Source of the DNA: Victivallis vadensis
GTDB lineage: Bacteria > Verrucomicrobiota > Lentisphaeria > Victivallales > Victivallaceae
DNA length: 64,000 nucleotides
Reading direction: 5' to 3'
NCBI RefSeq assembly: GCF_003096415.1
Contig: NZ_QEKH01000004.1
Span: forward strand, 1-64,000
Shown here: piece by piece, positions 1 through 64,000 of the stretch
Position numbering within the stretch: position 1 is the first letter of the stretch
Layout: every line of letters begins with the position of its first letter
Position numbers and translations under genes: made by a program
The notes under the pieces: generated by a model
What the model saw: the letters and a program-made list of their open reading frames with translations, nothing else
Databases searched by the model: none
What the model was told of the DNA's origin: nothing

Positions 1-474
1 GGAGGACTACTGGCAAAAACGTATGCAAATTATCGGCAACGTCGTTATCGGCGTTGGAAACTACAAGTGTGTTTCACAAAATTTGGGACAATAACGAAAA
101 TTCAAAAACATCCTTCTTTTTTATTATACTTTTCGGATCACGGTGAAGCCATTTATCCAGGAATGGCAGACTGGCGGGCGCGTGACCCGGATGCCAATGC
201 CTGTTATGAAGTTCCGCTGTTTGTCTGGCTCTCTCCGGAATACCGGCGACTCCGCCCCGGTTTCGCGGAGCAACTGAAGAACAACCGTTCCCGCCCTCAC
301 CAGACCGACCGGCTGCTTTACGGAATATTGGACCTCTGCGGCATCACATACCGGGGATTTCCGCACGAAGACAACCTGTTTTCTCCCCATTACCGCCCCC
401 GGACACGCTATACGCACGAAGGGAAAAAAGTTTATCACAAAACTCTCCCGCGTCAATCAACCATATTTCCATAA
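1..474 (+). CDS. phosphoethanolamine transferase / sulfatase-fold enzyme, C-terminal part (5' end outside window)
   Basis: The reading frame is open to the left edge, so the gene is cut by the window. The remaining part holds FLLYFSDHGE, the metal-binding SDHGE motif of the alkaline-phosphatase/sulfatase superfamily, followed by EVPLFVWLSPEYR and a DRLLYGILDLCGI segment. These match the C-terminal half of EptA/CptA-type enzymes that move phosphoethanolamine onto lipid A or core sugars in the periplasm. A GTG at 67 is the first start in frame but has no convincing ribosome site and would remove the N-terminal membrane domain, so the true start is upstream. The first 60 bases do not read clearly as the family, so a frameshift there is possible. 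Confidence 0.6.
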   Translation, partial: GGLLAKTYANYRQRRYRRWKLQVCFTKFGTITKIQKHPSFLLYFSDHGEAIYPGMADWRARDPDANACYEVPLFVWLSPEYRRLRPGFAEQLKNNRSRPHQTDRLLYGILDLCGITYRGFPHEDNLFSPHYRPRTRYTHEGKKVYHKTLPRQSTIFP

Positions 475-547
475 TTTGCCAACTCTCCAATTGCCGTCCT
501 TGTTGCATTCCGCCACAGTTGTACTATATTAGGAGGGAGGAACACCG

Positions 548-1522
548 ATGGAACCATGGCTCACGCCCCGCGGCGATGAACAACTGCCCGAAGAGAGCGT
601 CCGCCCCCTTTCATCCGCTGAACGGGAGGAGGCGGTCCGCGACCTGCTGCCTCCCGCCGAATTCCGCGAACTGCAGCGCGAACTGCATGCCTCCGCCCCC
701 TTTTCATGGCGTTCTCTGCTGCTGACCGTTCCGGCGCTGGCGGCGATGTGCGCTGCGATGTATCTGTTCTTTCCGCACAGCCGCTTTGCCGCGCCGAAAG
801 AGACGCCGATTGCGATCGCCGAGGAAAAACCGCTGCCCGACTCCGACCGGAAGCTGCTCCGCCGGGCACGCGAACTCCACAATCACGGCAAAATCCGAGA
901 AGCCCTCACATTGCTGGCCCCCGCGGTGCGCCGGGTGCTGGAATCCTCCGATCCTGTACAGGCCGAAAATGCCCAGGCGCTGCTGGCCCAGTTCTGGGAG
1001 TGGCGGATGCCGGTCGCACCGGTGCGCGTCGCCGCCGAGTGCCGCCGGATTCTCGGCTGTTCCCCGGACCATCTGGTCGCCAAGCTCACACTGGCCCGGC
1101 TCCAGCCGCAGAGTTTTCCCGCCCTTGCCGGATTGCAGGAAAAAGCGCCGCAGCTGTTGCGAGAGATGTCGGAAGAACGCCTCGCCATGTTACGCCCGCT
1201 GCTCGGCGCTTCGGCGGTCACCGCCGACCAGCAAAGCGAAATCGCGTGGCAATACGCGCTGGCGGCGACCGGCTGCTGGCTCGCCGCCGGAGCCGCTGCC
1301 TTTCCGGACGAACCCGGCTTTGCCGAGCGGGAAGCGGCGCTGGCCCTGTGCCGTTCCCGGCTGGACAGCCGCCGGTTCGCCCGGCTGCGCTGCGATATTC
1401 TCTACCGGATCTGGTCGGCCAAATGGTACTTCTGGAACTTCCAGACCGTAGACGGCCGCCCCACGCACCACCGCGATCTCAAGCGCGAAATCGACGACCT
1501 TGAACGCCGATTGGAACAATAG
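548..1522 (+). CDS. hypothetical single-pass membrane protein with helical repeats
   Basis: 324 aa. A strong AGGAGG ribosome site lies about 8 bases before the ATG. A charged N-terminal region of about 55 residues is followed by one hydrophobic segment at about 57-75, then a long Ala/Leu/Arg-rich helical region. The part after residue 100 (RARELHNHGKIREALTLLAPAVR) resembles a TPR unit. No catalytic motif is visible. The stop is followed directly by the ribosome site of the next gene, so the two are probably co-transcribed. I do not recognise a named family; a membrane-anchored scaffold is a guess from the architecture. Confidence 0.7.
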   Translation: MEPWLTPRGDEQLPEESVRPLSSAEREEAVRDLLPPAEFRELQRELHASAPFSWRSLLLTVPALAAMCAAMYLFFPHSRFAAPKETPIAIAEEKPLPDSDRKLLRRARELHNHGKIREALTLLAPAVRRVLESSDPVQAENAQALLAQFWEWRMPVAPVRVAAECRRILGCSPDHLVAKLTLARLQPQSFPALAGLQEKAPQLLREMSEERLAMLRPLLGASAVTADQQSEIAWQYALAATGCWLAAGAAAFPDEPGFAEREAALALCRSRLDSRRFARLRCDILYRIWSAKWYFWNFQTVDGRPTHHRDLKREIDDLERRLEQ

Positions 1523-1532
1523 GAGGACCGCG

Positions 1533-2627
1533 ATGCTTCAACCGTTTTATCCGCACCCCGGCATCTCGGGAATCCGCGACTGGAAATGGTATCCCGCCAC
1601 CGTCCTGCAGTGCGCCGCGCTGTTTTTCCTGCTCGCCGACCCATGGTTCGGCCGGTACGGTTTCCGGCTGGAACCCAACCTGCTGGTTCCGGCCATCGCG
1701 GTGCTGATCGTCGCGTCGCTGGCGTGGGAGGGATTGCTGTTCGGCCCGGTCCGGGGCGTCAATTTGCTGCTTCAGGTCATCTTTCTGGCGCCGTTCACCC
1801 TGTATCTCTGCCGGATCACCGAAAAATCCCCGGCGGCCCGGACCGGCGGCTCGCTGGTGGAAACCCTCGCCGGCTGGACCCATTCCGCTCTGGACCTGAC
1901 CGGAATCGCCCGGCTGGTGCCGGCCCTGTTGCGCGACATCTTCAGCAACCCTGCCCTGCTCGTGATCCTGCTGTTGCTGCTGACCGGAATGTGTTTCCGG
2001 AAAACGGCGATCCGGCTCGGCGTGGTCGGACTGATCCTCGGCGGCTTCACCTTCACCGCGCTCTTCTCCGCCGAAGGCAGCAACCGCTGCTTCATCCCCG
2101 CCGTGATCGCACTGGCCGGGGCCGCCATGCTGCAGTGGCATCCCTGCCGCAGGCTGATGGAGACGCGGAACATCCTCGACGCGCTCGGCTCCGTCGCCGG
2201 GCGCGCCCGGTTCCGCGCCGCTTTCCGGATCGCGCTGACGGCCTGCCGCCGGGGAAGCCTCCGCGAAGCCGGAGTACTGGCGATCCTGCGCGAAGAGTTC
2301 CCGCAGCTCTCCCCTGACGCGCTGCGCGCCGCCGCCTCCCGGCTTCTCGCCGACCTGGTCGAGCATCGGCGCATCCTGATCTTCAGGGCGGACCGCAACG
2401 GCGTCCGGCTCGAACCCGCCGCGGAACTCACCGAAGTCGACTCCCCCCTCGCCGGAATCGCCGTCGTCCCCCGGCTGATCTTCGTGACGCTGTTCGCGAT
2501 CCTCTGGATCATCTCACCGCTCGACCTGATCCCGGATGCGATCCCCTTTTTCGGCGCGCTCGACGACGCGACTGTGGCGATTCTCGCTTTCGGCCAGATT
2601 TACGGCCGGTATTTCCGGCGGCAGTAG
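1533..2627 (+). CDS. polytopic membrane protein with C-terminal DUF1232 domain
   Basis: About 364 aa from the ATG at 1533, chosen because AGGAGG at 1521-1526 sits at ideal spacing; a longer TTG-initiated frame from 1500 would overlap the previous gene. Several hydrophobic stretches occupy the first 200 residues, a charged middle part follows, and the end contains WIISPLDLIPDAIPFFGALDD, the hallmark of the YkvA/DUF1232 family of small membrane proteins of unknown function. The gene follows the preceding membrane-protein gene closely. It meets the LysR gene tail to tail, the two coding ends overlapping by 28 bases. Confidence 0.75.
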   Translation: MLQPFYPHPGISGIRDWKWYPATVLQCAALFFLLADPWFGRYGFRLEPNLLVPAIAVLIVASLAWEGLLFGPVRGVNLLLQVIFLAPFTLYLCRITEKSPAARTGGSLVETLAGWTHSALDLTGIARLVPALLRDIFSNPALLVILLLLLTGMCFRKTAIRLGVVGLILGGFTFTALFSAEGSNRCFIPAVIALAGAAMLQWHPCRRLMETRNILDALGSVAGRARFRAAFRIALTACRRGSLREAGVLAILREEFPQLSPDALRAAASRLLADLVEHRRILIFRADRNGVRLEPAAELTEVDSPLAGIAVVPRLIFVTLFAILWIISPLDLIPDAIPFFGALDDATVAILAFGQIYGRYFRRQ

Positions 2628-3496
2628 GCGATGAACTCCTCGTTGAATTTCAGTGAATCGTTCGGCAGATAGATGAAGTTCATCTCCCGCCGGACCTCCC
2701 CCTCCGCGAACCGGGCCGCCGCCAGCGTCCCCGCTTTCAATTCATCCCGCACCGCCAGCTCCGAAATCACCGTGACCCCGAACCCGGTCCGCAGCATCGA
2801 CTTGATCGCGTCGGGGCTGTTCAGCTCCAGAATCCGCCCCGAACGCTCGGGCCGGAAGCCGTGTTCCCGGAAAAACCGGTCCGTGTAAAACCGCGTTCCG
2901 GACCCCTTCTCCCGCAGCAGCAGCGGCAGATTCGACTTTGCCAGCTCCGCCAGCTCCACTTTGCCGCCGCGGAAAAACGGCAGCCGGGGCGAACCGGCCA
3001 GCAGCAATTCGTCGGCCAACAGCGTCCGCGACAGGAAAAGCTCCCGGTCGAAAGCCCCCTCCACCAGCGCCAGGTCAAAGAACCGTTTTTTCAGCTTGTC
3101 CGAAATCTCCTCCGTATTCGCGATGCACAGATGAATACGCCGGTTCGCGTGCTCGCGCATGAACTCCGCGGCCAGCGGCGGCAGCACATAACCGCCGGCC
3201 GTCATCGTCGCGCCCAACTGAAAGCTCAACACGTCCGCCGCCGCATTCCGCGCCATCCGCACCGCGTTTTCCGACAGCGCCAGCAGTGACTCCGCCTCCA
3301 GAAGCAACACCCGTCCCGGACGGGTCAGGCGCAGCTGCCGGCCATCCCGGATAAACAGCGCCACCCCCAACTCCTGTTCCAGCTTCCTGATCTGCCCGGT
3401 CACATTCGGCTGGCTCATTCCCAATGCGGCGGCGGTCTGCGTGAAATTGCACGTCGCCGCCGCCATCTGGAAAATCTTCCACTTCGCATCCAGCAT
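2600..3496 (-). CDS. LysR-family transcriptional regulator
   Basis: About 298 aa. An N-terminal winged helix-turn-helix (NFTQTAAALGMSQPNVTGQIRKLEQELGVALFIRDGRQLRLT) is followed by a periplasmic-binding-like effector domain. The ATG at 3496 is preferred over the upstream frame start at 3526 because AGGAGG lies 8 bases before it. The gene is transcribed away from the YeiH-type exporter, and the intergenic region carries two LysR-type palindromes. In enterobacteria the LysR protein YeiE lies next to yeiH, so control of the neighbouring exporter is the natural inference. The effector is not known. Confidence 0.88.
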   Translation of the reverse strand: MLDAKWKIFQMAAATCNFTQTAAALGMSQPNVTGQIRKLEQELGVALFIRDGRQLRLTRPGRVLLLEAESLLALSENAVRMARNAAADVLSFQLGATMTAGGYVLPPLAAEFMREHANRRIHLCIANTEEISDKLKKRFFDLALVEGAFDRELFLSRTLLADELLLAGSPRLPFFRGGKVELAELAKSNLPLLLREKGSGTRFYTDRFFREHGFRPERSGRILELNSPDAIKSMLRTGFGVTVISELAVRDELKAGTLAAARFAEGEVRREMNFIYLPNDSLKFNEEFIAYCRRKYRP

Positions 3497-3534
3497 TTCC
3501 TTTTCCTCCTGTCCTGCCCTGATCAATATAACAG

Positions 3535-3580
3535 ATAATTTTTAATTATCAATCAATAATAAACGATAATTTCAAATTAG
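3535..3580. promoter_or_regulatory. two LysR-type T-N11-A boxes in the divergent intergenic region
   Basis: ATAATT-TTT-AATTAT at 3535-3549 is a perfect inverted repeat fitting T-N11-A. A second, imperfect copy (ATAATTTCAAATTAG) occupies 3566-3580. Centres are 31 bp apart, close to three helical turns. Placement between the regulator and its divergent neighbour fits tandem recognition and activation sites. The region is AT-rich overall, which lowers certainty. Confidence 0.45.
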
Positions 3581-3623
3581 CATTAAAGAATACTATTTTA
3601 TCCACCATACAAGGAGGTTCCCT

Positions 3624-4595
3624 ATGTTGATCAAAGCAAGTTATCTGATTCTCGCAACGGTATTTTTCGCGGCGACATGGTTTGTCCCGGCCCTCAGCAA
3701 TTACGCATCGGGGGCGGCGGTGCTGACCGGCGCGCTTTTCTCCTGGTTCCTGAAAAATCCCTTTCAGGAACACTCCCACCGGCTGGTGCCGACCTTTCTC
3801 GGGCTGGCCATCGTCGGCATGGGGTTCGGCATGGACCTGCCGCGCGTGCTCGAAGCGGGAGCGGAGGGACTGCTCTACACCTTCGTCGGCATCTCACTCG
3901 GCCTCGGCCTCGGCATCCTGCTCGGCAGGAAGCTGAAGCTCAACCGGGACACCACGCTGCTGATCAGCGTCGGCACCTCCATCTGCGGCGGCAGCGCCAT
4001 CGCGGCGGCGGCTCCGGTCCTGAAGGCCAAAGCGCACGACATCGCGCTGGCAACCGCGATCGTGTTTCTGCTGAATGCGGCCGCCCTGCTCATTTTTCCG
4101 CCGCTCGGCCACCTGCTCGGCCTCGGGCAGACCCAGTTCGGCATCTGGTCGGCACTGGCGATTCACGACACCAGTTCGGTGGTGGGCGCCACCATGCAGT
4201 ACGGCGAAACCGCACTGGAGATCGGCACCACCGTCAAGCTCGCCCGCGCCCTCTGGATCATTCCGGTATCGCTGTTTCTGGCTTACCTGGTCCACCGCGA
4301 CACTCCGGTTGCCGAAGGGCAAAAGCGCAAACTTAAAATCAAGGTTCCGTGGTTCATCCCCGGCTTTATTCTCGCCGCGGCGCTGATCACGGTGATACCG
4401 GCGCTCAAGGGAACCGGTCTGGTGCTGCAGGACATCTCCAAGCACCTGATGCTGCTGACACTGTTCCTGATCGGCACCAATCTGGATTTTGCCAGAATAC
4501 GCGAACTGGGCCTCAAGCCGGTCCTGCACGGCGTGATCCTCTGGGTGATCCTCGGCACGCTGTGGGGCGGCGCGGTCTACTTCAAACTGGTCTGA
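3624..4595 (+). CDS. YeiH/UPF0324-family membrane protein (putative sulfate/anion exporter)
   Basis: 323 aa, made almost entirely of hydrophobic helices. AGGAGG stands a few bases before the ATG. Characteristic stretches are PTFLGLAIVGMGFGMDL near residue 57, SVGTSICGGSAIAAAAPVL near 115 and WSALAIHDTSSVVGA near 175, which read as the conserved core of the UPF0324 (YeiH/PSE) family. Length is typical. The divergent LysR gene is the probable regulator. The family is annotated as putative sulfate exporter, but the substrate is poorly established. The stop lies just before the convergent kinase remnant. Confidence 0.85.
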   Translation: MLIKASYLILATVFFAATWFVPALSNYASGAAVLTGALFSWFLKNPFQEHSHRLVPTFLGLAIVGMGFGMDLPRVLEAGAEGLLYTFVGISLGLGLGILLGRKLKLNRDTTLLISVGTSICGGSAIAAAAPVLKAKAHDIALATAIVFLLNAAALLIFPPLGHLLGLGQTQFGIWSALAIHDTSSVVGATMQYGETALEIGTTVKLARALWIIPVSLFLAYLVHRDTPVAEGQKRKLKIKVPWFIPGFILAAALITVIPALKGTGLVLQDISKHLMLLTLFLIGTNLDFARIRELGLKPVLHGVILWVILGTLWGGAVYFKLV

Positions 4596-4613
4596 ACCGT
4601 CCCGGGGCGTCCT

Positions 4614-5394
4614 TCAGGGATAAACTCTCAGGGTACGCCCCAGCACTTCGCGCAGGGAATCCAAGGTGATCGGCTTCAGCAGCAGATCGGTGAACAATGC
4701 CCGCTTCTCCGCGGCGATCTGCACGTCGGCAGTCACGGCGATCACCGGTATTTGCTTCCAGCGGAGATCTTCCGTCAGGTGCTCCACCAGTTCGATGCCG
4801 CTCATGCCGGGCATCCACAGGTCGGTCAGAATCACTCGGGGCTGTTCCCGCTTCAGAATTTCCAGCGCGGCGGCCCCGGAAGCCGAGAATATTCACGATC
4901 ACCTGCCGCAACCGTTTGCGGTCAAATTTCACCAACTCCGGCAACCCCGGCGAAAGCTCCAGCCGGAACGTCAGGTTCTTGCTGCGGGCCGACGGCCAGA
5001 AAATAGCTTTTGGCCCGATCGGCGGCCTGCGCCGCATGCATCGCGACCTCCAGCTTCCGTTTGCCTTCGTTGATCTCGGTGAGATCAATGGCGCTCTCCG
5101 CCACGTGGGTAATTCTGCCGTATGTTGTCGAAAATCTGTTTCTGCAGTATCACGCAGTTCCTGATCTCCTTCAGGTGGCGCTCCCGTTCAAAAGCCGGCA
5201 AGCAGAAGTTGCATGCGTTGCGGATGCGGCGGTAATCCTCTTGCGACGGCCACGCCGGCCAGACCGACTGCCAGCCCGCAAATTCCGGGCAGGTAGGAAA
5301 ACCGCTCCGCGGCCCCTTCGGCTCCTTCCGCCGCGAATGCCGCAACGGCCGTTCCCAGCACCGCAACAATCCGCAAACGAATGTCAATTGTCAT
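4614..5394 (-). pseudogene. decayed hybrid sensor histidine kinase/response regulator
   Basis: Pieces of one hybrid kinase lie in order but in different frames. From the 5' side: MTIDIRLRIVAVLGT with two hydrophobic segments, a linker ending AAQAADRAKSYFLA (the lead-in to a HisKA domain), an N-terminal bit of the ATPase domain (FDRKRLRQVIVNILG), and a nearly complete receiver domain (MILTDLWMPGMSGIELVEHL ... LLLKPIT). The phospho-acceptor H-box and the rest of the ATPase domain are missing, joined by apparent deletions. The linker and receiver closely resemble those of the intact kinase immediately upstream, so this looks like a decayed tandem duplicate. Confidence 0.75.
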
Positions 5395-5438
5395 CGTCTC
5401 ACCTCGCCTTTCCCGACGATCGGAGCAACAGTTATTCT

Positions 5439-8400
5439 CTATTTCCGCTCCAGAACTTCCCGGATGATCTTTTCCAGGCTTTCCGGAGTAATCGGCTTGA
5501 GGAGGATTCCCTGAAACCGCTTCGGCGCTTCCGAAACAGCCTGCGTATCCGCCGTCACCGCGACGACCGGAACCGACCGGAACCGCTCGTCGCCGGCCAG
5601 AATCTCCGCCAACTCCGAACCGCTCATTTCCGGCATCCACAGGTCAGTCAGCACCAGGTCGAATGAATCGCCTTCATCCAGCAGCCGCAGCGCCTCCGGC
5701 CCGGAATTGGCGGAAACGCTCCTGATATTCAGCTTTTTCAACATCGCTCCAAGCACCTTCAGGTTCATCGGCACGTCATCCACCAGAAGCACCCGCAAAG
5801 CGCTTCCCGCCATGCTGCCGCCGCCGGCGGACCGGCAGACCGCGAGACCGGCGGAACCGGGCTGCGAACGCTGAACCTGATTGATACGGACCGTGAAAAC
5901 ACTCCCGCTGCCAAGCTCACTCTCCAGCCGGATCTCCCCGCCCATGCGGTTGACCAGCCGCTGTGAAATCGCCAGCCCGAGGCCCGACCCCTCATAGCTG
6001 TGGGTTCCGCGGGTGGATTCTCCCTGAACGAACGGATCGAAAATTTTCTTCCGGCTCTCCGGAGAAATCCCCGGCCCGGTATCCGCCACCCGGATGATCA
6101 GCATTCCGGTTTCACCGCCCGGATCAGGCTGGAACACCGCACGCACCGACACGCTTCCGGCGGAAGTGAATTTGACCGCGTTTCCCACCAGGTTGAGCAC
6201 CACCTGACGCAGCCGCAGATTGTCCAGACGGAGAGGCTGCTCCAGATTCACGCACTCCACGGTCAGCTTCAGATCTTTTTCCATCGCCTTCAGCCGGAAT
6301 ACCGCAACCACTTCCTGAACCAGCTGACCGGCGTCCGTATCGGCCAGCACCAGATTCAACTGGTCGGCCTCCAGTTTGGAGAGGTCCAGCACGTCGTAGA
6401 TCAGGTTCAGCAGCGCGTTGCCGGCGAAACTGATCGAACGCAGATACTCAAGCTGCTCCGCCGCCGCGACATCCCCTCCCTGCAGAAGCTCACTGAAACC
6501 GATCACCGCATTCAAAGGCGTACGCAACTCATGACTTACCGTGGCCAGGAAGTAGCTTTTGGCACGGTCGGCGGCCTGCGCCTGTTCCATCGCCTTCTGA
6601 AGCTCCTGCTTCTGGCGGCTCAACTCCGTGATATCGATATCCGAAGTCAACACGTACATCAGTTTGCCCTGCCGGTCAAGCAGCGGCTGGGCAGTGGAAA
6701 TGATACGGCGGTTGTTCAATTCGTTCTCGGTCCGGTGCTCCTGACCGTCCAGCAGAGTCAGACGCACCGGACACCACGGCGGCGGCTCCGGATTGCGGCA
6801 GACCGTTTCATAGCATTTCGTACCGGCCAGCTCCGCCGGAGTGCGGCCGCACTCCCTGCTGACGCTGGGATTGGCCGAAATAATGCGGTATTCCGGGTCG
6901 ACGATCGTAATCGGGATGGTGATGCTCTCCACAATCTGCCGCTGCAGCGCCACACTGTCGGCAATCCGTTCAAGCTGCCGGAAACGCTCCTGCGCCAGCA
7001 GGAAAAGATTCACAATGCTGTGCACCGTATGGATATCGCAATCGGAAAACTCCTTCCGCTCCCGGACGAAATCCAACCCGACGTATCCGTACAGCTTCCC
7101 GTCGCACTGAATCCCCGTCACCAGCAGCGAACGGATGTGCTGGAATTCGAGGAACTTTACTTCCCTGCTCAGCTTCTCCGGCGGCTCGGTCATATCCGGC
7201 ACCACGATATCCCGCCCGGCGGCCAGCTCCGCAGTCCACGCCGAAAACCGCGTCATATCGACATTCTGAAGCATGTCGATCGCCGGTTCGACTCCGTCCC
7301 GCACCCACTCGTATTCATTGCTGCAGCGGGTCAGTTCCGCGTCGGTGTAGCGGAATATATAGCAGCGGTCGGCTCCGGCATTCTCGCCGATGATCCGCAA
7401 AATGCCGTTGACGGCCCGGTCGAAATCTTCCTCAAGCGTGATCCGGGTCAGGGACTGGTTGATGATGCGCTCACTGTTGACATAGTCGTTCAGGGTGTTG
7501 ATAGTCCGCTTCTGCTCCTGCTCCAGATGATACTGGCGGGAGATATCGATCCCCATGCCGATCAGCAGCCGTGTGCCGTCCGAACGGGTGATCACATTCT
7601 TGATGGTTCTCACGATCAACCGCCGTCCCTGCGCGTTGGTCGCGAACTCCTGCATATCCATCTGGCCGCCCGATTCGACCAGCCGCACATCGTCGTCACG
7701 GAACTTGGCGGCGGCCGCCTCATCCATCGGAAACACTTCCGGATCGATTTTGCCCAGAATCTGCGCGGAGGACATGCCGGTCAGCTCCTCGAAGCCGTGG
7801 TTGCACATCAGATAGCGGAATTCATTGTCCGCCTCCTTCACGAAAAGATAGCCGGGCAGATTGTCGCGGATGCTCTCCAGCAATTTCAGGCTGTCGCGGC
7901 AACGCAGATCGTTCTCGCGCGCCTCGGTGACCACCTGGATAATGCCGCAGAATTCCCGCCGTCCGCTGATTTCATTGACGGAGCGCTCCATGCGCAATTC
8001 GAAATATCTCTTTTCGCCGGAAAAGCCGGCGGCATAAAGCAGGTTCAGCGTTTCAACTTCTCCACTCCGCAGCCGGCGCCATCCTTCTTCAAACTCCTCC
8101 AGGTACTCCGGCAATATCCACTCCTTCGCCGGAACGGGCTTCCCGTCCCGCTTCGGCCAGAAGCCGCTGTCCTCCTCCGAAACGAAAAAGGTCTGTTGCT
8201 CATCGCAGCAGAAATAGATGAATTTCGCGAGCTTGGCGGCATTCTTCAGAATCACGCCGTTCAACCGCAGCCGGTCGCGCTTTTCATACTCCTCGGTCAC
8301 ATCGCGGAACACCAGCACGCCGCCGGTGATCCGCCCCGCCGCATCCCGGATCGGAGCCGCGCTGTCGGCGATATGCCGGCGCATTCCGTCCCTGGCGATC

Positions 8401-10130
8401 AGGTCCGTATGGTTGGCCAACGCCACCACGGAATCGGTGGCCAGCGCTTTTTTAAGCGGAGATTCGACTTTGGATCCATCCAGATAACTGACGATGTCGA
8501 AAATTTCCTCCAGCTTCCGGCCCGAGGCGTCCTCCGCGGAATAGCCGGTCAGCTCCGCCGCCACCGGATTGACCAACGTGACACGCAGACCGGGATCGGT
8601 CACGATCACTCCGTCCCCGATCGCCTCCAATGTCAGCCGGAACCGCTCCGCGGTCTGTGCCACCTCAAGATGCGCCTCGTGCAATTCGGTCATATCGCCC
8701 GAAATCCACATCACGGCATTGGTATGGAAAGGGTTGCGCCGAGGCAGGAGCACAAACTCCGCATGACGCGCCCGGCGATGCGCCGTATAATCGACTCCGC
8801 ACCGCTCCCCCGTCCGGAAAGTCCGCACCACTGCGGCAACGAACTGTTCACGGCTCTCGTCAGGCAGTTGCTCAAGCCTTTCAAAGCCTCCGCTGAAATC
8901 GCCGGCGGCGTCGTCCGGGATATGCGCGTAAAGAACCCGTTCCTCTTCATCGACCACCGCAATGCGCATCGGCAGGTTTCGGAAAAGCACTTCCATCTTC
9001 CGCTGCGCCTGACGCCGGAACAATACCGCCGCCAATCCCAGCAGAAACAGGAAACAGGCCGCCAATGCCGCATAAGCCAATTCGACCCGGTACCGGATCA
9101 GGAAACCCGGCGGCACATTGAGCAGCGTCGCATCCGGCGGCACCTTTTCGAGCTGAACTCCGGACCGCACCAGTTCCGGCTCGTCGAGCAGCAGCAGGCT
9201 TCCGCCCTTCTGCACAGGAATCCCGGACGCACGTTCCCCGGCAAGCAACCGGAGCGCAATCGCTCCGGCCTGCCTGCCCTGCATTTCACCGTCCACCACG
9301 TGCCCGCCGGCGGAACCGAACTGCATATAGCAGTCGAACCGCCCGAGAATCAGGCCTGAGAAACGCTGCCGGATCTGAGGCAGCGCCGTATAGCTGTTCT
9401 CCGGCTCCTCCTCCCGGGAAGACGCCCAGGAATGAAACAGCAGGACGGTATTCTTCGGCAAAGCACTGATCTGCTCAAGCAGCTCGTCAGTCGTATAATC
9501 CGAGCCCCTGAGCACCCGGAAGTCGGTCCGGAGCTTCTTCAGCAGTTCCGGCAGCTCATCCCCTCCCAGAAAGCGACCGTCCGCCGAGGCATCCACCACT
9601 ACGACCATGCTGCGGACTTCGGGCTTCAGCCGCCGCCCCAGCGCAATAGTTTCAGGCAGTGTCCGAGCGGTTTCGATTCCCGTCAGATTCATGCCCGCCG
9701 GAATTCGCTCCGCCAGCGGTCCGTTGTAGGAACTCGCCAGAAGCGGAGTTCCGGCAGGCACCGGCAACTCTCCCGCCAGGAAAAGATCGGTCGCGGCATT
9801 GTTACTGGTTACGATCAGGTCGTAACGGGTCGAGGCCAGCTTGGTTCGGAGCGCCTCGATATCGCCGGAGGACGGCACGATGCCGGGGCGGTAACGCACT
9901 CCCAATTCGAAATTCTCATAATTGGCCATCACTCCCTGCTCGGTCAGGCAGTGCTGGAGACCGTTACGCAAATCTTCAGTCCAAACATCCGACGAGGAAT
10001 GAGAATCGATCAGCAGAATCCGTTTTACCCGGACCGTCTTCGAACCTCCGCCCGCATAAACTTCAGACATCCCCGACAACATCAGCAGGGGCAACAGCAG
10101 AACGCCGATATATCTCTTCATTTTCCTCAT
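5439..10130 (-). CDS. giant hybrid sensor histidine kinase (ABC-type sensor, PAS repeats, GAF, HisKA, HATPase, receiver)
   Basis: About 1563 aa from the ATG at 10130; an ATG at 10121 starts a cleaner signal peptide, and the frame is open back to 10235. Order, approximate: signal peptide; periplasmic ABC-substrate-binding-like sensor 15-330 (RILLIDSHSSSDVWTEDL); membrane helix 345-368; five PAS-like domains between 380 and 1180; GAF about 900-1045 before the last PAS; HisKA near 1195 (SHELRTPLNAVIGF); HATPase near 1310 (NLVGNAVKF, DTGPGIS, GSGLGLAIS); receiver 1445-1560 (VLLVDD, LTDLWMPEMSG, LLKPIT). Phosphoryl flow would go from His to the fused receiver; no separate output domain exists, so an outside phosphotransfer partner is inferred. 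Ligand unknown. Confidence 0.9.
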   Translation of the reverse strand: MRKMKRYIGVLLLPLLMLSGMSEVYAGGGSKTVRVKRILLIDSHSSSDVWTEDLRNGLQHCLTEQGVMANYENFELGVRYRPGIVPSSGDIEALRTKLASTRYDLIVTSNNAATDLFLAGELPVPAGTPLLASSYNGPLAERIPAGMNLTGIETARTLPETIALGRRLKPEVRSMVVVVDASADGRFLGGDELPELLKKLRTDFRVLRGSDYTTDELLEQISALPKNTVLLFHSWASSREEEPENSYTALPQIRQRFSGLILGRFDCYMQFGSAGGHVVDGEMQGRQAGAIALRLLAGERASGIPVQKGGSLLLLDEPELVRSGVQLEKVPPDATLLNVPPGFLIRYRVELAYAALAACFLFLLGLAAVLFRRQAQRKMEVLFRNLPMRIAVVDEEERVLYAHIPDDAAGDFSGGFERLEQLPDESREQFVAAVVRTFRTGERCGVDYTAHRRARHAEFVLLPRRNPFHTNAVMWISGDMTELHEAHLEVAQTAERFRLTLEAIGDGVIVTDPGLRVTLVNPVAAELTGYSAEDASGRKLEEIFDIVSYLDGSKVESPLKKALATDSVVALANHTDLIARDGMRRHIADSAAPIRDAAGRITGGVLVFRDVTEEYEKRDRLRLNGVILKNAAKLAKFIYFCCDEQQTFFVSEEDSGFWPKRDGKPVPAKEWILPEYLEEFEEGWRRLRSGEVETLNLLYAAGFSGEKRYFELRMERSVNEISGRREFCGIIQVVTEARENDLRCRDSLKLLESIRDNLPGYLFVKEADNEFRYLMCNHGFEELTGMSSAQILGKIDPEVFPMDEAAAAKFRDDDVRLVESGGQMDMQEFATNAQGRRLIVRTIKNVITRSDGTRLLIGMGIDISRQYHLEQEQKRTINTLNDYVNSERIINQSLTRITLEEDFDRAVNGILRIIGENAGADRCYIFRYTDAELTRCSNEYEWVRDGVEPAIDMLQNVDMTRFSAWTAELAAGRDIVVPDMTEPPEKLSREVKFLEFQHIRSLLVTGIQCDGKLYGYVGLDFVRERKEFSDCDIHTVHSIVNLFLLAQERFRQLERIADSVALQRQIVESITIPITIVDPEYRIISANPSVSRECGRTPAELAGTKCYETVCRNPEPPPWCPVRLTLLDGQEHRTENELNNRRIISTAQPLLDRQGKLMYVLTSDIDITELSRQKQELQKAMEQAQAADRAKSYFLATVSHELRTPLNAVIGFSELLQGGDVAAAEQLEYLRSISFAGNALLNLIYDVLDLSKLEADQLNLVLADTDAGQLVQEVVAVFRLKAMEKDLKLTVECVNLEQPLRLDNLRLRQVVLNLVGNAVKFTSAGSVSVRAVFQPDPGGETGMLIIRVADTGPGISPESRKKIFDPFVQGESTRGTHSYEGSGLGLAISQRLVNRMGGEIRLESELGSGSVFTVRINQVQRSQPGSAGLAVCRSAGGGSMAGSALRVLLVDDVPMNLKVLGAMLKKLNIRSVSANSGPEALRLLDEGDSFDLVLTDLWMPEMSGSELAEILAGDERFRSVPVVAVTADTQAVSEAPKRFQGILLKPITPESLEKIIREVLERK

Positions 10131-10325
10131 ATTCAGAACCGCATAAGACAGGAAATCGGCTCGCAGAGCCTGTAATGACCGGACAATTATAAACAAAAAG
10201 CGGGAATGCCGCTTTTCGCGAATTCCCTGTGACAAAAAAATGTTTTCATATCAACTATATCATGCGGAACTGTTTTTTTCAAGAATACTTATATTGAAAA
10301 CAGGAATATACCGAGACGCCCGGTC

Positions 10326-11063
10326 TCACAGAACCGTTCTCACCCGGAACCGGTGATCCCGGCAGGTCAGGTCGAGCGCTTCGGCGTCGGTCAGGTGGGA
10401 GGAGGCCACGTGACGCAGATACGTCCGGCAGAGCGCCTCCGCCTGCTCCATCTCCGCGTCAGTCGGACGGCGGTACGGCTCGCCCGGAACCGGGATATAC
10501 CCCATGATATGAAACGGAATCTCCGGCGAAATCCGGCTCAGGAATTGCACCGTCCCCGCGAATTCATCCAGCTCCACCAGTCCCGGCACATAGACCATGT
10601 TCGCGGCCATCTCCAGCCCGGCGTCGCATGCCGCGGCAAAGTTGTCGTAGATCAGGTTCTTGTCGCGGCCGGTAATCCGGCGGTGCAGTTCGGGGCTCCA
10701 CGCCTTGAAGCCGACATTGGCCCCGTCGAGAAATTCCAGCGGCAGGCGGCTGCCGTTGGTGTGCCCCAGCCGGGTCACCGCGCCAAGCTCCTGTTTGGCA
10801 AACGCCAGCAGTTCGGGCAGCTCCTTCGCGACGGTCGGCTCGCCCCCCATGAAAAACACTTTTTCCGGGGCGACGGAACGCAGCGCCTCCTTCAGTTCCT
10901 CCACCGTCGGGAAGCGCTCCGGCTTCGGCCAGGAAAACCCCGGCCGTCCCTCCGCGCCGCTGCGCAGCTTGTAGCTGCAGAACGAGCAGTGAAAAGTGCA
11001 TCCGTAGTTGTGAAGCGTCGCAAAATGCAGAGTATCGTGATACGTGATTTTGAAAAAGGCCAT
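10326..11063 (-). CDS. radical SAM protein
   Basis: 245 aa. The iron-sulfur motif appears near residue 22 as CTFHCSFC (CxxxCxxC), followed by FFMGGEPT near 92, the SAM-binding GGE motif. The body reads as a compact TIM-barrel radical SAM enzyme resembling activating-enzyme-like proteins. No auxiliary cluster motif is visible at the C-terminus. The start lies one base after the stop of the upstream binding-protein gene, so they form an operon. The reaction cannot be told from sequence; pairing with a corrinoid- or siderophore-type binding protein hints at metal or cofactor metabolism. Confidence 0.85.
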   Translation of the reverse strand: MAFFKITYHDTLHFATLHNYGCTFHCSFCSYKLRSGAEGRPGFSWPKPERFPTVEELKEALRSVAPEKVFFMGGEPTVAKELPELLAFAKQELGAVTRLGHTNGSRLPLEFLDGANVGFKAWSPELHRRITGRDKNLIYDNFAAACDAGLEMAANMVYVPGLVELDEFAGTVQFLSRISPEIPFHIMGYIPVPGEPYRRPTDAEMEQAEALCRTYLRHVASSHLTDAEALDLTCRDHRFRVRTVL

Positions 11064-11064
11064 T

Positions 11065-11883
11065 CTATTTTCTTTCCTTCCGATGGATCAATTCATGCAG
11101 ATAGCGGACGGCTCCGGCGGGATCGACTCCCTCCAGCACCCGGACGCGGTCGACCGGATGGATTCTGCCGGATTTCACCGCCGGCGTTCCCGCCAGGCCG
11201 GGCCGTGCGGCGATCTCCGCCGCCGAGCCGGAGCCTTCCATAAACAGGATCACTTCGGGCGAACGCGCCACCACCGCCTCCAGGCTGACGCTGCCGCCTC
11301 CGGCAGATCCGGCGGCGCAGTTCTCAGCTCCGGCCAGCCGGAGCAGGTCCCCGAAATAGGACTCCTCCCCGACCGCCCGGCCGGGGCCGTACAGCTCCCA
11401 GTAAACTTTCGGCCCCGTCTTTTCCGAAGCCGCCGGCAGCGCGGCCTGAAATTTCCCGACCAGCCTCTGCGCTTCCCGCTTCCGGTCGGTCAACTCCCCG
11501 AGGCGTTGCACCAACTCCGCGTAATTGCCGAGCCGCAGCGGCGGCACCGTCGTGACCGCGATGCCGCGGTCGCGCAGCGAAGCGGCCAGTTCCCGCTGAT
11601 AATACCACAGCACCGCCCGGTTCACCCTGAGCCGGGTCAGTTCCTCCAGCGACAGCACGCTGCCGCGTCCGGCGACCGGGATGCGTTCCGCTCCGGGAAC
11701 GATCGAGCCGTGCGAATCGATCGCCGCAAGCTCCTCCTCCGCACCGAGCGCCAGCAGGATATGCGTGGCCGCCGCCGAAGTCGATACGATCCGCAGCGGC
11801 GCGGCATCCTTCGGGGCTTCGCGCCCGCAGCCTGCCGCCAGGCATGCCGCCAATGCCGCAAGATGGAGTAAACCGCGCCTCAT
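11065..11883 (-). CDS. substrate-binding lipoprotein, BtuF/FhuD-like (cobalamin or siderophore type)
   Basis: About 272 aa from the ATG at 11883, with AAGGAGTG upstream; the frame extends further but without a better start. A lipoprotein signal peptide ends LAACLAAGC. The mature protein follows the helical-backbone binding-protein pattern: RIVSTSAAATHILLALGAEEELAAI, then VAGRGSVLSLEELTRLRVNRAVLW, and a C-terminal lobe with GTPAVKSGRIHPVD. No permease or ATPase gene is nearby; the only operon partner is the radical SAM gene. It probably serves a transporter elsewhere or acts as a sensor. Ligand class is inferred from fold only. Confidence 0.78.
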   Translation of the reverse strand: MRRGLLHLAALAACLAAGCGREAPKDAAPLRIVSTSAAATHILLALGAEEELAAIDSHGSIVPGAERIPVAGRGSVLSLEELTRLRVNRAVLWYYQRELAASLRDRGIAVTTVPPLRLGNYAELVQRLGELTDRKREAQRLVGKFQAALPAASEKTGPKVYWELYGPGRAVGEESYFGDLLRLAGAENCAAGSAGGGSVSLEAVVARSPEVILFMEGSGSAAEIAARPGLAGTPAVKSGRIHPVDRVRVLEGVDPAGAVRYLHELIHRKERK

Positions 11884-11893
11884 ATCCACTCCT

Positions 11894-13003
11894 TCACAGC
11901 TCAGGCACGCCGATTCCAGCCGCATCGAAGAGGCGCGAATCCGCCCCTTCCGAATGCAGCGTCTCCGCATGGCCGTCGCAGAAGAGTCCGTTAAAGCTGT
12001 TGCCGGGATGGCGCACCGCCAGATTCCGGCGGAAATCCCGCGTACTGCCGAAATAGTAGATTCCCCCCGGCGTATCCGCCATAATCACCGTCCGGGAGGC
12101 GTGCCTGATCCGGGAAGTCTTGATCGGGTTCCAGAAGCGGTAGGGATAGCCGCTGTCATACGGTTCGGAGAAGTTGCACGAATTCACCCCGTAGCTGATC
12201 AGCACATCCCGCGTCCCATAGGCTTTTGACTCCGGTTCCGCCGGACAGCGGTAGACCGGCGTATGATCCGGCAGGTAGTTCTTCAATTGTTCGTACCAGT
12301 GCGCCCCGCTCCCCGAAAGGTAGGCCCCCGGAAAGTAATCGCAGTCGGCCGCATAGCTCTGCATCCCCGTCCCGATCTGTTTCAAATTGCCCGTACAGTT
12401 GATCGAAAGCGTCCTCATCCGCGCCTTGTTCAATGCCGGCAGCATCATCCCCGCCAGTACCGCGATAACGGCTATCACCACGAGCAGCTCAATGAGGGTA
12501 AACTGCCTTATATGGCGGTATGCGGGGGGCGTATCCGCCGCCCCCCGCACCCCCTGCGTCCGGCAAGGTGCCGGTGCCGGGTACGGGGCGGTCGACAGGC
12601 GGAGGCGCAGTCGGCCGGCGGGGAAGGAAGAGCCGCAATAACGTGAAGTTGTCTTCCCGCTTTTCTGCGGAAAGGCAACTTCACGTTTTTGCTCCGGCTC
12701 GCCGCTTGCAGAGCATTGGCAAAGGCGTGAGAGCTTGCCGGAAGTAAGCGAAAAGCTGGGATTGCTTGGTACGGGGAGAGACGCGGCGCAAATCGCCGCT
12801 TTCTCTCCCCCGCCCCCCTCTCTTTTACGCTGAACGGCATACGGGGACTGATTGTATATTTTATGAGTAATATTCACGAGCAGCTCAATGAGGGTGAACG
12901 GCCTTGAACAGCGGAATGCGCAGGACGCATCCGCCTCATGCCGCGCCCCCTGCGTCCGGCAAGGAGGTGCCGGCTTCAAGTCCGACCTCAGTTTCTTCCT
13001 CAT
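11894..13003 (-). CDS. prepilin/pseudopilin-like protein with duplicated N-terminal prepilin motif (chimeric gene)
   Basis: The C-terminal 200 residues are a normal secreted pseudopilin of this lineage: [25 protein letters not shown], then a globular domain ending in a FCDGHAETLHSEG segment. Upstream the same frame runs through about 130 codons of insert and a second copy of FTLIELLV that is immediately interrupted. The repeat period is 396 bp, a multiple of three, so the frame stays open. The ATG at 13003 is chosen for MRKK and a GGGGGA site; a frame ATG lies at 13021. If translated from here the first prepilin site lacks a hydrophobic helix and would not function. The real start might be nearer the second motif, but no good site is visible there. 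Confidence 0.6.
   Translation of the reverse strand: MRKKLRSDLKPAPPCRTQGARHEADASCAFRCSRPFTLIELLVNITHKIYNQSPYAVQRKREGGGGEKAAICAASLPVPSNPSFSLTSGKLSRLCQCSASGEPEQKREVAFPQKSGKTTSRYCGSSFPAGRLRLRLSTAPYPAPAPCRTQGVRGAADTPPAYRHIRQFTLIELLVVIAVIAVLAGMMLPALNKARMRTLSINCTGNLKQIGTGMQSYAADCDYFPGAYLSGSGAHWYEQLKNYLPDHTPVYRCPAEPESKAYGTRDVLISYGVNSCNFSEPYDSGYPYRFWNPIKTSRIRHASRTVIMADTPGGIYYFGSTRDFRRNLAVRHPGNSFNGLFCDGHAETLHSEGADSRLFDAAGIGVPEL
12521..12549. repeat. perfect 11-bp inverted repeat (hairpin)
   Basis: TGCGGGGGGCG at 12521-12531 and its exact complement at 12539-12549 enclose a 7-base loop. It lies in the first copy of the prepilin-leader repeat; the second copy has only a weak equivalent. Confidence 0.7.
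12640..12690. repeat. long hairpin with perfect 12-bp arms and a following T-run
   Basis: AACGTGAAGTTG at 12640-12651 pairs exactly with 12676-12687, and the inside pairs further (CCGC/GCGG). A run of T follows on the plus strand, as in an intrinsic terminator, but no plus-strand gene ends here. It sits inside the minus-strand prepilin frame, in the insert between the two leader copies. Confidence 0.7.
12773..12810. repeat. hairpin with about 15 paired bases
   Basis: GGGGAGAGA at 12773-12781 pairs with 12802-12810, and GCGGCG at 12783-12788 pairs with CGCCGC at 12794-12799 around a 5-base loop. It is the third strong palindrome of the insert. Confidence 0.65.
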
Positions 13004-13050
13004 GGCATCCCCCGGAATCATTTAAAGCAAATTTTCCGCTCCGTCACTTC

Positions 13051-13083
13051 AATATAGAGTTCAGAGTTACTCCAAGTCAACAG
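13051..13083 (-). promoter_or_regulatory. promoter of the chimeric prepilin gene with GAGTTACTC palindrome
   Basis: On the minus strand TTGACT (13075-13080), an 18-base spacer and TATATT (13051-13056) form a good sigma-70-type promoter about 50 bases before the gene start. The spacer holds the palindrome GAGTTACTC. The 21 bases at 13063-13083 recur with two differences upstream of the neighbouring metallophosphoesterase gene. Confidence 0.55.
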
Positions 13084-13161
13084 GGGAAACAATAAAAAAG
13101 CAATATTTTTAATATATCCCGTTCCGGTCTGTTTTTCAATTGCCCCCGGTTGTAAGCGGAC

Positions 13162-14304
13162 TCATCCGCCTCCGCCCCGCGTCAGGCGCAGCAGGGTGAT
13201 TTCGGAGGGAACGCCGAGCCGGACCGGGAACCCGTTCCACATTCCGCTGCCCCGCGTCACATACAGCGCCATGGCGCCAACCCGGTAGAAGCCGGAGACG
13301 AATCCGGCGTTGAAGCGGGCGACCAGCCGGTCGAAGCCGAGGATCAGCCCGCCGTGCGTATGCCCCGAAATCTGTAAATCCGCCCCCTCCGCGGCGGCTT
13401 CAGGCGCCAGCTTCGGCTGGTGGGCCAGAAGAACTTTGACGGTTTCGGCCGGAGTTCCGGCGAATGCGCCCCGGATGTCGGGCGCTTCCAGCCCGAAACG
13501 GACGGCGGCCGGATCGGTGACTCCGGCCAGCGTCAACCGGCCGCCGGCGATTGTTTCACCGGTATTTTCCAGCATCCTGATTCCAAGCGTGGGCAGAAAC
13601 CGCATCCACTCCCGGTAACCGGAGTAATATTCATGATTTCCGGGCACCCCGAACACACCGTATTTTGCGCGCAGCTCTTCAAGCGGACGCAGCTCCGCGC
13701 CGCGCTCCACAACCCTTCCATCCACGAAATCCCCGGCGATCACGGTCAGGTCCGGGCTGCAGGCGTTGGCCCGTTCGACAATCGCCCGGATGCGGCCGGC
13801 CCGGGTCAGGGTATCGGCATGCAGGTCCGCCAGCACCGCGATCGTGAAGCCCTCCAGTTCCTGTGGCAGCCGCTCCAGTTCGATCCGTTCCTCCCGGACC
13901 TCCGGTACCGCGGTCCCGGCGGCAATTCCGATTGCAGCCAGCATCATGGCCCCCGCCAGCAGCGCCAGATTGACCCGGTTCCCGACAACCCGGAACCGTT
14001 CCGTCCGCTTCCTGCCCCGGCAGAACATCCAGGCCAGCACAATTCCCCGGCCGATATCCGCCCCCGCCAGCAGAAAGAAAAACAGGAAAAAGACTGCATA
14101 ATACCACGCCGCCCCCAGCAGTACCGGCACCGGCAGCTCCGGCGCGAAGAACATTTCTCCGCCGAACCAGTGCAGGATATGGAACTTGAAGGCGGCCAGC
14201 GCCGCCGCCAGCACCAGTCCCGCTTTCCAGCCCCAGTGCAGCCGCAGCGGCAATATCGCCCGGCAGATGATATAACTCAGCAGAATGAATCCGAACAACA
14301 GCAT
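13162..14304 (-). CDS. membrane-anchored metallophosphoesterase (YaeI-like)
   Basis: About 380 aa from the ATG at 14304, with AAGGAG 8 bases upstream; the GTG at 14313 would overlap that site. Four hydrophobic segments in the first 140 residues anchor it in the inner membrane. The second half is a calcineurin-type phosphoesterase with all metal motifs: VLADLHAD (DxH), AGDFVDG (GDxxD), GVPGNHEYY (GNHE), LLAHQPK and SGHTHGG (GHxH). Family members cleave UDP-2,3-diacylglucosamine (LpxG/LpxH type) or other phosphodiesters; which substrate applies is open. The gene stands alone with its own promoter. Confidence 0.88.
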   Translation of the reverse strand: MLLFGFILLSYIICRAILPLRLHWGWKAGLVLAAALAAFKFHILHWFGGEMFFAPELPVPVLLGAAWYYAVFFLFFFLLAGADIGRGIVLAWMFCRGRKRTERFRVVGNRVNLALLAGAMMLAAIGIAAGTAVPEVREERIELERLPQELEGFTIAVLADLHADTLTRAGRIRAIVERANACSPDLTVIAGDFVDGRVVERGAELRPLEELRAKYGVFGVPGNHEYYSGYREWMRFLPTLGIRMLENTGETIAGGRLTLAGVTDPAAVRFGLEAPDIRGAFAGTPAETVKVLLAHQPKLAPEAAAEGADLQISGHTHGGLILGFDRLVARFNAGFVSGFYRVGAMALYVTRGSGMWNGFPVRLGVPSEITLLRLTRGGGG

Positions 14305-14334
14305 TGCTTGCACTCCTTATATCCTGCAATTCCA

Positions 14335-14366
14335 ATCTAATCCTTAGAGTTACTGTAAGTCAACAG
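14335..14366 (-). promoter_or_regulatory. promoter of the metallophosphoesterase gene with MerR-like dyad
   Basis: Minus strand TTGACT (14358-14363), a 17-base spacer and TTAGAT (14335-14340). The spacer contains CTTACAGT-A-ACTCTAAG, a dyad with one mismatch placed between -35 and -10 as MerR-family operators are. The block at 14346-14366 matches the one at 13063-13083. Confidence 0.5.
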
Positions 14367-14410
14367 CCGTTCCGGTAAAAAACGTTATTTTTTCCAATCC
14401 CCCCGCGAAA

Positions 14411-15319
14411 TTACGAAAAAATCGAGAGCTGCTTCCGGTATTCACTCGGAGAGATGCCGAACCTTTTGCGGAATCCCGTCGAGAAGTTCAGCGCATTGTC
14501 ATAGCCGACCCGGGCCGAAATCTCCTTGACCGAAAGTTTTTCATCGGCGAGCAGCTGCTTGGCGCGGCGCATGCGCAATTCCAGCAGATACTGCCGGGGA
14601 GTCGTATCGAAATATTTCCGGAAAAGCCGCACCAGATGGGTACAGGAGCAGCCGCACCGCCCGGCCATCCGGTGCTGCGACCAGTCGCATTCCGGGTGAA
14701 GCTCCAGCTCTTCCCGAAGCTCCGCCAGCAATTCCGGCAACTCATGAATACCGGATGGAATCCGGAGCGACTGCAAAAACTCGAAGGTCAGCCGGGAGTT
14801 GCGGCAGGAAGCGTCATCCGGCGTCTCGTCGGCCAACTCCTCGATCTCCTGGAACAGCCGTTCGATGTGGCGGCTGTCCAGACCGGCGGCGACATCCCGC
14901 ATCCCCAATCCGCTTTCCGCCAGAAAAGATTCCAGCAATTTTCCGACAATCATCACCGAAATCTTCCGGCAGCCGCCTTCTCCCGACAGAAACTCATTCT
15001 CCATCTGCGGCTGCATCAGGAAAATTTCGCCCTTTTCCAGCTCATACGCCCTCCCCCGCTGCCGCACCAGCAGCGATCCCTGCTTCACATATTCGATCGA
15101 CAGAAAGGGAGCGCAACGCCGCATATAATGGGCCTGCCGCAGCAGATCGACTTCACAGATGCAATCGATCCGCAACAGGTCATCCGCAATACCGGCGGGC
15201 AGCGCCCGCATCCGGTAGGAGCGGCGGGAACGGCGGTGGAAGAATTCCATTCCCTGAAAATAACAGGGAGGAGGCAGCGGTTCCCAGCGGAACGCCGAAA
15301 TGTCTTCAAGAATTTTCAT
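14411..15319 (-). CDS. AraC-family transcriptional regulator
   Basis: 302 aa. The N-terminal part is a cupin-type sensing domain (IEYVKQGSLLVRQRGRAYELEKGEIFLMQP near residue 75-105). The C-terminal 100 residues carry two helix-turn-helix motifs; the second ends SVKEISARVGYDNALNFSTGFRKRFGISPSEYRK, the AraC signature. A Cys-containing stretch (RCGCSC) lies in the first helix-turn-helix region, which is unusual. The ATG at 15319 has only a weak ribosome site. It is divergent from the enzyme-pseudopilin-hydrolase operon at 15449, the likely target; a sugar or oligosaccharide effector is inferred. Confidence 0.87.
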   Translation of the reverse strand: MKILEDISAFRWEPLPPPCYFQGMEFFHRRSRRSYRMRALPAGIADDLLRIDCICEVDLLRQAHYMRRCAPFLSIEYVKQGSLLVRQRGRAYELEKGEIFLMQPQMENEFLSGEGGCRKISVMIVGKLLESFLAESGLGMRDVAAGLDSRHIERLFQEIEELADETPDDASCRNSRLTFEFLQSLRIPSGIHELPELLAELREELELHPECDWSQHRMAGRCGCSCTHLVRLFRKYFDTTPRQYLLELRMRRAKQLLADEKLSVKEISARVGYDNALNFSTGFRKRFGISPSEYRKQLSIFS

Positions 15320-15377
15320 AATGTTCCGATTTCAAATATAATTGCCGTTTTTTCAAACATCAAATCAGAATCAGGTG

Positions 15378-15410
15378 TTGTTTTTAAATATTTTTTCACT
15401 ATACTATACT
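15378..15410 (+). promoter_or_regulatory. promoter of the 15.4-21.2 kb glycoside hydrolase operon
   Basis: TTGTTT at 15378-15383, a 16-base spacer and TATACT at 15400-15405, with a second TATACT at 15405-15410. It lies about 40 bases before the first gene, in the AT-rich gap shared with the AraC gene. Confidence 0.45.
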
Positions 15411-15448
15411 GCAGAAGAAAATACAAGTTTCCATACACGGAGCCCTCT

Positions 15449-16690
15449 ATGAATTTCGATGAACACACCTGGCAGGAAAGTGCGTGGCGCCGCATCCGGC
15501 ACACGCTGTTCTGCGAGGAAACCGGTCTGGTATACGACTATGTGACCAGCCGTGACCATTCCCGGCGGTTCGCCCATCTGCCCTCGCCGGAGGAGATTGC
15601 CCTCGGTTTCCCGAATCCGTGCGGCTGGAGTACCGGCATGGAAGATTGCGCGCTCAACGGCGGCTTTCTGCTCGATCTGCTGCGCTTCCGCCGGGAGGAG
15701 GATTCCGACTTCGCCCGGCTCGCGGCGGAAGGGCTGATCCGGTGCGCGGAAGTCCACGGTACGCCGGGCTTTGTCGCGCGCGGCATTTCCCCGCGCGACG
15801 GACGCAGCTGCTACGGCAACTCCTCACGCGACCAATTCACGCTGGCGACTTACGGGATGTGGCGTTTTCTCTCAGGCGGCGGGGTGATCCCGGAGCGGCT
15901 GCGGCAACGGGGCGTGACATTCCTGCGTTCCGTCGCGGACTACTGCGAACGGATCGTCACTCCAGCCAACGCCTGCAACCTGATGCGGCTGGATGGCCGG
16001 CCCGCGATCGTTTCGACAATGTGGAATTGCGCCCCGCACGAGGCGCTGCGGCTGCCGATGATTTACGGCATCGCCGCAAGCGTGACCGGCGAACCGCGTT
16101 ATTACGAACTGATGCGCCGCTACGCCGCAGCAGGGCTGCGGGAAACCCTGACGATGAATCCGGAAGCGGACTGGTGGGACATGCCGGTCATCCAGATGCA
16201 ATTGTCTCTGAATTTCTTTGCCGAAAGCGGCATCGCCCCGGAGCTGGAATCCGGTGTGCGACGTGCGATGCACACGGCGGCTGCGATCGCCTGCCCCCGG
16301 CTGCTGGCGCTGCTGCGCGAGGCCGAGGAGTTCGACGGCGACTGGGGAATGCTCTACGACAACTGGCGGCAACTGCCGATGAAGGTAACGCCCGTGACGC
16401 TCGCCCCGGACGGCGGTTCCGCGCTGTTCGGCGGCAAAAGCTACCTGAACCCGGTTTTCCGCGACGAATACGCCCGCCCCAACGCGCTGCTGCGCGGCAT
16501 CGGCAACTATCTGGCCACCATCGCCCACAGCGACGACTTCCCATTCCCTGAAACACTCCTTGAGCGGACCGCCCGGCTCCTCCGCCGGATCGATTTCTCC
16601 CGCTGCGCCGGAGTGGGAATCCTGCCGCTGCTCTACGGATATACCGCTGTTACATACCATAAATTTCAACTGCAAGGAGAAGAAGCATGA
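15449..16690 (+). CDS. putative alpha/alpha-toroid carbohydrate-active enzyme
   Basis: 413 aa from the ATG at 15449, with GGAG upstream; the open frame extends far further left but only as a shadow of the AraC gene. No signal peptide, so cytoplasmic. Repeated helix-rich segments with aromatic residues ([61 protein letters not shown]) recall six-hairpin glycosidases such as unsaturated uronyl hydrolases, but I cannot assign a family. The stop overlaps the pseudopilin start by four bases (ATGA), and the hydrolases follow, which supports a role in glycan breakdown. Confidence 0.65.
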
Positions 16691-17457
16691 GACGGAAATT
16701 CATTTCAACGGCGAAATGCCGCGGTCGTGTGACGGAATGTTCCTGCAAATTCACCCTTATTGAGCTGCTCGTAGTAATAGCCATTATTGCGATACTCGCG
16801 GGAATGCTGCTCCCGGCGCTGAATCAGGCGCGGGAGAAAGCACGAAGCGCCAGCTGCCTGAACGGACTCGGACAGATCATCAAAGCGCAGATTTTCTACG
16901 GCAACGACTACCGGGGGCTGATGGTCGGCCGCTCCGACAACAAGATTTTCGGGCGCGTTCTGTACAACAACCGCTATCTGCCGGGCTGGAAAATGCTGAG
17001 CTGCCCCTCCAACCCGAGTGAAAATTCCGCGCGGGCGATGAACAACGAAAGCGGCATCTGGGAGACGCGCACCTACGGTTCCTACCTCGGCAACGCCAGT
17101 ACCGACGGCTGGGATTACGCGATCCGGATCAAGAAGGAGTTCGGCGACTTCCTGCACCGGCCGGATGGCGGCGACCCGACGCTCTACTCTTCCAATTATT
17201 TTTACAATACCGTCCGGAACAGGAAACCGACGGAATTCATCATGCTGGCCGATACATTTCGGCTGAGCGATCAGGGAACCTTCTTCATCTTTTCGCCGCG
17301 CGGCGAAGTCGAGCAGTCGCGGATTCACCTGATTCACAGCGGGCGGGCCAACGCCGCTTATATGGACGGCCACGTCAAAAGCTCCGGGGCTTCCGAACTG
17401 GAAGCCTCCCCGATGGGCGTAACCCATTACTACAAAGCCACCGGAAGCACCAATTGA
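16687..17457 (+). CDS. prepilin-like pseudopilin protein
   Basis: 256 aa, AAGGAG before the ATG. After a 21-residue basic leader comes [33 protein letters not shown]: a prepilin-peptidase site followed by one hydrophobic helix with the glutamate at mature position 5. The rest is a globular domain ending [17 protein letters not shown], the H-x9-DG-type ending common in PVC-group pseudopilins. It is exported and held at the membrane like type II secretion minor pilins. Its position between an intracellular enzyme and two secreted hydrolases suggests a link to secretion or surface capture, which is inference. Confidence 0.85.
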
Positions 17458-17470
17458 AAGGTTCAGGATT

Positions 17471-19339
17471 ATGAAATTGAATCAACTGTTTTTCTGTACG
17501 CTGGGGGCGGCCGCCCTCGGCCTGACCGCCGCGGCTTCGCCGTTCGGCATGTGTGCGCACCTGAACCGGATGCCGCCGGAGGAAATGCGCCGGGAGCTGG
17601 CAGATATGGCCGGACTGGGCGCCCGGATGGTCCGGGTCGATCTCGACTGGTCGCAGGTGGAACCGGAGCCGGGCAAATGGGATTTCACCCGTTGGGACGC
17701 GCTGGTCGAGGAGGCCGGCAAACAGGGCGTCGCCGTGATCGCGATTCTGGGCGGCGAACTCCACAAGCCGGTCCGCCCGCCTTACCGCAACCAGCAGGAT
17801 TTCCTGCGGTACGTCGCCGAGAGCGTCAGACGCTACAAAGGAAAAATCGCCGCCTACGAGGTGATCAACGAAGCCGACTGCGACCGCCCGTGGGGCGAAA
17901 CGCCGAATCCGGAACACTACGCCGAACTGCTGAAAAAGACCTGTGAAACAATCAAGGCCATTGATCCGGCGGCGAAGGTGCTGTTTTCCGGCGTCTCCTT
18001 CGTGCGGAATCCCTACGGATACCTCGAAAAGGCGTTCACGGCGGGAGCGGGCGACTACTGCGACGGCGTCAACTTCCACCCCTATCAGTGGAAATACGTG
18101 CCGGAGGCGCAGTTGCGCCACAAAGTCGCCGAACTGCGCGAACTGATGAAGAAATACAATTTCAACAAACCGGTTTGGGTCACCGAAATCGGCAACTCCT
18201 CGGGGGAACAGCAAGTGCAATTCGTCCATGATGCGACCGCCGCCGCGTTGAAGGAACTGGCGATCGATCCGGCATCCCGCACCATCGGCGTGATCCGCGA
18301 CGATGAAAATTTCTGCTACGCCGACGGCATCCACCTGCAGGTCAACGAGTTCCTGCCGGAAGCGAAGAAAGTGCGGCCTCTGAAGTTCATCGAACTGGCC
18401 GCGCTCAAGGTCGAAGATTGCCCGGCGGTGATCCTGCCCGGCGTGGAAGGATTCCCGATCCGCCAGTTCGGTTTCGTGCGCGACTATGTGAAGCGGGGCG
18501 GCACGCTGATCATCCCCGGCGGCATCCCGTTCTATTTCAATGTGGAAAAACAGCCTGACGGCATGTTCACCAACGCCTGGCTCACCCGCCAGTGCTCCGG
18601 CGAACTCCACTACGGCTGGGAGGCCTCATGGACCCGGCAGGGCGTCCCCGCCAATGCGACGAAGATCGTTCCCGGTGAAAATTTTCCCGGCCTCAATTCG
18701 CGCCAGTTCTGGACCGGCCGCTTCCTGACCGCCGAAAATCTCAAGGAGAATGACCGGATGATCCCGATCTTCTACGGCGTTCAGGGTGAATACAAAGCTC
18801 CGGTCGCCGCACTCTACCGCCTCGACAGCGACCTCAAGGGCAACCTCGTGCTGATGCCGGGGATCCAGAACGAATGTTCCTCGGAGGAGATGCAGGCGCA
18901 ACTGCTGCCGCGCCAATATCTGCTGCTGCTCGCCGAAGGGGTCGAAGGCATCTGTTACTACCGGTTCCGGGCGGGAGAGTGGAACAGGAGCCGCGAGGCG
19001 CACTTCGGCATCGTCCGGCGTGACTTTTCGCCGAAACCCGCCGCCCGCGCGTTTGAAACGCTGACCCGGCTCCGTCCTGAAGGTTCCGGCCCGGTGGAGC
19101 TTTCCACTCCGGCTCCCGGTGTTCAGGCCGCGGTGTGGCCGCTGCCGGACGGCGCGCGGATTCATGCGGTCTGGTCAACCTCCGGCACCCGGAAAATGCG
19201 GATTGCCGGAGCATTTGAAACCGTCACGGATTTCCTCGGCAACGAGGTGAAACTTGAAAACGGCGTATTCGACGCCACGCCCGGAATCCTGTACTTCCGC
19301 ACCGCCCCCGGCGCTCAACCGGAGTTCAAGGCACAATGA
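17471..19339 (+). CDS. secreted clan GH-A glycoside hydrolase (GH39/GH5-like), copy 1
   Basis: 622 aa. Signal peptide of about 21 residues, then a TIM barrel. YEVINEAD places the acid/base at E134 and VWVTEIGNSS the nucleophile at E239, the pair typical of clan GH-A. SPFGMCAHLNRMPPEEMRRELADMAGLGARMVRVDLDW resembles the N-terminus of GH39 xylosidase-like proteins. After the barrel a Rossmann-like segment (LPGVEGFPIRQFGFVRDYVKRGGTLIIPGG) suggests a GATase1-like beta-galactosidase trimerisation domain. Substrate unknown. The stop overlaps the ATG of the paralogue downstream. Confidence 0.82.
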   Translation: MKLNQLFFCTLGAAALGLTAAASPFGMCAHLNRMPPEEMRRELADMAGLGARMVRVDLDWSQVEPEPGKWDFTRWDALVEEAGKQGVAVIAILGGELHKPVRPPYRNQQDFLRYVAESVRRYKGKIAAYEVINEADCDRPWGETPNPEHYAELLKKTCETIKAIDPAAKVLFSGVSFVRNPYGYLEKAFTAGAGDYCDGVNFHPYQWKYVPEAQLRHKVAELRELMKKYNFNKPVWVTEIGNSSGEQQVQFVHDATAAALKELAIDPASRTIGVIRDDENFCYADGIHLQVNEFLPEAKKVRPLKFIELAALKVEDCPAVILPGVEGFPIRQFGFVRDYVKRGGTLIIPGGIPFYFNVEKQPDGMFTNAWLTRQCSGELHYGWEASWTRQGVPANATKIVPGENFPGLNSRQFWTGRFLTAENLKENDRMIPIFYGVQGEYKAPVAALYRLDSDLKGNLVLMPGIQNECSSEEMQAQLLPRQYLLLLAEGVEGICYYRFRAGEWNRSREAHFGIVRRDFSPKPAARAFETLTRLRPEGSGPVELSTPAPGVQAAVWPLPDGARIHAVWSTSGTRKMRIAGAFETVTDFLGNEVKLENGVFDATPGILYFRTAPGAQPEFKAQ

Positions 19340-21192
19340 AACGTCTACTCTTTTCCGGACTGCTGGCCGCCGCCACGCTGACGCTGACCGCGGCGGACTC
19401 CCCTTACGGCGTCTGCGCCCATCTGAACCGGATGCCGCCGGAGGAGATGAAGCAGGAGCTTGCGGGCATCGCCCGGACCGGCATCGGTTTCGTCCGTACC
19501 GACCTCGACTGGTCGCAGGTGGAGCCGGAGCCGGGCAAATGGAACTTCACCCGCTGGGATGCGCTGGTCGGGGAGGCCGGCCGGCAAGGGGTCAAGGTCC
19601 TGCCGATCCTCGGCGGCGAACTGCCCGCCCACGGCAAGCCCCCGTTCCGCAACCTCGAACGCTGGCTCAACTATGTGGAGCGCTGCGTCAGCCGCTACAA
19701 AGGCAGGATCGACTGCTATGAGGTGATCAACGAAGCCGACTGCGACCGCCCGTGGGGTGAAAAGCCCGATCCGGCTAATTATGCCGCGCTGCTGCAGGCG
19801 ACGTACCGGACCATCAAAAAAGCCGATCCGCGGGCCCGGGTGCTTTTCACCGGCGTCTCCGACTTCGGCAGGCCGATGGAGTTCGTGGAGGGAGTGTTCC
19901 GCGCCGGGGCGGGCGACAGCTTCGACGTGATGAACTTTCACCCCTACCAGTGGCGCAACGTGCCGGAGTCGCAACTGCCGCTGCGCATCCGCGACCTCAA
20001 GGCCCTGATGAAAAAATACGGGATCGACAAGCCGGTCTGGATCACCGAAATCGGCAACTCCAGTGCCCCCGACCGCTTTCTCCTCGCCCGCGAAACGGTC
20101 CCCCCTGCCCTGAAAAAACTCGGCTTCAGCCCGGAGCGGGATACGGTCGGAGTGATCGCGGATGACCGCACTTTGTTCCATACCGGCAGAATTGACGACT
20201 ACCTGCCGGAGTGGAAACGGCGGCGGCAGCTCACCTTCGACGAGCTTCGCACCGTGCCGGTCGCCGACTGCCCGATCCTGGCGCTGCCGGGGCGCGAAGG
20301 CTTTCCGGCCTCTCAAATCGGAGCGGTCGCGGAGTATGTCCGCCGGGGCGGAACCTTGATCCTGCCGGGCGGCTTCCCGTTCTATTTCGACTTCCGCGAA
20401 TCGGAAACTCCCGGATTGTTCCGCACCGTACAGATCGACGGCCAACTGCTGCCGCAGCTCCACCTGGGCCAGGAGGCGTTCTGGCTCAAGCCGGGGGTTC
20501 CCCGCACGACGGCCGCCACCGAGGCGGGCGAAGAGTTTCCCGGCCTCGTCCTCACCCACCGCCCCGGCATGCGCTTCCTGAACGGGGCCAATCTGAAAGG
20601 GAATGACCGGCTGATCCCGATCGCCTATGGAGTCAACGGAAATTACCGCATGCCAATCGCCGCACTCTACCGCTTAGACAGCAACCTTCGGGGCAACATC
20701 ATCGTCGCGGTGGACGCCGCCGGAACGGACAGCGTCACCGAAAAGGAACAAGCGCAGCTTCTGCCGCGCGAATATCTGCTCGCTCTTTCCGAAGGGGTGC
20801 AAAAGGTGTTCAACTACCGGTTCCGGGCCGGAGAATGGAACCGGGGTCGGGAAGCGCACTTCGGTATTGTCCGGCGCGATTTCTCGGACAAACCGGCGCA
20901 GAAGGCATACGCCGCGCTGATCCGCAACTGCCCCCCCGGCTCCAGCCGTCCCGAAATCACCTCATACGGAAATATCCGGCAGGCCCGCTGGAGCCGCCCG
21001 GACGGAGTCGAGGTAACCGCGCTCTGGACCGTTCACGGCATTCAGACGTTCCAGCCAGAAGGCGGCATTCCATACCGGGTGGAAACATGGGACGGCGCTC
21101 CGCAGCTTCCCGGCAAGGGACCGTTGCGTGTCACCCCGTCAATCCTCTACCTCATCGGAACCGGCCGGCAGTACCACGCGCCATCAATGTGA
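19336..21192 (+). CDS. secreted clan GH-A glycoside hydrolase (GH39/GH5-like), copy 2
   Basis: 618 aa, starting in the last codons of copy 1 and clearly its duplicate: the same order of signal peptide, TIM barrel and GATase1-like domain, with very similar catalytic segments (YEVINEAD, E133; VWITEIGNSS, E238). Divergence is greatest at the C-terminus and around residues 240-330, where substrate loops are expected. The pair may therefore act on related but different linkages. The 3' end overlaps the remnant of a convergent LacI-type gene by a few bases. Confidence 0.82.
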   Translation: MKRLLFSGLLAAATLTLTAADSPYGVCAHLNRMPPEEMKQELAGIARTGIGFVRTDLDWSQVEPEPGKWNFTRWDALVGEAGRQGVKVLPILGGELPAHGKPPFRNLERWLNYVERCVSRYKGRIDCYEVINEADCDRPWGEKPDPANYAALLQATYRTIKKADPRARVLFTGVSDFGRPMEFVEGVFRAGAGDSFDVMNFHPYQWRNVPESQLPLRIRDLKALMKKYGIDKPVWITEIGNSSAPDRFLLARETVPPALKKLGFSPERDTVGVIADDRTLFHTGRIDDYLPEWKRRRQLTFDELRTVPVADCPILALPGREGFPASQIGAVAEYVRRGGTLILPGGFPFYFDFRESETPGLFRTVQIDGQLLPQLHLGQEAFWLKPGVPRTTAATEAGEEFPGLVLTHRPGMRFLNGANLKGNDRLIPIAYGVNGNYRMPIAALYRLDSNLRGNIIVAVDAAGTDSVTEKEQAQLLPREYLLALSEGVQKVFNYRFRAGEWNRGREAHFGIVRRDFSDKPAQKAYAALIRNCPPGSSRPEITSYGNIRQARWSRPDGVEVTALWTVHGIQTFQPEGGIPYRVETWDGAPQLPGKGPLRVTPSILYLIGTGRQYHAPSM

Positions 21193-21600
21193 GGCAGGAA
21201 TACAGCTTTGGCGCACAACCAGTTCCGGCTCAAACCAGCGCACTTTCCGGGGGGGATTTCTTCCTCCGCCAGTTTCGCGTGCATCAGCTCCACGGCATAC
21301 GCGGCGATCCGCTCCACGCCCAGTGCCCGCAGATACCCGGCTGACTCCACATCATACGGAATGAACACAGCAGGCTGGACCGAATCCCCCCCCACTCTTC
21401 CTCAACGCCTCATTCATGCCGTTCAGTGCAGATGTCGAATGTATCGTGATTTTCGGTAATCCGGATGACCGGCCCGACGAAACCGGCGCCGCCCGGCATC
21501 CGCGCCATCCGGGAAATCTCCCTCCCAGCAAGGTCTGGTAGCCGTTTTCCCACAGCCGCCCTAGCGAGCTGAAGCTTTTTGCCACGCAGACTGCGCGCCG
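21186..21600 (-). pseudogene. LacI-type transcriptional regulator, C-terminal remnant with frameshifts
   Basis: On the minus strand three frames together give the end of a LacI/GalR sugar-binding domain: NEALRKSGG, then VQPAVFIPYDVESAGYLRALGVERIAAYAVELMHAKL, then RKVRWFEPELVVRQSCIPASH and a stop at 21186. Frame changes fall at a run of 8 C (21386-21393) and a run of 7 G (21249-21255). Further upstream a LWENGYQTLL segment looks related. No N-terminal helix-turn-helix can be found, so the gene is broken even if the homopolymer shifts were sequencing errors. Confidence 0.55.
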
Positions 21601-21958
21601 CCCAATTGGAACGATACTGGTATCGATGTATCAATGCGGCCAATTCCTCTTTCTTGGCCGCCGACAGATGCGGGGGATCCGGATTATTCAGGAACATTAA
21701 ACACGCAGGCCTCGATATCCCCGCCAGCTCGCCACTATTTTCTGTATTATTGACATGGATATTTCCCCCGGTATCAAGATGTATTTCAAACGGTTCGAGG
21801 ATTTCTTCAATCCTCAAGGAGGAGAGTTTTCCGTGCTTTTTTTCCACCACTCAATCGCCTGAGCCGCAATCGATTATGGCAAAACGAAAAAAATTCCAAG
21901 ACATTTTCCTGTAAGCGTGATTTAATATAAATCACAACTCTTTGATTGTCAATAAAAT
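21601..21958. other. gap with no convincing gene
   Basis: A minus-strand frame of 146 codons (21410-21850) runs through here, but it has no recognisable domain and overlaps the regulator remnant in a conflicting frame. The last 100 bases become AT-rich towards the tRNA-derived repeat. I see no promoter or RNA. Confidence 0.4.
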
Positions 21959-22008
21959 AAAATGGCTCCGGCAGCTGGATTCGAACCAGCGACCAAGTGG
22001 TTAACAGC
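21959..22008. repeat. attL: displaced 3' half of tRNA-Asn (50-bp direct repeat)
   Basis: These 50 bases are identical to 27516-27565, which includes the 3' half of the intact tRNA-Asn gene from the anticodon loop to CCA. This copy has no 5' half: after base 22008 the sequence leaves the tRNA. It is what remains when an element integrates into a tRNA 3' end and restores the gene with its own copy. Confidence 0.9.
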
Positions 22009-22035
22009 ATTGTCTTTTGAGCAGAAAAAGCACTC

Positions 22036-22056
22036 ATTGTTAGCTAATCGTTAGTT
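22036..22056. repeat. candidate integrase arm-type site, left end
   Basis: ATTGTTAGCTAATCG followed by TTAGTT. Nearly the same sequence occurs in the same direction at 27408-27428 near the other end. Each contains two GTTAG units. Located between attL and the integrase start. Confidence 0.5.
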
Positions 22057-22080
22057 GGCGTTTAGAATGATGGTGCGGAA

Positions 22081-23454
22081 ATGGCAAAAGATCGGCGATT
22101 AAAAGGAACTGGAACGATTTTTAAAAGGAATGGCAAATTTGTTCATCAGTATTCCGATATTGACGGAAAGGTAAAAACAATCACGTTGAAAGATGAATGC
22201 GGTAAGCCTGTAACGCTCAGAGCGAAAGCTGATGCAATCGTAGCGGAGTTGACCAGAGAACGGCAGAAAATCGAATTTATTGAAAATCGGCTTGAGTATA
22301 TGGCTCAAGTTGCCGGAAGCAGGAAAATCATTCAACGCTCCAGAATCAAATTGTCCGAATTATGGGAAACGTATCTTCGCAACCCCAATCGTCCTGACAG
22401 TGGCAGGCTGACCCTAAAACGGAATGAATTGTACTGCCGAAAGTTTCTCTCTTTTTTGGAGGAGAAAAAGATTGATTCAATTGATGATATAACTTTCGAT
22501 ACCGCCGCAACATTCATGACGAATTTATGGAGCACAGGAATCTCTCCGAAAACCTATAACTATTACTTGCAAACCTTGAAATTGGTCTTCAAAACCTTAC
22601 TTCAGGACGATTCCCCTTTCAGGAACATAAAAGCTAAAACAGCCACAACCGAAAGCAGAAAACCTTTTACGCCGGAACAGGTAAGTGCTATTTTCAAAAC
22701 CTTGGATGACGAAAACTACCATATTCTCCACAAACCGCAAATGCGAATCCTCTTTCTTCTGGGGCTGTGCTTCGGATTGAGAATGCATGATGCCGCATGC
22801 TTTCGCTGGGACTATATACAAGGCGATGGCACGGTCAAATTCAAGGCGAGGAAAACAATAAAAACCATGAAACAGTATATTGTGCTTCCGATACCGTCGA
22901 TTCTGGAGGAACAATTCAAAATTGCGGAAACGTGGAAACGTAATGAATACATACTGCCCGATGTTGCGGAACGGTATGGCTACAATAGTTCGGGGATCAG
23001 CACTGATGTAGACAAACTCTTACGTTCGGCAGGAATACAAACCAAAGAACAGCCTGTTGAAACCCGGAGAATGTTCTACATAAATTCTCAAGGCGAGACG
23101 AAACAACGTCGGATCGGACGGTATTCTTTTCATTCGTTCCGGCATACATTCTGTACGATTGCGGCGAGTTCAGGAAAAGATTTATCGCTGATCAGATCCA
23201 TTGTCGGACACAGCAATGTCGCTATGACGGAACATTATACGCATTATACTCTTGAAGCCAAGAAGAGTGTAATCGAGTCGATTCCTTTAGCTGTCATGAC
23301 AAATTCTCCAAGGATCAGCGCAGAAATTCCCTTGATAACGGCATTTCAACAAGCGGACACAGAAGCTCTTGCCAAGGTAATTAACTATTTGGAAAGGAAC
23401 TTGTCGGATAAGCAGAAAAGAGAAATCTTAGAGTTACTGGTAGAATCATTCTAA
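22081..23454 (+). CDS. tyrosine-type site-specific integrase
   Basis: 457 aa. A Lys/Arg-rich N-terminal arm-binding region is followed by a core-binding domain (about 90-185) and a catalytic domain with Arg in FGLRMHDAACFRW (R234), lysines near 256-261, HSFRHTF (H351, R354), GHSN (H377) and Tyr in MTEHYTHYT (Y386 or Y389). All active-site residues are present, so the enzyme may be functional. It starts 73 bases inside the left tRNA repeat and reads into the element, the usual arrangement for tRNA-targeting elements. Codon use is AT-rich like the rest of the cargo. Confidence 0.93.
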   Translation: MAKDRRLKGTGTIFKRNGKFVHQYSDIDGKVKTITLKDECGKPVTLRAKADAIVAELTRERQKIEFIENRLEYMAQVAGSRKIIQRSRIKLSELWETYLRNPNRPDSGRLTLKRNELYCRKFLSFLEEKKIDSIDDITFDTAATFMTNLWSTGISPKTYNYYLQTLKLVFKTLLQDDSPFRNIKAKTATTESRKPFTPEQVSAIFKTLDDENYHILHKPQMRILFLLGLCFGLRMHDAACFRWDYIQGDGTVKFKARKTIKTMKQYIVLPIPSILEEQFKIAETWKRNEYILPDVAERYGYNSSGISTDVDKLLRSAGIQTKEQPVETRRMFYINSQGETKQRRIGRYSFHSFRHTFCTIAASSGKDLSLIRSIVGHSNVAMTEHYTHYTLEAKKSVIESIPLAVMTNSPRISAEIPLITAFQQADTEALAKVINYLERNLSDKQKREILELLVESF

Positions 23455-23552
23455 GTATGAGCAAAGTGCAATGTAATTTTTATTATGTTCCTATGTGTGA
23501 ATTATTTTTATAAAAATTTGATTTTTGAAAATATAATACTATATTATTTAGT

Positions 23553-23573
23553 GTGTTATAATTAATATGACAC
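23553..23573. promoter_or_regulatory. 21-bp near-perfect palindrome over a -10-like TATAAT
   Basis: Arms GTGTTATA and TATGACAC flank ATTAA; nearly every position is mirrored. TATAAT at 23557-23562 falls inside it, about 30 bases before the structured RNA. A repressor site controlling the RNA is the simplest reading. No good -35 box is visible. Confidence 0.5.
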
Positions 23574-23589
23574 AAAAAAAGTAATTCAC

Positions 23590-23690
23590 AGAGCACAAGG
23601 GGTGCTCTGAACAACCACACCGAATTGCTTATCGCCTCGGCGGTAGCATTGGTATATTTGTTCAGAGTGCCCTTTTTTTGTGCTCTCAAA
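23590..23690 (+). ncRNA. structured RNA / attenuator leader upstream of the zinc-ribbon gene
   Basis: One extended fold spans about 100 bases. AGAGCAC-AAGGG-GTGCTCT forms a small hairpin at 23590-23608. Alternatively GGGGTGCTCTGAACAA (23599-23614) pairs with TTGTTCAGAGTGCCC (23658-23672) around an inner stem with GCC-TC-GGC at its tip, followed by seven T (23673-23679): a long intrinsic terminator. GTGCTCT occurs again at 23680-23686 and could also pair with the first AGAGCAC. The folds exclude each other, as in attenuators. The zinc-ribbon gene starts 15 bases later. It could instead be a terminated small RNA; I recognise no known family. Confidence 0.55.
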
Positions 23691-23704
23691 CAGGAGAGTA
23701 ATAA

Positions 23705-23893
23705 ATGGAAAATAAAAATAGTAAATTTTGTTGGATTTGTTTCAAACTCATCGCCGAAAACGAAAAAGTCGCTTATGGAGTCGGTAATGACATGATCTGT
23801 TGCATGGATTGTTTCAGTCAGTTGGAACCTATGAAGGAAGACTATGAGGAATGGATGAATGACAACTTGGCAGAAATTTTAGAGTCGGCATAA
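23705..23893 (+). CDS. small zinc-ribbon protein
   Basis: 62 aa, AGGAG 8 bases before the ATG. Two Cys pairs, CWIC at residues 9-12 and CCMDC at 32-36, are spaced like a treble-clef or zinc-ribbon finger. The last 20 residues are strongly acidic (KEDYEEWMNDNLAEILESA). No catalytic residues. It lies between the structured RNA and a hairpin terminator, and meets the amidoligase gene tail to tail. It might bind DNA or protein, or be a substrate of the amidoligase; both are speculative. Confidence 0.7.
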   Translation: MENKNSKFCWICFKLIAENEKVAYGVGNDMICCMDCFSQLEPMKEDYEEWMNDNLAEILESA

Positions 23894-23942
23894 AAGTTTG
23901 AATTCTTATCCGCTTGAACCGGTGGATACACAAACAGCAAAG

Positions 23943-23990
23943 AAAAGAGTGGAATACCTATAGATATTCTTAAGGTAAACCACTCTTTTT
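23943..23990. terminator. bidirectional hairpin terminator between convergent genes
   Basis: AAAAGAGTGG at 23943-23952 pairs with CCACTCTTTT at 23980-23989, with further TACCT/AGGTA pairing inside. A-rich on one side and T-rich on the other, it can end transcripts of both the zinc-ribbon gene and the amidoligase gene. Confidence 0.75.
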
Positions 23991-24001
23991 TATTGAGAAT
24001 A

Positions 24002-24967
24002 TCAGTCCAAGCGGCAATATTCGGATACCTTGAGGATTTGATCTCTGACCGTTCTTGTGGCGATTCCGATTTCTCTGGCTATTTCAGCTTCTGAGTAGCC
24101 TTGAAAATGGAGGTTGAGAACTTCATTTTCAAGGAAATGGATATGACATTCCGGCAGATCAAGTTTCAATAGATTGACTACCTGCGGAATGTTGACCAAG
24201 GCGATTACATGGTATTCGGCATCGGAATGTTCTCTGATACAGCCACGCATGATGGCTTGATATAAATCACGCTCAAGGCAGTATTGAATATAGGATTTGA
24301 CCTTTCCGGCGTGAAGCGTAGCCTCAAACCACCGAAATTCTACCGTTCCCCTGTAAAACAAACTATGAAAGTTGACACCATGATAGCGGGAATTGTGGTA
24401 ATGCTGGAGCCTTGCTTCATCCGTATTTGATTGCTGATACCATAAACAACTTAATTGATGTAAATTTTTAGGACGGTATTTGTTCACATCATTGATAAAA
24501 GATTCCTCTGTGGGACGGGTATAGGTTTCCAAACGTCCTTGCGATATGTTCAGCGAATGCAGAATCAAGGGTTCCTGCTTATACACAATTTTTGCCAAGT
24601 TGCCAAGTTGCCGACCGTCAAGCGTACTTGCGTCAACATGTACATGAATCCCGCAACTGGAATTAACCCGACCTCCCGCCTTACGAATCGCTCTGACGAT
24701 ATTCTGTAATACCGGAACGTCATCGGGATAGGTAAGAATGGGGCTCACGACTTCCGCATTGCTGCGACCGATACTTGCATCGGAAACGGCTTTCCATTGC
24801 CGACCGTCGGGAGCTGTGCAGCGCCATTTATCATAGCTTCCTCCTTCATGCTCTACAGTCCCCCCAATGACACTCTGAATCGCCTCTGCGGTGTCTTTCC
24901 TGTTCAGATTTACGGTTTCAATTTCGATTCCGAAGTGCATTCCGGTAAGTTGCGCTCTTTCGTCCAT
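24002..24967 (-). CDS. amidoligase-family protein with C-terminal helix-turn-helix
   Basis: 321 aa from the ATG at 24967, preferred over an upstream TTG because AGAGG precedes it. The glutamine-synthetase-like amidoligase motifs are intact: FGIEIETVN (E15, E17), WKAVSDASI near 58-66, EVVSP (E72), GIHVHVDAS (H108, H110) and VEFRWF near 205-220. Such enzymes join a carboxylate to an amine using ATP, often on peptides. The last 30 residues (YSEAEIAREIGIATRTVRDQIL) form a helix-turn-helix, an uncommon fusion that suggests DNA binding or self-regulation. Members usually sit with a GAT-II or gamma-glutamylcyclotransferase gene; none is present here. Confidence 0.82.
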   Translation of the reverse strand: MDERAQLTGMHFGIEIETVNLNRKDTAEAIQSVIGGTVEHEGGSYDKWRCTAPDGRQWKAVSDASIGRSNAEVVSPILTYPDDVPVLQNIVRAIRKAGGRVNSSCGIHVHVDASTLDGRQLGNLAKIVYKQEPLILHSLNISQGRLETYTRPTEESFINDVNKYRPKNLHQLSCLWYQQSNTDEARLQHYHNSRYHGVNFHSLFYRGTVEFRWFEATLHAGKVKSYIQYCLERDLYQAIMRGCIREHSDAEYHVIALVNIPQVVNLLKLDLPECHIHFLENEVLNLHFQGYSEAEIAREIGIATRTVRDQILKVSEYCRLD

Positions 24968-25466
24968 TTTTACCTCTTGTTTTTTGTGCAACTCGTTTAT
25001 TTTCTAATGCTTAAGATAGATCCAAAACAAGAAAAATCAAGCCTAAAAACAGATAATTTTATTAGTATTATTTCTATTTTTATCGATAATAATATACAAA
25101 AAACGATCCAGTTTTAGGAGTTAAAAAAGACAGAAAATGGATCAGATCGAAAGAATTGGAAAACGAAGAAATGAAAGGATTTCAGAATGGAATAATGGAG
25201 CCGTTTTGATGCATCTTCGGAGGGCGGAAAGAATCCGATGATTCATAGGAAATGGATCAAGAATGCGTCGCCTACTAGGCAAAATCTTAATTTTAGATAA
25301 TTTACCAGCTTAAGTCGGAGGAATTTTTTTAGAAAATTTTCAAATTTGAAATCTGAAACATTATGAAAAAATACAAAACAAAGAACAGACAACAGTTACT
25401 CCAGAAATGCTAACACAAGCACATGATGATCCCTGGCGATGAGCCTTAAGAATAAAAGCGTAGGAA
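24968..25466. other. AT-rich gap inside the element
   Basis: About 500 bases without a credible gene. It contains the amidoligase promoter region (AT-rich, 24968-25120) and a 34-codon frame at 25137 whose AGGAG is too distant to trust. No repeat unit or tRNA-like structure is seen. An undetected RNA is possible. Confidence 0.4.
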
Positions 25467-25491
25467 GTTGCTTTTTTGTAAAAAGCAATTT
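25467..25491 (-). terminator. intrinsic terminator after the nSTAND-type gene
   Basis: TTGCTTTTT and AAAAAGCAA arms lie just downstream of the minus-strand stop codon. The stem is AT-rich and modest, but placement fits. Confidence 0.45.
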
Positions 25492-25497
25492 AAATCA

Positions 25498-27393
25498 TTA
25501 AGAGTCATCACGATAAAAAATACTTTCTATCTCATTATCAATAATTTTTTCCTCATCTTTCTTTTCTCTTATATACTCCTCATAATCGAAAGTGTCTGAA
25601 TCCTTATTGATATATTCCATTGCAGAAACATTTGAAGCACATTCTCCAATATCAATGCAGTCTGCTGGCAAATCATTTTCTTCTAAAAAGACAGTAATAT
25701 TTTTTTCTAATTCATAATCAAAATCACTTTCTTTAATAGGGCAACCATATGAGTCCGTAGTATCAATTTCTTGTGCAATCTCACTTGCTTTTTCTTGCAT
25801 ATTACGCTCTACGGCTCTGAAAAAATCTTCTGGATATGTTGCTTTTTGGGTAAGGATTATTTGGTTCAGAATCAAGGTTGCCTCGAGACTTTGACAATGT
25901 TCTGATATATAAGCAATATAATCATCATCAGAAAAGCATGATAAGTCCAATTCCAAGTTGTGATTAACAAACCATTCAATGGTACTTAAAAAATATTCCG
26001 CATTTTCAGTATCAATATTAAAAAAATCAAATCCTTGAATATAGCGAATAATGCGCTCGGTGTTTATACTGGTTTTATTAGTTAAAATAAAATAGCAAAA
26101 CTGAAAAATGTAGTCGGCGGTATATGCTTCTCTTTGAAAATTGGCAAATATCTGTTCTGAAACCGAATTCCAAATCTCGTTGAACCGATATTTGGAGTTA
26201 CCTAAAGATAAAAACAGTGTCAACGACTGTATTGTTTTTAACGCCATAAGCGGATATAAAACGTGTTGAATGTCATCAAGGTATTTTGATAGCAAATAAT
26301 CACCAATTGAAGGATTAAATAGTGAGTAAGTTATTGTTTTCCTTGAAATATCTATATTCTTATTGAGCACTGCTCGTATAGCGACTCTAATATTAATGAA
26401 AAATTCCTGCTGAGAATTAGACATAAGTAAATGTGGTAATTTAAGCTTAATATATTCAAAAGCATTTCGTAGGATATTTTCCGCACATTCTGATTTATTC
26501 CAAAAGACAAGGATAACAAGGAAGCGCTGCAATTCTGTCAACTGGATAGAAAAAGAGTTTTCCCAAATATTTGCAGGTTCTTTTAATGATTTATCAATGA
26601 ATGCGACATAAGAATTTGGCGTTATTTTCTGATCATTTTCTACTTTAAAAGAATCCGTTATATAGGAAATCAATCGAGGATTATAATTCTCATGATGAAC
26701 GATGGAAAGGTATTTCTTGTTATCATAAATTTTATCAATGAACTCCTTCTTCAATAAGGAGTGAAAAACATGACTGTAAAAAATTTTCGCTTTAGTAGTA
26801 AGTGACAGATTTTCAAGTTTCACTTCATATTCATTACGGCGTATATTCCCATCTTGAAAAATCTGTGATAAAACAAATCCTCGATTGATAATATGGGTCC
26901 TGGACGTTAAAATAAAGCGTTTATTATCTGCATTTCTTACTCGATTGATAAAAGCCATGATATGGGTATCAAGATTTTTTTCTATCGCTTCAAGGTAATT
27001 TTTCCCTAAAAAATCATCAAAGTAAAAAAGTTGCTTCTTTTCGTTTTTCCAAACGGCTTCTATTTCGGCAATATTATTGTATATTATATAAAACTCAAAA
27101 TCTTGTTGTACTACATAATTTATTGCTAACAAGCGTGCCAGAGTCGTCTTGCCGATTCCAGGGGCACCCGTTAGAATCGCTGTGTGTGTTTCTTTTAAAC
27201 GATTCAAGGCATTATTAAAATCATCAGTCAAAATATATTTTGGTGAATCTCTGATTATTGTTTCAAGTTCGGACTGGCTTCGCCCAATAATAGCATTGTT
27301 TAATATCTTATCCAGAACGGCAGTACTGGTAAACCACAACTTATAGTGCTTTTTTAAGATATAGCGTGGCTGATAAAACTTGAAATGACGCAA
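25498..27393 (-). CDS. nSTAND3-type P-loop NTPase, apparently truncated at the N-terminus
   Basis: 631 aa. Residues 15-50 (KKHYKLWFTSTAVLDKILNN, IIGRSQSELE) lead into a STAND-type NTPase: Walker A GAPGIGKT at 76-83, Walker B LFYFDD at 122-127, RFILTSRTH near 160, then a long helical region without clear repeats. This matches my recollection of nSTAND3 proteins in antiphage systems, which usually begin with a restriction-endonuclease-like domain. Here the frame begins at a TTG with no ribosome site and is closed by a stop 13 bases further up, so the effector domain is missing or replaced. AT-rich like the rest of the element. Confidence 0.75.
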   Translation of the reverse strand: MRHFKFYQPRYILKKHYKLWFTSTAVLDKILNNAIIGRSQSELETIIRDSPKYILTDDFNNALNRLKETHTAILTGAPGIGKTTLARLLAINYVVQQDFEFYIIYNNIAEIEAVWKNEKKQLFYFDDFLGKNYLEAIEKNLDTHIMAFINRVRNADNKRFILTSRTHIINRGFVLSQIFQDGNIRRNEYEVKLENLSLTTKAKIFYSHVFHSLLKKEFIDKIYDNKKYLSIVHHENYNPRLISYITDSFKVENDQKITPNSYVAFIDKSLKEPANIWENSFSIQLTELQRFLVILVFWNKSECAENILRNAFEYIKLKLPHLLMSNSQQEFFINIRVAIRAVLNKNIDISRKTITYSLFNPSIGDYLLSKYLDDIQHVLYPLMALKTIQSLTLFLSLGNSKYRFNEIWNSVSEQIFANFQREAYTADYIFQFCYFILTNKTSINTERIIRYIQGFDFFNIDTENAEYFLSTIEWFVNHNLELDLSCFSDDDYIAYISEHCQSLEATLILNQIILTQKATYPEDFFRAVERNMQEKASEIAQEIDTTDSYGCPIKESDFDYELEKNITVFLEENDLPADCIDIGECASNVSAMEYINKDSDTFDYEEYIREKKDEEKIIDNEIESIFYRDDS

Positions 27394-27407
27394 AGAGCGG
27401 TTAATTT

Positions 27408-27428
27408 ATTGTTAGGCTATCGTTAGTT
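27408..27428. repeat. candidate integrase arm-type site, right end
   Basis: ATTGTTAGGCTATCG followed by TTAGTT; direct-repeat partner of 22036-22056, differing by one inserted and one missing base. It lies just upstream of the NTPase frame, about 90 bases from the right tRNA repeat. Confidence 0.5.
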
Positions 27429-27515
27429 TATCCAATGGGAAGAACGGTATTTCTCCTTAAGTGCGATTTCATCAAAAAAAGAGACTTGAGCTGAATAAGT
27501 CGGAAAAAAGGCAAA

Positions 27516-27565
27516 AAAATGGCTCCGGCAGCTGGATTCGAACCAGCGACCAAGTGGTTAACAGC
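27516..27565. repeat. attR: tRNA-Asn 3'-half repeat
   Basis: Identical to 21959-22008. This copy is joined to the complete 5' half, so the tRNA gene stays intact. Confidence 0.88.
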
Positions 27566-27594
27566 CACCTACTCTACCGCTGAGCTATGCCGGA
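27520..27594 (-). tRNA. tRNA-Asn (anticodon GTT)
   Basis: 75 bases with encoded CCA. The acceptor stem TCCGGCA/TGCCGGA is perfect. The anticodon stem GTGG/CCAC encloses CTGTTAA, giving GTT at 34-36. The T arm reads GCTGG-TTCGAAT-CCAGC. The 3' half is duplicated at the far end of the integrated element. Confidence 0.95.
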
Positions 27595-27647
27595 GCGTTT
27601 CAATGCTTCTTAATATAATCACCATTGCTTAAAAGGCAAGGCGTCAC

Positions 27648-27672
27648 GCTAAAAAAAATCAACTTTTTTAGC
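27648..27672 (-). terminator. possible terminator overlapping the rsmI stop
   Basis: GCTAAAAAA at 27648-27656 and TTTTTTAGC at 27664-27672 form a 9-bp inverted repeat; on the minus strand it ends in a T-rich arm. Mostly A-T pairs, so weak. Confidence 0.35.
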
Positions 27673-28408
27673 AGCTTTCCTCCTCAATATCCTGCCCATC
27701 CGCCTCTTTCCCTGCGTAAACTCCAATCACGAATTCACCGCGCCAATCCCGCACCCCCGCCAAGGCCGCCAATTCCGCCGCTGTTCCACGAATGACTTCC
27801 TCGTGCAATTTGGTTGCCTCGCGAATCACCGCCACCTGCGCCCCCGGCCCTACAATTTCAGAAATCTCCGGCAGCGTTTTGGCAATCCGGTGTGGAGACT
27901 CGAAGAAAAATACCGTTTTCCCCTCATGCCGGATTTCCTCGAAAAATTTTCGGCGACGACCGGACTTCACCGGGGGAAACGCCAGAAACGCAAATTTATC
28001 CACCGGCAGAGCGGACGCAGTCGCCGCAAAGGTCAATGCCGAAACTCCGGGAATGACCTCCGGACGAATTCCGGCTCTTACCGCTTCACGTACCAGAAAG
28101 AACCCCGGATCGGCAATCGAAGGCGTTCCGGCATCCGATACCGAGGCTACCTTCAATCCATTCCGGATCTGCTCAATCAGGCCGGCCGTTTTCCGGTGCT
28201 CGTTGAACGCATGAAAACTCTCCAGCTTCGTATGAATATCAAAATGCGTCAACAACTGCCGGGTATGCCGGGTATCTTCCGCTGCGATCAGGTCGACGCT
28301 TTTCAGGACATTCAGCGCCCGAAGCGTGATATCTTCCAAATTGCCGATCGGCGTACTGACCAGATAAAGTTTACCGCCGCAATCACTCATTTGTACTTCA
28401 TTATTCAT
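27668..28408 (-). CDS. rsmI: 16S rRNA (cytidine-1402-2'-O)-methyltransferase RsmI
   Basis: 246 aa from the ATG at 28408; a second ATG at 28390 is also possible, and the frame upstream only shadows the pseudouridine synthase gene. Family motifs: LYLVSTPIGNLEDITLRAL at the start, AAEDTRHTRQLL, SDAGTPSIADPG and VIPGVSA, the last two forming the SAM pocket of tetrapyrrole-methylase-fold enzymes. It methylates the ribose of C1402 in the ribosomal decoding centre. Divergent from another rRNA-modification gene, with about 50 bases between them. Confidence 0.93.
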   Translation of the reverse strand: MNNEVQMSDCGGKLYLVSTPIGNLEDITLRALNVLKSVDLIAAEDTRHTRQLLTHFDIHTKLESFHAFNEHRKTAGLIEQIRNGLKVASVSDAGTPSIADPGFFLVREAVRAGIRPEVIPGVSALTFAATASALPVDKFAFLAFPPVKSGRRRKFFEEIRHEGKTVFFFESPHRIAKTLPEISEIVGPGAQVAVIREATKLHEEVIRGTAAELAALAGVRDWRGEFVIGVYAGKEADGQDIEEESC

Positions 28409-28460
28409 TGCAAAAATCCACTCCGGGGTGTAAACTATAAAAAACAACGAGGCAGCTATC

Positions 28461-29186
28461 TTGGAAAACGACAACCGCGAACGTCTGGTTAAAATTTTAA
28501 GTGCCGCCGGGATCGCCTCCCGGCGCGGCGCCGGAGACCTGATCAAGGCCGGCCGCGTTACCGTCAACGGCGAAACCGTATTCGAACCGGGATTCCGGGT
28601 CGCCCCCGGCGACCGGGTCGAATATGACGGCGTCCCCGTTCTCGCCGAAGAGCGCAAAGTCTATATCATGCTCAACAAGCCGCGCGGCTATGTATGCACC
28701 AACGCCGATCCGCACGCCGACCTCAAGGCGGTCGACCTGATCCGGCTCACCCCTCCGCTGCGCCTCTTCTCAGCGGGAAGGCTCGACAAAGACAGCGAAG
28801 GGCTGATTCTGTTCTCCAACGACGGCGATTATGTGGCACGCCTCACCCATCCCCGCCATGAAATCCTCAAAGTCTATCAGGTCCGCGTCCGCCGCGAATT
28901 CAAACCGGCGGAACTCGAACAGATGCGCCGGGGGGTGCTTGAACGCGGCGAACTCCTGAAAGTCCACGCAGTTTCCCGCTGCGGCGACTGCACTTATCTC
29001 ATCACCCTGAACGAGGGGAAAAACCGGGAAATCCGCCGCCTGACCGCCGCGCTCGGTTCCCCGACCCGCCGTTTGAAGCGCCTCCAGATCGGCGCGCTCC
29101 GGCTCGGCGGCCTGCCCGTCGGCAACTGGCGGGAACTTACTCCGGCAGAGATCGCACTTACGCTCCGAAGCGGCGAGCAGCCATAA
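28461..29186 (+). CDS. rRNA pseudouridine synthase, RsuA/RluB/RluE family
   Basis: 241 aa, starting at a TTG supported by GAGG 8 bases upstream. An N-terminal S4 RNA-binding domain (ERLVKILSAAGIASRRGAGDLIKAGRVTVNG) precedes the catalytic domain with SAGRLDKDSEGLILFSNDGD, which holds the catalytic aspartate, and NEGKNREIRRL near the end. Length and order fit RsuA/RluB; the exact uridine target cannot be fixed from sequence. Confidence 0.9.
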   Translation: MENDNRERLVKILSAAGIASRRGAGDLIKAGRVTVNGETVFEPGFRVAPGDRVEYDGVPVLAEERKVYIMLNKPRGYVCTNADPHADLKAVDLIRLTPPLRLFSAGRLDKDSEGLILFSNDGDYVARLTHPRHEILKVYQVRVRREFKPAELEQMRRGVLERGELLKVHAVSRCGDCTYLITLNEGKNREIRRLTAALGSPTRRLKRLQIGALRLGGLPVGNWRELTPAEIALTLRSGEQP

Positions 29187-29188
29187 AC

Positions 29189-29839
29189 TTATTTCCGCTC
29201 AGCCTTCTCCGGTTCCGCAGTCTGTGCCGATTCTTTCGCGGCAGGTTCGACCAGTTCCTCCGCTTCAAGCGGTTCTTCCGGGCGCGCCGGCTCCACCACA
29301 GGCTGCGCCAGCAGTTCATCCAGCTCCCGGCCGCGCTCGGCCAGGAGTTTGCGAACCTCCGCCCGGTCCTTCAGGAACAGCGCCTGCACCTTCACATCTT
29401 CCCGGTAATAGGTTTCTCCGCGAAGCGGCACGACCTCATCTCCAAAGGTATTGATCGAAACCGGCTCTCCATCCGGCCCGAATGAAATCGGCGTCAGGTC
29501 GGTGTTCGGCCCGTTGAAAACATCTTCACTGGCCTGATAGGTGCCGACCTTCACTTTCTTCACACCGGTAATCACCACGGCATCCGCACCGCAGGCCCGC
29601 GCTTTCCGGAGCAGCAGCTCCTGAATATCGTAGGTGTCGATGCCATCCGGGCCATCCACCGTCGCCCGGCCGATGATCTGATATTTGCCGGGCGGAACCA
29701 TGCTCCGATTCACATAATAATCGACGCTCTGCGATTCGGGAGTCGGCGCGAACTCCTGCCCGACATAATCGAAACTCATGCAGCCGCTCAACACTCCGGC
29801 AAGCAGCAGGGCCAACGCCCCGGTCACTATTTTTTTCAC
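29189..29839 (-). CDS. hypothetical lipoprotein
   Basis: 216 aa. The signal peptide ends LAGVLSGC, a clean lipobox. Residues 60-110 (GKYQIIGRATVDGPDGIDTYDIQELLLRKARACGADAVVITGVKKVKVG) resemble small YbjQ- or DUF4156-like folds, weakly. The last 40 residues are Glu/Pro/Ala-rich and low in complexity. The start overlaps the end of the upstream transporter gene by four bases, so it is the last gene of that transcript and may work with that protein at the envelope. Confidence 0.75.
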   Translation of the reverse strand: MKKIVTGALALLLAGVLSGCMSFDYVGQEFAPTPESQSVDYYVNRSMVPPGKYQIIGRATVDGPDGIDTYDIQELLLRKARACGADAVVITGVKKVKVGTYQASEDVFNGPNTDLTPISFGPDGEPVSINTFGDEVVPLRGETYYREDVKVQALFLKDRAEVRKLLAERGRELDELLAQPVVEPARPEEPLEAEELVEPAAKESAQTAEPEKAERK

Positions 29840-31098
29840 GGTACTTGTTCTCCCGGATTTTCCTCTTTCAACCGCTTCAGATTAAATTCCCACACCTGGC
29901 CGCGCCGGATCTTGCGGACGTAGAACTCCGCATTCCGGTGTCGCAGCACATCGCCGACTTTCGGCGGACGCTTCAGCATCCGAGCCAGCCAGACGGAAAC
30001 CGGCTCCGCCCGACGCGGCAGGTTCAGATGCGTATCGCGCGCCAGCAGCGTCATCGGCACGCCGCCGCCCACCACCCAGAAAAATTCACTCGGCGAATAG
30101 AACGTGCGCGGCAGCGGGTCGAATTCGTCATCCAGATCCCCCAGCAGTTCCTCGACGATGTCCTCCAGCGTCACCAGCCCGAGCGTCTGCCCGGAATCCG
30201 GATCGCGCACGATCGTCATATGACAATGCTGCGAAGCGAAACGCTCCAAAAGCTCCGAAGCGGTGTCGTCCGGCTCCGCAACCGCGATCGGCCGCAGGAT
30301 ATCCGTCAGGCTCACCGCCCCCGGATGCGCCCGGAAAGTCGCCACCAGTTCCTTGAAATTCACATAGCCGAGCACCTTGTTGCGGTTGCCGTGTTCACAG
30401 ACCGGATAACGGGTGTGAAAATCGTTGCCCACCGAATTGATCGCATCGGTCACCGACTGATCCGACGACAGGAAAGAGATATTCTCCGCCGGCAGCATCA
30501 CCACCCGGGCCGTCCGTTCCGACAAGCGCGGCACCGCCTTGATGATCCGCTCCTGCCGGGTTGAAATCACCTGGCTGCTGCGCGCCAGCGCCGCCAATGC
30601 GGAGATTTCATCCGCCGTGCTCGGCTGTTCCGGCCGGCGCCGCTCGAACGGCCGGTTGATCAGGTGGGTCAGCTTGATCAACGGCAGAAACAACACAACC
30701 GCGACTTGAAGCGGCCGGGCCGCATACTGCATCACTTTGCGGTTGAACCTTACCCCCAGCGTCTTCGGCAGAATCTCCGTATACTGCACCATCAGCAGTG
30801 TGAAAACCAGCGAAAACACCCACATATACTGACTGCCGAAAGTCTTATCCAGACTGCCGCCGGCCACGGCCGCGCCGATGGTGTGAGCCGCGGTATTGAT
30901 AATCAGAATCACCGCGATCGGCTTGTCGATATCCTTTTTCAGCGCCTGACAGATTTTTCCGGCCTGCGGCGACTTCTGCCGCAGCTCCGCCAGCTGGCTC
31001 GGAGTAAGGCTCAAAATCGCCGCCTCCATCAAGGAACATAAATTGGACAGAATCATCGCCGCTGCGATGCTTCCGAAAAAAATAAACCACGCCTCCAA
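29836..31098 (-). CDS. CNNM/CorC-type (DUF21-CBS) membrane transporter-like protein
   Basis: 420 aa from a TTG at 31098. The ATG at 31188 is rejected because it lies beyond the upstream gene's terminator and has no spaced ribosome site. An N-terminal DUF21 domain with four membrane segments (ILSNLCSLMEAAILSLTPSQLAELRQ; PKTLGVRFN) is followed by paired CBS domains (RYPVCEHGNRNKVLGYVNFKEL; MTIVRDPDSGQTLGLVTLEDIVEELLGDL) and a C-terminal CorC_HlyC domain. Relatives handle Mg2+ or Co2+ export. Often labelled hemolysin, a historical name. Confidence 0.85.
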   Translation of the reverse strand: MEAWFIFFGSIAAAMILSNLCSLMEAAILSLTPSQLAELRQKSPQAGKICQALKKDIDKPIAVILIINTAAHTIGAAVAGGSLDKTFGSQYMWVFSLVFTLLMVQYTEILPKTLGVRFNRKVMQYAARPLQVAVVLFLPLIKLTHLINRPFERRRPEQPSTADEISALAALARSSQVISTRQERIIKAVPRLSERTARVVMLPAENISFLSSDQSVTDAINSVGNDFHTRYPVCEHGNRNKVLGYVNFKELVATFRAHPGAVSLTDILRPIAVAEPDDTASELLERFASQHCHMTIVRDPDSGQTLGLVTLEDIVEELLGDLDDEFDPLPRTFYSPSEFFWVVGGGVPMTLLARDTHLNLPRRAEPVSVWLARMLKRPPKVGDVLRHRNAEFYVRKIRRGQVWEFNLKRLKEENPGEQVP

Positions 31099-31150
31099 AG
31101 TTTGTCTCTCTTTCGTCCCTGCCGGACACTGATTGAACGGGCGAATCAGA

Positions 31151-31180
31151 AAAACAGCCGCCGGTCCCGTTGCCGGCGGC
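31151..31180 (-). terminator. strong intrinsic terminator
   Basis: On the minus strand an 8-bp perfect GCCGCCGG/CCGGCGGC stem with an 8-base loop is followed by TGTTTTT. It stands 20 bases past the stop of the helical-repeat gene, marks the end of the large cluster and decides the start of the next gene. Confidence 0.85.
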
Positions 31181-31199
31181 GTTTCCATCTTCCCGATTG

Positions 31200-32816
31200 T
31201 TATTTTTCTTCTGCCGAATTCTTCTTTTCCGCCGCAGCCTCAGCCTGTTCCGCCGCGACCTTCGCCTTCAGAATTTCGACCATCGCCGGCGGAAACACCT
31301 TGATGCACTGTTCCACCACCGCTTTTTTCATATCCGCATAGGGCAGCAGCTTGGTCCGCTCCTCACGCCCCAGATCCGCGGCATATTTCGTATAAATATA
31401 ACGCGCAATCCGTTCATTTGCAACCGCGGCATCCTGATCATTGTACACCATATAGTTGATACTGCGGAAGATCAACCCGGAAATGACTTCACTCGCCTTC
31501 TTCACCGCCGCATCGCGCACGTCTTCCAGCCACTGATCCATCACGAAGCTCTCCAGCGACTGCCGGTGGCTTCCCGGCTCTTCCTTGCGCAGCAGTTCGT
31601 AATACTCGGCCGATTTCGAGAATTTGCCGTAATTATACAGAATCGTGATCGCTTCCTTCATGAAGTTGATCTTGGCGCTGCGGAAAGTCGAATAGCTGTT
31701 GCCTTTCTCGAACGTCTTCTGCGCCTCGGTAAACGTCTCGTAGACGGCGTCCACCAGAGCCAGATTCGGCACGATCATCACGCTTTCGAATTTCTGCTCG
31801 TCGATCAGCAGCAGCCTGCCCGCCCGGAAAGCCTCGTACAGCGACTGGGTGATCACCCGCTGGCAATTCAGGTCGACATGCCCCGGAGTCCGTTTAAGCC
31901 CCATCGTCGCCCAGTAAATCGCCTGCGACTCCGGCACGCGCCAATCCATCATACCGTACTTCTCGTTGATCTCGACAATCACCTTGGAATCCAGCTTCAA
32001 CTGCTCGTACAGATACTGCGCCCGGAAATAGTCCGTCAATGCCGCCAGCAACTTCTCATCATCCGCCAGCCGGTTCCGGATTCCCGCCGGAAGCGCGGCG
32101 GGCGAGACCGACTTGAACGCCTGATAGACGGCCTGATAATCAGCCAGACCGGCCGCCTGCGCCGCTTTCCAGAAACGGTGCCCTTCCGGATAGGCTTTCA
32201 TGAACGCTTTTTCGTTTTCCGGCGCTTCGGCCATCCCTTTCCAGTCCGGTTCACCGCCGACAATGCCGATCATCTGGATCGCCAGCTGATTCTTGTAGTA
32301 CAGATTCGCGTCGTCCATGATGTTGCCGAGCTTGTGCTGGAAAATCCAAGCCAGCTCCTTGTACAGGACCGGATCCTCCGGGTTGTACTCGATCGCCTGG
32401 TCGCGAATCAGCTTGATCCCTTCGTTGACCCAGCGCCACCGGTCGGCGAAACTGGAGCAGGTCACCGAGATATTATACGCCATGTTCCAGGCCAGATAAG
32501 CAGTCGCACCGGAAAATGTCGGCTGCAGATCCGTGATCCAGCGCGCCAGCTGCACCATTTCAAAGTAATTCCCTTTTTCCTGCAACGCGCCGGCGCGCAG
32601 CCACAGCAGGTCGGCCACAAGGCCGCGGAAGCTGCCCAGCGCCACCGTGGTGAAAACCACCACGGGAGGAGCGTTTTTGATCTGGCCGGTAAAACGCAGG
32701 TTATGTTCAGCCACCTGACTGTCGAGCCGGTTCTCGATCCGGTTGATGCCGAACAACAGCACCAGCGTCACCAGCACCAGCACAAAATACATCGTAATTG
32801 TACGGAATTTATTCAT
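31200..32816 (-). CDS. membrane-anchored helical (TPR-like) protein of an ABC exporter operon
   Basis: 538 aa. One membrane helix at about 8-24, then a long soluble part made of amphipathic helices (TFSGATAYLAWNMAYNISVTCSSFADRWRWVNEGIKLIRDQAIEYNPEDPVLYKELAWIFQHKLGNI), which reads as TPR-like repeats, and an Ala/Glu/Lys-rich tail. No catalytic motif. The start overlaps the upstream permease by four bases, so it is co-translated with an ABC exporter and probably forms a periplasmic or membrane scaffold for it. No named family recognised. Confidence 0.7.
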   Translation of the reverse strand: MNKFRTITMYFVLVLVTLVLLFGINRIENRLDSQVAEHNLRFTGQIKNAPPVVVFTTVALGSFRGLVADLLWLRAGALQEKGNYFEMVQLARWITDLQPTFSGATAYLAWNMAYNISVTCSSFADRWRWVNEGIKLIRDQAIEYNPEDPVLYKELAWIFQHKLGNIMDDANLYYKNQLAIQMIGIVGGEPDWKGMAEAPENEKAFMKAYPEGHRFWKAAQAAGLADYQAVYQAFKSVSPAALPAGIRNRLADDEKLLAALTDYFRAQYLYEQLKLDSKVIVEINEKYGMMDWRVPESQAIYWATMGLKRTPGHVDLNCQRVITQSLYEAFRAGRLLLIDEQKFESVMIVPNLALVDAVYETFTEAQKTFEKGNSYSTFRSAKINFMKEAITILYNYGKFSKSAEYYELLRKEEPGSHRQSLESFVMDQWLEDVRDAAVKKASEVISGLIFRSINYMVYNDQDAAVANERIARYIYTKYAADLGREERTKLLPYADMKKAVVEQCIKVFPPAMVEILKAKVAAEQAEAAAEKKNSAEEK

Positions 32817-34246
32817 TTGCGTATCACCAACCCCAGTTCACGACGCCAGTAAAAGAAGATGCCCAGTGCGAAAAGCGGCAGAGCCCGGCACAGGAAATAG
32901 AACCAGAAAAGTTTCCAGATCAACGCCAGTTCGATGATCTCGCCGCTCGCGACGATCCCGGTCACCTCAAATGCCTGAAGCGGAATCACCACCACCAGCA
33001 GCAACTTGGCGATAAACTGTCCGATCTGGTCCGCCGCTCCGCTCACGTACGACAAACCGGTCATATAAACCGCGAAGCTGCCGAACAGCAAATAGGAGAT
33101 CACCACAAATACCGCCGTAGGCATCGTCAGGAAGCCGCCGAACGCGCACCCCAGCCCGGAGAGGATCAGCAGTTCCATCGCAATCACCAGAATCGCACGC
33201 ATATAGTTCTCGAAGAAACCGGCCACCTCAATCAGCAGCTTCGGCCCGTCCGTCAGCTGGAAAAACTGACTGCCCTGGGCATCGTCGGCATTGGTGTAAC
33301 GGAAGACCACCTGATGATCCGGCGTGATCACCTTCACACCGGCCGGAATCGTCTTTTCATGAAATTCACCGGACATCACCTGCTCCGGATATTCGGCCAT
33401 CGGTACGAAATATACTTCATATCCGGCCTTGGCGTTCTGATCGAATACACTGTTCCCTCCCGCGGACGGATTCTGCAACTGCGGCATGCCGATCTCCCAC
33501 CAGACGCGGGTCATGCGCTGCCCCTCGGTGGCGACTTTCCCGATATAGGGACGGTAACGCAGGAACATCGGCTTGCCGGTGTCGGGAATATACGGAAAAA
33601 CCCAGGTACGCGGCTGCCCGTAATGGGCCTGCGTATCCTGCGAAATCACCTCCCGGCGCGCATCGCGCAGCAGATTGTCCTGCGCTTCCGGACTGCGGTC
33701 CACAGCAATGCCGCGCTGTTCGCGCTCCTTGATCCGCTGCGTGACCAGCCGCCGGCTCTGCTCGTCATAATCGGGACGGTACGGCCAGAACACCCGCCGC
33801 CCCACCAGTACTTCATTGCGGATCTTTTCCCGCTCTTTTTCCGGGAAGTTCTGCTGATTGTACTTGGCCATGATGATGAAATAGATCGCCAAAGCCGAAA
33901 CCAGCAGCAAAAACAAATGCAATATATTGATGCCGACCCATTTGGCCAGCCAGATCTTCACGCGCGACACCGGTTTGGTGACCACCATGTGAAGCTGGTA
34001 GTTGTCAATATCCTGCGCCATCACAAAGCAGCCGAGCCAGATGGAAGAGAGTGCCAGAATCGTGCTGACCGCCGACAGGCTGTACAACAGGGAAATCCGG
34101 ATAAAGCCCCCCGCCGTCCCGTCCCCGCTGATCGTGGACGGAATCAGCACTACGCACAACAGCAGCAGGAACAGCAGCAGCTGAAAAAGGTGCGAGCGGA
34201 CCGCGTTCCGCAAAGTCAGTTTTACGATTGCCCAGAATGGTTTCAT
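32813..34246 (-). CDS. ABC-2 type transporter permease
   Basis: 477 aa. A hydrophobic helix after the N-terminal KPFWAIVKLTLRNAVRSHLFQLLLFLLLLCVVLI is followed by more helices to about 130, a large soluble domain of about 200 residues, and four or more helices at the C-terminal end. This is the layout of ABC-2 permeases with an extracytoplasmic insert, as in NosY- or gliding-type exporters. Four-base overlaps with both the ATPase gene and the TPR-like gene indicate one translational unit. Cargo unknown. Confidence 0.8.
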   Translation of the reverse strand: MKPFWAIVKLTLRNAVRSHLFQLLLFLLLLCVVLIPSTISGDGTAGGFIRISLLYSLSAVSTILALSSIWLGCFVMAQDIDNYQLHMVVTKPVSRVKIWLAKWVGINILHLFLLLVSALAIYFIIMAKYNQQNFPEKEREKIRNEVLVGRRVFWPYRPDYDEQSRRLVTQRIKEREQRGIAVDRSPEAQDNLLRDARREVISQDTQAHYGQPRTWVFPYIPDTGKPMFLRYRPYIGKVATEGQRMTRVWWEIGMPQLQNPSAGGNSVFDQNAKAGYEVYFVPMAEYPEQVMSGEFHEKTIPAGVKVITPDHQVVFRYTNADDAQGSQFFQLTDGPKLLIEVAGFFENYMRAILVIAMELLILSGLGCAFGGFLTMPTAVFVVISYLLFGSFAVYMTGLSYVSGAADQIGQFIAKLLLVVVIPLQAFEVTGIVASGEIIELALIWKLFWFYFLCRALPLFALGIFFYWRRELGLVIRK

Positions 34247-35433
34247 TTGCGATTACCCAGCAGGTCGTTGAGTTTGGCATTCGCCTCTTCCAACTTCTTA
34301 TTCTCTTGTTCCGCCTTCTTTTCCGCGACAGGCTCTTCCGCTGCGGCAGGAGCGGCTTTCGGTTCTTCCGTCAGAGCCTCCAGTGTTCTGGAAACTTCCT
34401 GAACGGTCGGCCTGGCCGGTTCCGCCGCAACTTCGACAACCGCTTCCGGCGGAGGCGGCGGCGGAGCCACCTCCTGCACCAGCTGTTCAAGGATGGCGGA
34501 TTTCTCATCCCCCTGCGTCAGATAATCGGCAATCCTGCCGCCGCCCACCACTCCGGCGGTTTCCACGCTGTCGGATTTGGCGCGTGCGATCACGTCGAGG
34601 AAAAACTCCTCCAGACTGCGCCGCGGATGGTCGACCGTAAAGTCCTCCCCATGCAGGTTTTCACGCAGAATCGCCAGAACCTTTTCCATCGCTGCCGGAG
34701 GCAACGCCGGAGTCACGATCCGGTTTTCATCCGTGACGGTCAACAGATCGTTGAGACAGCCTGTCGCGCGAACCTTGCCGCCGTACAGGATGATGACCCG
34801 GTCGCAGACATCCTCGATATCGCTCAGAAGATGGCTGGTGATCACCACGGTTTTACCGCGCTTCTTCAGCGCCAGAATCAGATCCTTGACCTCCTTGCAA
34901 CCCAATGGATCGAGTCCGCTGGTCGGCTCGTCCAGAATCAGGAACGCGGGGTCGTTGATCATCGCCTGCGCCAATCCAATCCGGCGCGCCATCCCCTTGG
35001 AAAACTCTCCGACCCGGCGGTGGCGGGCATGCGACATCCCGACCATATCCAGCAGCTGGTCGATCCGGTTCCTGCGGTCCGCCCGGGAAAGGCTGAACAG
35101 CGAACCGAAGAAATCCAGCGTCTCCTCCGCCGTCAGGTATTTGTACAGGTAGGAATCCTCCGGCAGATACCCGATTTCGCGTTTGGTTTCCACCGCGCGC
35201 GGGGAACGCCCCAGCACGGTAAGCCGTCCTCCGGTCGGATAAAGCAACCCCAGCAGCATCTTCACTGTGGTCGACTTGCCCGATCCGTTCGGCCCCAGCA
35301 GACCGACGACTTCCCCCTGCCCGATCTCGAAATCGATATCGTTCACGGCTTTCGCCTTCGGCCGCCCCCAGAAATCCCGAAACACCTTGGTCAAGCCCAC
35401 CGCTCTGACAATTGGTTCGCGCTGTTCCGCCAT
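34243..35433 (-). CDS. ABC transporter ATP-binding protein with acidic C-terminal extension
   Basis: 396 aa. Walker A GPNGSGKST at 47-55, Q-loop region YLPEDSYLY, degenerate signature FSKGMARRIG (normally LSGGQ-like), Walker B FLILDEPTSGLDP and a switch His in VVITSHLL. This is the CcmA/NatA-type exporter ATPase. Beyond residue 300 an extra Ala/Pro/Glu/Lys-rich tail of nearly 100 residues ends in a probable coiled coil (AEQENKKLEEANAKLNDLL), unusual for the family and perhaps binding a partner. It forms one unit with the permease downstream. Confidence 0.9.
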   Translation of the reverse strand: MAEQREPIVRAVGLTKVFRDFWGRPKAKAVNDIDFEIGQGEVVGLLGPNGSGKSTTVKMLLGLLYPTGGRLTVLGRSPRAVETKREIGYLPEDSYLYKYLTAEETLDFFGSLFSLSRADRRNRIDQLLDMVGMSHARHRRVGEFSKGMARRIGLAQAMINDPAFLILDEPTSGLDPLGCKEVKDLILALKKRGKTVVITSHLLSDIEDVCDRVIILYGGKVRATGCLNDLLTVTDENRIVTPALPPAAMEKVLAILRENLHGEDFTVDHPRRSLEEFFLDVIARAKSDSVETAGVVGGGRIADYLTQGDEKSAILEQLVQEVAPPPPPPEAVVEVAAEPARPTVQEVSRTLEALTEEPKAAPAAAEEPVAEKKAEQENKKLEEANAKLNDLLGNRK

Positions 35434-35494
35434 CTTATTTCAAAGTCCTCACTCTGTATGATTTCCAGCCGCGCCGCCCGGCGCGGCAGTTCAG

Positions 35495-37570
35495 TTACGG
35501 CTGCTCCGTTTCGGCCGCGGCCAGATTCTCTTCCAGCGTCAGCTCTTCGCCGGTGCGCACCAGGCGCGCACTGTTGAAGATGATGATCAGCGTGCTGCCC
35601 GCATGGAGCACCGCCGCCCAGATCGGGGTCATCCAGCCGAACACCGACAGGATCATGCCGCCGAACACGAACAACATGCCGAACAACAGATTCTGGTTGA
35701 TGATCATGCGCGATTTGCGCGACAGGAACACCAGCATCGGAATCCGGCGCAGGTCGTTGGTCATCAGCGCGATCGACGCACTGTTGATCGCGATGTCCGA
35801 ACCGATCGCCCCCATCGCGATGCCGAGGTCGCCCTCCGCCAGCGCCGGAGCGTCGTTGACGCCGTCGCCGACCACCGCAACCCGCGAATTCTTCTTCACA
35901 TTTTCCACGAACTCCACCTTGCCTTCCGGCAGGCACTCGCTCTTGAATTCATCGATCTGAAGCTGCGCGGCGACGCTCTCCGCCACCGACTGGCGGTCGC
36001 CGGTCACCATCGCGCAGTACCGGACGCCGAGGCGGCGCAGGTCGGCGATCATCGCCGGCGCTTCGCGGCGCAGCTTGTCCTTGAAACCGATCCAGCCGAG
36101 CACTTTGCCGTCGCGGGCCACATAAACCACGCTCATGCCTTCGGTTTCGGAGGCGTTGTGCTCCGGAACCGTCACGCCCATGTCGCTCATCCAGTTCGCC
36201 CGGCCGATCAGGCAGGGGACGCCGTTGATCTTCGCCGAAACGCCCTTGCCGGGCGCCTCCTGAAATTCGGTCGCCTCGTCCAACTCCAGCTTGGCCTCTT
36301 CCGCCAATTTCTGGATCGCCACCGCGGTCGGATGGTTGCTGTAACGTTCCGCAGAACCCGCCACCATCAGCAGCTCGGCGGGTGTGACCTCCCCGAACGG
36401 ATTGAGTTTGACCACCGACAGCAACCCGTCGGTCAGCGTACCGGTCTTGTCGAACACGAACGCGGTGATTTTGGAGGCCAATTCCAGGTGGGCGACATTC
36501 TTGATGAAGATGCCGAGACGCGCCGCCGCCGCAACCGCCGCGACCACCGCAGTCGGCGTCGCCAGCACCACCGCGCACGGACACGCGATCACCATCAGCG
36601 TGATCACCCGGCTGATGTCCTCGGTGAACCACCAGGTCACGCAGGCCAGCATCAGCACGGTCGGCGTATAATAGCCCGCGTAGCGGTCGATGATCCGTAC
36701 CACCGGGGTGCGGCTCGACTCCGCCTGCAGAATCATATCCTTGACCTTGCCGAGCGTAGTATCCTCGCCGACCTTGGTCACTTCGAGGTCGACCAGACCG
36801 GTCAGGTTCTGGGTGCCGGCGAACACGTCGCTGCCGACCGATTTCTCCACCGGCAGCGATTCCCCGGTGATCGACGCCTGATTCACCGTGCTCTCGCCGG
36901 CGATGATCCGCGCGTCCACCGGGAAGTTCTCGCCGGGCCGCACCCGGATGCGGTCGCCGATCTTCAGCTCGGTCACCTGCACCTCCTGCTCGGAATTGTC
37001 GTCGCCGGACAACTTGCGGGCAGTATTCGGCGTCAGCTTGATCAGCTCCTCGATCGAACGCTGCGCGCCGCTGGCGGTCCGCGTTTCGATGATGATCGTC
37101 AGCAGCAGGAAAAACGCGATGATGCCCGCCGTCTGGAAGTCGGCGCTCGCCAGCGCCGCCAGAATCGCCAGCGCCACCAGCTCATTCATATAGACCTTGC
37201 CGTTGACCAAGTCCTTGATCGCGGTAATGATGATCGGCAGCGCCAGCACGAATGCGCCGAAGAGAGCGCTGATGCTCGCCGCGAACGCCTGCTCCGGCAA
37301 CGCCCATTCCAGCAGGAACGAGTTCACCGTCAGGATGCCGCCCAGCAGCGCGAAGAAAATCCGCCCCATCGCCCGATCATGCCCCACGCCGCCGGAAACC
37401 GCATCGTGGCCGCACGGACAAAAGCCGCCCGGTTCATGGTCATGGTCATGATGATGTTCATGCTCATGGTCGTGGTCGTGGTCATGTCCGCAGGCGCACT
37501 TCGCGGGAGCTGCGGCCGCCGCGGCCCCGCCCTGAACATTCGCCTTATTCATATCAAGTTCTTCCGCCAT
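35495..37570 (-). CDS. heavy-metal P1B-type ATPase (zinc/cadmium class) with His-rich N-terminus
   Basis: 691 aa, GGAGGAG before the ATG. The N-terminus carries a metal-binding stretch of alternating His/Asp/Glu flanked by CACGHD and CPCGHD, instead of a folded HMA domain. Then the P-type core: TGES near 233, the membrane motif ACPCAVV near 328, DKTGTLTDG near 372, SNHPTA near 412 and GDGVNDAPAL near 567. The CPC motif and His-rich end suit Zn/Cd/Co export (ZntA/CadA-like). It lies directly after the HflK gene, so metal export and membrane protein quality control are co-transcribed here. Confidence 0.92.
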   Translation of the reverse strand: MAEELDMNKANVQGGAAAAAAPAKCACGHDHDHDHEHEHHHDHDHEPGGFCPCGHDAVSGGVGHDRAMGRIFFALLGGILTVNSFLLEWALPEQAFAASISALFGAFVLALPIIITAIKDLVNGKVYMNELVALAILAALASADFQTAGIIAFFLLLTIIIETRTASGAQRSIEELIKLTPNTARKLSGDDNSEQEVQVTELKIGDRIRVRPGENFPVDARIIAGESTVNQASITGESLPVEKSVGSDVFAGTQNLTGLVDLEVTKVGEDTTLGKVKDMILQAESSRTPVVRIIDRYAGYYTPTVLMLACVTWWFTEDISRVITLMVIACPCAVVLATPTAVVAAVAAAARLGIFIKNVAHLELASKITAFVFDKTGTLTDGLLSVVKLNPFGEVTPAELLMVAGSAERYSNHPTAVAIQKLAEEAKLELDEATEFQEAPGKGVSAKINGVPCLIGRANWMSDMGVTVPEHNASETEGMSVVYVARDGKVLGWIGFKDKLRREAPAMIADLRRLGVRYCAMVTGDRQSVAESVAAQLQIDEFKSECLPEGKVEFVENVKKNSRVAVVGDGVNDAPALAEGDLGIAMGAIGSDIAINSASIALMTNDLRRIPMLVFLSRKSRMIINQNLLFGMLFVFGGMILSVFGWMTPIWAAVLHAGSTLIIIFNSARLVRTGEELTLEENLAAAETEQP

Positions 37571-37573
37571 GAT

Positions 37574-38719
37574 TTACTTCTCCTCCGCGGTCTTGTCGGC
37601 ATCTTTTTTCTGCGCCGTCTTAGGCTCCGGATTCAGCTTGATCCAAACCCGTTTTCCACTGTTGCCGGTCCCGAGGATGAACTTGTTTTCCTCCTGGGCC
37701 TGCAGCACCTCCGCCAGCGTACTGTTGTAAAGCGCCATCAGCACCGTCTTCGGACTGACCGCGTATTCCTGGTTGATGCTCCTGAAATAGTTGCTCTCGG
37801 CCTGAATCGTGGAAACGGCTTCCTTGCGGTAGGTTTCCGCCGCGGCGAGAATCTCCGCCTGGCGCGCCAGCGCGTCGTTGGCGGTCTGCACCTGATACTC
37901 CTGCGCCTTGCTGTACAGACTGGACTGGGTGTTGTTCGCCGCAGCGACCTCGTCGAACGCCGCCTTGGTCTTCTGGGGCGGGAACACCCGGTTCAGAGAG
38001 ACGCTCTCCACCACCATCCCGCAATCGGCATCGGTGAGCAGCTTGCTGAAAAGACGGCTGACCTCATCGCTGTACTCGGTCTGCTTGTCGTACAGAATGT
38101 CATCGACCTTGCGGCCCGCGGTGACCTGAATCACCGCCTGCCGGAAGAGGTTCCGCACCAGCGTCTGCGGTCCGCGCGTCCCGGTAAAGCCGTTCGCGTC
38201 GGTTTCGACGACGTCGGGCATCACCCGGTCGTTGTCGACCGGCTTGGCGGGCATGGTCAGCGTTTCGTAGTACTTGGCCGGATTGGTCACCTGATAGTTG
38301 ATCGTCCACATGGTGTGGATGATGTTCGCATCGCCGGTCAGCAAATAGGAGTCGCGGCCGGGTTCGAGCGACTGCCCGCTCCCCGAACCGTCCGGCATCT
38401 CCGCCGCCACGAAATTCACGTCCATCGACTGCTGGTTGGTCTGGATGCGGATGAACTGGTTGACCGGATACGGCAGGAACCAGTGGCCGCCCGTCGTATA
38501 GGTCTCCTGAATCTTGCCGAACTTGACCACGATCACCGCCCGCTGGGGCTCGACCGCGAAATAACCGCCGCCGGTGAAGAAATAGACCAGCATGCCGATG
38601 ATGACCACCAGCAGCAGGCCGAACGCCCACTGCAGGCTCTTGACCAGTGATTTCAGGCCCGACTCGTACTGCCCCGAGCGGTCGAAATCCTGATTGATTA
38701 CACTTTTGGGTTCCATCAC
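37574..38719 (-). CDS. hflK: SPFH-domain protein, HflK-like
   Basis: 381 aa. One membrane helix at about 30-52 with a short cytoplasmic N-terminus, then an SPFH/band-7 domain (QRAVIVVKFGKIQETYTTGGHWFLPYPVNQFIRIQTNQQSMDV) and a coiled region (QVQTANDALARQAEILAAAETYRKEAVSTIQAE). This is the HflK side of the HflKC complex, which surrounds FtsH at the inner membrane and limits its proteolysis. It follows the HflC-like gene after 19 bases. The usual hflX-hflK-hflC order is not kept. Confidence 0.85.
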   Translation of the reverse strand: MMEPKSVINQDFDRSGQYESGLKSLVKSLQWAFGLLLVVIIGMLVYFFTGGGYFAVEPQRAVIVVKFGKIQETYTTGGHWFLPYPVNQFIRIQTNQQSMDVNFVAAEMPDGSGSGQSLEPGRDSYLLTGDANIIHTMWTINYQVTNPAKYYETLTMPAKPVDNDRVMPDVVETDANGFTGTRGPQTLVRNLFRQAVIQVTAGRKVDDILYDKQTEYSDEVSRLFSKLLTDADCGMVVESVSLNRVFPPQKTKAAFDEVAAANNTQSSLYSKAQEYQVQTANDALARQAEILAAAETYRKEAVSTIQAESNYFRSINQEYAVSPKTVLMALYNSTLAEVLQAQEENKFILGTGNSGKRVWIKLNPEPKTAQKKDADKTAEEK

Positions 38720-38738
38720 TCTCTCGCTCCCTGGTTGA

Positions 38739-39671
38739 TTACTTGGACGCGGCCGGCTTCACGCTGTTCAGGACTTCCGAACCGGGCTTGAGCAGATCGA
38801 ACGGGGCGACGTTGGTATCCAGCACCAGAGTGGTGCGCCCCTTCATGATCAGGCGGAGCGAATCAAGCTTGCGGAGAAATTCGGCCAATTCCGGATTCTC
38901 CTTGAACACGGCGTAATATTTGGCGGCTTCGGCATCGCCCTCCGCCCGGATCACCTTGGCCTTGGCCTCGGCGTCGGCCAGCGAAATCGCCCGCTTGGTA
39001 TCCGCCTCGATGCGGATCTCCTTGGCGCGGCGCTCGCCCTCCGCGAGGAAGTCGGCGGCCACGCTCTGGCGCTCGCTGATCATCCGGTCGAACACCTTGT
39101 CGCTGATCGTCTTGGGAACGTTGATCGAATTCACGCCGACGCTGACGATTTCAAGACCGTAATTTTTGCAGCTCTCCGCGAGGCGGGTCTTGATCTGATC
39201 CTGAATCTCGTTGAGCTTCATCAGCTTCGGATCGGTGTTGACCACCTGGTTGAACCGGAACTGGCCGAATGCGGCATTCTTGTAGCCGCGCATCCAGGAG
39301 TTCAACTGATCCTCCGCCTTGGTGATATTCTCCAGCCGCACGAAGAACTGCTCGGCATTGCTGATCCGGTAATTCACATAGATGCCGACCAGAATATTCT
39401 GCCCGTCGGCGGTCATCGTCTCCTCCAGCTTGCCCGCGCCGCCTTCAAAACAGCGGATGCGGTGGTCGAAACGGTGGATTTTCTGAAACGGGAACGGCCA
39501 GCGGAAGTGCAGCCCCGGCTCGTTGACCTCGGCGGGACGCCCGAACGTGGTCACCACCGCGCTCTCGGTCTGATTCAGCTGATAAGAGAAAACCGCGACC
39601 AGCAGAATCGCCGCGACCACGATCCCCAGCAACATTGTCGGCCAGTGCTTGAAAAATTTACCCGTTGCCAT
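38739..39671 (-). CDS. hflC: SPFH-domain protein, HflC-like
   Basis: 310 aa from the ATG at 39671; the frame begins with a TTG at 39689, but GGGAGG lies between them and fits the ATG. N-terminal membrane helix at about 12-34, then the band-7 domain (NQTESAVVTTFGRPAEVNEPGLHFRWPFPFQKIHRFD), a helical segment with EGERRAKEIRIEADTKRAISLADAEAKAKVIRAEGDAEAAKYY typical of HflC, and a short C-terminal tail. It forms a pair with the HflK-like protein downstream. Confidence 0.87.
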   Translation of the reverse strand: MATGKFFKHWPTMLLGIVVAAILLVAVFSYQLNQTESAVVTTFGRPAEVNEPGLHFRWPFPFQKIHRFDHRIRCFEGGAGKLEETMTADGQNILVGIYVNYRISNAEQFFVRLENITKAEDQLNSWMRGYKNAAFGQFRFNQVVNTDPKLMKLNEIQDQIKTRLAESCKNYGLEIVSVGVNSINVPKTISDKVFDRMISERQSVAADFLAEGERRAKEIRIEADTKRAISLADAEAKAKVIRAEGDAEAAKYYAVFKENPELAEFLRKLDSLRLIMKGRTTLVLDTNVAPFDLLKPGSEVLNSVKPAASK

Positions 39672-39721
39672 AACTCCAAAACCTCCCAATTTATGTTGTA
39701 TCGAAAAATCCGATCGATGAT

Positions 39722-41716
39722 TTACTTTACGCTGGTAATGTCGGCATCTGTCAGGTCGAGCCGCTCTTTCTGTTCGAAATTCAATTCATAGACCTCGCTG
39801 GAGAGACCGGAGGCGATCACGAACTTGCGGATATCCTTCGCGTCCTTTTCCAGAAAATCCAGATAGCTCCTCAGCCGGAACATGCTCGGCATCGCCCGGT
39901 AGGTGATCAACTGGGTATTGAACCGGCCGCTTTCCGCCTCGGCCACGGTCTTGGTCGTATAGCGGTAGGACTCCGCATCCGAGGTGATCTGCAGCGCTTT
40001 GGACTCCGCCTCCGGCAGGGTTTTGGCGGCATACGCCTTCGCCTTCCAGATCATCGTTTCGCGTTCTTCCATCGCGCCGATCACATTCTGATAGGCGGGC
40101 GCGACCTTCTCCACCGGCGGATGCGCGTCAAGGATCGTCACCGCGACGATGCGAATGCCGAGCTCATGCATGTCGGCAAGCTCCTGAATCCGCTTTTTCA
40201 TCGCCGCCTCCGCGCCCAGGCGGTCGGTGGACATCACCTCCATCATCGAGGAACTGGCCAGATATTCGGTGGCGGCCTGTTCGCCGATCCGGGTCAGGGT
40301 CTTTTCCGGGTCGAGGTTCTTATAGCCGTAATTCATCACGCCGTCGCGGCGGATCTGGTAATCGATCGGAATCACCATGCGGATGAAGGAGATCGACGCC
40401 TCGCTGTTGCGGCCGGAACTCTCTTTCCCGATCGGCGGAACCGCCACGATGAAATTGTTGTCTTCACCACCGTGGGCAGCGGTCCACAGCACCACCGGAC
40501 TCAGCGCGGTCTTTTTGGCTTTCGGCGCAGGGCCGTGACCGTGGCCGTCATCCTCGGGGGCCTCTTCTTCCTTCTCATCATGCAGCTCGCCGATCACGAC
40601 CTGATGGATATCGGTGCAGCTGAACTGCCGGATTTCGCCGAACGGCCACGGCAAAGTCCAGTAGATGCCCGGCTCAAGGTCGGTCTCCACCACCTTGCCG
40701 AGGCGCTCCTTGACGCCGACTTCGCTCGGACCGACTTCGTGGATCATCGTGAATCCCCACAGGATCACCGCCCAGATGATCACCAGCGGGAAGAAGGAAC
40801 GTTCCATGAAGCTGTAAAGCCAGGTGCCGGAGACCTTGAAGCCGAACTGGTAGTCCAGCGCGGCCGCGATATTGCGCATCACGCCGCCGGGTTCGGTGAA
40901 CAGCGCCAGCAGCCGGCTCTCGAAGATCGGCCGGGTTTCGCGCATGGTCCGCGGCCGGTAGAACTCGATCACGAAATTGGTGATGAATTCAAGCCCCAGC
41001 ACCGCGTACAGCCAGAAGATCACCCGCGCCGCGTAGGTATCCGCGGCCGGAATGTTGTTGCGCACGAAAATCGCGGCGACCGTCGATACGAACATCACCG
41101 CAAACCCGGTCACCAGCCACGCCCCGACCGGACGCAGCCAGCGGAACGCCGGCCCGCGGGACTGCCCGACGAAAAACGCCCCCGCAAATACACTCACGAG
41201 CATCAGGATTGCGGAGAAAAGCGCCGACTTCGTCGCCACGTCCACTCCGATCGGCATCGCGTCGGCCGGGCGGCCCGCCCAGTGCCGGAAGAAATAGCCC
41301 AGAAGCCCGGCCACCAGCAGCGCCGCCAGCACCGACAGCACATACGGGGCGAACCGCCTGTAATTCTCGAAAGAGCGGCCTGCCGTGAAACGGACGTCCT
41401 CTTCCACATTCAACGCATTGGTGCTGGCGCGCCCGGCCAGCAGCATTTTTTCCTCATTTTCAATTGCGGCGCCGGTGCCCAGCATGCCGTAAATCAGCGC
41501 AGATATCGAAAACAGCAGCGCCAGCGAATACGGAATCACCGCCAGCGAAAAGACATCCGCCCCGACCAATTCCCCTTTCACCGCTCCCAGAACCAGCGTC
41601 AGCACCAGCAGAATCAGGGATGTGATTCCGCCGATGATCGATAGACGCGTCGTCAGTCTGGAGTTGTCAATTGCTGCTCTGATGTCGCCTTTACTAGCCA
41701 CGGTTGCACCTCTCAT
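39722..41716 (-). CDS. polytopic membrane protein fused to an SPFH domain
   Basis: 664 aa from the ATG at 41716; a GTG at 41698 has a better GAGAGG ribosome site and could be the real start. Six or so membrane helices fill residues 25-250, another lies near 305-325, and then an SPFH domain begins (VGPSEVGVKERLGKVVETDLEPGIYWTLPWPFGEIRQF). A His/Lys/Glu-rich loop interrupts it near 385-405. The C-terminal coiled region resembles HflK. A large multi-pass module in front of band-7 is unusual. First gene of the cluster, followed by HflC and HflK paralogues. Confidence 0.83.
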   Translation of the reverse strand: MRGATVASKGDIRAAIDNSRLTTRLSIIGGITSLILLVLTLVLGAVKGELVGADVFSLAVIPYSLALLFSISALIYGMLGTGAAIENEEKMLLAGRASTNALNVEEDVRFTAGRSFENYRRFAPYVLSVLAALLVAGLLGYFFRHWAGRPADAMPIGVDVATKSALFSAILMLVSVFAGAFFVGQSRGPAFRWLRPVGAWLVTGFAVMFVSTVAAIFVRNNIPAADTYAARVIFWLYAVLGLEFITNFVIEFYRPRTMRETRPIFESRLLALFTEPGGVMRNIAAALDYQFGFKVSGTWLYSFMERSFFPLVIIWAVILWGFTMIHEVGPSEVGVKERLGKVVETDLEPGIYWTLPWPFGEIRQFSCTDIHQVVIGELHDEKEEEAPEDDGHGHGPAPKAKKTALSPVVLWTAAHGGEDNNFIVAVPPIGKESSGRNSEASISFIRMVIPIDYQIRRDGVMNYGYKNLDPEKTLTRIGEQAATEYLASSSMMEVMSTDRLGAEAAMKKRIQELADMHELGIRIVAVTILDAHPPVEKVAPAYQNVIGAMEERETMIWKAKAYAAKTLPEAESKALQITSDAESYRYTTKTVAEAESGRFNTQLITYRAMPSMFRLRSYLDFLEKDAKDIRKFVIASGLSSEVYELNFEQKERLDLTDADITSVK

Positions 41717-42000
41717 CTATGATTAAATGACTCTGTAATTCCGAATAAAGCAACGGCCCTCACGAATGCAAAACTGCGATTCCGAGCGGGCTTCTGCCCA
41801 ATCACTCCTGATTCGTTTGTTACATATTAATACACCACACCAACGGAAATAACAAGTTATTTTCTCCAACTTTAATATTTTTTTGGCCGGGAACCATTCA
41901 CTTCTCCGCCAAACATTCTCCCGGCGGGATCTTTTCTGATCCGGAAAAGACAATAAAAAATCACACAATACCGCATTTTTCATCGTTTTTCAGTTGATTT
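41717..42000. other. AT-rich divergent promoter region
   Basis: Gap between the SPFH cluster and mraZ. AT-rich, with several TTGACA-like and TATAAT-like stretches but no single clear promoter. No gene or hairpin stands out before the TGGA boxes at 42001. Confidence 0.4.
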
Positions 42001-42034
42001 TGGAAAAAAATGGAATATAGTGGATAATAATGGA
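42001..42034 (+). promoter_or_regulatory. four TGGA boxes at 10-bp spacing (MraZ-type operator)
   Basis: TGGA occurs at 42001, 42011, 42021 and 42031, each followed by an AT-rich stretch. MraZ is known to bind repeated TGGGN pentamers separated by five bases upstream of its own gene. Here the third G is replaced by A, but the period is exact. The boxes end 74 bases before the mraZ start. Confidence 0.75.
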
Positions 42035-42107
42035 AAAACAGAGAAAAAACATCCTGATTCCTCCGTTTTTCAAAAAACATGGAAAAATTCCGGAATTCTG
42101 GTGACTG

Positions 42108-42596
42108 ATGCTGATTTTTTGCGGGCAGGAACACTGTCTGATCGATTCGAACGGACGCCTTAAACTGCCGCAGCGTTTCATCGATGATTTCACGCTGCGC
42201 TGCGGCGGCGAAGTCGTGATGCACGGACTGCCCGAAGGGGCGGTGGCGCTTTATCCGGAAGAGGTGTACCGGGAAATGCGCGAACGCGAGGTGGAAGCGG
42301 TCGATTCGATCGGTTCGAGTTTCGCCGCCCGCCGGTCGCTGCGCCGTTTCGGCGCCCTGACCTGCCCCGACACCATCACCCGGCAGGGGAGAATCACCCT
42401 CCCCGCCGCGTTCCGCGAGCACGCGGGGCTGGAACCGGGCTGCGAAGCCTGTGTGGTGGGCGTGGAAATCGGAGTGGAAATCTGGTCGGCCGAGCGGTTC
42501 GCCGCGGAAATGGCCGCCATCAATGAACATCTGCGGCAGAAGCGCGAGCGTGAAATGCTCGCGGACCTGCAGATAACCGGGGAGAACAGAGTATGA
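42108..42596 (+). CDS. mraZ: MraZ-like transcriptional regulator
   Basis: 162 aa. Two AbrB/SpoVT-type swapped-hairpin repeats: GQEHCLIDSNGRLKLPQRFID with YPEEVYREM, and CPDTITRQGRITLPAAFREHAGL with EIWSAERFAAEM, the MraZ arrangement. MraZ forms ring-shaped oligomers that repress the division and cell-wall cluster. Here it is not followed by rsmH or ftsI but by a small membrane protein overlapping by four bases. It is thus either a second MraZ or a relocated one. No clear ribosome site precedes the ATG. Confidence 0.85.
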   Translation: MLIFCGQEHCLIDSNGRLKLPQRFIDDFTLRCGGEVVMHGLPEGAVALYPEEVYREMREREVEAVDSIGSSFAARRSLRRFGALTCPDTITRQGRITLPAAFREHAGLEPGCEACVVGVEIGVEIWSAERFAAEMAAINEHLRQKREREMLADLQITGENRV

Positions 42597-42829
42597 AAAT
42601 CGATCGTGAACGCTGCACAAGAACGACGCTGTTCGCCGTACTCGCCCTCTTCACGCTGCTCCTGATCGGGTCGGAGCATCGCAAAGAGGCGGCGGCAGCC
42701 GCACCCGAAACCGTCACTGCGACCGCCATGGCCTCCGAGCTTCCCGCCGACCGGCGCGGCGAATGGCAGGAAGCGGCCCGGACCAATCCGCTCTGGCTGC
42801 TGGAAGCCGTCTCGGAATCCGGCCGGTAG
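42593..42829 (+). CDS. small membrane protein co-translated with MraZ
   Basis: 78 aa. A basic N-terminus (MKIDRERCTRTT) and one hydrophobic helix at about 13-27, followed by an Ala-rich periplasmic tail. In the classical cluster the small bitopic protein after mraZ/rsmH is FtsL; topology and size are similar, but no leucine-zipper coiled coil is visible, so I do not call it FtsL. The four-base overlap with mraZ makes it a real gene more likely. Confidence 0.6.
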   Translation: MKIDRERCTRTTLFAVLALFTLLLIGSEHRKEAAAAAPETVTATAMASELPADRRGEWQEAARTNPLWLLEAVSESGR

Positions 42830-42861
42830 AGCCGTTCCGTCATTTTTTTGACAAAACCGGG

Positions 42862-42890
42862 TTGCATTTGCCCGGAAACGGCGGTATTCT
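42862..42890 (+). promoter_or_regulatory. candidate promoter of the GH130-type gene
   Basis: TTGCAT at 42862-42867, 17 bases, TATTCT at 42885-42890. A CCGGG/CCCGG hairpin overlaps the -35 box and its spacer. Confidence 0.35.
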
Positions 42891-42933
42891 TTCTCCCGAC
42901 CTTTATCCATTTCCAAACTATGGGAGAACGCTG

Positions 42934-44094
42934 ATGCTGTCCGTTGAAAAACGTTGTATCCTGTCGCCGGTGCCCGGTTCGCCGTGGGCAGGGAAAATGG
43001 TCCTGAATCCGGCCATGATCGCCGATCCGGAGGATCCGGAAAAAATCCATATGCTTTTTCGCGCCACCGGCCCGTGGCCGCAGGCCCGGCTGCCGGAACG
43101 CCCCCTGCCCTACCCGATCTTCCTCGGCTACGGCGTCTCCTGCAACGGCGGCGCCGACTGGCAGTTCGACCTCTCCCGCCCGGCGATGGCGCCGCGCCTC
43201 GAATTCGACCGCGACCGCTTCCTGGCCCGCGGCATGCGCGACGGCGTGATGTTCGACTACGCGAACGGCTGTATCGAGGACCCGCGCCTCTTTTACTTTG
43301 AAGAACAACTGTACCTGAGCGTCGCCTGCCGTGCATTTCCGCCCGGCCCCTACTGGGAAAAAGACGACCCGGTGCAGTGCATGCCGGAGTGGGCCTTCAA
43401 GCTCAATCCCGCCGTGCGCGAAAACAGCACCGTCACCATGCTCTACCGGGTCGACCTCGCCGCGCTGGCGGCGGGGCGTTACGCGGAGGCTTTTTCACCG
43501 GTCGGGCCATTGCACGATCCCGACCTCAGCGACGACCGCGACGCAATGCTGTTCCCCCGGCGGCTTGAGATCGGCGGAAAACGGAAGATCGCCTGTCTGC
43601 ACCGCCCGAAACAGCCGTGGAACTACGCCTGCGGCAAGGAGGCGGCGGCGCCGTCCATTTTCCTCGCATTCGGCGACGAACTCTCCGACTTCCATACCGG
43701 GAAAGCCCGGACGCAACTTTTCGCCGGCCCCGCCTTCGCGCACGAGGCGAACCGGGTCGGCGCCAGCTGGGCGCCGCTCGAACTCGAACCGGGCCTCTGG
43801 CTGCTCCCCTATCACGGCAAACAGGACGACCGGGTCGGCTATACCCAGAACTTCATGCTGCTGCGGGAAAACGGCAGACAAGCCCCCGATATCATCGCGC
43901 GTCCCGCCGAACGGCTGCTGTACGCAACGGAACCGTGGGAGCTGGAAGGCGAGTTCACCATACCGTGCCTTTTCACCTGCTCCGGGTTGCTCCGCCCCGA
44001 CGGAACGCTGCTGATGGGCTACGGAGCCGCCGACCGCAAAGTCGGGCTCGCCTCCATCCGGCTGGAGGAGCTGCTCGCCGTTCTCCGGCCCTGA
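42934..44094 (+). CDS. GH130-family-like beta-mannoside phosphorylase/hydrolase
   Basis: 386 aa from the ATG at 42934 with GGGAG upstream. A five-bladed propeller pattern can be read: KMVLNPAMIADPEDPEKIHMLFRATG, GCIEDPRLFYFEEQLYLSVAC (the IEDPR motif with the catalytic Asp), GASWAPLELEPGLWLLPYHGKQDD and LFTCSGLLRPDGTLLMGYGAADRKVGLA near the end. GH130 enzymes cleave beta-mannosides, often by phosphorolysis. No signal peptide, so it acts on imported oligosaccharides in the cytoplasm. Confidence 0.8.
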   Translation: MLSVEKRCILSPVPGSPWAGKMVLNPAMIADPEDPEKIHMLFRATGPWPQARLPERPLPYPIFLGYGVSCNGGADWQFDLSRPAMAPRLEFDRDRFLARGMRDGVMFDYANGCIEDPRLFYFEEQLYLSVACRAFPPGPYWEKDDPVQCMPEWAFKLNPAVRENSTVTMLYRVDLAALAAGRYAEAFSPVGPLHDPDLSDDRDAMLFPRRLEIGGKRKIACLHRPKQPWNYACGKEAAAPSIFLAFGDELSDFHTGKARTQLFAGPAFAHEANRVGASWAPLELEPGLWLLPYHGKQDDRVGYTQNFMLLRENGRQAPDIIARPAERLLYATEPWELEGEFTIPCLFTCSGLLRPDGTLLMGYGAADRKVGLASIRLEELLAVLRP

Positions 44095-44099
44095 AACTC

Positions 44100-45470
44100 C
44101 TACAGCAGGTCCTCCTGCGCGGCGGCGTTCGGCATCGGATCGGGATAGGATTCCTCATCCTCGCTTTCGTGGAACGCCGCCGAACGGCGCGAAATGATCC
44201 AGCGCACCAGCGACGGCACCGGCAGCGTCGTCACGATCGACAGGATGATGATCGCGTTGAAAAACTGATTGTCCAGCATCCCCAGCTCCTTGCCAATCGC
44301 GGCGGCGGCCAGCGTCGCGGAGAGTTGCGGCACCGTCATCAGCCCCGCCGCCACTCCGTGCCAGTTGTTGAAGCCTGCCAGCCGCATCGCCAGCCATCCC
44401 GACGCCACCTTGCTGACGACCAGTCCGGCCACCGTCAGCAGGATGATTTCCAGATTGCCCGCCGCGCCGAACGCCTTGAAATCCGTATCCATCCCGATCG
44501 AAACGAACAGAAACGGGATCAGCAGCCCGTAGCCGATGCTTTCAAAGCGCCCGATCAGAGAACCGCCGTGCTCGCTGATCCGCTGCTGCACCAGCCGCGA
44601 CAGCGCCAGGCCCGCGATAAAGGCGCCGACCACCAGGTTCACTCCGAGGAACTCCCCGACCAGCACCGTCGCCAGAATCACCAGCAGCAGGATCGTGATC
44701 AGCATATCCTCACCCGGATTGCAGATTTTCAGCAGCTTGCGCCCGAGATGGTACACCACGAACACCGCCGCCGCCAGATAGAGCAGCACGATCAGCAGAA
44801 AGACCGGAGTGAACCAGCTGCCGAACATCGCCGGGTCCACATAGTCGAAGATCGACAGCGTCCGCCTGGCTCCCGCCGCCGCACCGATGCTCTGGCGTTT
44901 CAGCTGGACGCTGACCGCCAGCAGGATGATGCTCGCGATATCGGTGATCACCGTCGAGATCAGCACCGCCGCTCCGAAGCGGCTTTTGCTGAGCTTCAGC
45001 TCCCGGATCACCGGGAACACGATGCCGACCGAGTGCGAAGCGAACAGCGACGCGTAAAGCAGCTTGCCCGGAAAGTCCTCCGGCCGGAAATGGGCATACA
45101 CAAAAAATCCGGCAATTGCCGGCAGCAGGAACGTCAGCAGCGACAGCGCGATCACCGGGGTCCGGGCCGCCCGGATCAACTTGAAATCCGCCTCCATCCC
45201 CGCCAGCGCCATCAGAAATACCAACCCGAGCGAGCCCAGCGAATCGATCAGCGAGTTGAAATGCCCCGCGACCACCTCACTCGAACCGCCCAGAAATCCG
45301 AGCATCCGCGACAACATCCCGACGACATCCAGACAGTTCGGACCGACCAGCATCCCGACAATCAAGAGTGAAATCACCGCGGGAATGCCGAGCCTCCGCA
45401 ACAGCAGCGGTCCCACTCCCATCATCGCGATAAACGCGATGAACAAAATCAGAAATGCGTCATTATTCAT
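44100..45470 (-). CDS. CPA2-type cation/proton antiporter (KefB/Na_H_Exchanger family)
   Basis: 456 aa, about 12 membrane helices. VISLLIVGMLVGPNCLDVVG near the start and FLMALAGMEADFKLIRAARTPVIALS match the Na+/H+ exchanger domain; VGAFIAGLALSRLVQQ and LIPFLFVSIGMDTDF are further family segments. The TrkA-N nucleotide-binding domain of Kef channels is absent, so it is the short antiporter form. Na+ or K+ specificity cannot be read. Convergent with the GH130-type gene, five bases between stops. Confidence 0.88.
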   Translation of the reverse strand: MNNDAFLILFIAFIAMMGVGPLLLRRLGIPAVISLLIVGMLVGPNCLDVVGMLSRMLGFLGGSSEVVAGHFNSLIDSLGSLGLVFLMALAGMEADFKLIRAARTPVIALSLLTFLLPAIAGFFVYAHFRPEDFPGKLLYASLFASHSVGIVFPVIRELKLSKSRFGAAVLISTVITDIASIILLAVSVQLKRQSIGAAAGARRTLSIFDYVDPAMFGSWFTPVFLLIVLLYLAAAVFVVYHLGRKLLKICNPGEDMLITILLLVILATVLVGEFLGVNLVVGAFIAGLALSRLVQQRISEHGGSLIGRFESIGYGLLIPFLFVSIGMDTDFKAFGAAGNLEIILLTVAGLVVSKVASGWLAMRLAGFNNWHGVAAGLMTVPQLSATLAAAAIGKELGMLDNQFFNAIIILSIVTTLPVPSLVRWIISRRSAAFHESEDEESYPDPMPNAAAQEDLL

Positions 45471-45635
45471 CGAAAGCCTTTTCTTAATAAGCCGGACCGG
45501 ATCTCTTTTGTAAGCTAATTCACGGAATTTGTTTTTTCAAGCGGAATACGGAAGTTTTTCCGGCGAATCTCCCTTCCCGGCTTGATCTTTGCGGTAAAAA
45601 TGCTATTGTGTAAAAGGAAGTGAGGAGAATCGACG

Positions 45636-45992
45636 ATGAAATGTGCCAAGTGCAACCGGGAAACCGATGCGAGCGCCCCGCAATGCCCGAACTGCGGACT
45701 GGGAACGGACGGCGAACAGCAGGTCCGCTGCCCGGAGTGCGGCTCCGCCCAGATCAGCGCAGTCCGCAAAACCTACGATCCGGGCTGCGGCTGTCTCGGA
45801 CTGCTGATCTTCGGCTGGTGGGGCATGCTGCTCGGGCTGCTCGGCGCGGGCGATGTCGAGCTGGTCTGCAACCGCTGCGGCGCCCGCTGGCCGGCGGGCA
45901 AGCCTTCCGACGCCCGGAACGGGCTCGGCTGCTGCGGGTTGCTGCTGCTGCTTTTGCTGATTTACCTGCTCTGCTCGCTTATTTTCTGGTGA
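45636..45992 (+). CDS. zinc-ribbon membrane protein
   Basis: 118 aa, GAGGAG before the ATG. CAKC-x10-CPNC at 3-20 and CPEC ... CNRC pairs form zinc ribbons. Two hydrophobic segments follow: GCGCLGLLIFGWWGMLLGLLGAG and a C-terminal LGCCGLLLLLLLIYLLCSLIF. The pattern resembles small zinc-ribbon/LITAF-like membrane proteins. Function unknown. It overlaps the end of the convergent GntR gene by 14 bases. Confidence 0.72.
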   Translation: MKCAKCNRETDASAPQCPNCGLGTDGEQQVRCPECGSAQISAVRKTYDPGCGCLGLLIFGWWGMLLGLLGAGDVELVCNRCGARWPAGKPSDARNGLGCCGLLLLLLLIYLLCSLIFW

Positions 45993-46605
45993 CCGCCGCC
46001 GCTCCCCGGCGGATATGGGCAGCCAGCAGTTCCATCGCCCGCGCGGCGGAATTTCCGGCCAGGGCTTGAATCAGCTCGCGGCGTTCCTGAAACAGTCCGC
46101 CGCAGTCTCCTTCAAAACCGCGCCAGTTCCGAAACGGCGCGGTGCGGCGGATCAGCCGCTCCACGATCTCCGCCAGCGGCCGGTTCGGGCAGGACTCCGC
46201 GATCGTCCCATGCAACGCTTCGTCCACCTCCAGCGCGCCGGCCCGGTCGGAACTGCGTTCCGCCTGTTCCAGCGCCCACGCCAATTCCCGCAGCCGGTCC
46301 GCCGGAATTTTCCCCCAGGCCAGTTCCAGCGCCAGCGGTTCGATCCGTGCCCTGCAGTCGAACAGCGCTCCGATTTCCGCCGGTTCCGGGCGGCAGACCC
46401 GGAAACCGCAGCGCGGCACCGTCTCCACCAGCCCCTCCTCATTCAGCCGCCGCAGCGCCTCACGCACCGGCGTGCGACTGATCCCGAACCGTTCCGCGAG
46501 CTGCTCCTCCGCGAGCCGTTCGCCCGCCGCCAGCGAACCGTCGATCACCGCCCGGACCAGTTCCCGGTAGGCCAGTTCAGCCAGCGAAACTTTTTTCAAC
46601 ACCAT
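45979..46605 (-). CDS. GntR-family regulator, FadR subfamily
   Basis: 208 aa from the ATG at 46605, with GGAGTGGAG upstream; the frame upstream to 46668 has no good site. An N-terminal winged helix (LAEEQLAERFGISRTPVREALRRLNEEGLVETVPRCGFRV) is followed by a helical FCD domain with DEALHGTIAESCPNRPL carrying metal-ligand residues. FadR-type regulators respond to carboxylates and sugar acids. Divergent from the alpha/beta hydrolase gene, whose operon it likely controls. Confidence 0.88.
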   Translation of the reverse strand: MVLKKVSLAELAYRELVRAVIDGSLAAGERLAEEQLAERFGISRTPVREALRRLNEEGLVETVPRCGFRVCRPEPAEIGALFDCRARIEPLALELAWGKIPADRLRELAWALEQAERSSDRAGALEVDEALHGTIAESCPNRPLAEIVERLIRRTAPFRNWRGFEGDCGGLFQERRELIQALAGNSAARAMELLAAHIRRGAAAVTRK

Positions 46606-46694
46606 CTTCTCCACTCCGCTTGCAATTCCCGTTTTTCTGTATACAGTATACAATAATCTGTATTTCATTTATTTTCAAGGAGAATTATTCCATT

Positions 46695-47468
46695 ATGCGC
46701 GGTGACTGGCAGCATTTTCCCCGGCAGATCACTCCGGATTACCATCCGGTGGAGCTGGAGCTTTACAAAGAGAACGGCGGCGAATTCAACCGCCTCGCGA
46801 TCTCCCGCCCGCTTTCGGACCATCCCGGCCCCACAATCGTCTGGTTTCACGGCGGCGGCCTCACCGGTGACGGCCGGGAGTGTCCGGCGGAGCTTTACAA
46901 CGGCGTCAACACCGTCGTCGAAGTCCGCTACCCGGTCTACCCCGCCGTCAGCACCCTTGCCATCATCGAAGACGCGGCGGCGGCCGTCGCGTGGTGCTTC
47001 CGCCATATCGGACGGCTCGGCCGCAGGGAGACATCGATTTTCGTCGGCGGCATGTCGGCGGGCGCCTACCTCGCCGCTCTGACCGGCATGGACGCCTCCC
47101 GGCTCGCGCCTTACGGGATCGACCACCGCCGGATCGCCGGGCTGATGCCGGTCAGCGGCCAGATGACCACCCACTTTCAGGTCAAGGCGGAACTCGGCTT
47201 GCCGGAGTCGCCGGTGATCGACGCTCTTGCCCCGATGGGACATCTTTCGGCCGATCTGCCTCCGGTGCTCCTGATCACCGGAGAATCCGGCCTCGACATG
47301 CCGGGCCGCCCCGAGGAAAACGCCTTCATGGCCGCTTCGTTACGGGCGCTCGGACACCCGGACGCGCACCATTACGCCCTGCCCGGCCACGACCACGGCG
47401 GCGCATTCGACAGCTGCGACCACCTGCTGCTGAAATTCATCAACCGGATCGCGGAAGCGCAGAAATGA
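46695..47468 (+). CDS. alpha/beta hydrolase (esterase/lipase-like)
   Basis: 257 aa from the ATG at 46695; AAGGAG lies 12 bases upstream, a little far. VWFHGGGLTGDG provides the oxyanion-hole HGGG, FVGGMSAGAYLAA the nucleophile elbow (GxSxG) and GHDHGGAF the catalytic His. This is the BD-FAE/arylformamidase-like type of small esterase. Cytoplasmic, no signal. It overlaps the TauE-type gene by four bases, so both belong to one operon; a role in deacylating an imported sugar or acid is inferred. Confidence 0.82.
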   Translation: MRGDWQHFPRQITPDYHPVELELYKENGGEFNRLAISRPLSDHPGPTIVWFHGGGLTGDGRECPAELYNGVNTVVEVRYPVYPAVSTLAIIEDAAAAVAWCFRHIGRLGRRETSIFVGGMSAGAYLAALTGMDASRLAPYGIDHRRIAGLMPVSGQMTTHFQVKAELGLPESPVIDALAPMGHLSADLPPVLLITGESGLDMPGRPEENAFMAASLRALGHPDAHHYALPGHDHGGAFDSCDHLLLKFINRIAEAQK

Positions 47469-48373
47469 GTCTGGAACTCTGGATCGTCGGCCCGCTGATC
47501 GGTTTTATCGGCATGATGTCCGGCGGCTACTGGGGAGTCGGCTGCGGCTGGATCGTGGTGCCGACGATGCTGATTCTCGGCTTCTCACCGTTTGAAGCGG
47601 TCGGGATCGGCCTGCTGCAGATGGCTCCCTCCACGCTGCCGACCGTGATCCGGCAGTTTCCTGAAATCGGCTGGGGGCCGGGTTCGGCGGGACGCTGTCT
47701 CGCACTGCCGCTCGGAACCGGTGCGATGCTGACCTCGCTGGCCGGCAAATCGATCAACGCCCGGCTCTTCGACCGCTTCGGCGCGGCCCCTTTGAGCCTC
47801 ATGCTCTGCGCGGTGATCCTGGCGATCGCGGTGCAGACGCTGTGCAGCCGCACCCGGTGCTACGACGACGAACTGCCGCCGCTGACTCCCCGGATGGGGC
47901 GGATCGCTTTCGGAACCGGGCTGGCCACCGGGTTGTTGAGCTCCATGCTCGGCGTCGGCGGCGGCATCCTGATCCGCCCGCTGCTGACCGGCGGTTTCAA
48001 GCTGCCCGAATACTTCACCAGCCGTCTGGTGCGGCTGCTGGTGCTGCTGACCACCGTGACCGGCGGAGCGACCTATCTTGTACAGTCGGGGAAATTCGAC
48101 CGGACCATCTTTCTCGCGTCGATGCTGGTCGCGGCGGGCGGCATGTTCGGTTTTCCGCTCGGAGTGAAGATGCACCGGATCGTCTACGAGGCCGGCTATG
48201 CCCAGCACATCCACAAGAGCTTCGCCTTCATCGCCTTTGCGCTGCTGCTGAACACCGTGTTCAACCTCGCCGGACTCACCGCGCTCAGCCGTGTTTCCAT
48301 GCTGCTGATCGGCGCGGGGCTGACCTGCTATCTGGCCGGCTTCTCCCTCTATGCGCGCCGCGTCCGGCGCTGA
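47465..48373 (+). CDS. TauE/SafE-family permease (anion/sulfite exporter type)
   Basis: 302 aa from the ATG at 47465, coupled to the hydrolase gene by an ATGA overlap. Two repeated halves, each opening with a glycine-rich motif: IGFIGMMSGGYWGVGCGWIVVPTMLI and TGLLSSMLGVGGGILIRPLL, as in TauE/SafE proteins (DUF81). About eight membrane helices. Members move sulfite, sulfonates or organic anions; the operon context suggests an organic acid. Confidence 0.88.
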   Translation: MSLELWIVGPLIGFIGMMSGGYWGVGCGWIVVPTMLILGFSPFEAVGIGLLQMAPSTLPTVIRQFPEIGWGPGSAGRCLALPLGTGAMLTSLAGKSINARLFDRFGAAPLSLMLCAVILAIAVQTLCSRTRCYDDELPPLTPRMGRIAFGTGLATGLLSSMLGVGGGILIRPLLTGGFKLPEYFTSRLVRLLVLLTTVTGGATYLVQSGKFDRTIFLASMLVAAGGMFGFPLGVKMHRIVYEAGYAQHIHKSFAFIAFALLLNTVFNLAGLTALSRVSMLLIGAGLTCYLAGFSLYARRVRR

Positions 48374-48375
48374 AA

Positions 48376-49479
48376 CTACGCCAGTTCGTCGGCAAGTTTG
48401 CGCATCGCGTCGTACTGTTCCTCGATCGAAGCGACCAGCTTGAGCTGGGTGCGGCAGCGGTCGAGGTTGTGGTCCGGGCGGCGGATCTTGAAGTACACAT
48501 CCCCTTCCAGATAATCGGTCAGGAAACGGATGCCGATCTCCAGCGTGATCAGCTTGCCGGAGAACGGCAGCAGCGATTTCTCCGTCGCATTCAGGAAGCC
48601 GCCCGCTCCGGAAAGGTAGCCGCGCAACAGCGCCTCGTACATCGGGAAACGCATCGTGACCTTGCCGAGGTCGGTTTCGTCCTCCGCCGCCGGGCTGGTG
48701 CCGGTCCGCACCATATCCCCGAAGTCGTAATGGGGCAGCCCCGGCATCACCGTGTCAAGGTCGATCACGCAGCAGCCGCTGCCGGTCAGGTCGTCGATCA
48801 GCACATTGTTGAGCTTGGTGTCGTTGTGAGTGACCCGTTCGACCAGTTCGCCCTCCTTCTGCAGGTCGATCAGCACGCCGCACTCTTTGCCGCGCGCCAT
48901 GATGAAATCGAACTCGCGCGAAACCGATTTCAGGCGGCCCAGCTTATCCTCCTTCGCCGCCTTTTCCAGATTCGCGAGGCGGGACGGGGTGTTGTGAAAG
49001 TCCGGGATCGTCTCATTCAGCCGCTGCGGCAGGTCCGCGAGGTCCGCCTGGAAGTTGCTGAACGCCGCCGCCGCCTGATAAGCCTGAGCCTTCGTTTCAA
49101 GGATGTCGTACGAGCGCGCATTCTCCACAAACACATAGCAGCGGAAGAAATTCCCCGCCGGGTCGCGCCAGTACGGTTTGCCGTAGATGGAGTTGACCAC
49201 TTCGAGGGTGCGGCGGCGGGTGGCGGGGTTGACGGCGCGCTCGTCCCGGATTTTCGCGCCGATGTGGCGGGTCACCCGCAGAAAGTTGTCCATCAGCTCC
49301 TCCGGCGCCTTGAACACGTTGGTGTTCACCCGCTGGATGATGTAGTGCAGCAGCGTGCCGCCCTGGTCGAACGTGACCTGAAAGGTGTCGTTGATGTGGC
49401 CGGTTCCATACGGGACCGCGACCACGAAGTTGCCGTAGAGCTGGAAGTGGGAGGTGAGCTGCCGGAAATCGAATTTCAT
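48376..49479 (-). CDS. NahK-like sugar kinase (aminoglycoside phosphotransferase fold)
   Basis: 367 aa from the ATG at 49479; an ATG at 49485 is too close to the AAGGA site. GTGHINDTFQVTF is the nucleotide loop, THNDTKLNNVLIDD the catalytic loop and VIDLDTVMPGLPHYDFGDMVR the metal-binding segment, all as in N-acetylhexosamine 1-kinases of the lacto-N-biose pathway. It would phosphorylate GlcNAc/GalNAc released from host glycans; exact specificity is inferred. Convergent with the exporter gene and divergent from a PocR-AraC regulator. Confidence 0.83.
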   Translation of the reverse strand: MKFDFRQLTSHFQLYGNFVVAVPYGTGHINDTFQVTFDQGGTLLHYIIQRVNTNVFKAPEELMDNFLRVTRHIGAKIRDERAVNPATRRRTLEVVNSIYGKPYWRDPAGNFFRCYVFVENARSYDILETKAQAYQAAAAFSNFQADLADLPQRLNETIPDFHNTPSRLANLEKAAKEDKLGRLKSVSREFDFIMARGKECGVLIDLQKEGELVERVTHNDTKLNNVLIDDLTGSGCCVIDLDTVMPGLPHYDFGDMVRTGTSPAAEDETDLGKVTMRFPMYEALLRGYLSGAGGFLNATEKSLLPFSGKLITLEIGIRFLTDYLEGDVYFKIRRPDHNLDRCRTQLKLVASIEEQYDAMRKLADELA

Positions 49480-49637
49480 AACCATTTTTCCTTCTGTTGA
49501 TCCGTCGTATTCCTGTTCCACCGGTGAATATAGCCGGTCGGAACCGTTTTATAAATGGAATTTTTCACAACACCTATGGACTTTTCGGCAAAGTAAAGAT
49601 ATAGTACGTAAAAGTTGCAACAACAGGTTGAAAAGAT

Positions 49638-50519
49638 ATGCCGGTCACACCGTTCGAACTCTTTCTGAGCGATGAGGTTCAGTCGCTGCTGGACAACTTC
49701 GCCTCGCTGCTGGACATCCGCGTCACCTTCTACTCCGCCGACGGGCGCATGCTGCGCCGCGGCCGCCAGATGAGCAACACCGACTACTGCCGCCTGATCC
49801 AGGCGGAGCCGCACAATCTGCGGCGATGCGTCGAACTGGACGCCGACAAACAGAAGGAGGCGATGCGAAAGCGCGGCATCATCGACTATCAGTGCCACGC
49901 TGGGTTGCGCGAGGCGATCGCCCCGGTCCATATCCACGACCAACTGGCCGGTTACCTGATGATCGGCCAGTTCCGGATCAGCAATTCTCCTCCGGCCTGT
50001 ATTCTGGAGCGGTGCGATTCTCCGGAGCGCCGGAAAGCCCTGACCGAAGCCTTCAACGCCCTGCCCCGCATTTCAGTCGAAAAGCTCGAAAACGTGCTCG
50101 GGCTGTTCAAAATGCTGATCGATTATATCGTAGTGCGCGAACTGGCCGTCCTGCAGGGCGACCGGCTGCGGACCGACATCGACCGCTATCTGGAGCAGCA
50201 CTGCACCGAAGACATCCGGCTGCCGGAGATGGCCAGAAAACTGGGGCGGAGCGTTTCGACCATTTCCCAGTTCCTCCGCCGCAACTACCAGACCAGCTTC
50301 AAGGAGCTGCTGCTCGAACGCCGCCTGCAGCGGGCGGAAGCCTTCTGGCAGGCCAACCCGAATGCGACCGTCGGCGAAGCCGCATTCGCCGCCGGTTTCA
50401 GCGACCAGTTCTATTTCTCGCGCGTTTTCCGCCGCCGCCGCGGCCTCCCGCCCGGCCAATACCGCGACCGGCGCCGCCGGCAAACCGCCAACTCCGGCGG
50501 CGCCGGCACAGCCGAGTAA
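49638..50519 (+). CDS. AraC-family regulator with PocR ligand-binding domain
   Basis: 293 aa. The N-terminal half (LLDNFASLLDIRVTFYSADGRMLRRG ... YCRLIQAEPHNLRRCVELDADKQ ... YQCHAGLREAIAPVHIHDQLAGYLMIGQFR) is a PocR domain with its conserved Cys residues, a PAS-like module thought to bind small hydrocarbon derivatives. The C-terminal 100 residues carry an AraC double helix-turn-helix (RLPEMARKLGRSVSTISQFLRRNYQTSFKELL; GEAAFAAGFSDQFYFSRVFRRRRGLPPGQYR). It lies between the NahK-like kinase and fucosidase genes, likely targets. Confidence 0.88.
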   Translation: MPVTPFELFLSDEVQSLLDNFASLLDIRVTFYSADGRMLRRGRQMSNTDYCRLIQAEPHNLRRCVELDADKQKEAMRKRGIIDYQCHAGLREAIAPVHIHDQLAGYLMIGQFRISNSPPACILERCDSPERRKALTEAFNALPRISVEKLENVLGLFKMLIDYIVVRELAVLQGDRLRTDIDRYLEQHCTEDIRLPEMARKLGRSVSTISQFLRRNYQTSFKELLLERRLQRAEAFWQANPNATVGEAAFAAGFSDQFYFSRVFRRRRGLPPGQYRDRRRRQTANSGGAGTAE

Positions 50520-50525
50520 CGGCGG

Positions 50526-51797
50526 TCAGAACTCGATTTTGACCACATTCAGCGGGGAATTCACGCTTTCCGGCGGCATCTGCAGTGTGAGACGGCCCTC
50601 TCCGTGATGGAACGGCACCCGCTGATCCGTCTCCAGAATCCGGGCGGAACGGGGAGCGGCAGAAACCGCTTCGATCACCAGTTGGCAGGCCGGATGGTTC
50701 TCAAATACATGGGCGTACAGCGCCCCGTCCTTCCCCAGCGTCAGCCGTCCCCAGCCCGGCTCCGGCTGCGGGGCGCAGGCTGTATTGTAGACGGATTCGC
50801 CGTTGACTGCCAGCCATGCGCCGATTTCACGCAGCCGCCGAACAGAGGGAGCCGGAATCGAGCCGTCGGCGCGCGGCCCGATGTTCAACTGATAATTACC
50901 GTTGCGGCTGGCATTGGAGATCAGACACTTCAGCAGGAAATCCGTGGTTTTCCAGCGATAATCAAGGCGGTGATATCCCCAGGATTCATTGAAGGTGCCG
51001 CTGGTTTCCCACGGGCGCGGGATGGCCTTGTCCGGAAACTGGTTGTCGCCCATCGACAGATAATCGATTCCGGCGGCGTCCCCTCCGGAATGATTCCAGG
51101 TGACGCCGATGCGGCTGTTGACGATGCCGCCGCGCGAATGCACCAGATCGATCAGCTTCTCCAGCCGCGCCTCGGTGAGCAAAGAGCATTTGCACCAGTT
51201 GTCGAACCAGAAGAGCCGGATTCCGTACCCGTCGAGCAGTTCGGTGACCTGCGGCAGACATTTCGCGGTAAAGTAGTGTTCAAATTCCGCATCGGAGGGC
51301 TGCTCAAGCGGCGGATCTTCCGGGATCTCCGGCCAGAGCGGCAGGCCGCCGCCGGGGAACTCCCAATCCAGCCAGTGCGAATAGTAAGCGCCCAGCACGA
51401 TGCCGCGCCGGTCGCACGCCTCCTTCAGCTCCCGGATCAGGTCGCGCCTGAACGGGGTGGCTTTCACGATATTGAAACCGGATACCCTGGAATCCCACAA
51501 CGCGAATCCGTCGTGATGCTTGGCGGTGATCACCACATACTTCATCCCGGCGTTCCGGATTTCCTCAGCCCATGCGTCCGCGTCGAAAGCCGCCGGGTTG
51601 AACTCACTTGCGAGTGCGCGGTATTCCCCGTCTGGAATCGCGCCGCCGTCCGGCCATAGCGCCTGGTATCTGATCCACTCGGCATAATGGTTGCGTCCCT
51701 GCTCCCGGCCCTTCCAGACTCCCGCCGGAATGCTGTAAAGCCCGAAATGGACGAACATTCCGAACCGGGACCGCGTGAAAAAATCGATCATATCCAT
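50526..51797 (-). CDS. alpha-L-fucosidase, GH29
   Basis: 423 aa, GGAGGA 7 bases before the ATG. GH29 features: RFGMFVHFGLYS near 11-22, YVVITAKHHDGFALWDS near 87-103 and IRLFWFDNW with the probable nucleophile D199. A C-terminal region of about 90 residues forms the usual beta-sandwich. No signal peptide, so unlike many gut fucosidases this one seems cytoplasmic and would act on imported fucosylated oligosaccharides. Convergent with the PocR-AraC gene. Confidence 0.9.
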   Translation of the reverse strand: MDMIDFFTRSRFGMFVHFGLYSIPAGVWKGREQGRNHYAEWIRYQALWPDGGAIPDGEYRALASEFNPAAFDADAWAEEIRNAGMKYVVITAKHHDGFALWDSRVSGFNIVKATPFRRDLIRELKEACDRRGIVLGAYYSHWLDWEFPGGGLPLWPEIPEDPPLEQPSDAEFEHYFTAKCLPQVTELLDGYGIRLFWFDNWCKCSLLTEARLEKLIDLVHSRGGIVNSRIGVTWNHSGGDAAGIDYLSMGDNQFPDKAIPRPWETSGTFNESWGYHRLDYRWKTTDFLLKCLISNASRNGNYQLNIGPRADGSIPAPSVRRLREIGAWLAVNGESVYNTACAPQPEPGWGRLTLGKDGALYAHVFENHPACQLVIEAVSAAPRSARILETDQRVPFHHGEGRLTLQMPPESVNSPLNVVKIEF

Positions 51798-52152
51798 CCT
51801 GTATTCCTCCGGTTGTTCCGGCGGTTAATATATCCGGCCGCAACCGGATATCAAATCAATTCATTCCGGCGGCCGCCACTTTTTTGATAAATTTCACTTT
51901 TTGTATCTTTTCACATTAATATTGTATCTTTTTATTTGATAATAAACGAGTTGTATTTTCATTAGAATACCGGAAAATTCCCCATCAACTCTCAATAGCC
52001 CCTCGCATTCGGATGAGACCTGAAAACCAGGAACAGAATAAGGACAAGAAATGACCGGAAATGAGAAGAAATATAGAATATCCATGCTAATTCATAAAAA
52101 AGAAAATCAACGGGAAATTTTTCATAACTCGTTGATTTTTAAGCAATAAAAA
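51798..52152. other. AT-rich gap between fucosidase and tRNA-Pro
   Basis: Contains the fucosidase promoter region. A minus-strand frame of 63 codons at 51894-52085 has no ribosome site and no domain, and I take it as chance. A TTGATTTTT stretch precedes the tRNA region. Nothing else seen. Confidence 0.4.
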
Positions 52153-52231
52153 TGGTCGGGATAGAGAGATTTGAACTCTCGACCTTTTGACCCCCAGTCA
52201 AACGCGCTAGACCAGGCTGCGCTATATCCCG
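52153..52231 (-). tRNA. tRNA-Pro (anticodon GGG)
   Basis: 79 bases with encoded CCA. Acceptor stem CGGGATA/TATCCCG; D arm GCGC/GCGC; anticodon stem TTTGA/TCAAA around CTGGGGG, giving GGG; T arm GAGAG-TTCAAAT-CTCTC. All stems pair. Confidence 0.95.
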
Positions 52232-52378
52232 ACAACTTTCTTTGGGAAAGTATTTTTAATATACACACTTTCAGCTCAAATGCAAGGTTCCCGCTTTTGA
52301 ATATCCCGTTTTTTTAAACAAAATATCCGGTAATTCACCCGAAGTTGTGGAATTCCGGGAGACTTGAGCAGGGAAAAG

Positions 52379-53191
52379 TCAGAGCCGGCGCCTTATCGCT
52401 TCAATCGCATCGAAACTGCGCGGACCAAGGCGCAACAGCAAATCCGGATCAATCGTACTGTCAACCCGAATTATTTTCTTCGCTTTCAACTCCTCCCAGA
52501 CCGGCTGGCCCTCCAGCCGCTTCAACTGCTCCGGCGTAAAGCCCGGCAGCAGGATCAGTTCCGGCTGCCACAGCAACAATTGTTCCGCCGACAGAATAAA
52601 GTAATCCCCGGAAACCGACTCCGCCGCATTGCGCCCCCCCGCCAGCTCAATGATTTCATGCAGAAAACTCCCCTGCCCCGCCGCCATCAGTGGCGACGCG
52701 CTTAACAGCACCAGCACCCGAGGACGCCGGTCATACGGGATTTCAGACGCCTGCCGGCGGAATTCTTCCAGTCGGCTTCGCTGTTCCGTCACCACCGATG
52801 CGGCCTTTTGCGGAATATTCAGCAATTTACCAAGCGTTTCCAGGTTTTCCAGATAATCGTTCAGCGAGCGGGCCGGAAGTTCCCGGTATGGGATTCCCAA
52901 TTGCTTCAGTTGTTTCAAAACACCCGGATCGAACATCTTTTCCATCACCACCAGCGTCGGACGGACCGCCGCCAATGCTTCCGAATACGGACGGCCGAAC
53001 CCACCGACCACCGGGAGTTTTTTCGCCTCCGACGGGTAATTGCAGTAACCGCTGCGGCCAACCAGCAATTGCTCCGCTCCAAGCAGGAAAATACATTCGG
53101 TCAGGTTGGGAGCGAGCGACACCACCCGGAGTTCCCCCGCCGGGATCAGCAGGGTCCACCCGGTCAACAGCAGCAGTAAGAACCGCTTCAT
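52379..53191 (-). CDS. periplasmic substrate-binding protein, BtuF-like
   Basis: 270 aa. Signal peptide MKRFLLLLLTGWTLLIPAGE without a lipobox. Pattern of helical-backbone binding proteins for cobalamin or siderophores: LRVVSLAPNLTECIFLLGAEQLLVGRSGYCNYPSEAKKLPVVGGFGRPYSEALAAVRPTLVV and a second lobe with GRNAAESVSGDYFILSAEQLLLWQPELILL. Related in type to the lipoprotein at 11065. No permease or ATPase gene adjoins; its start overlaps the nuclease gene upstream, an odd neighbour. It probably feeds a transporter encoded elsewhere. Confidence 0.83.
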   Translation of the reverse strand: MKRFLLLLLTGWTLLIPAGELRVVSLAPNLTECIFLLGAEQLLVGRSGYCNYPSEAKKLPVVGGFGRPYSEALAAVRPTLVVMEKMFDPGVLKQLKQLGIPYRELPARSLNDYLENLETLGKLLNIPQKAASVVTEQRSRLEEFRRQASEIPYDRRPRVLVLLSASPLMAAGQGSFLHEIIELAGGRNAAESVSGDYFILSAEQLLLWQPELILLPGFTPEQLKRLEGQPVWEELKAKKIIRVDSTIDPDLLLRLGPRSFDAIEAIRRRL

Positions 53192-54420
53192 CCCTTTCTC
53201 TCCCCCGCGAAACGCTCCAGCACCCGCAAAGTCCGGTCCACACCGGGAAAATCGCGGAAGCGGTAAATGCGGTCAACCAACTCCGGATAACGCCGTTCCA
53301 ACTCCGCAAAAGCCTCGTCGTCCGCCAACGCCCGGTCGATGCCGAGCACCAGCGGCAGTTCGGGATGCTCCCGCAGCAACTCCAGCCTCCCTTCCAGCTG
53401 CCCCCTATGCCAGCGGTGGAACAGTTCCAGATGCACCCGCACGCCGTCCCCGATCCGTTCGAAGCTGAGGTCCGGGAACACCACCGACTGTTTGCCGCCG
53501 TCGATGAACGGCGACTCGCCGATAATCCGCCAGCTCTCCACATCCTTTTTGAACAGCGAATGAAACATCCTGATCTCTTCCGGAACGTAGCTGGAAAAAT
53601 TCCGGTAGTGCGAAACCAGCCCCGCCTCCTGGTCAAGCTTCAAATCGCCGGAGAGCTTGCCGAGACGGATTTTCGCTTTCAGTTTCCATTGAGCCAGATT
53701 CACCACGGCAGGAAAGAAAGCCGCCAACTGCAATGCGTATTTGCGCGTGTTGGCAAACAGCGAAAACGGCCCGCTGATCGAAAGTTCATAAGCAACACTT
53801 TTGCCGCGTCCCTTTCTCCGGATTTCCGCCAGCAGCCGGAAGAATTTCAGGTATTTGAAAAGCCGGCGCAGCTCGGCGGGATGCTCGTCGCGCACCTCCA
53901 GCTCGATCGACTCCGCATAGATCAACAGCCCCTGCACCTGCGCGAGATTGTAGCGGTTCAGCAGCTCCGTCGCGGTCAACTTCGGAGCGGCGGAGATCCG
54001 CTCGTTATCCGACAGGTCGCCGTAGATGTCGCCCGCCATGAATTCAATCAGTCCGGGACGGGTCGCCAGCAGCTCCCGGTAACGGGCGACATCCCCCTGC
54101 GCCTCCACCAGCTTTTCCGACGCGAATGCGAAAAGCTCCCCGCGCAGCGCCGGATAGTCGATCTCCCGGACCGGGTCGAAATCGGTATGATCCAGCAGCA
54201 GTTTATTCAGCCCGGATGCAAAAATCTGATCGCGCGTGCCTTTGATCAGCACATCGGTCAGTTCCTCGATCTCTCCGCGCCCCATCCGGGAGTCGAACGC
54301 TCCCTGATATACACCGATCAGCTCCGAAGCCAGCTTCTGCCGCTCCGGTTCGGCCGGATTGATGAACACCGGCTTGAAGCCGCCGCTGCGCCGGAATTTC
54401 AGCAACTCTTTGGTCAACAT
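53188..54420 (-). CDS. DUF790/Bax1-type nuclease, partner of XPB helicase
   Basis: 410 aa. The N-terminus (MLTKELLKFRRSGGFKPVFINPAEPERQKLASELIGVYQGAFDSRMGRGEIEELT) and the following long helical part match the DUF790 family, whose archaeal member Bax1 is a structure-specific nuclease bound to XPB. A PD-(D/E)xK-like C-terminal part (FPDLSFERIGDGVRVHLELFHRWHRGQLEGRL) fits the nuclease core. The gene begins within the last codons of the helicase gene. A role in repairing bubble- or bulge-like DNA damage is inferred from the family. Confidence 0.8.
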   Translation of the reverse strand: MLTKELLKFRRSGGFKPVFINPAEPERQKLASELIGVYQGAFDSRMGRGEIEELTDVLIKGTRDQIFASGLNKLLLDHTDFDPVREIDYPALRGELFAFASEKLVEAQGDVARYRELLATRPGLIEFMAGDIYGDLSDNERISAAPKLTATELLNRYNLAQVQGLLIYAESIELEVRDEHPAELRRLFKYLKFFRLLAEIRRKGRGKSVAYELSISGPFSLFANTRKYALQLAAFFPAVVNLAQWKLKAKIRLGKLSGDLKLDQEAGLVSHYRNFSSYVPEEIRMFHSLFKKDVESWRIIGESPFIDGGKQSVVFPDLSFERIGDGVRVHLELFHRWHRGQLEGRLELLREHPELPLVLGIDRALADDEAFAELERRYPELVDRIYRFRDFPGVDRTLRVLERFAGERKG

Positions 54421-55823
54421 GCGTCCACCTCGCCGTCCTCGTGGTTCTTATAGGCGCGGTGTTCGCGGCGGCGGGCGCTGACATTCTCCTCACTGGTGCC
54501 GGAGCTGACCAGCTCGTACAGCACCGCCTGCTCCTTGCCGGGAGCGGGACGCAGGATGCGGCCGAGCCGCTGCACATGCTCACGCACGCTGCCGGAGCCG
54601 GAAAGGATGATCCCGACCGCCACCGCGGGCACGTCCACCCCCTCGTTCAATACCTTGCTGGTCACCAGCACGGTGTAGACGCCTTCGCGGAAACGCGCCA
54701 GAAACTCCTTGCGCTCCCCCGGTTTGGTGCGGTGGGTGATCACCGGCCAGCCGAAGCGGCGGCCGATCGCATAGGCGGTCTCGTTGTCGGCGGTGAAAAT
54801 GATGATCCGCTCCCCGGCGTGTTCGCCGACCAGCTCCCAGACCTTGCGGATTTTCGCTTCGCCGCCGCGCGCGATGCGGCGCTGCTCCAGAAAAGCCCGG
54901 AACACCTTGCGTCCTTCCGGAAGCCGGGCGCAGAGACCGAGAAAACGCCCCCATTCCGACTGAAAGCGGAAATTCAACTGGTTCGCGCGCAGGAAATTCA
55001 CATAGATTTTGCGATTTTCCTCATAAGCCGCCGCTTCGTCGTCGTCCAGCGGCACCGGAATCTGCCGCGTCACATAGGGAGACAGCACCTTGCCTTCAAG
55101 CTCGTCGATGTTGACCTGACAGACCACCGGTCCGAGCAGGTCTTCCAGCACCTTGGCCCGGTCGTCGGGCAGTTCGGGCGTCGCGGAAAGGCCGAGCCGG
55201 AAGGGTGCGATCGACATCGCCGCGGCCAGCCGGGTTTCGGGGCCGGGGAGGTGGTGGCACTCGTCCGCGACCAGCAGTGCGAAACGGTTGCCGATGAACT
55301 CCATATTCAGCACCGCCGAGTCGTAGGTGCTGACGGTCAGCTCGCGGATGTCGCGCTCCCCTCCCCCGAGCATTCCGACCGGACGGCCGAAAAAGTGCTC
55401 CAGCACTCCGGCCCACTGTCCGAGCAAGTCGATGGTCGGCACCAGGAAAATCGCAGGGCGTTTCAGGTAAGCCGCCGCCATCACCGCAAGAATCGTCTTG
55501 CCGCTGCCGGTCGGCAGCGCCGCCACGCCGCGGAACATCGCCACCCGCCACGCATCGAACGCCTGGCGCTGGTGAGGGCGCGGAATCAGTTCCACCGCAA
55601 GCTTCAGATCGTCCAGCGGCGCAAAAGAACGCGCCTTGTCGACAAATGGAAACTTCGCCATCTGCAATGCGATCACGATATCGGCATAGTCGCAGGCGCG
55701 CCCGCGCAGATTCCGGGTACGCTCGTCATTGCGGAGCAGACGCGCCGCGCCGGCAGGAAGCGACTCCGGCGCGGCGCCGGTCAGCGTCACCGTCCCGGAG
55801 TCAAATTCCAGAATCGGCTCCAT
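54414..55823 (-). CDS. XPB/Rad25-type superfamily 2 DNA helicase
   Basis: 469 aa. An N-terminal domain of about 80 residues is followed by RPHQRQAFDAW, Walker A LPTGSGKT (103-110), motif II DECH (186-189), motif III LGLSATPE near 212 and C-terminal motifs with VLVTSKVLNEGVDVPAVAVGIILSGSGSVREHVQRLGRILRP. This is the compact bacterial/archaeal XPB form. Overlap with the DUF790 gene indicates joint translation, as in XPB-Bax1 operons. Bacterial function is poorly known. Confidence 0.87.
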   Translation of the reverse strand: MEPILEFDSGTVTLTGAAPESLPAGAARLLRNDERTRNLRGRACDYADIVIALQMAKFPFVDKARSFAPLDDLKLAVELIPRPHQRQAFDAWRVAMFRGVAALPTGSGKTILAVMAAAYLKRPAIFLVPTIDLLGQWAGVLEHFFGRPVGMLGGGERDIRELTVSTYDSAVLNMEFIGNRFALLVADECHHLPGPETRLAAAMSIAPFRLGLSATPELPDDRAKVLEDLLGPVVCQVNIDELEGKVLSPYVTRQIPVPLDDDEAAAYEENRKIYVNFLRANQLNFRFQSEWGRFLGLCARLPEGRKVFRAFLEQRRIARGGEAKIRKVWELVGEHAGERIIIFTADNETAYAIGRRFGWPVITHRTKPGERKEFLARFREGVYTVLVTSKVLNEGVDVPAVAVGIILSGSGSVREHVQRLGRILRPAPGKEQAVLYELVSSGTSEENVSARRREHRAYKNHEDGEVDAC

Positions 55824-56098
55824 CAGAACTTCTGGGGGCGGAACGCACCGAACGCCCAGACAACCAGCACGACCAATGCCGCGCTTGCAAACGTCCAGAT
55901 ATTATCCCACAGCCGCACATGCAACCGGGTGATCGGCCCGGAGAACAGCATCACGGCCAGCAGGATCACCAGCAGTGGAACCCCGGTATAAACCGCCCAC
56001 TTCCTGCCGCGCTGATAATCGGGATAGTCCGGTATCTGGACGGACTCCACCTCTTTCAGCAACTCTTTCAGCCGCGCTTCTCTCTCCGACTCCGACAT
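55823..56098 (-). CDS. small membrane protein
   Basis: 91 aa. A charged, probably coiled N-terminus (SESEREARLKELLKEVESVQIPDYPDYQRGRKW) and two hydrophobic segments (YTGVPLLVILLAVMLFSG; IWTFASAALVVLVVWAFGAF). It overlaps the helicase start by one base, so the two are co-transcribed. No known family recognised. Confidence 0.65.
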   Translation of the reverse strand: MSESEREARLKELLKEVESVQIPDYPDYQRGRKWAVYTGVPLLVILLAVMLFSGPITRLHVRLWDNIWTFASAALVVLVVWAFGAFRPQKF

Positions 56099-56123
56099 GG
56101 TTCCGCCCCCGGTACGTTATGAA

Positions 56124-56861
56124 TTAGAACTTGAAATTGACAATCGGAAACACCGGCAGCCAGGCATCCTTGATGTAATTGACCAAGCCGAACTGGAGTC
56201 CCTTGCTTTCGGAGACATTCACCACGCCGAGCTGGACGCCGTTGCACTCCTTGACCTGACTGTAAACTCCGCACTGCATACCGTTCATCGGACCGGACAC
56301 CACATTGACCGGCGCCGCCTGAAAACCGCTCACACTGTCAGTCACATTCACGCCCAGCGCCGCCTGAAGGCCGGTCGCGTTCTTCGACAAATTCACGGTG
56401 CTGGCCTGGATTCCGTAAAAATCTCCGGCCTGAGAGTAGAGGCAGCTCGCCTGAAGCCCCTTGAACTGCACGAAGTTCAGACAGACCAGAAACGATGCCT
56501 GAATGCCGTTCATCTCATGGTTCTGGCAGTAAGTCCAGCTGACCTGCAATCCCTTGATCGTGGAGGTTCCGGCCATACCCCAGGAAATTTCCGCGCCGAA
56601 CACCCGGCCGATGCCGCCGGAAGCGGGCCAGCCGGTCTTGAGACCGTACACATTCGCATTATAGGCCGACGACGGCCACTGCGGAATCACCGAGAACTGG
56701 AACAGTGACCAATCCTCATACGCCTTCATGCCGTCATAGGCGCCCGCACCGGCCGGATTCTGCGCCGGAGCAGGTGTATTTTCGACCTTGACCGGCTCGG
56801 CGGCACACAGCGAACAGACCGCCGCGGACGCGGCGAACAATGAAACAAACAATTTATTCAT
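56124..56861 (-). CDS. exported repeat protein, LA_2272-like, copy 1
   Basis: 245 aa from the ATG at 56861 with GAGGAG upstream. Signal peptide MNKLFVSLFAASAAVCSLCA. From about residue 85 short repeats of the form G-(I/L/V)-Q-(A/x)-x6-N recur about every 20 residues (MNGIQASF, FKGLQAS, FYGIQAS, ATGLQAA, VSGFQAA, MNGMQCG, CNGVQLG, SKGLQFG), ending in VFPIVNFKF. The pattern resembles the LA_2272 surface-repeat family and suggests a beta-helix or outer-membrane sheet. It is paired with a shorter paralogue immediately upstream. Confidence 0.72.
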   Translation of the reverse strand: MNKLFVSLFAASAAVCSLCAAEPVKVENTPAPAQNPAGAGAYDGMKAYEDWSLFQFSVIPQWPSSAYNANVYGLKTGWPASGGIGRVFGAEISWGMAGTSTIKGLQVSWTYCQNHEMNGIQASFLVCLNFVQFKGLQASCLYSQAGDFYGIQASTVNLSKNATGLQAALGVNVTDSVSGFQAAPVNVVSGPMNGMQCGVYSQVKECNGVQLGVVNVSESKGLQFGLVNYIKDAWLPVFPIVNFKF

Positions 56862-56883
56862 GATTCCTCTTCTCCTCTTGCTC

Positions 56884-57336
56884 TTACAGACGGACATTCA
56901 CAATGGGCAGGCAGAAAACCGGGCTGTTCTTGATGAAATTCAGCAGTCCGATCTGGAGCGACTCGTCGTCGGCGACATTCACGATGCCGAGCTGCACACC
57001 GGCCACCTTGACCGAAAAATTCACCAGCGAAAACTGAAGTCCGGTCGTCTCCTCCGATACCGTGGAAATCAAACTGGTCTGGATGCCGACCACCTTGTCG
57101 GTACCCGCATTGAACACCGATGCCTCCACACCGTACACCGGAGCCGGCCCGCCGCTCATCGGCAACCCGACCTTCACGCCGCAGACCGTCGTCGTGGCGG
57201 CCGCCGCCGGCTGGGTCGGAGTGAACGCCAGCGTGATAAAGCTCCAGTCATCGTTCGGCACCGGTTCGGCGCCGACGGCCCCGATCGCGGCGAACACCGC
57301 AAGCGCCATTCCCGTCAACAGTTTCTTTCTCATCAT
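56884..57336 (-). CDS. exported repeat protein, LA_2272-like, copy 2
   Basis: 150 aa from the ATG at 57336; neighbouring ATG codons at 57342 and 57333 are alternatives around the same AAGGATGGAG site. Signal peptide ending AAIGAVGAE. Fewer repeats than copy 1 (VVGIQTS, TTGLQFS, VAGVQLG, LQIGLLNF) but the same closing motif, LPIVNVRL. The two genes are 22 bases apart on the same strand: a duplication with different repeat numbers. Function unknown; surface or outer-membrane location inferred. Confidence 0.7.
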   Translation of the reverse strand: MMRKKLLTGMALAVFAAIGAVGAEPVPNDDWSFITLAFTPTQPAAAATTTVCGVKVGLPMSGGPAPVYGVEASVFNAGTDKVVGIQTSLISTVSEETTGLQFSLVNFSVKVAGVQLGIVNVADDESLQIGLLNFIKNSPVFCLPIVNVRL

Positions 57337-57802
57337 CTCCATCCTTTCCGATAAAAATACCTTACGCAATCCAGAGGCGAACCTCATTAATCTAATAATA
57401 TATATGCTCCGGTGATTTTTGCAAGTTCCGCAACAGCTCCCTCCTATCCAACCATAGAAACCGGGCCCGTTCGGCAAACTTCAGACACGCCGTCCAGGCG
57501 GTATGCCTGGGATTTTTTCAATACGGATGGTATCACTGTCACGAGAAACCACATTCTCAATACCTTTACGTGTTTCACCTTCAGGGGAATCATTGAGTTC
57601 GACAGTATCATCGAGACATGGGGAAACGCTCAAAAGTATAACAGGCAATGCCCCCCATGAACCAGCCCAAAAATATTTGCAAACCTGAACTTCGATGCTA
57701 TTTTACCATGAGAATAGCAAATTTAAGAAATATGAATAATTTTTCAGCCGGCGCATCCCGACTCCCGGCGGAAAATTTCAGAGATTTCGCACAAGTGGTC
57801 CG
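57337..57802. other. gap upstream of the repeat-protein pair
   Basis: Promoter region of the minus-strand pair (AT-rich near 57350-57420), then about 380 bases without a gene. It holds the hairpin at 57494. Short plus-strand frames have no ribosome site. Confidence 0.4.
57494..57518 (+). terminator. orphan terminator-like hairpin
   Basis: CCAGGC and GCCTGG (57494-57510) with a 5-base loop, then GA and six T. No plus-strand gene ends just upstream. Confidence 0.4.
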
Positions 57803-58387
57803 ATGACGGTTGCAACAGTAACTTCACGGGTTCTGAAAACTCATTCGAATAAACCGGAGAATCTCACGGATATCACCTTCACAATAACCATTACGCCGCC
57901 GGAAGCCGCCCGGACTATGCGGCTTATCGATGTGCTGTACTGGCGTACCGTGTTCCTGTGGCGGATTCTGTCCCCGCTCCCGGCGATCGCTATATTCGCC
58001 TTCATCGCGTCGGATGTCGCCGCATTCCCGTATTGTGCGGGAATGTGGATCGTGGCGGTCTGCTTGTTCTACCTGCCTGCCTCTTTGCGCTTCCGGTGGT
58101 TTCTCCGAAAACATGGCGGCAATCCCGACGAACTGCCTTCGAGCGTAACCGTCCATCTCACCGACGATGACGTGACCTTCACACCGAACAAGCTGGTCAA
58201 CGTTGAAGAAATAAAGCTCTACCACCTGCATGATACGCTGTTTTTTCATGATGAGCGGAAGAATGAATGGACTTTTCTGCGCCGCAATGATTTTCCCGAC
58301 GAAGAGGCGTGGCGGGTATTCGTACAGGTGCTGCAAAAGCAGGGCTTCCGGTGTCCCCGCCCACTGCTCCGCAGCATCCGTCACTGA
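57803..58387 (+). CDS. YcxB-like membrane protein
   Basis: 194 aa. DITFTITITPPEAARTMRLIDVLYWR precedes two close membrane helices (residues about 50-100), then a C-terminal YcxB-type domain (SSVTVHLTDDDVTFTPNKLVNVEEIKLYHLHDTLFFHDERKNEWTFLRRNDFPDEEAWRVFVQVLQKQ). The order matches YcxB family members, of unknown function. The start is the first ATG in frame; no clear ribosome site is seen. Convergent with the DUF2062 gene, stops 7 bases apart. Confidence 0.7.
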   Translation: MTVATVTSRVLKTHSNKPENLTDITFTITITPPEAARTMRLIDVLYWRTVFLWRILSPLPAIAIFAFIASDVAAFPYCAGMWIVAVCLFYLPASLRFRWFLRKHGGNPDELPSSVTVHLTDDDVTFTPNKLVNVEEIKLYHLHDTLFFHDERKNEWTFLRRNDFPDEEAWRVFVQVLQKQGFRCPRPLLRSIRH

Positions 58388-58394
58388 ACGCCGC

Positions 58395-58916
58395 TTACGG
58401 CTGCTTTGCCTGCTTTGCGGCTTCCCGGCGGGCCTTCAGGGCGGCCTTCAGACGCCGGTAGCGCACCACCAGCAAATAGACGGCGAAGTAGGTGATCGGC
58501 GTCATCACGACGCCCAGCAGCAGCCCGCCCGCAAAAAATGATGCGATCAGTTCGCCGCCCATCTGCATGAGCGTACTCCAATCCTGATGCTCGATCACTG
58601 CCCTGCACGCCTGCCGGATCGCCTGATAGGAGAGGTCGCCGCCGATCAATTTGTTGCCCACCCAGCACTGGACCGGATAGATGAACACCACCGTGACCGG
58701 ATTGGTGATCAGTGTACCAAGCGTCGCGCCGATTTTCGAACCGCGCAGCAGGAACGACAGCGGCACGGAGATCAGCAGCTGAAACGACATCGGAATCACG
58801 CAGCCGATGAACATACCGATTCCCCAGCCCCGGGCGATATACTGCGGAGTGCCGTCGTCGCGGACGATCTTCCCGTAATAATAGATCAGCTTGCGCTTCC
58901 AGTGGAAACTTCTCAT
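58395..58916 (-). CDS. DUF2062 membrane protein
   Basis: 173 aa. GTPQYIARGWGIGMFIGCVIPMSFQLLISVPLSFLLRGSKIGATLGTLITNPVTVVFIYPVQCWVGNKLIGG is the DUF2062 core, with its GxxxGxxPxxG-like and TNPxT motifs. Three membrane helices; the C-terminus is Lys/Arg/Ala-rich. The family is often linked to lipid or glycan assembly, without a defined activity. Confidence 0.83.
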   Translation of the reverse strand: MRSFHWKRKLIYYYGKIVRDDGTPQYIARGWGIGMFIGCVIPMSFQLLISVPLSFLLRGSKIGATLGTLITNPVTVVFIYPVQCWVGNKLIGGDLSYQAIRQACRAVIEHQDWSTLMQMGGELIASFFAGGLLLGVVMTPITYFAVYLLVVRYRRLKAALKARREAAKQAKQP

Positions 58917-59091
58917 TGCAACTCCCCTTTTCGATAACCCATATCCGGTAATATATCAGTTTTCGCCCTCTTTACAATATGCTGACAGAATTCTAACACA
59001 AAAAACAGTCCCGCCGATCACTCCGCAATACCGGAAAACATGCCGATAACCGGGAAAATCAAAAATAATTCGATTTTTTTCGGTTTTCCTC

Positions 59092-59120
59092 TTGCTTTTT
59101 CATCGACTTTTATATATAAT
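59092..59120 (+). promoter_or_regulatory. promoter of the GntR-pseudopilin-hydrolase operon
   Basis: TTGCTT at 59092-59097, a 17-base spacer and a perfect TATAAT at 59115-59120, 34 bases before the gene. TATATAC downstream of the -10 mirrors the TATATA around it, which could be an operator for self-regulation. Confidence 0.55.
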
Positions 59121-59153
59121 TAACTGTATATACAAAAAACTGGAGATAATCTG

Positions 59154-60233
59154 ATGGCCCCGCAACTCAAATACGTCCAGATCGCCGAACAGCTGAAACG
59201 GCGGATCGAAAACGGCGATTACAATTTCTGCGCGATGCCCGGAGTTCCGAAGCTCGCGGCGGAGATCGGCGTCAGCTACCTGACCGCCCGGCAGGCGGTG
59301 CAGAAACTGATCGCCGACGGCGTATTGCGCCGCGCCGACAACAGCCGGCTTGAAATCTGCAACCGCCCCGGCTCCCGGCGAAACTCCTTCAAGGTGGCAT
59401 TCATCCATCCGCTCGACGTAATCCCCAACTCCGTCTGGCGCAACTCGATCTGCAAAACGGCGGGCGAGTTTGAATGCAGTTTCCGCGAGATCGTCTACTG
59501 TCACAACGACGATCCGCTGTTGTACGACGGGCTGGACGGCGGATTCGACCTGATCTTCCTGCGGTTCGACGGCGCCGATCCCCTGTTTCTGGAAAAGCTG
59601 AAAAAGCAGTCCGACCGGCTGGTCACGCTGTTCCACGACCTGACCCGGTACGGCATCCGCTGTCTGGACGGACTCAACCCCGCCGCCATCGACGACCTCA
59701 TCCGGTATCTGTACGAACGCGGGCACCGCCGGATCGACTGCCTCAACACGCAGCCCGCCAGCTCCACCGTGGACGCCCGCATCGCCCAGTGGCGCGCGTC
59801 GCTGAAAAAATACGGCTGCACCGGGCGGCTCCACAACGATCCGGTTGCGCCTTTCGTGTGGTCGATGCCCCACGCCTACAACGTGCTCAACGGCGTGATC
59901 GCGCGCGGCGAACTCGACGCCGATGCGCTGTTCTGCCTGGCCACGCCGATCGCCCGCGCCGCGCTGCGCTGCTTCCACGAACACGCGATCCGGGTGCCGG
60001 AGGACATTTCAGTGGTCAGCTGGGGTGAAACCGAGGAGGCCCGGATGGCCATTCCATCCCTGACCACGGTGGACACGCCCGATCCGGCGCCGCTGGTCCG
60101 CCAGATTTTTGAACACGATCTCGGAATCCGTCCGCAGCCCGGCCGCCTGCTCTACCGCACCGCCGCCTCCAACGTGATCCTCGCCGGAGAATCCGTACAA
60201 GAACGCAATCTTACAAACCATCCCTCAAAATAG
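59154..60233 (+). CDS. GntR-type DNA-binding / LacI-type sensing regulator
   Basis: 359 aa, GGAG before the ATG. An N-terminal GntR winged helix ([52 protein letters not shown]) is joined to a periplasmic-binding-type sugar sensor ([13 protein letters not shown] ... [10 protein letters not shown] ... [35 protein letters not shown]). This AraR-like architecture usually senses sugars. It is followed after 13 bases by a pseudopilin and a large hydrolase gene, its probable regulon. Confidence 0.87.
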
Positions 60234-60246
60234 AAAGGCAGAAAAG

Positions 60247-60981
60247 ATGCAAAAGAAATTCACACTTATTGAGTTGCTGGTCGTAATTGCAATCATTGCG
60301 ATTCTCGCCTCGATGCTGCTTCCGGCCCTGAACTCCGCGCGGGAGAAGGCCCGGGCAACCACCTGCGTCAACAATCTTAAACAGGTCGGCAACGGGCTGA
60401 TGCTCTACGCAGGGGATTTCAACGACTGGCTGCCGCCGATCCAGTGGGCGGGCAACCAGAAAAATTACGGCAAATGGTGGATGATGATCTCCGGGTGGGA
60501 TGTCAAAATCGGGCAGAACTACCTGCCGAAACCGGTGGACGGCAAGGCGTCGGTTTTCGTCTGCCCCGCGTCGGAGCCGTTTGTATTCCGCGATATCTCC
60601 GACAACTCCCAGCTTCATGAGGTCTACGGCATGGCGCAGGTGGATATCGAACGAATCAGAAATCTCGCCCCCGGCCGCGACGCCAACGGGCTGCGGCAGA
60701 AGCTCAGCCAGATCAAACATCCCTCCCGCTGGGTGCTGGTCGCCGATTCGCAGCGGGCGGGCTGGACCACCGCCAACTACCGCCAGTGCCACTACCTCGA
60801 CCGCAACGGCGAAGTGGACAAATATCAGGATATGGCGTACGGCGGCGCTCCGAAATCGATCATCCTGCGCCATGCCAAACGGGCCAACATCGTCTTTGCG
60901 GACAACAGCGTCCGCAGTCTCGGCCAGCCGGAGGTCGGCATGTACGGCGTGCGCTGGACCATCCCCGGCTTTACCAACTGA
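60247..60981 (+). CDS. prepilin-like pseudopilin protein
   Basis: 244 aa. A very short leader, MQKK, precedes [32 protein letters not shown], a standard prepilin cleavage and helix segment. The globular part ends [22 protein letters not shown], where the usual DG is replaced by DN. It lies between a sugar-sensing regulator and a secreted hydrolase, the same order as the pseudopilin at 16687. Confidence 0.87.
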
Positions 60982-61000
60982 TTTCAGGAAAGGTTTCCCG

Positions 61001-63865
61001 ATGAAAAAACTGCTTTACACTTCACTGCTCAGCTTCGGATCGGCACTGGCCGCGGCCACGGTACTCACCACCGCCGATGGCGGGGCCGACGCCGGAATCG
61101 ACTTCGGCAAGCGCGACCGGAATTTCGGCGGACAGCCGGAGATGATGGTCAAGCGCGACCGGAATTCCGCACCGGCGCTGACCCGCTGCGCGCTCTTCCG
61201 CTTCGACCTCGCCAGGCTCGCCGAACCGGTGAGCGACGCCCGGATCACGCTGACGCTCTCCAGCCAGGGCGAACAGAGCGCCCGCTGGAAATACGACTTC
61301 CGGCTCTACGCCGTCGGTACGCCGGACTGGCAGGAAAATGCCGTGACCTTCGCAACCGCTCCCGGCGTCAAACACAACTTCCCGGTCGGCCGCGACGCTC
61401 CTCCCCCGGCGGGTGTGGTTCCGGTCGGAGACGCCACACTCCCGGCCAAAGCCAGGCCGGGCGACAAGCTGCAATTCGACTCCGCCGCCCTGACGGAGTT
61501 CCTGAACGCCAACCGGGGCAAGGCGGTCACTTTTCTGCTGGTGCGCCGGACTGAAAGTTCGCAGTTGCAGGCTTTCGCCGCCAAAGAGCACGGCACCTTC
61601 GCCCCGCCGGAGCTGAGCGTGAACAACCGGCCGAAACAAACGGTGCTGCAGGGAAAATCGATCCGGGTCGGCTTTGCCGCCGACGGCAATCCGGAATTTC
61701 TGGAACGCGACGGCGCGGCCATCCGGATTCCCTCCGCCCGGTTCTGGGAGTTCCAGTTCGACGGCAAAACCTACAGCGCCGCCAATGCCGCCCCGATCGA
61801 AAGCTCGGAGACCGCCGACTCCGCCACCCGCACCTATCAGTGCGGCAAGGCGAACATCACGTTCCGCTATGCGATTCCCGAATCCGGCGACCGGCTGAAC
61901 CTTACCTACACGATCGAATCGCCGAAAGGTTGGACCGGTACGCCGAATCTGGTGATCGGCCGCATCGGAGGACTGGCCGCCACTCCGGACAGCCGGATCG
62001 TCTGGCCCTACCGCTACGGGCAACTGCTGCGCGGCGACCTCGTCAAAAACTATGTGGAACGCCCCGCCCCCGGCCATATGTGGATGCAGTTCATGGGCCA
62101 TTACACGCCCGACGCCGGATTGCTCTGGTATGTGGAGGATGCGCTCGGCTTTTTGAAATTCGCCTCCCACGGCAAAGAACGCGACGGCAAACTCGTGCTG
62201 GGCTGGCGCGAAAGGCCCTGGCTCGACGGCTCCGGGCGCTACGAACTGCCCTTCCCCTACGTATTCGTCCCGTTCGGCAAATGCGACTACCACGACTTCG
62301 CGGCGGTCTACGCCGACTGGGCGCGCCAACAGCCGTGGGCGCAGGTTTCCGCCGCGGAAAAGCTCGCCGCCCGCCCCGCCCTCGCCAACGCGGTCTTCGA
62401 CGGCAAAGTCAAAATCGCCGGATTTGAAGCGTTCGGCGGCAATAAACATGTGCCGCTGGCGGTCAAAAAAGAGCGGGCCAAACTCTCCGTCGGCTTCGCT
62501 GACGCGGAGAAATTCATCCGCAGCCTCGAAACCCAGTACGGTGTGAAACCCGCCTACCGTTACGACGGCTGGTGGGGGGCCTTCGACGTCGGTTACCCGG
62601 ATCTTTTCCCGGTCTCGGAACGCAACGGCGGCAACGCGGCCTTTGAAAAGTTCGCGGCGTTCACCCGCGCCAACCGCAGCCCGGTCACCTACTATATGAA
62701 TCCGATCAACTTCGACGAGGAGTCCGACACCTACCGGATCACCCAGTCGGTCCGCCAGCTCAACGGCGAAATCCAGCCCTTCAGCTTCTGGAGCGGTTCG
62801 CGGCTGCGGATGGTTTCGCCGCAGTTCATCCTGCCGGGCAATCGGAACACCTTCGACCACTTCAAGAAATACGCGATCTACGGCGGCGTTTTCGTCGACC
62901 AGATCGGCGGCTCCAGCCCCTATCTCGACTTCAACGACCTCGCCGGGTATGAATATTACGGCAAGGACAGCAACTCCCGCGCCTGCAAGGAGGCGTTCCG
63001 GCAAATCCGCGCCGAAGACCCCGCGTGGATGATCGGCACCGAGGACGGGCAGGAGCAGTATCTCGACAGCTACGACTTCGCCGAAGCCTATCCGCGCGGC
63101 TTCTCCGACGCCGAAAACCTCAAGCTCGGCAAAGGCGCCACCTACATTCCGCTGAACGAACTGGTCTACGGCGACAAGTTCTTCAACCTGATGGGCATCG
63201 ACGGCAACAACCGCCTGACTTTCGACAGTATGCGCGTGATGCGCCGGCTCTACGGAACCAGTCAGGGGTACACGATGCGCGGCGAACTGCCCTACTGGCC
63301 GCTGCTTCAGCAGGAGTTTGAGGCCAACGACGTGATCGGCGAAGCCGCAACCGAGCGGATGCTCCACCACCGGATCGATCCGATCGGATTCCGCGCCAGC
63401 GTGTGGCCCTCCGTCGTCGTGATCGGCAACACCGATTCCGGCCGCCCGCTCGACATCGCCTTTGACGCGCCGAACGGCATGAAAGTCGAGGTCAAAGCAC
63501 TGCGTCCCGACGGTTTCGCCGCGGTCACCCGTTCCGGCAAATGGATTCTCTGGGGCGGCAGGGAGCTGAAGCTCGACGGGAAACTGCTGGCCGCCGTCTC
63601 CAATCCCGATTCGATCCTCGTCGCCAACCGGCGCGGCGTCACCGCCGCAAGCTACGGCTTCGTCGGCAAGGCGGGACTCGCCAATCCGAACGGCGGGGCT
63701 TCCGCCGAACCGTGGAGCGTCCGGCTGCCGGGCGTAACCGGCAACGCCGAAGCCCTGCCCTCCCACCGCCCCTATCCGGTCGAAGCTGCCGGAGACGGCA
63801 GTTTCCGCTTCGCCGCTCCCGGAGCGGAACAGTCGATCCGGTTCGCCGTGGAGAAGCGGCCGTGA
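61001..63865 (+). CDS. large secreted carbohydrate-active protein (DNRLRE-like N-terminal domain plus DUF6259-like region)
   Basis: 954 aa from the ATG at 61001 with AGGAAAGG upstream; the frame further left is a shadow of the pseudopilin gene. Signal peptide MKKLLYTSLLSFGSALAAA. Residues 20-200 resemble the DNRLRE/CBM96 domain (DFGKRDRNFGGQPEMMVKRD ... RCALFRFDLARLA). Then a galactose-mutarotase-like sandwich and a TIM-barrel-like region (YRYDGWWGAFDVGYPDLFP ... YGGVFVDQIGGSSPYLDFNDLAGYEYYG) with several acidic candidates. I cannot assign a GH family with certainty. The stop overlaps the next gene by four bases. Confidence 0.7.
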   Translation: MKKLLYTSLLSFGSALAAATVLTTADGGADAGIDFGKRDRNFGGQPEMMVKRDRNSAPALTRCALFRFDLARLAEPVSDARITLTLSSQGEQSARWKYDFRLYAVGTPDWQENAVTFATAPGVKHNFPVGRDAPPPAGVVPVGDATLPAKARPGDKLQFDSAALTEFLNANRGKAVTFLLVRRTESSQLQAFAAKEHGTFAPPELSVNNRPKQTVLQGKSIRVGFAADGNPEFLERDGAAIRIPSARFWEFQFDGKTYSAANAAPIESSETADSATRTYQCGKANITFRYAIPESGDRLNLTYTIESPKGWTGTPNLVIGRIGGLAATPDSRIVWPYRYGQLLRGDLVKNYVERPAPGHMWMQFMGHYTPDAGLLWYVEDALGFLKFASHGKERDGKLVLGWRERPWLDGSGRYELPFPYVFVPFGKCDYHDFAAVYADWARQQPWAQVSAAEKLAARPALANAVFDGKVKIAGFEAFGGNKHVPLAVKKERAKLSVGFADAEKFIRSLETQYGVKPAYRYDGWWGAFDVGYPDLFPVSERNGGNAAFEKFAAFTRANRSPVTYYMNPINFDEESDTYRITQSVRQLNGEIQPFSFWSGSRLRMVSPQFILPGNRNTFDHFKKYAIYGGVFVDQIGGSSPYLDFNDLAGYEYYGKDSNSRACKEAFRQIRAEDPAWMIGTEDGQEQYLDSYDFAEAYPRGFSDAENLKLGKGATYIPLNELVYGDKFFNLMGIDGNNRLTFDSMRVMRRLYGTSQGYTMRGELPYWPLLQQEFEANDVIGEAATERMLHHRIDPIGFRASVWPSVVVIGNTDSGRPLDIAFDAPNGMKVEVKALRPDGFAAVTRSGKWILWGGRELKLDGKLLAAVSNPDSILVANRRGVTAASYGFVGKAGLANPNGGASAEPWSVRLPGVTGNAEALPSHRPYPVEAAGDGSFRFAAPGAEQSIRFAVEKRP

Positions 63866-64000
63866 AAAATCTGTTTTTGCTATTGCTGTTCTGCGCCGCC
63901 ACGGTTTCGGGCGCGCGGCTCTTCGAGGAGGCGGAACTGCGCCGCACCGCCGTTCCGCCGGCCATCGACGGCCAACTCGAAGCCCTGTGGTTTGACCGCG
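63862..64000 (+). CDS. secreted protein with CBM9-like start (3' end outside window)
   Basis: Only the first 46 residues are inside the window. A GTG start overlaps the preceding TGA. Signal peptide KNLFLLLLFCAATVSGA, then LRRTAVPPAIDGQLEALWFD, the opening of a CBM9/DOMON-like carbohydrate-binding domain. It continues the hydrolase operon. Confidence 0.6.
   Translation, partial: MKNLFLLLLFCAATVSGARLFEEAELRRTAVPPAIDGQLEALWFDR

Follow-up and report, generated by a model that had tools for sequence, protein, structure and literature searches.

The window analysed here, a 64,000-nucleotide stretch of the Victivallis vadensis genome, contains a low-GC integrative element bounded by 53-bp direct repeats (98%) of the tRNA-Asn end, the left one at 21956–22008 and the right one at 27513–27565, within the tRNA-Asn gene at 27520–27594 (minus strand). 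The element carries a tyrosine integrase gene (22081–23454, plus strand; Pfam PF00589, 2.3e-15; PHROG integrase, 2.2e-47), a gene for a 62-residue zinc-ribbon protein (23705–23893, plus strand), an amidoligase-HTH gene (24002–24991, minus strand) and, as cargo, an nSTAND3 NTPase gene (25498–27393, minus strand; PF20720, 8.5e-43), which possibly serves in anti-phage defence. The leader RNA studied here lies between the integrase and zinc-ribbon genes, the integrase being context, outside the switch. The location given in a preliminary description of this DNA, before the zinc-ribbon gene and within a mobile element, is supported, and the RNA belongs to the 5′ leader of that gene.

Several other features of the element were observed. 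A 21-nt direct repeat (86%) is found just within both ends, at 22036–22056 and 27408–27428, and the two copies are candidate arm-type integrase sites. An inverted repeat, AAAAGAGTGG...CCACTCTTTT, located at 23943–23989, where the zinc-ribbon and amidoligase genes converge, and also present in sister elements, is probably a bidirectional terminator. The amidoligase and a 919-residue primase-like protein of a sister element (L006, 262–3021, plus strand) have about 96 C-terminal residues in common, 92% identical and ending in a sigma70_r4-like HTH, with unrelated N-terminal parts, a modular swap.

The zinc-ribbon protein is built around four conserved cysteines (C9xxC12 ... C33xxC36) in about 60 residues, a generic CxxC...CxxC module. 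In its AlphaFold2 model (pLDDT 70) a zinc-binding N-terminal half is followed by a C-terminal helix. Neither the family searches nor the fold search gave a significant match, the weak top fold matches including the ClpX zinc-binding domain. Nothing examined ties the protein to metal handling, and the analysis lent no support to a response to zinc or another metal.

Organisation of the leader

The leader contains four mutually complementary segments on the plus strand (23590–23686), named A to D, in which A can pair with B or D, and B with A or C. Segment A (AGAGCAC, 23590–23596) is the early partner of B, or that of D in read-through RNA, as indicated by the sequence, the folding of growing RNA and pair counts. 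It is separated by the loop AAGGG (23597–23601) from segment B (GTGCTCTGAACAA, 23602–23614), which is composed of GTGCTCT (23602–23608) and a GAACAA extension and is both the partner of A and the 5′ arm of the terminator. An apical stem-loop follows at 23619–23652. Segment C (TTGTTCAGAGTGCCC, 23658–23672) and a tract of seven T (23673–23679) form the 3′ arm and U tract of an intrinsic terminator shape, in which CTCTGAACAA is complementary to TTGTTCAGAG, directly before the T residues. Segment D (GTGCTCT, 23680–23686), placed after the U tract, pairs with A in read-through RNA only. The ribosome-binding site AGGAGAG (23692–23698) and the ATG at 23705 complete the arrangement. The letters and coordinates by which AGAGCAC had been described as facing two GTGCTCT copies were correct on direct reading, and the long terminator with seven T reported before the zinc-ribbon gene has the pairing and the shape claimed for it.

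The ribosome-binding site may also take part in these pairings. Its GAGAG is able to pair with CTCTC at 23683–23687, at segment D, and the predicted A–D pairing in the window falls to 0.72 once the site is included in the fold. As read from the alignment with the homologous copies described below, similar pairings look possible in copies C51 and C20 and are weak in C1; we treat the pairing of D with the ribosome-binding site as a lead only.

Leader-peptide attenuation was considered and rejected: the mini-ORF ATGACACAAAAAAAGTAA occurs in the window only, and the other copies differ.

A promoter upstream of the hairpin

A sigma-70-type scan located a promoter, TTGATT and TATATT separated by 16 nt, at 23518–23545 on the plus strand, from which transcription would start near 23552. 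The block is kept in all four copies of the leader, appearing in the alignment of upstream regions as TTTGAYTTTT ... CTATATTA. When seven genomes of the genus were scanned with the pattern, it was found at the four copies and at five further positions, compared with 0 for the reversed pattern used as control. One occurrence, TTGATTTTT-N-GTGCTATATTA, lies directly before a tmRNA gene (locus L066; genome G007, contig 9), a recurrence that supports a genuine promoter type and assigns the hairpin to the 5′ UTR. The tmRNA-type pattern is usable as a promoter model for the genus. The sole antisense candidate is a promoter-like sequence on the minus strand (23745–23718), in a region where the 13 sites found against 8.1 expected are chance numbers.

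The leader might be the source of a product in itself. The terminated RNA (about 110–130 nt) would then serve the element as a small regulatory RNA, binding a protein or an antisense target, with the zinc-ribbon mRNA as its read-through partner. A dedicated promoter of the tmRNA type, the long stable hairpin and the U tract present in all copies favour this explanation; the sequence of the apical loop lacks conservation, so that no conserved antisense seed is visible, and the downstream gene and its ribosome-binding site always stand at equal distance. We consider it unlikely.

Homologous copies and covariation

Three relatives of the zinc-ribbon protein were found, all from a single further genome of the genus (G005), on contigs 51, 20 and 1 (copies C51, C20 and C1), with 95, 75 and 50% identity over the alignment, respectively, and all three have a hairpin at the equivalent place. 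The comparison therefore covers four copies from two genomes of one genus. Their common order is promoter-like block, leader, hairpin with T tract, GGAGA and ATG; the GGAGA is invariant, the T tract is 7, 7, 6 and 5 nucleotides long, and the leader between the promoter block and the hairpin varies from about 15 to 40 nt. In C1, the most diverged copy, the apical stem has been rewritten and does not clearly resemble its counterparts in sequence, yet it still forms a strong stem, and the hairpin, T tract and ribosome-binding site are kept.

The preliminary description had proposed covariation in homologous upstream regions as a check on the folds, and the outcome differed between the helices. 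In alignment A4, 98% of cells are paired across the long hairpin (9 outer plus 16 inner pairs) and six of its pairs show two-sided changes, values met by 0/500 shuffles, and slid controls pair only 43–59%. Its outer helix, A–D, has 94.4% of cells paired and one two-sided change. The A–B helix, which would be the exclusive alternative fold of an attenuator, is present in 4/4 copies with 96.9% of cells paired; it has one two-sided change only, and with 122/500 shuffles matching it, its own covariation is not significant. The compensatory changes sought in this check were seen in the long hairpin. The conservation of D, although it lies 3′ of the U tract, suggests that this segment functions in the mRNA.

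A concerted change in C1 bears on all three helices. At columns 8 (A), 16 (B), 82 (C) and 94 (D) of the alignment, this copy has G, C, G and C where the others have A, T, A or G, and T, so that the A–B, B–C and A–D pairings are all preserved. This is suggestive support for a three-way scheme, drawn from four sequences.

The hairpin stays with the zinc-ribbon gene as the neighbours vary: the integrase is divergent in C1, and C20 has no adjacent integrase. The possibility that it is the terminator of the integrase gene was rejected on the same grounds. The contigs (loci L006, L007 and L008 for contigs 51, 20 and 1) carry three elements or remnants with the leader and zinc-ribbon cassette and different neighbours, among them primase-like, DUF5131 and HTH genes; leader and gene seem to move together as one cassette. 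On the minus strand of two of them (L007, about 397–506; L008, about 1153–1262) there is a second conserved long hairpin, CCGGGGCGATTCTGGGC ... CCCAGAATGCCCCGG, absent from the element of the window. Its 5′ arm can alternatively pair with CAGAATCGC in the loop, and it precedes a small ORF (MKF[RK]VVVQTRTTVFETIIEAVD...) by about 120–150 nt; this hairpin, too, may belong to a leader that folds in alternative ways.

Distribution

Searches with the protein, the pattern or a covariance model detected no further copies in viral contigs, phages, plasmids or GTDB contigs, nor among 137 genomes of the order and 388 of the phylum, the genome searches sampling the phylum with strict filters and the pattern search requiring near-exact letters. 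Three GTDB pattern matches were discarded, being at chance level (about 4 expected, by estimate) and failing the covariance model, as was a weak match in genome G009 (E 1.8e-4), which corresponds to a different, shorter hairpin. Distant elements with a related primase-like gene (L030–L035) have no convincing copy of the leader. At present, the cassette is known from one genus. No Rfam family reached its gathering score at the locus, where all matches were sub-threshold, and the window yielded only two tRNAs. The SpF43 sRNA model (RF02436) aligns to 23580–23687 with 24.8 bits, far under its gathering score of 70 (E 0.0098), and was rejected as a chance likeness between long hairpins. The leader constitutes an RNA family that Rfam lacks, with all copies to date coming from a single genus.

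Folding of the leader

The 100-nt core folds at −55.4 kcal/mol, compared with a mean of −24.2 for shuffled sequences (z −10.4; 0/200 shuffles as good). With the flanks included z is −7.6, and the three homologous stretches give −8.6, −8.6 and −12.6. The hairpin also folds as single-stranded DNA (z −6.9), which together with its inverted repeats with internal dyads, and with two related elements that have a large primase/helicase-like gene beside the cassette (weak domain matches, with naming partly from sequence reading), would fit a site acting as single-stranded or cruciform DNA in replication, excision or packaging of the element. However, G–U pairs are tolerated and the plus strand folds better than the minus strand in each copy, which argues for a role at the RNA level; besides, the position is fixed between promoter and ribosome-binding site and the T tract is one-sided. 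A DNA site is, in our judgement, very improbable.

The folds change as the RNA grows. In equilibrium folding from the predicted start, the probability of A–B is near 1 until about 4–6 nt before the U tract, and a switch from A–B to B–C follows, finished at the first U in 4/4 copies. The full-length transcribed stretch favours one nested hairpin, with A–D outside and B–C inside, and A–B is an early, transient fold. The mutually exclusive folds originally proposed are supported, as successive states in which the complete RNA prefers the nested one. Pre-emption by A–B as strong as that observed occurred in 0, 1, 14 and 21 of 1000 shuffled leaders. RNA polymerase covers the newest RNA, and the two folds are accordingly predicted to be near balance around the decision point. 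Masking segment A speeds closure of the terminator by about 2 nt only, and at the U tract B–C wins outright; A–B would be a weak antiterminator at most, unless something stabilises it, and the leader should terminate when unaided.

The outright equilibrium victory of B–C can also be read as the mark of an unregulated 5′ hairpin, which limits read-through, or stabilises the zinc-ribbon mRNA or is processed in it by RNase III, A–B being a by-product of the repeated segments. The weak covariation of A–B agrees with this, as does the A–D helix, conserved though 3′ of the U tract and fitting an extended mRNA stem of the RNase III type. On the other hand, A–B complementarity survives the concerted change in C1 and is kept better than chance expects, and we regard an unregulated hairpin as unlikely.

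A proposed model of transcription attenuation

The locus has the layout of an attenuator: a promoter, a terminator in the 5′ leader and a gene with its ribosome-binding site. Computation supports the type of promoter, the position of the leader, the shape of the terminator, the compensatory changes within the long hairpin and the presence of both folds in four copies; actual termination, regulation and the identity of a factor are inferred. A terminator-bearing 5′ leader of the zinc-ribbon gene is well supported. That this leader is a transcription attenuator, terminating by default and allowing read-through when A–B is stabilised, is a tentative reading whose chances we put a little short of even.

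In such an attenuator, RNA polymerase would start near 23552 and the A–B hairpin would be the first to form. The emerging segment C would push A off B, closing the B–C stem beside the U tract, and most transcripts would end near 23679, giving an RNA of about 130 nt. If a factor held A–B (AGAGCRC-AAGGG-GYGYUCU) or blocked C, the polymerase would pass and the zinc-ribbon mRNA would be made, in which A would pair with D. The A–D pairing, lying 3′ of the U tract, is beyond what simple attenuation explains. The likeliest factor would be the zinc-ribbon protein itself or another regulator encoded by the element. If the leader is regulated, a minimal integrative element, with an integrase, a zinc mini-protein and two more genes, times one of its own genes by RNA alone, and the protein and leader offer a compact, testable protein–RNA pair.

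Comparison with known systems

In protein-dependent antitermination of the Bgl/Sac family, the RAT hairpin overlaps the terminator (PMC4347634). The leader described here is similar in that the 3′ half of a short 5′ hairpin is part of the 5′ arm of an intrinsic terminator, and a bound protein could hold that hairpin. In contrast, A–B is a simple hairpin, 21 nt long with 8 bp, and the gene is not one for sugar use; no protein of the Bgl/Sac type was found by Pfam among the four main proteins of the element.

In attenuation of the pT181 type, the free leader permits transcription and an antisense RNA triggers the terminator (PMC3753616). In both systems the gene belongs to a mobile element and its 5′ leader includes a segment competing for the terminator arm, but here the terminator is the predicted default and the only antisense promoter candidate is within chance numbers.

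The Com protein of phage Mu, a 62-residue CCCC zinc protein, binds a leader hairpin and acts on the translation of another gene, mom (PMC6483171). The likeness lies in a mobile-element protein of about 62 residues with four zinc cysteines, adjoining a leader hairpin with alternative folds. The zinc-ribbon protein has no detectable homology to Com, and no match to the Com family was found in Pfam, PHROGs or NCBIfam, so the comparison is one of analogy only, by which we propose that the zinc-ribbon protein may bind RNA. Taken further, small integrative elements could possess in this cassette a new kind of antitermination module, unrelated to Bgl/Sac, pT181 and Com, in which a zinc mini-protein would bind A–B in the leader of its own gene, and perhaps further sites in the element or host, and so control read-through; we rate this extension as quite unlikely.

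Follow-up and report, generated by a model that had tools for sequence, protein, structure and literature searches.

A second MraZ in the class Lentisphaeria with its own promoter array and a candidate link to a third SEDS glycosyltransferase

Few bacterial regulators are as conserved as MraZ, and the reason for its retention is unclear. The question raised by the present locus is whether an mraZ gene that lies away from the division cluster of Victivallis vadensis, behind an array of TGGA boxes, is a displaced copy of the usual regulator or a second one, with a specificity and an operon of its own. The locus was examined within a window of 64 kb, by which we mean the whole stretch of DNA that was analysed, and comprises the following features, the gene being referred to here as mraZ2 and its small downstream neighbour as smp.

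41994..41999, + strand: TTGATT, predicted -35 element for mraZ2, adjoining box 1 on its 5' side, read from the sequence
42001..42034, + strand: operator of four TGGA boxes (42001, 42011, 42021 and 42031) with a 10-bp period, read from the sequence
42016..42021, + strand: predicted -10 element (TATAGT), the last T of which is the first T of box 3
42108..42596 (stop included), + strand: mraZ2, encoding a divergent MraZ paralogue of 162 aa, assigned from PF02381, the structural model and the tree
42593..42829, + strand: smp, encoding a predicted bitopic small membrane protein of 78 aa, joined to mraZ2 by an ATGA overlap

The 162-aa open reading frame matches PF02381 in two stretches (Pfam; 59 bits against a cut-off of 23, E 4e-16). 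An AlphaFold model of the protein (pLDDT 86.7) has 16 matches in the PDB with E below 0.001, all of them MraZ, with TM-scores of up to 0.82 by target, and the predicted fold is the double AbrB-like fold of MraZ. The smp product has a single 18-residue hydrophobic stretch near its N-terminus (mean hydropathy 1.99), which may be a cleaved signal peptide instead of an anchor, and has no Pfam match at E below 1. Flanking mraZ2 are divergent SPFH (Band_7) genes upstream and a GH130 gene downstream, with rsmH, ftsL and ftsI absent from these flanks. An earlier note, made from the letters of this DNA, had described an MraZ with a coupled 78-aa bitopic protein, lacking the usual rsmH-ftsL-ftsI genes and preceded by four TGGA boxes at exact 10-bp spacing, and this description was borne out. 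Within the window a single site matches the four-box pattern exactly, an occurrence not to be expected by chance; allowing up to three mismatches gives four matches against 0.65 expected, three of the four being registers of the mraZ2 array. Across the whole 5.2-Mb genome the exact match is unique to this array; at up to two mismatches the other matches comprise one overlapping register and two unrelated sites (one match for the reversed control), and no further convincing TGGA array was found. Upstream, positions 35495-41716 on the - strand hold a P-type ATPase-like open reading frame, very rich in His and Asp at its N-terminus (HDHDHDHEHEHHHDHDHE), and behind it several SPFH-like genes in a row; two of these have a confirmed Band_7 domain, the third and the ATPase being read by eye.

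The genome of V. vadensis contains two MraZ genes. The second is located on contig C5, in the order mraZ, rsmH (314 aa), an FtsL-like protein of 142 aa and an FtsI of 618 aa with dimerisation and transpeptidase domains, where rsmH is named from sequence and position without a family search and the FtsL-like protein from its position and single hydrophobic stretch without a family match. The promoter of this canonical mraZ carries four TAGG boxes at 10-bp spacing. The two MraZ proteins share 29% identity over 59 residues (E 0.012), and the alignment indicates little common to both beyond the MraZ pattern. Because the canonical mraZ sits beside rsmH on C5, and rsmH is absent from the window locus, mraZ2 is classified as a paralogue, and neither as a moved gene nor as an orthologue. 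The earlier note had called the gene either a relocated or a second MraZ, and had proposed a search for another mraZ next to rsmH; that gene was found on C5 with the FtsL-like and FtsI genes behind it, so that "second" is correct and "relocated" is not. The local rearrangement of a sole mraZ, which the note had named as the opposing outcome, does not apply and is ruled out, since the second mraZ adjoins rsmH.

MraZ2 extends well beyond this genome. The MraZ Pfam model matched in 60 of 61 relatives, and when these matches were sorted into types by N-terminus and position the MraZ2 type was present in 49, as confirmed by an MraZ2 profile. At E 1e-10 the profile matched 115 of 197 Lentisphaeria genomes. 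A sample of 288 genomes from the phylum gave two weak matches outside the class (4e-9 and 5e-9), which are canonical MraZ because an rsmH-like open reading frame comes next in each; a horizontal origin outside the class was rejected, as the searches there reached canonical MraZ only. For a collection of named genomes, the titles of the best 80 of 85 stretches encoding an MraZ2 relative were nearly all Lentisphaeria, Lentisphaerae, Victivallales or unnamed bacteria, with a few bearing other labels (e.g. Kiritimatiellota, Verrucomicrobia and Paceibacterota). What had looked like a local peculiarity is indeed isolated in this genome, but comparison across relatives finds the arrangement throughout the class.

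Removal of identical proteins reduced 129 loci to 84 distinct MraZ2 proteins, and these were examined for smp with a profile built from 16 downstream proteins, themselves part of the searched set, in six frames. In 81 of the 84 loci the best match came immediately after mraZ2 in the same orientation (72 with E below 0.001 and nine with E 0.001-0.11), at gaps of -32 to 297 nt; smp was not detected in the other three, and the profile misses most distant class loci. Similarity among the small proteins is weak. They have in common a basic N-terminus, a single hydrophobic stretch that closes with a small-residue pair (GA/GS) and, towards the C-terminus, the pattern W...A..nP..LLr. Over the 61 genomes the profile matched in 45, with no match in the five genomes of the window's genus that are without MraZ2, and the smp proteins of two relatives had non-significant Pfam matches only. 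Four loci (L060, L071, L076 and L079) have a CxxC...CxxC open reading frame of ~75 aa inserted between mraZ2 and smp, which resembles the ClpX zinc finger (PF06689 at E 0.026 in the one tested); neither this insert nor smp had a Pfam match above the curated cut-off.

Clustering of neighbouring proteins revealed two more genes downstream of mraZ2-smp in many loci. No conserved upstream neighbour stood out, and the fourth-ranked cluster, on the - strand over mraZ2, is taken to be a shadow frame of mraZ2. The first of the two genes encodes a protein of mostly 190-260 aa (~235 aa) with a PBP_dimer domain alone, here termed the pedestal protein. Of the 74 loci with 1.7 kb or more of sequence 3' of mraZ2, 28 have a profile match to it no further than 1 kb from that gene, and shorter contigs showed four additional cases. 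PF03717 was found in all three pedestal proteins tested and a transpeptidase domain in none of the three (Pfam), and as they are without this domain they are regarded as derived from class B penicillin-binding proteins (bPBPs) and not as bPBPs. The pedestal profile aligns with FtsI over the anchor and pedestal, the best structural matches of the pedestal model are PBP2 and FtsI from RodA/FtsW complexes (6pl5 and 8bh1), and the proteins end after the pedestal, with the SEDS gene starting at once. This SEDS gene comes next in 26 of the 28 loci with a pedestal protein. SEDS proteins matched PF01098 at 214 and 221 bits, and the active-site Asp motif was present in 27 of 30 by pattern and in one more by eye (L070); of the remaining rows, L176 is a fragment and L205 is ambiguous for the motif.

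Other orders of the class supplied 14 MraZ2 loci for comparison: the pedestal protein is downstream in 13 of them (short and weak in L285) and SEDS in 11, and the TGGA score, out of a maximum of 16, is at least 12 in 12 (11 in L278 and 9 in L273). Because these distant orders share mraZ2, the array, the pedestal protein and SEDS, the order mraZ2-smp-pedestal-SEDS is probably ancestral. Among closed genomes, that of strain WC36 (G037) has the intact order, and in that of strain zth2 (G017) the pedestal-SEDS pair is 1.6 Mb away, so that the split is not an effect of assembly. The divergent MraZ2 of L273 (G106) has no TGGA array, smp, pedestal protein or SEDS adjoining it, and is possibly a degenerate or re-used copy. 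Elsewhere, two prepilin-like genes of L226 (L226:7419-8558 and L226:14898-16139), read by eye, each contain a long insert, similar in both, ahead of a repeated FTLIELL start, which gives the impression of a repeat element inserted into the signal region.

In V. vadensis the pedestal protein (~236 aa) and a third SEDS overlap on contig C1, and the scan of its genome at up to two mismatches found no TGGA array at this pair, so MraZ2 control there cannot be claimed. It could accordingly be held that MraZ2 does no more than repress its own operon of two genes, that smp has an envelope role of its own and that the pedestal-SEDS pair is a frequent neighbour only: the pair lies elsewhere in the window's family, and five of the 61 genomes break the co-occurrence with no assembly reason seen, three with a pedestal protein and no detected MraZ2 (G010, G016 and G020) and two with the reverse (G043 and G055). 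We consider this account unlikely, as the four-gene order recurs from the most distant class loci to the window's order, and the co-occurrence holds even where the genes are apart. MraZ2 and the pedestal protein are both present in 47 of the 61 genomes and both absent from eight, with MraZ2 alone in two and the pedestal protein alone in four (Fisher's p 7e-6, a test that ignores shared ancestry); in G044, one of the last four, MraZ2 is probably missing because the contig ends beside smp. Among nine genomes of the window's genus, four have MraZ2, smp and the pedestal protein together with three SEDS each, and the other five lack all three genes and have two SEDS or one, losses that may represent one event. 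Three SEDS were counted in 40 of the 51 genomes with a pedestal protein (two in seven, four in four), and two or one in 10 of 10 without. G020 is the sole relative of the 61 without any MraZ match, and has a pedestal protein and three SEDS.

The promoter arrays bear on which protein reads the boxes. Within 150 bp upstream of mraZ2 the best four-box TGGA score was 12-16 of 16 in all 84 loci, with 47 perfect arrays and 29 with one mismatch, and among 1680 shuffled upstream regions, in which base content alone was kept, a score of 12 was reached six times and none was higher. In 63 loci three or more exact TGGA follow one another with a period of 10; of the periods from 6 to 15, this is the only one at which such chains occur. 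With the arrays of the 84 loci superimposed, 76 show TTGN immediately before box 1, and 77 a TATAAT-like hexamer at +15 (or +14). By these registers boxes 1 and 2 occupy the spacer and box 3 starts within the -10, so that the array lies across the -35 and -10 region of a predicted sigma-70-type promoter. The canonical set comprised 38 distinct mraZ genes, after six MraZ2 rows had been set aside by motif and near-identical rows removed, and all 38 have TAGG arrays (scores 11-16), most of which start at the end of a TAAAAT-like -10 and run 3'. TGGA outscored TAGG in 84 of 84 MraZ2 promoters, and TAGG outscored TGGA in 38 of 38 canonical ones. The core of the MraZ box in other bacteria is TGGG, as in E. 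coli, or GTGG-like, neither of which was encountered here, with TGGA at mraZ2 and TAGG at its canonical sister; a core that differs from clade to clade cannot serve to define the MraZ family, and membership by fold stands. The earlier note had measured the boxes against TGGG, but the clade's own canonical mraZ has TAGG.

In a scan of the 61 genomes all 27 exact four-box TGGA matches were at mraZ2. Allowing one mismatch at most, 44 genomes have the array. All 44 carry MraZ2, the 12 genomes lacking MraZ2 gave no match, and five MraZ2 genomes have arrays too degenerate for this cut-off. The matches at this level comprise 61 rows, 53 at mraZ2 (overlapping registers included) and eight elsewhere; a wider MraZ2 regulon was rejected, the eight off-locus matches being no more than the nine of the reversed control. 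The corresponding TAGG scan gave 15 rows, all at canonical mraZ, from 14 of 21 genomes. The altered specificity put forward in the earlier note is thus strongly suggested by the distinct arrays and by the restriction of exact TGGA arrays to MraZ2, the binding itself being what we infer. Canonical MraZ or another regulator might instead read the TGGA array and MraZ2 do something else, given that the specificity of MraZ2 is read from position alone and that MraZ boxes vary in other bacteria (AAAGTG[T/G] repeats in Mollicutes, according to an extract of PMC8475190). Genomes without MraZ2 nevertheless have canonical MraZ (e.g. G002-G005 and G008) and no TGGA array, and canonical genes carry TAGG arrays, making this a very improbable reading.

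The 84 MraZ2 and 38 canonical sequences were placed in one unrooted tree, where a single branch, with support of 100/100 and with long branches meeting at it, divides the two groups. On sequence grounds, MraZ2 is an ancient MraZ paralogue of the class Lentisphaeria. That mraZ2 is a functionless part of the division cluster, recently duplicated or rearranged, as its isolation in the V. vadensis genome might suggest, is scarcely credible in view of class-wide conservation (44-69% identity to the window protein over sampled rows), its place as one of the tree's two groups and an array kept in 84 of 84 loci.

Based on these observations, we propose that MraZ2 is probably an autorepressor with a private specificity, heading a parallel peptidoglycan operon. 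An MraZ2 ring would bind the four TGGA boxes inside its own sigma-70-type promoter, with boxes 1 and 2 between -35 and -10, box 3 taking the last base of the -10 and box 4 near the start site, and would thereby block RNA polymerase and hold the level of its own transcript constant. This circuit would be independent of canonical MraZ, the presumed reader of TAGG boxes placed ~20 bp further 3'. The same transcript would carry the small bitopic membrane protein, translationally coupled here, and in its ancestral form would run on into the membrane-anchored, pedestal-only protein and then the third SEDS glycosyltransferase, as a parallel, reduced copy of the order mraZ-ftsL-ftsI-ftsW. In V. vadensis the operon would have been split, with mraZ2-smp in the window and pedestal-SEDS on contig C1. 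Within the putative complex the SEDS polymerase would receive allosteric activation from the pedestal protein, as FtsW does from FtsI; smp would stand in for FtsL, and cross-linking would come from another PBP.

Each component has a known counterpart. MraZ2 shares with the MraZ of E. coli and Mollicutes, an autorepressor at the head of the dcw cluster, its domains, the predicted double AbrB-like fold and the 10-bp promoter repeats, but differs in being a second copy, with a TGGA core, away from rsmH and at the head of another operon. By its title, the cryo-EM entry PDB 9sz7 shows M. genitalium MraZ on a four-box promoter. The smp protein is like FtsL in size, in place before bPBP-like and SEDS genes and perhaps in topology, although it has no detectable Pfam family likeness to it and a separate FtsL-like gene is present in the canonical cluster. 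The pedestal-SEDS pair shares with FtsW-FtsI and RodA-PBP2 the SEDS family, the active-site Asp motif and an anchored pedestal domain, whereas its bPBP-like partner ends after the pedestal with no transpeptidase domain. In class B PBPs with dispensable transpeptidase activity that domain is still present; the pedestal protein lacks it altogether. An extract of PMC8078798 indicates that a class B PBP can matter for activation rather than cross-linking, and that the pedestal is held to activate SEDS through the loop ECL4, so that a pedestal-only partner is a plausible activator without cross-linking. FtsW requires an Asp (D297 in E. coli, according to an extract of PMC8765783), and the SEDS proteins here retain the motif surrounding it. 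For the more specific proposal, that Lentisphaeria possess a third synthase made up of SEDS, a transpeptidase-free pedestal partner and an FtsL-like protein under a private-operator MraZ, we see an even chance.

The second MraZ circuit is real, conserved and, as far as our searches reach, undescribed, which largely vindicates the earlier note, in a richer setting than it had supposed; neither a second MraZ nor such a pedestal-SEDS pair was found described in the open-access literature that was searched. With two MraZ proteins in one genome, each under a promoter array of its own, nature provides an experiment on how the ring recognises its boxes, and on what purpose MraZ serves outside the division cluster. 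If the proposal is true, the choice of base and the position of the boxes would insulate the two circuits from one another. The linked operon points to a SEDS polymerase driven by a partner unable to cross-link, which, if true, would represent a natural separation of glycan polymerisation from cross-linking and would allow the activating and cross-linking roles of class B PBPs to be studied apart.
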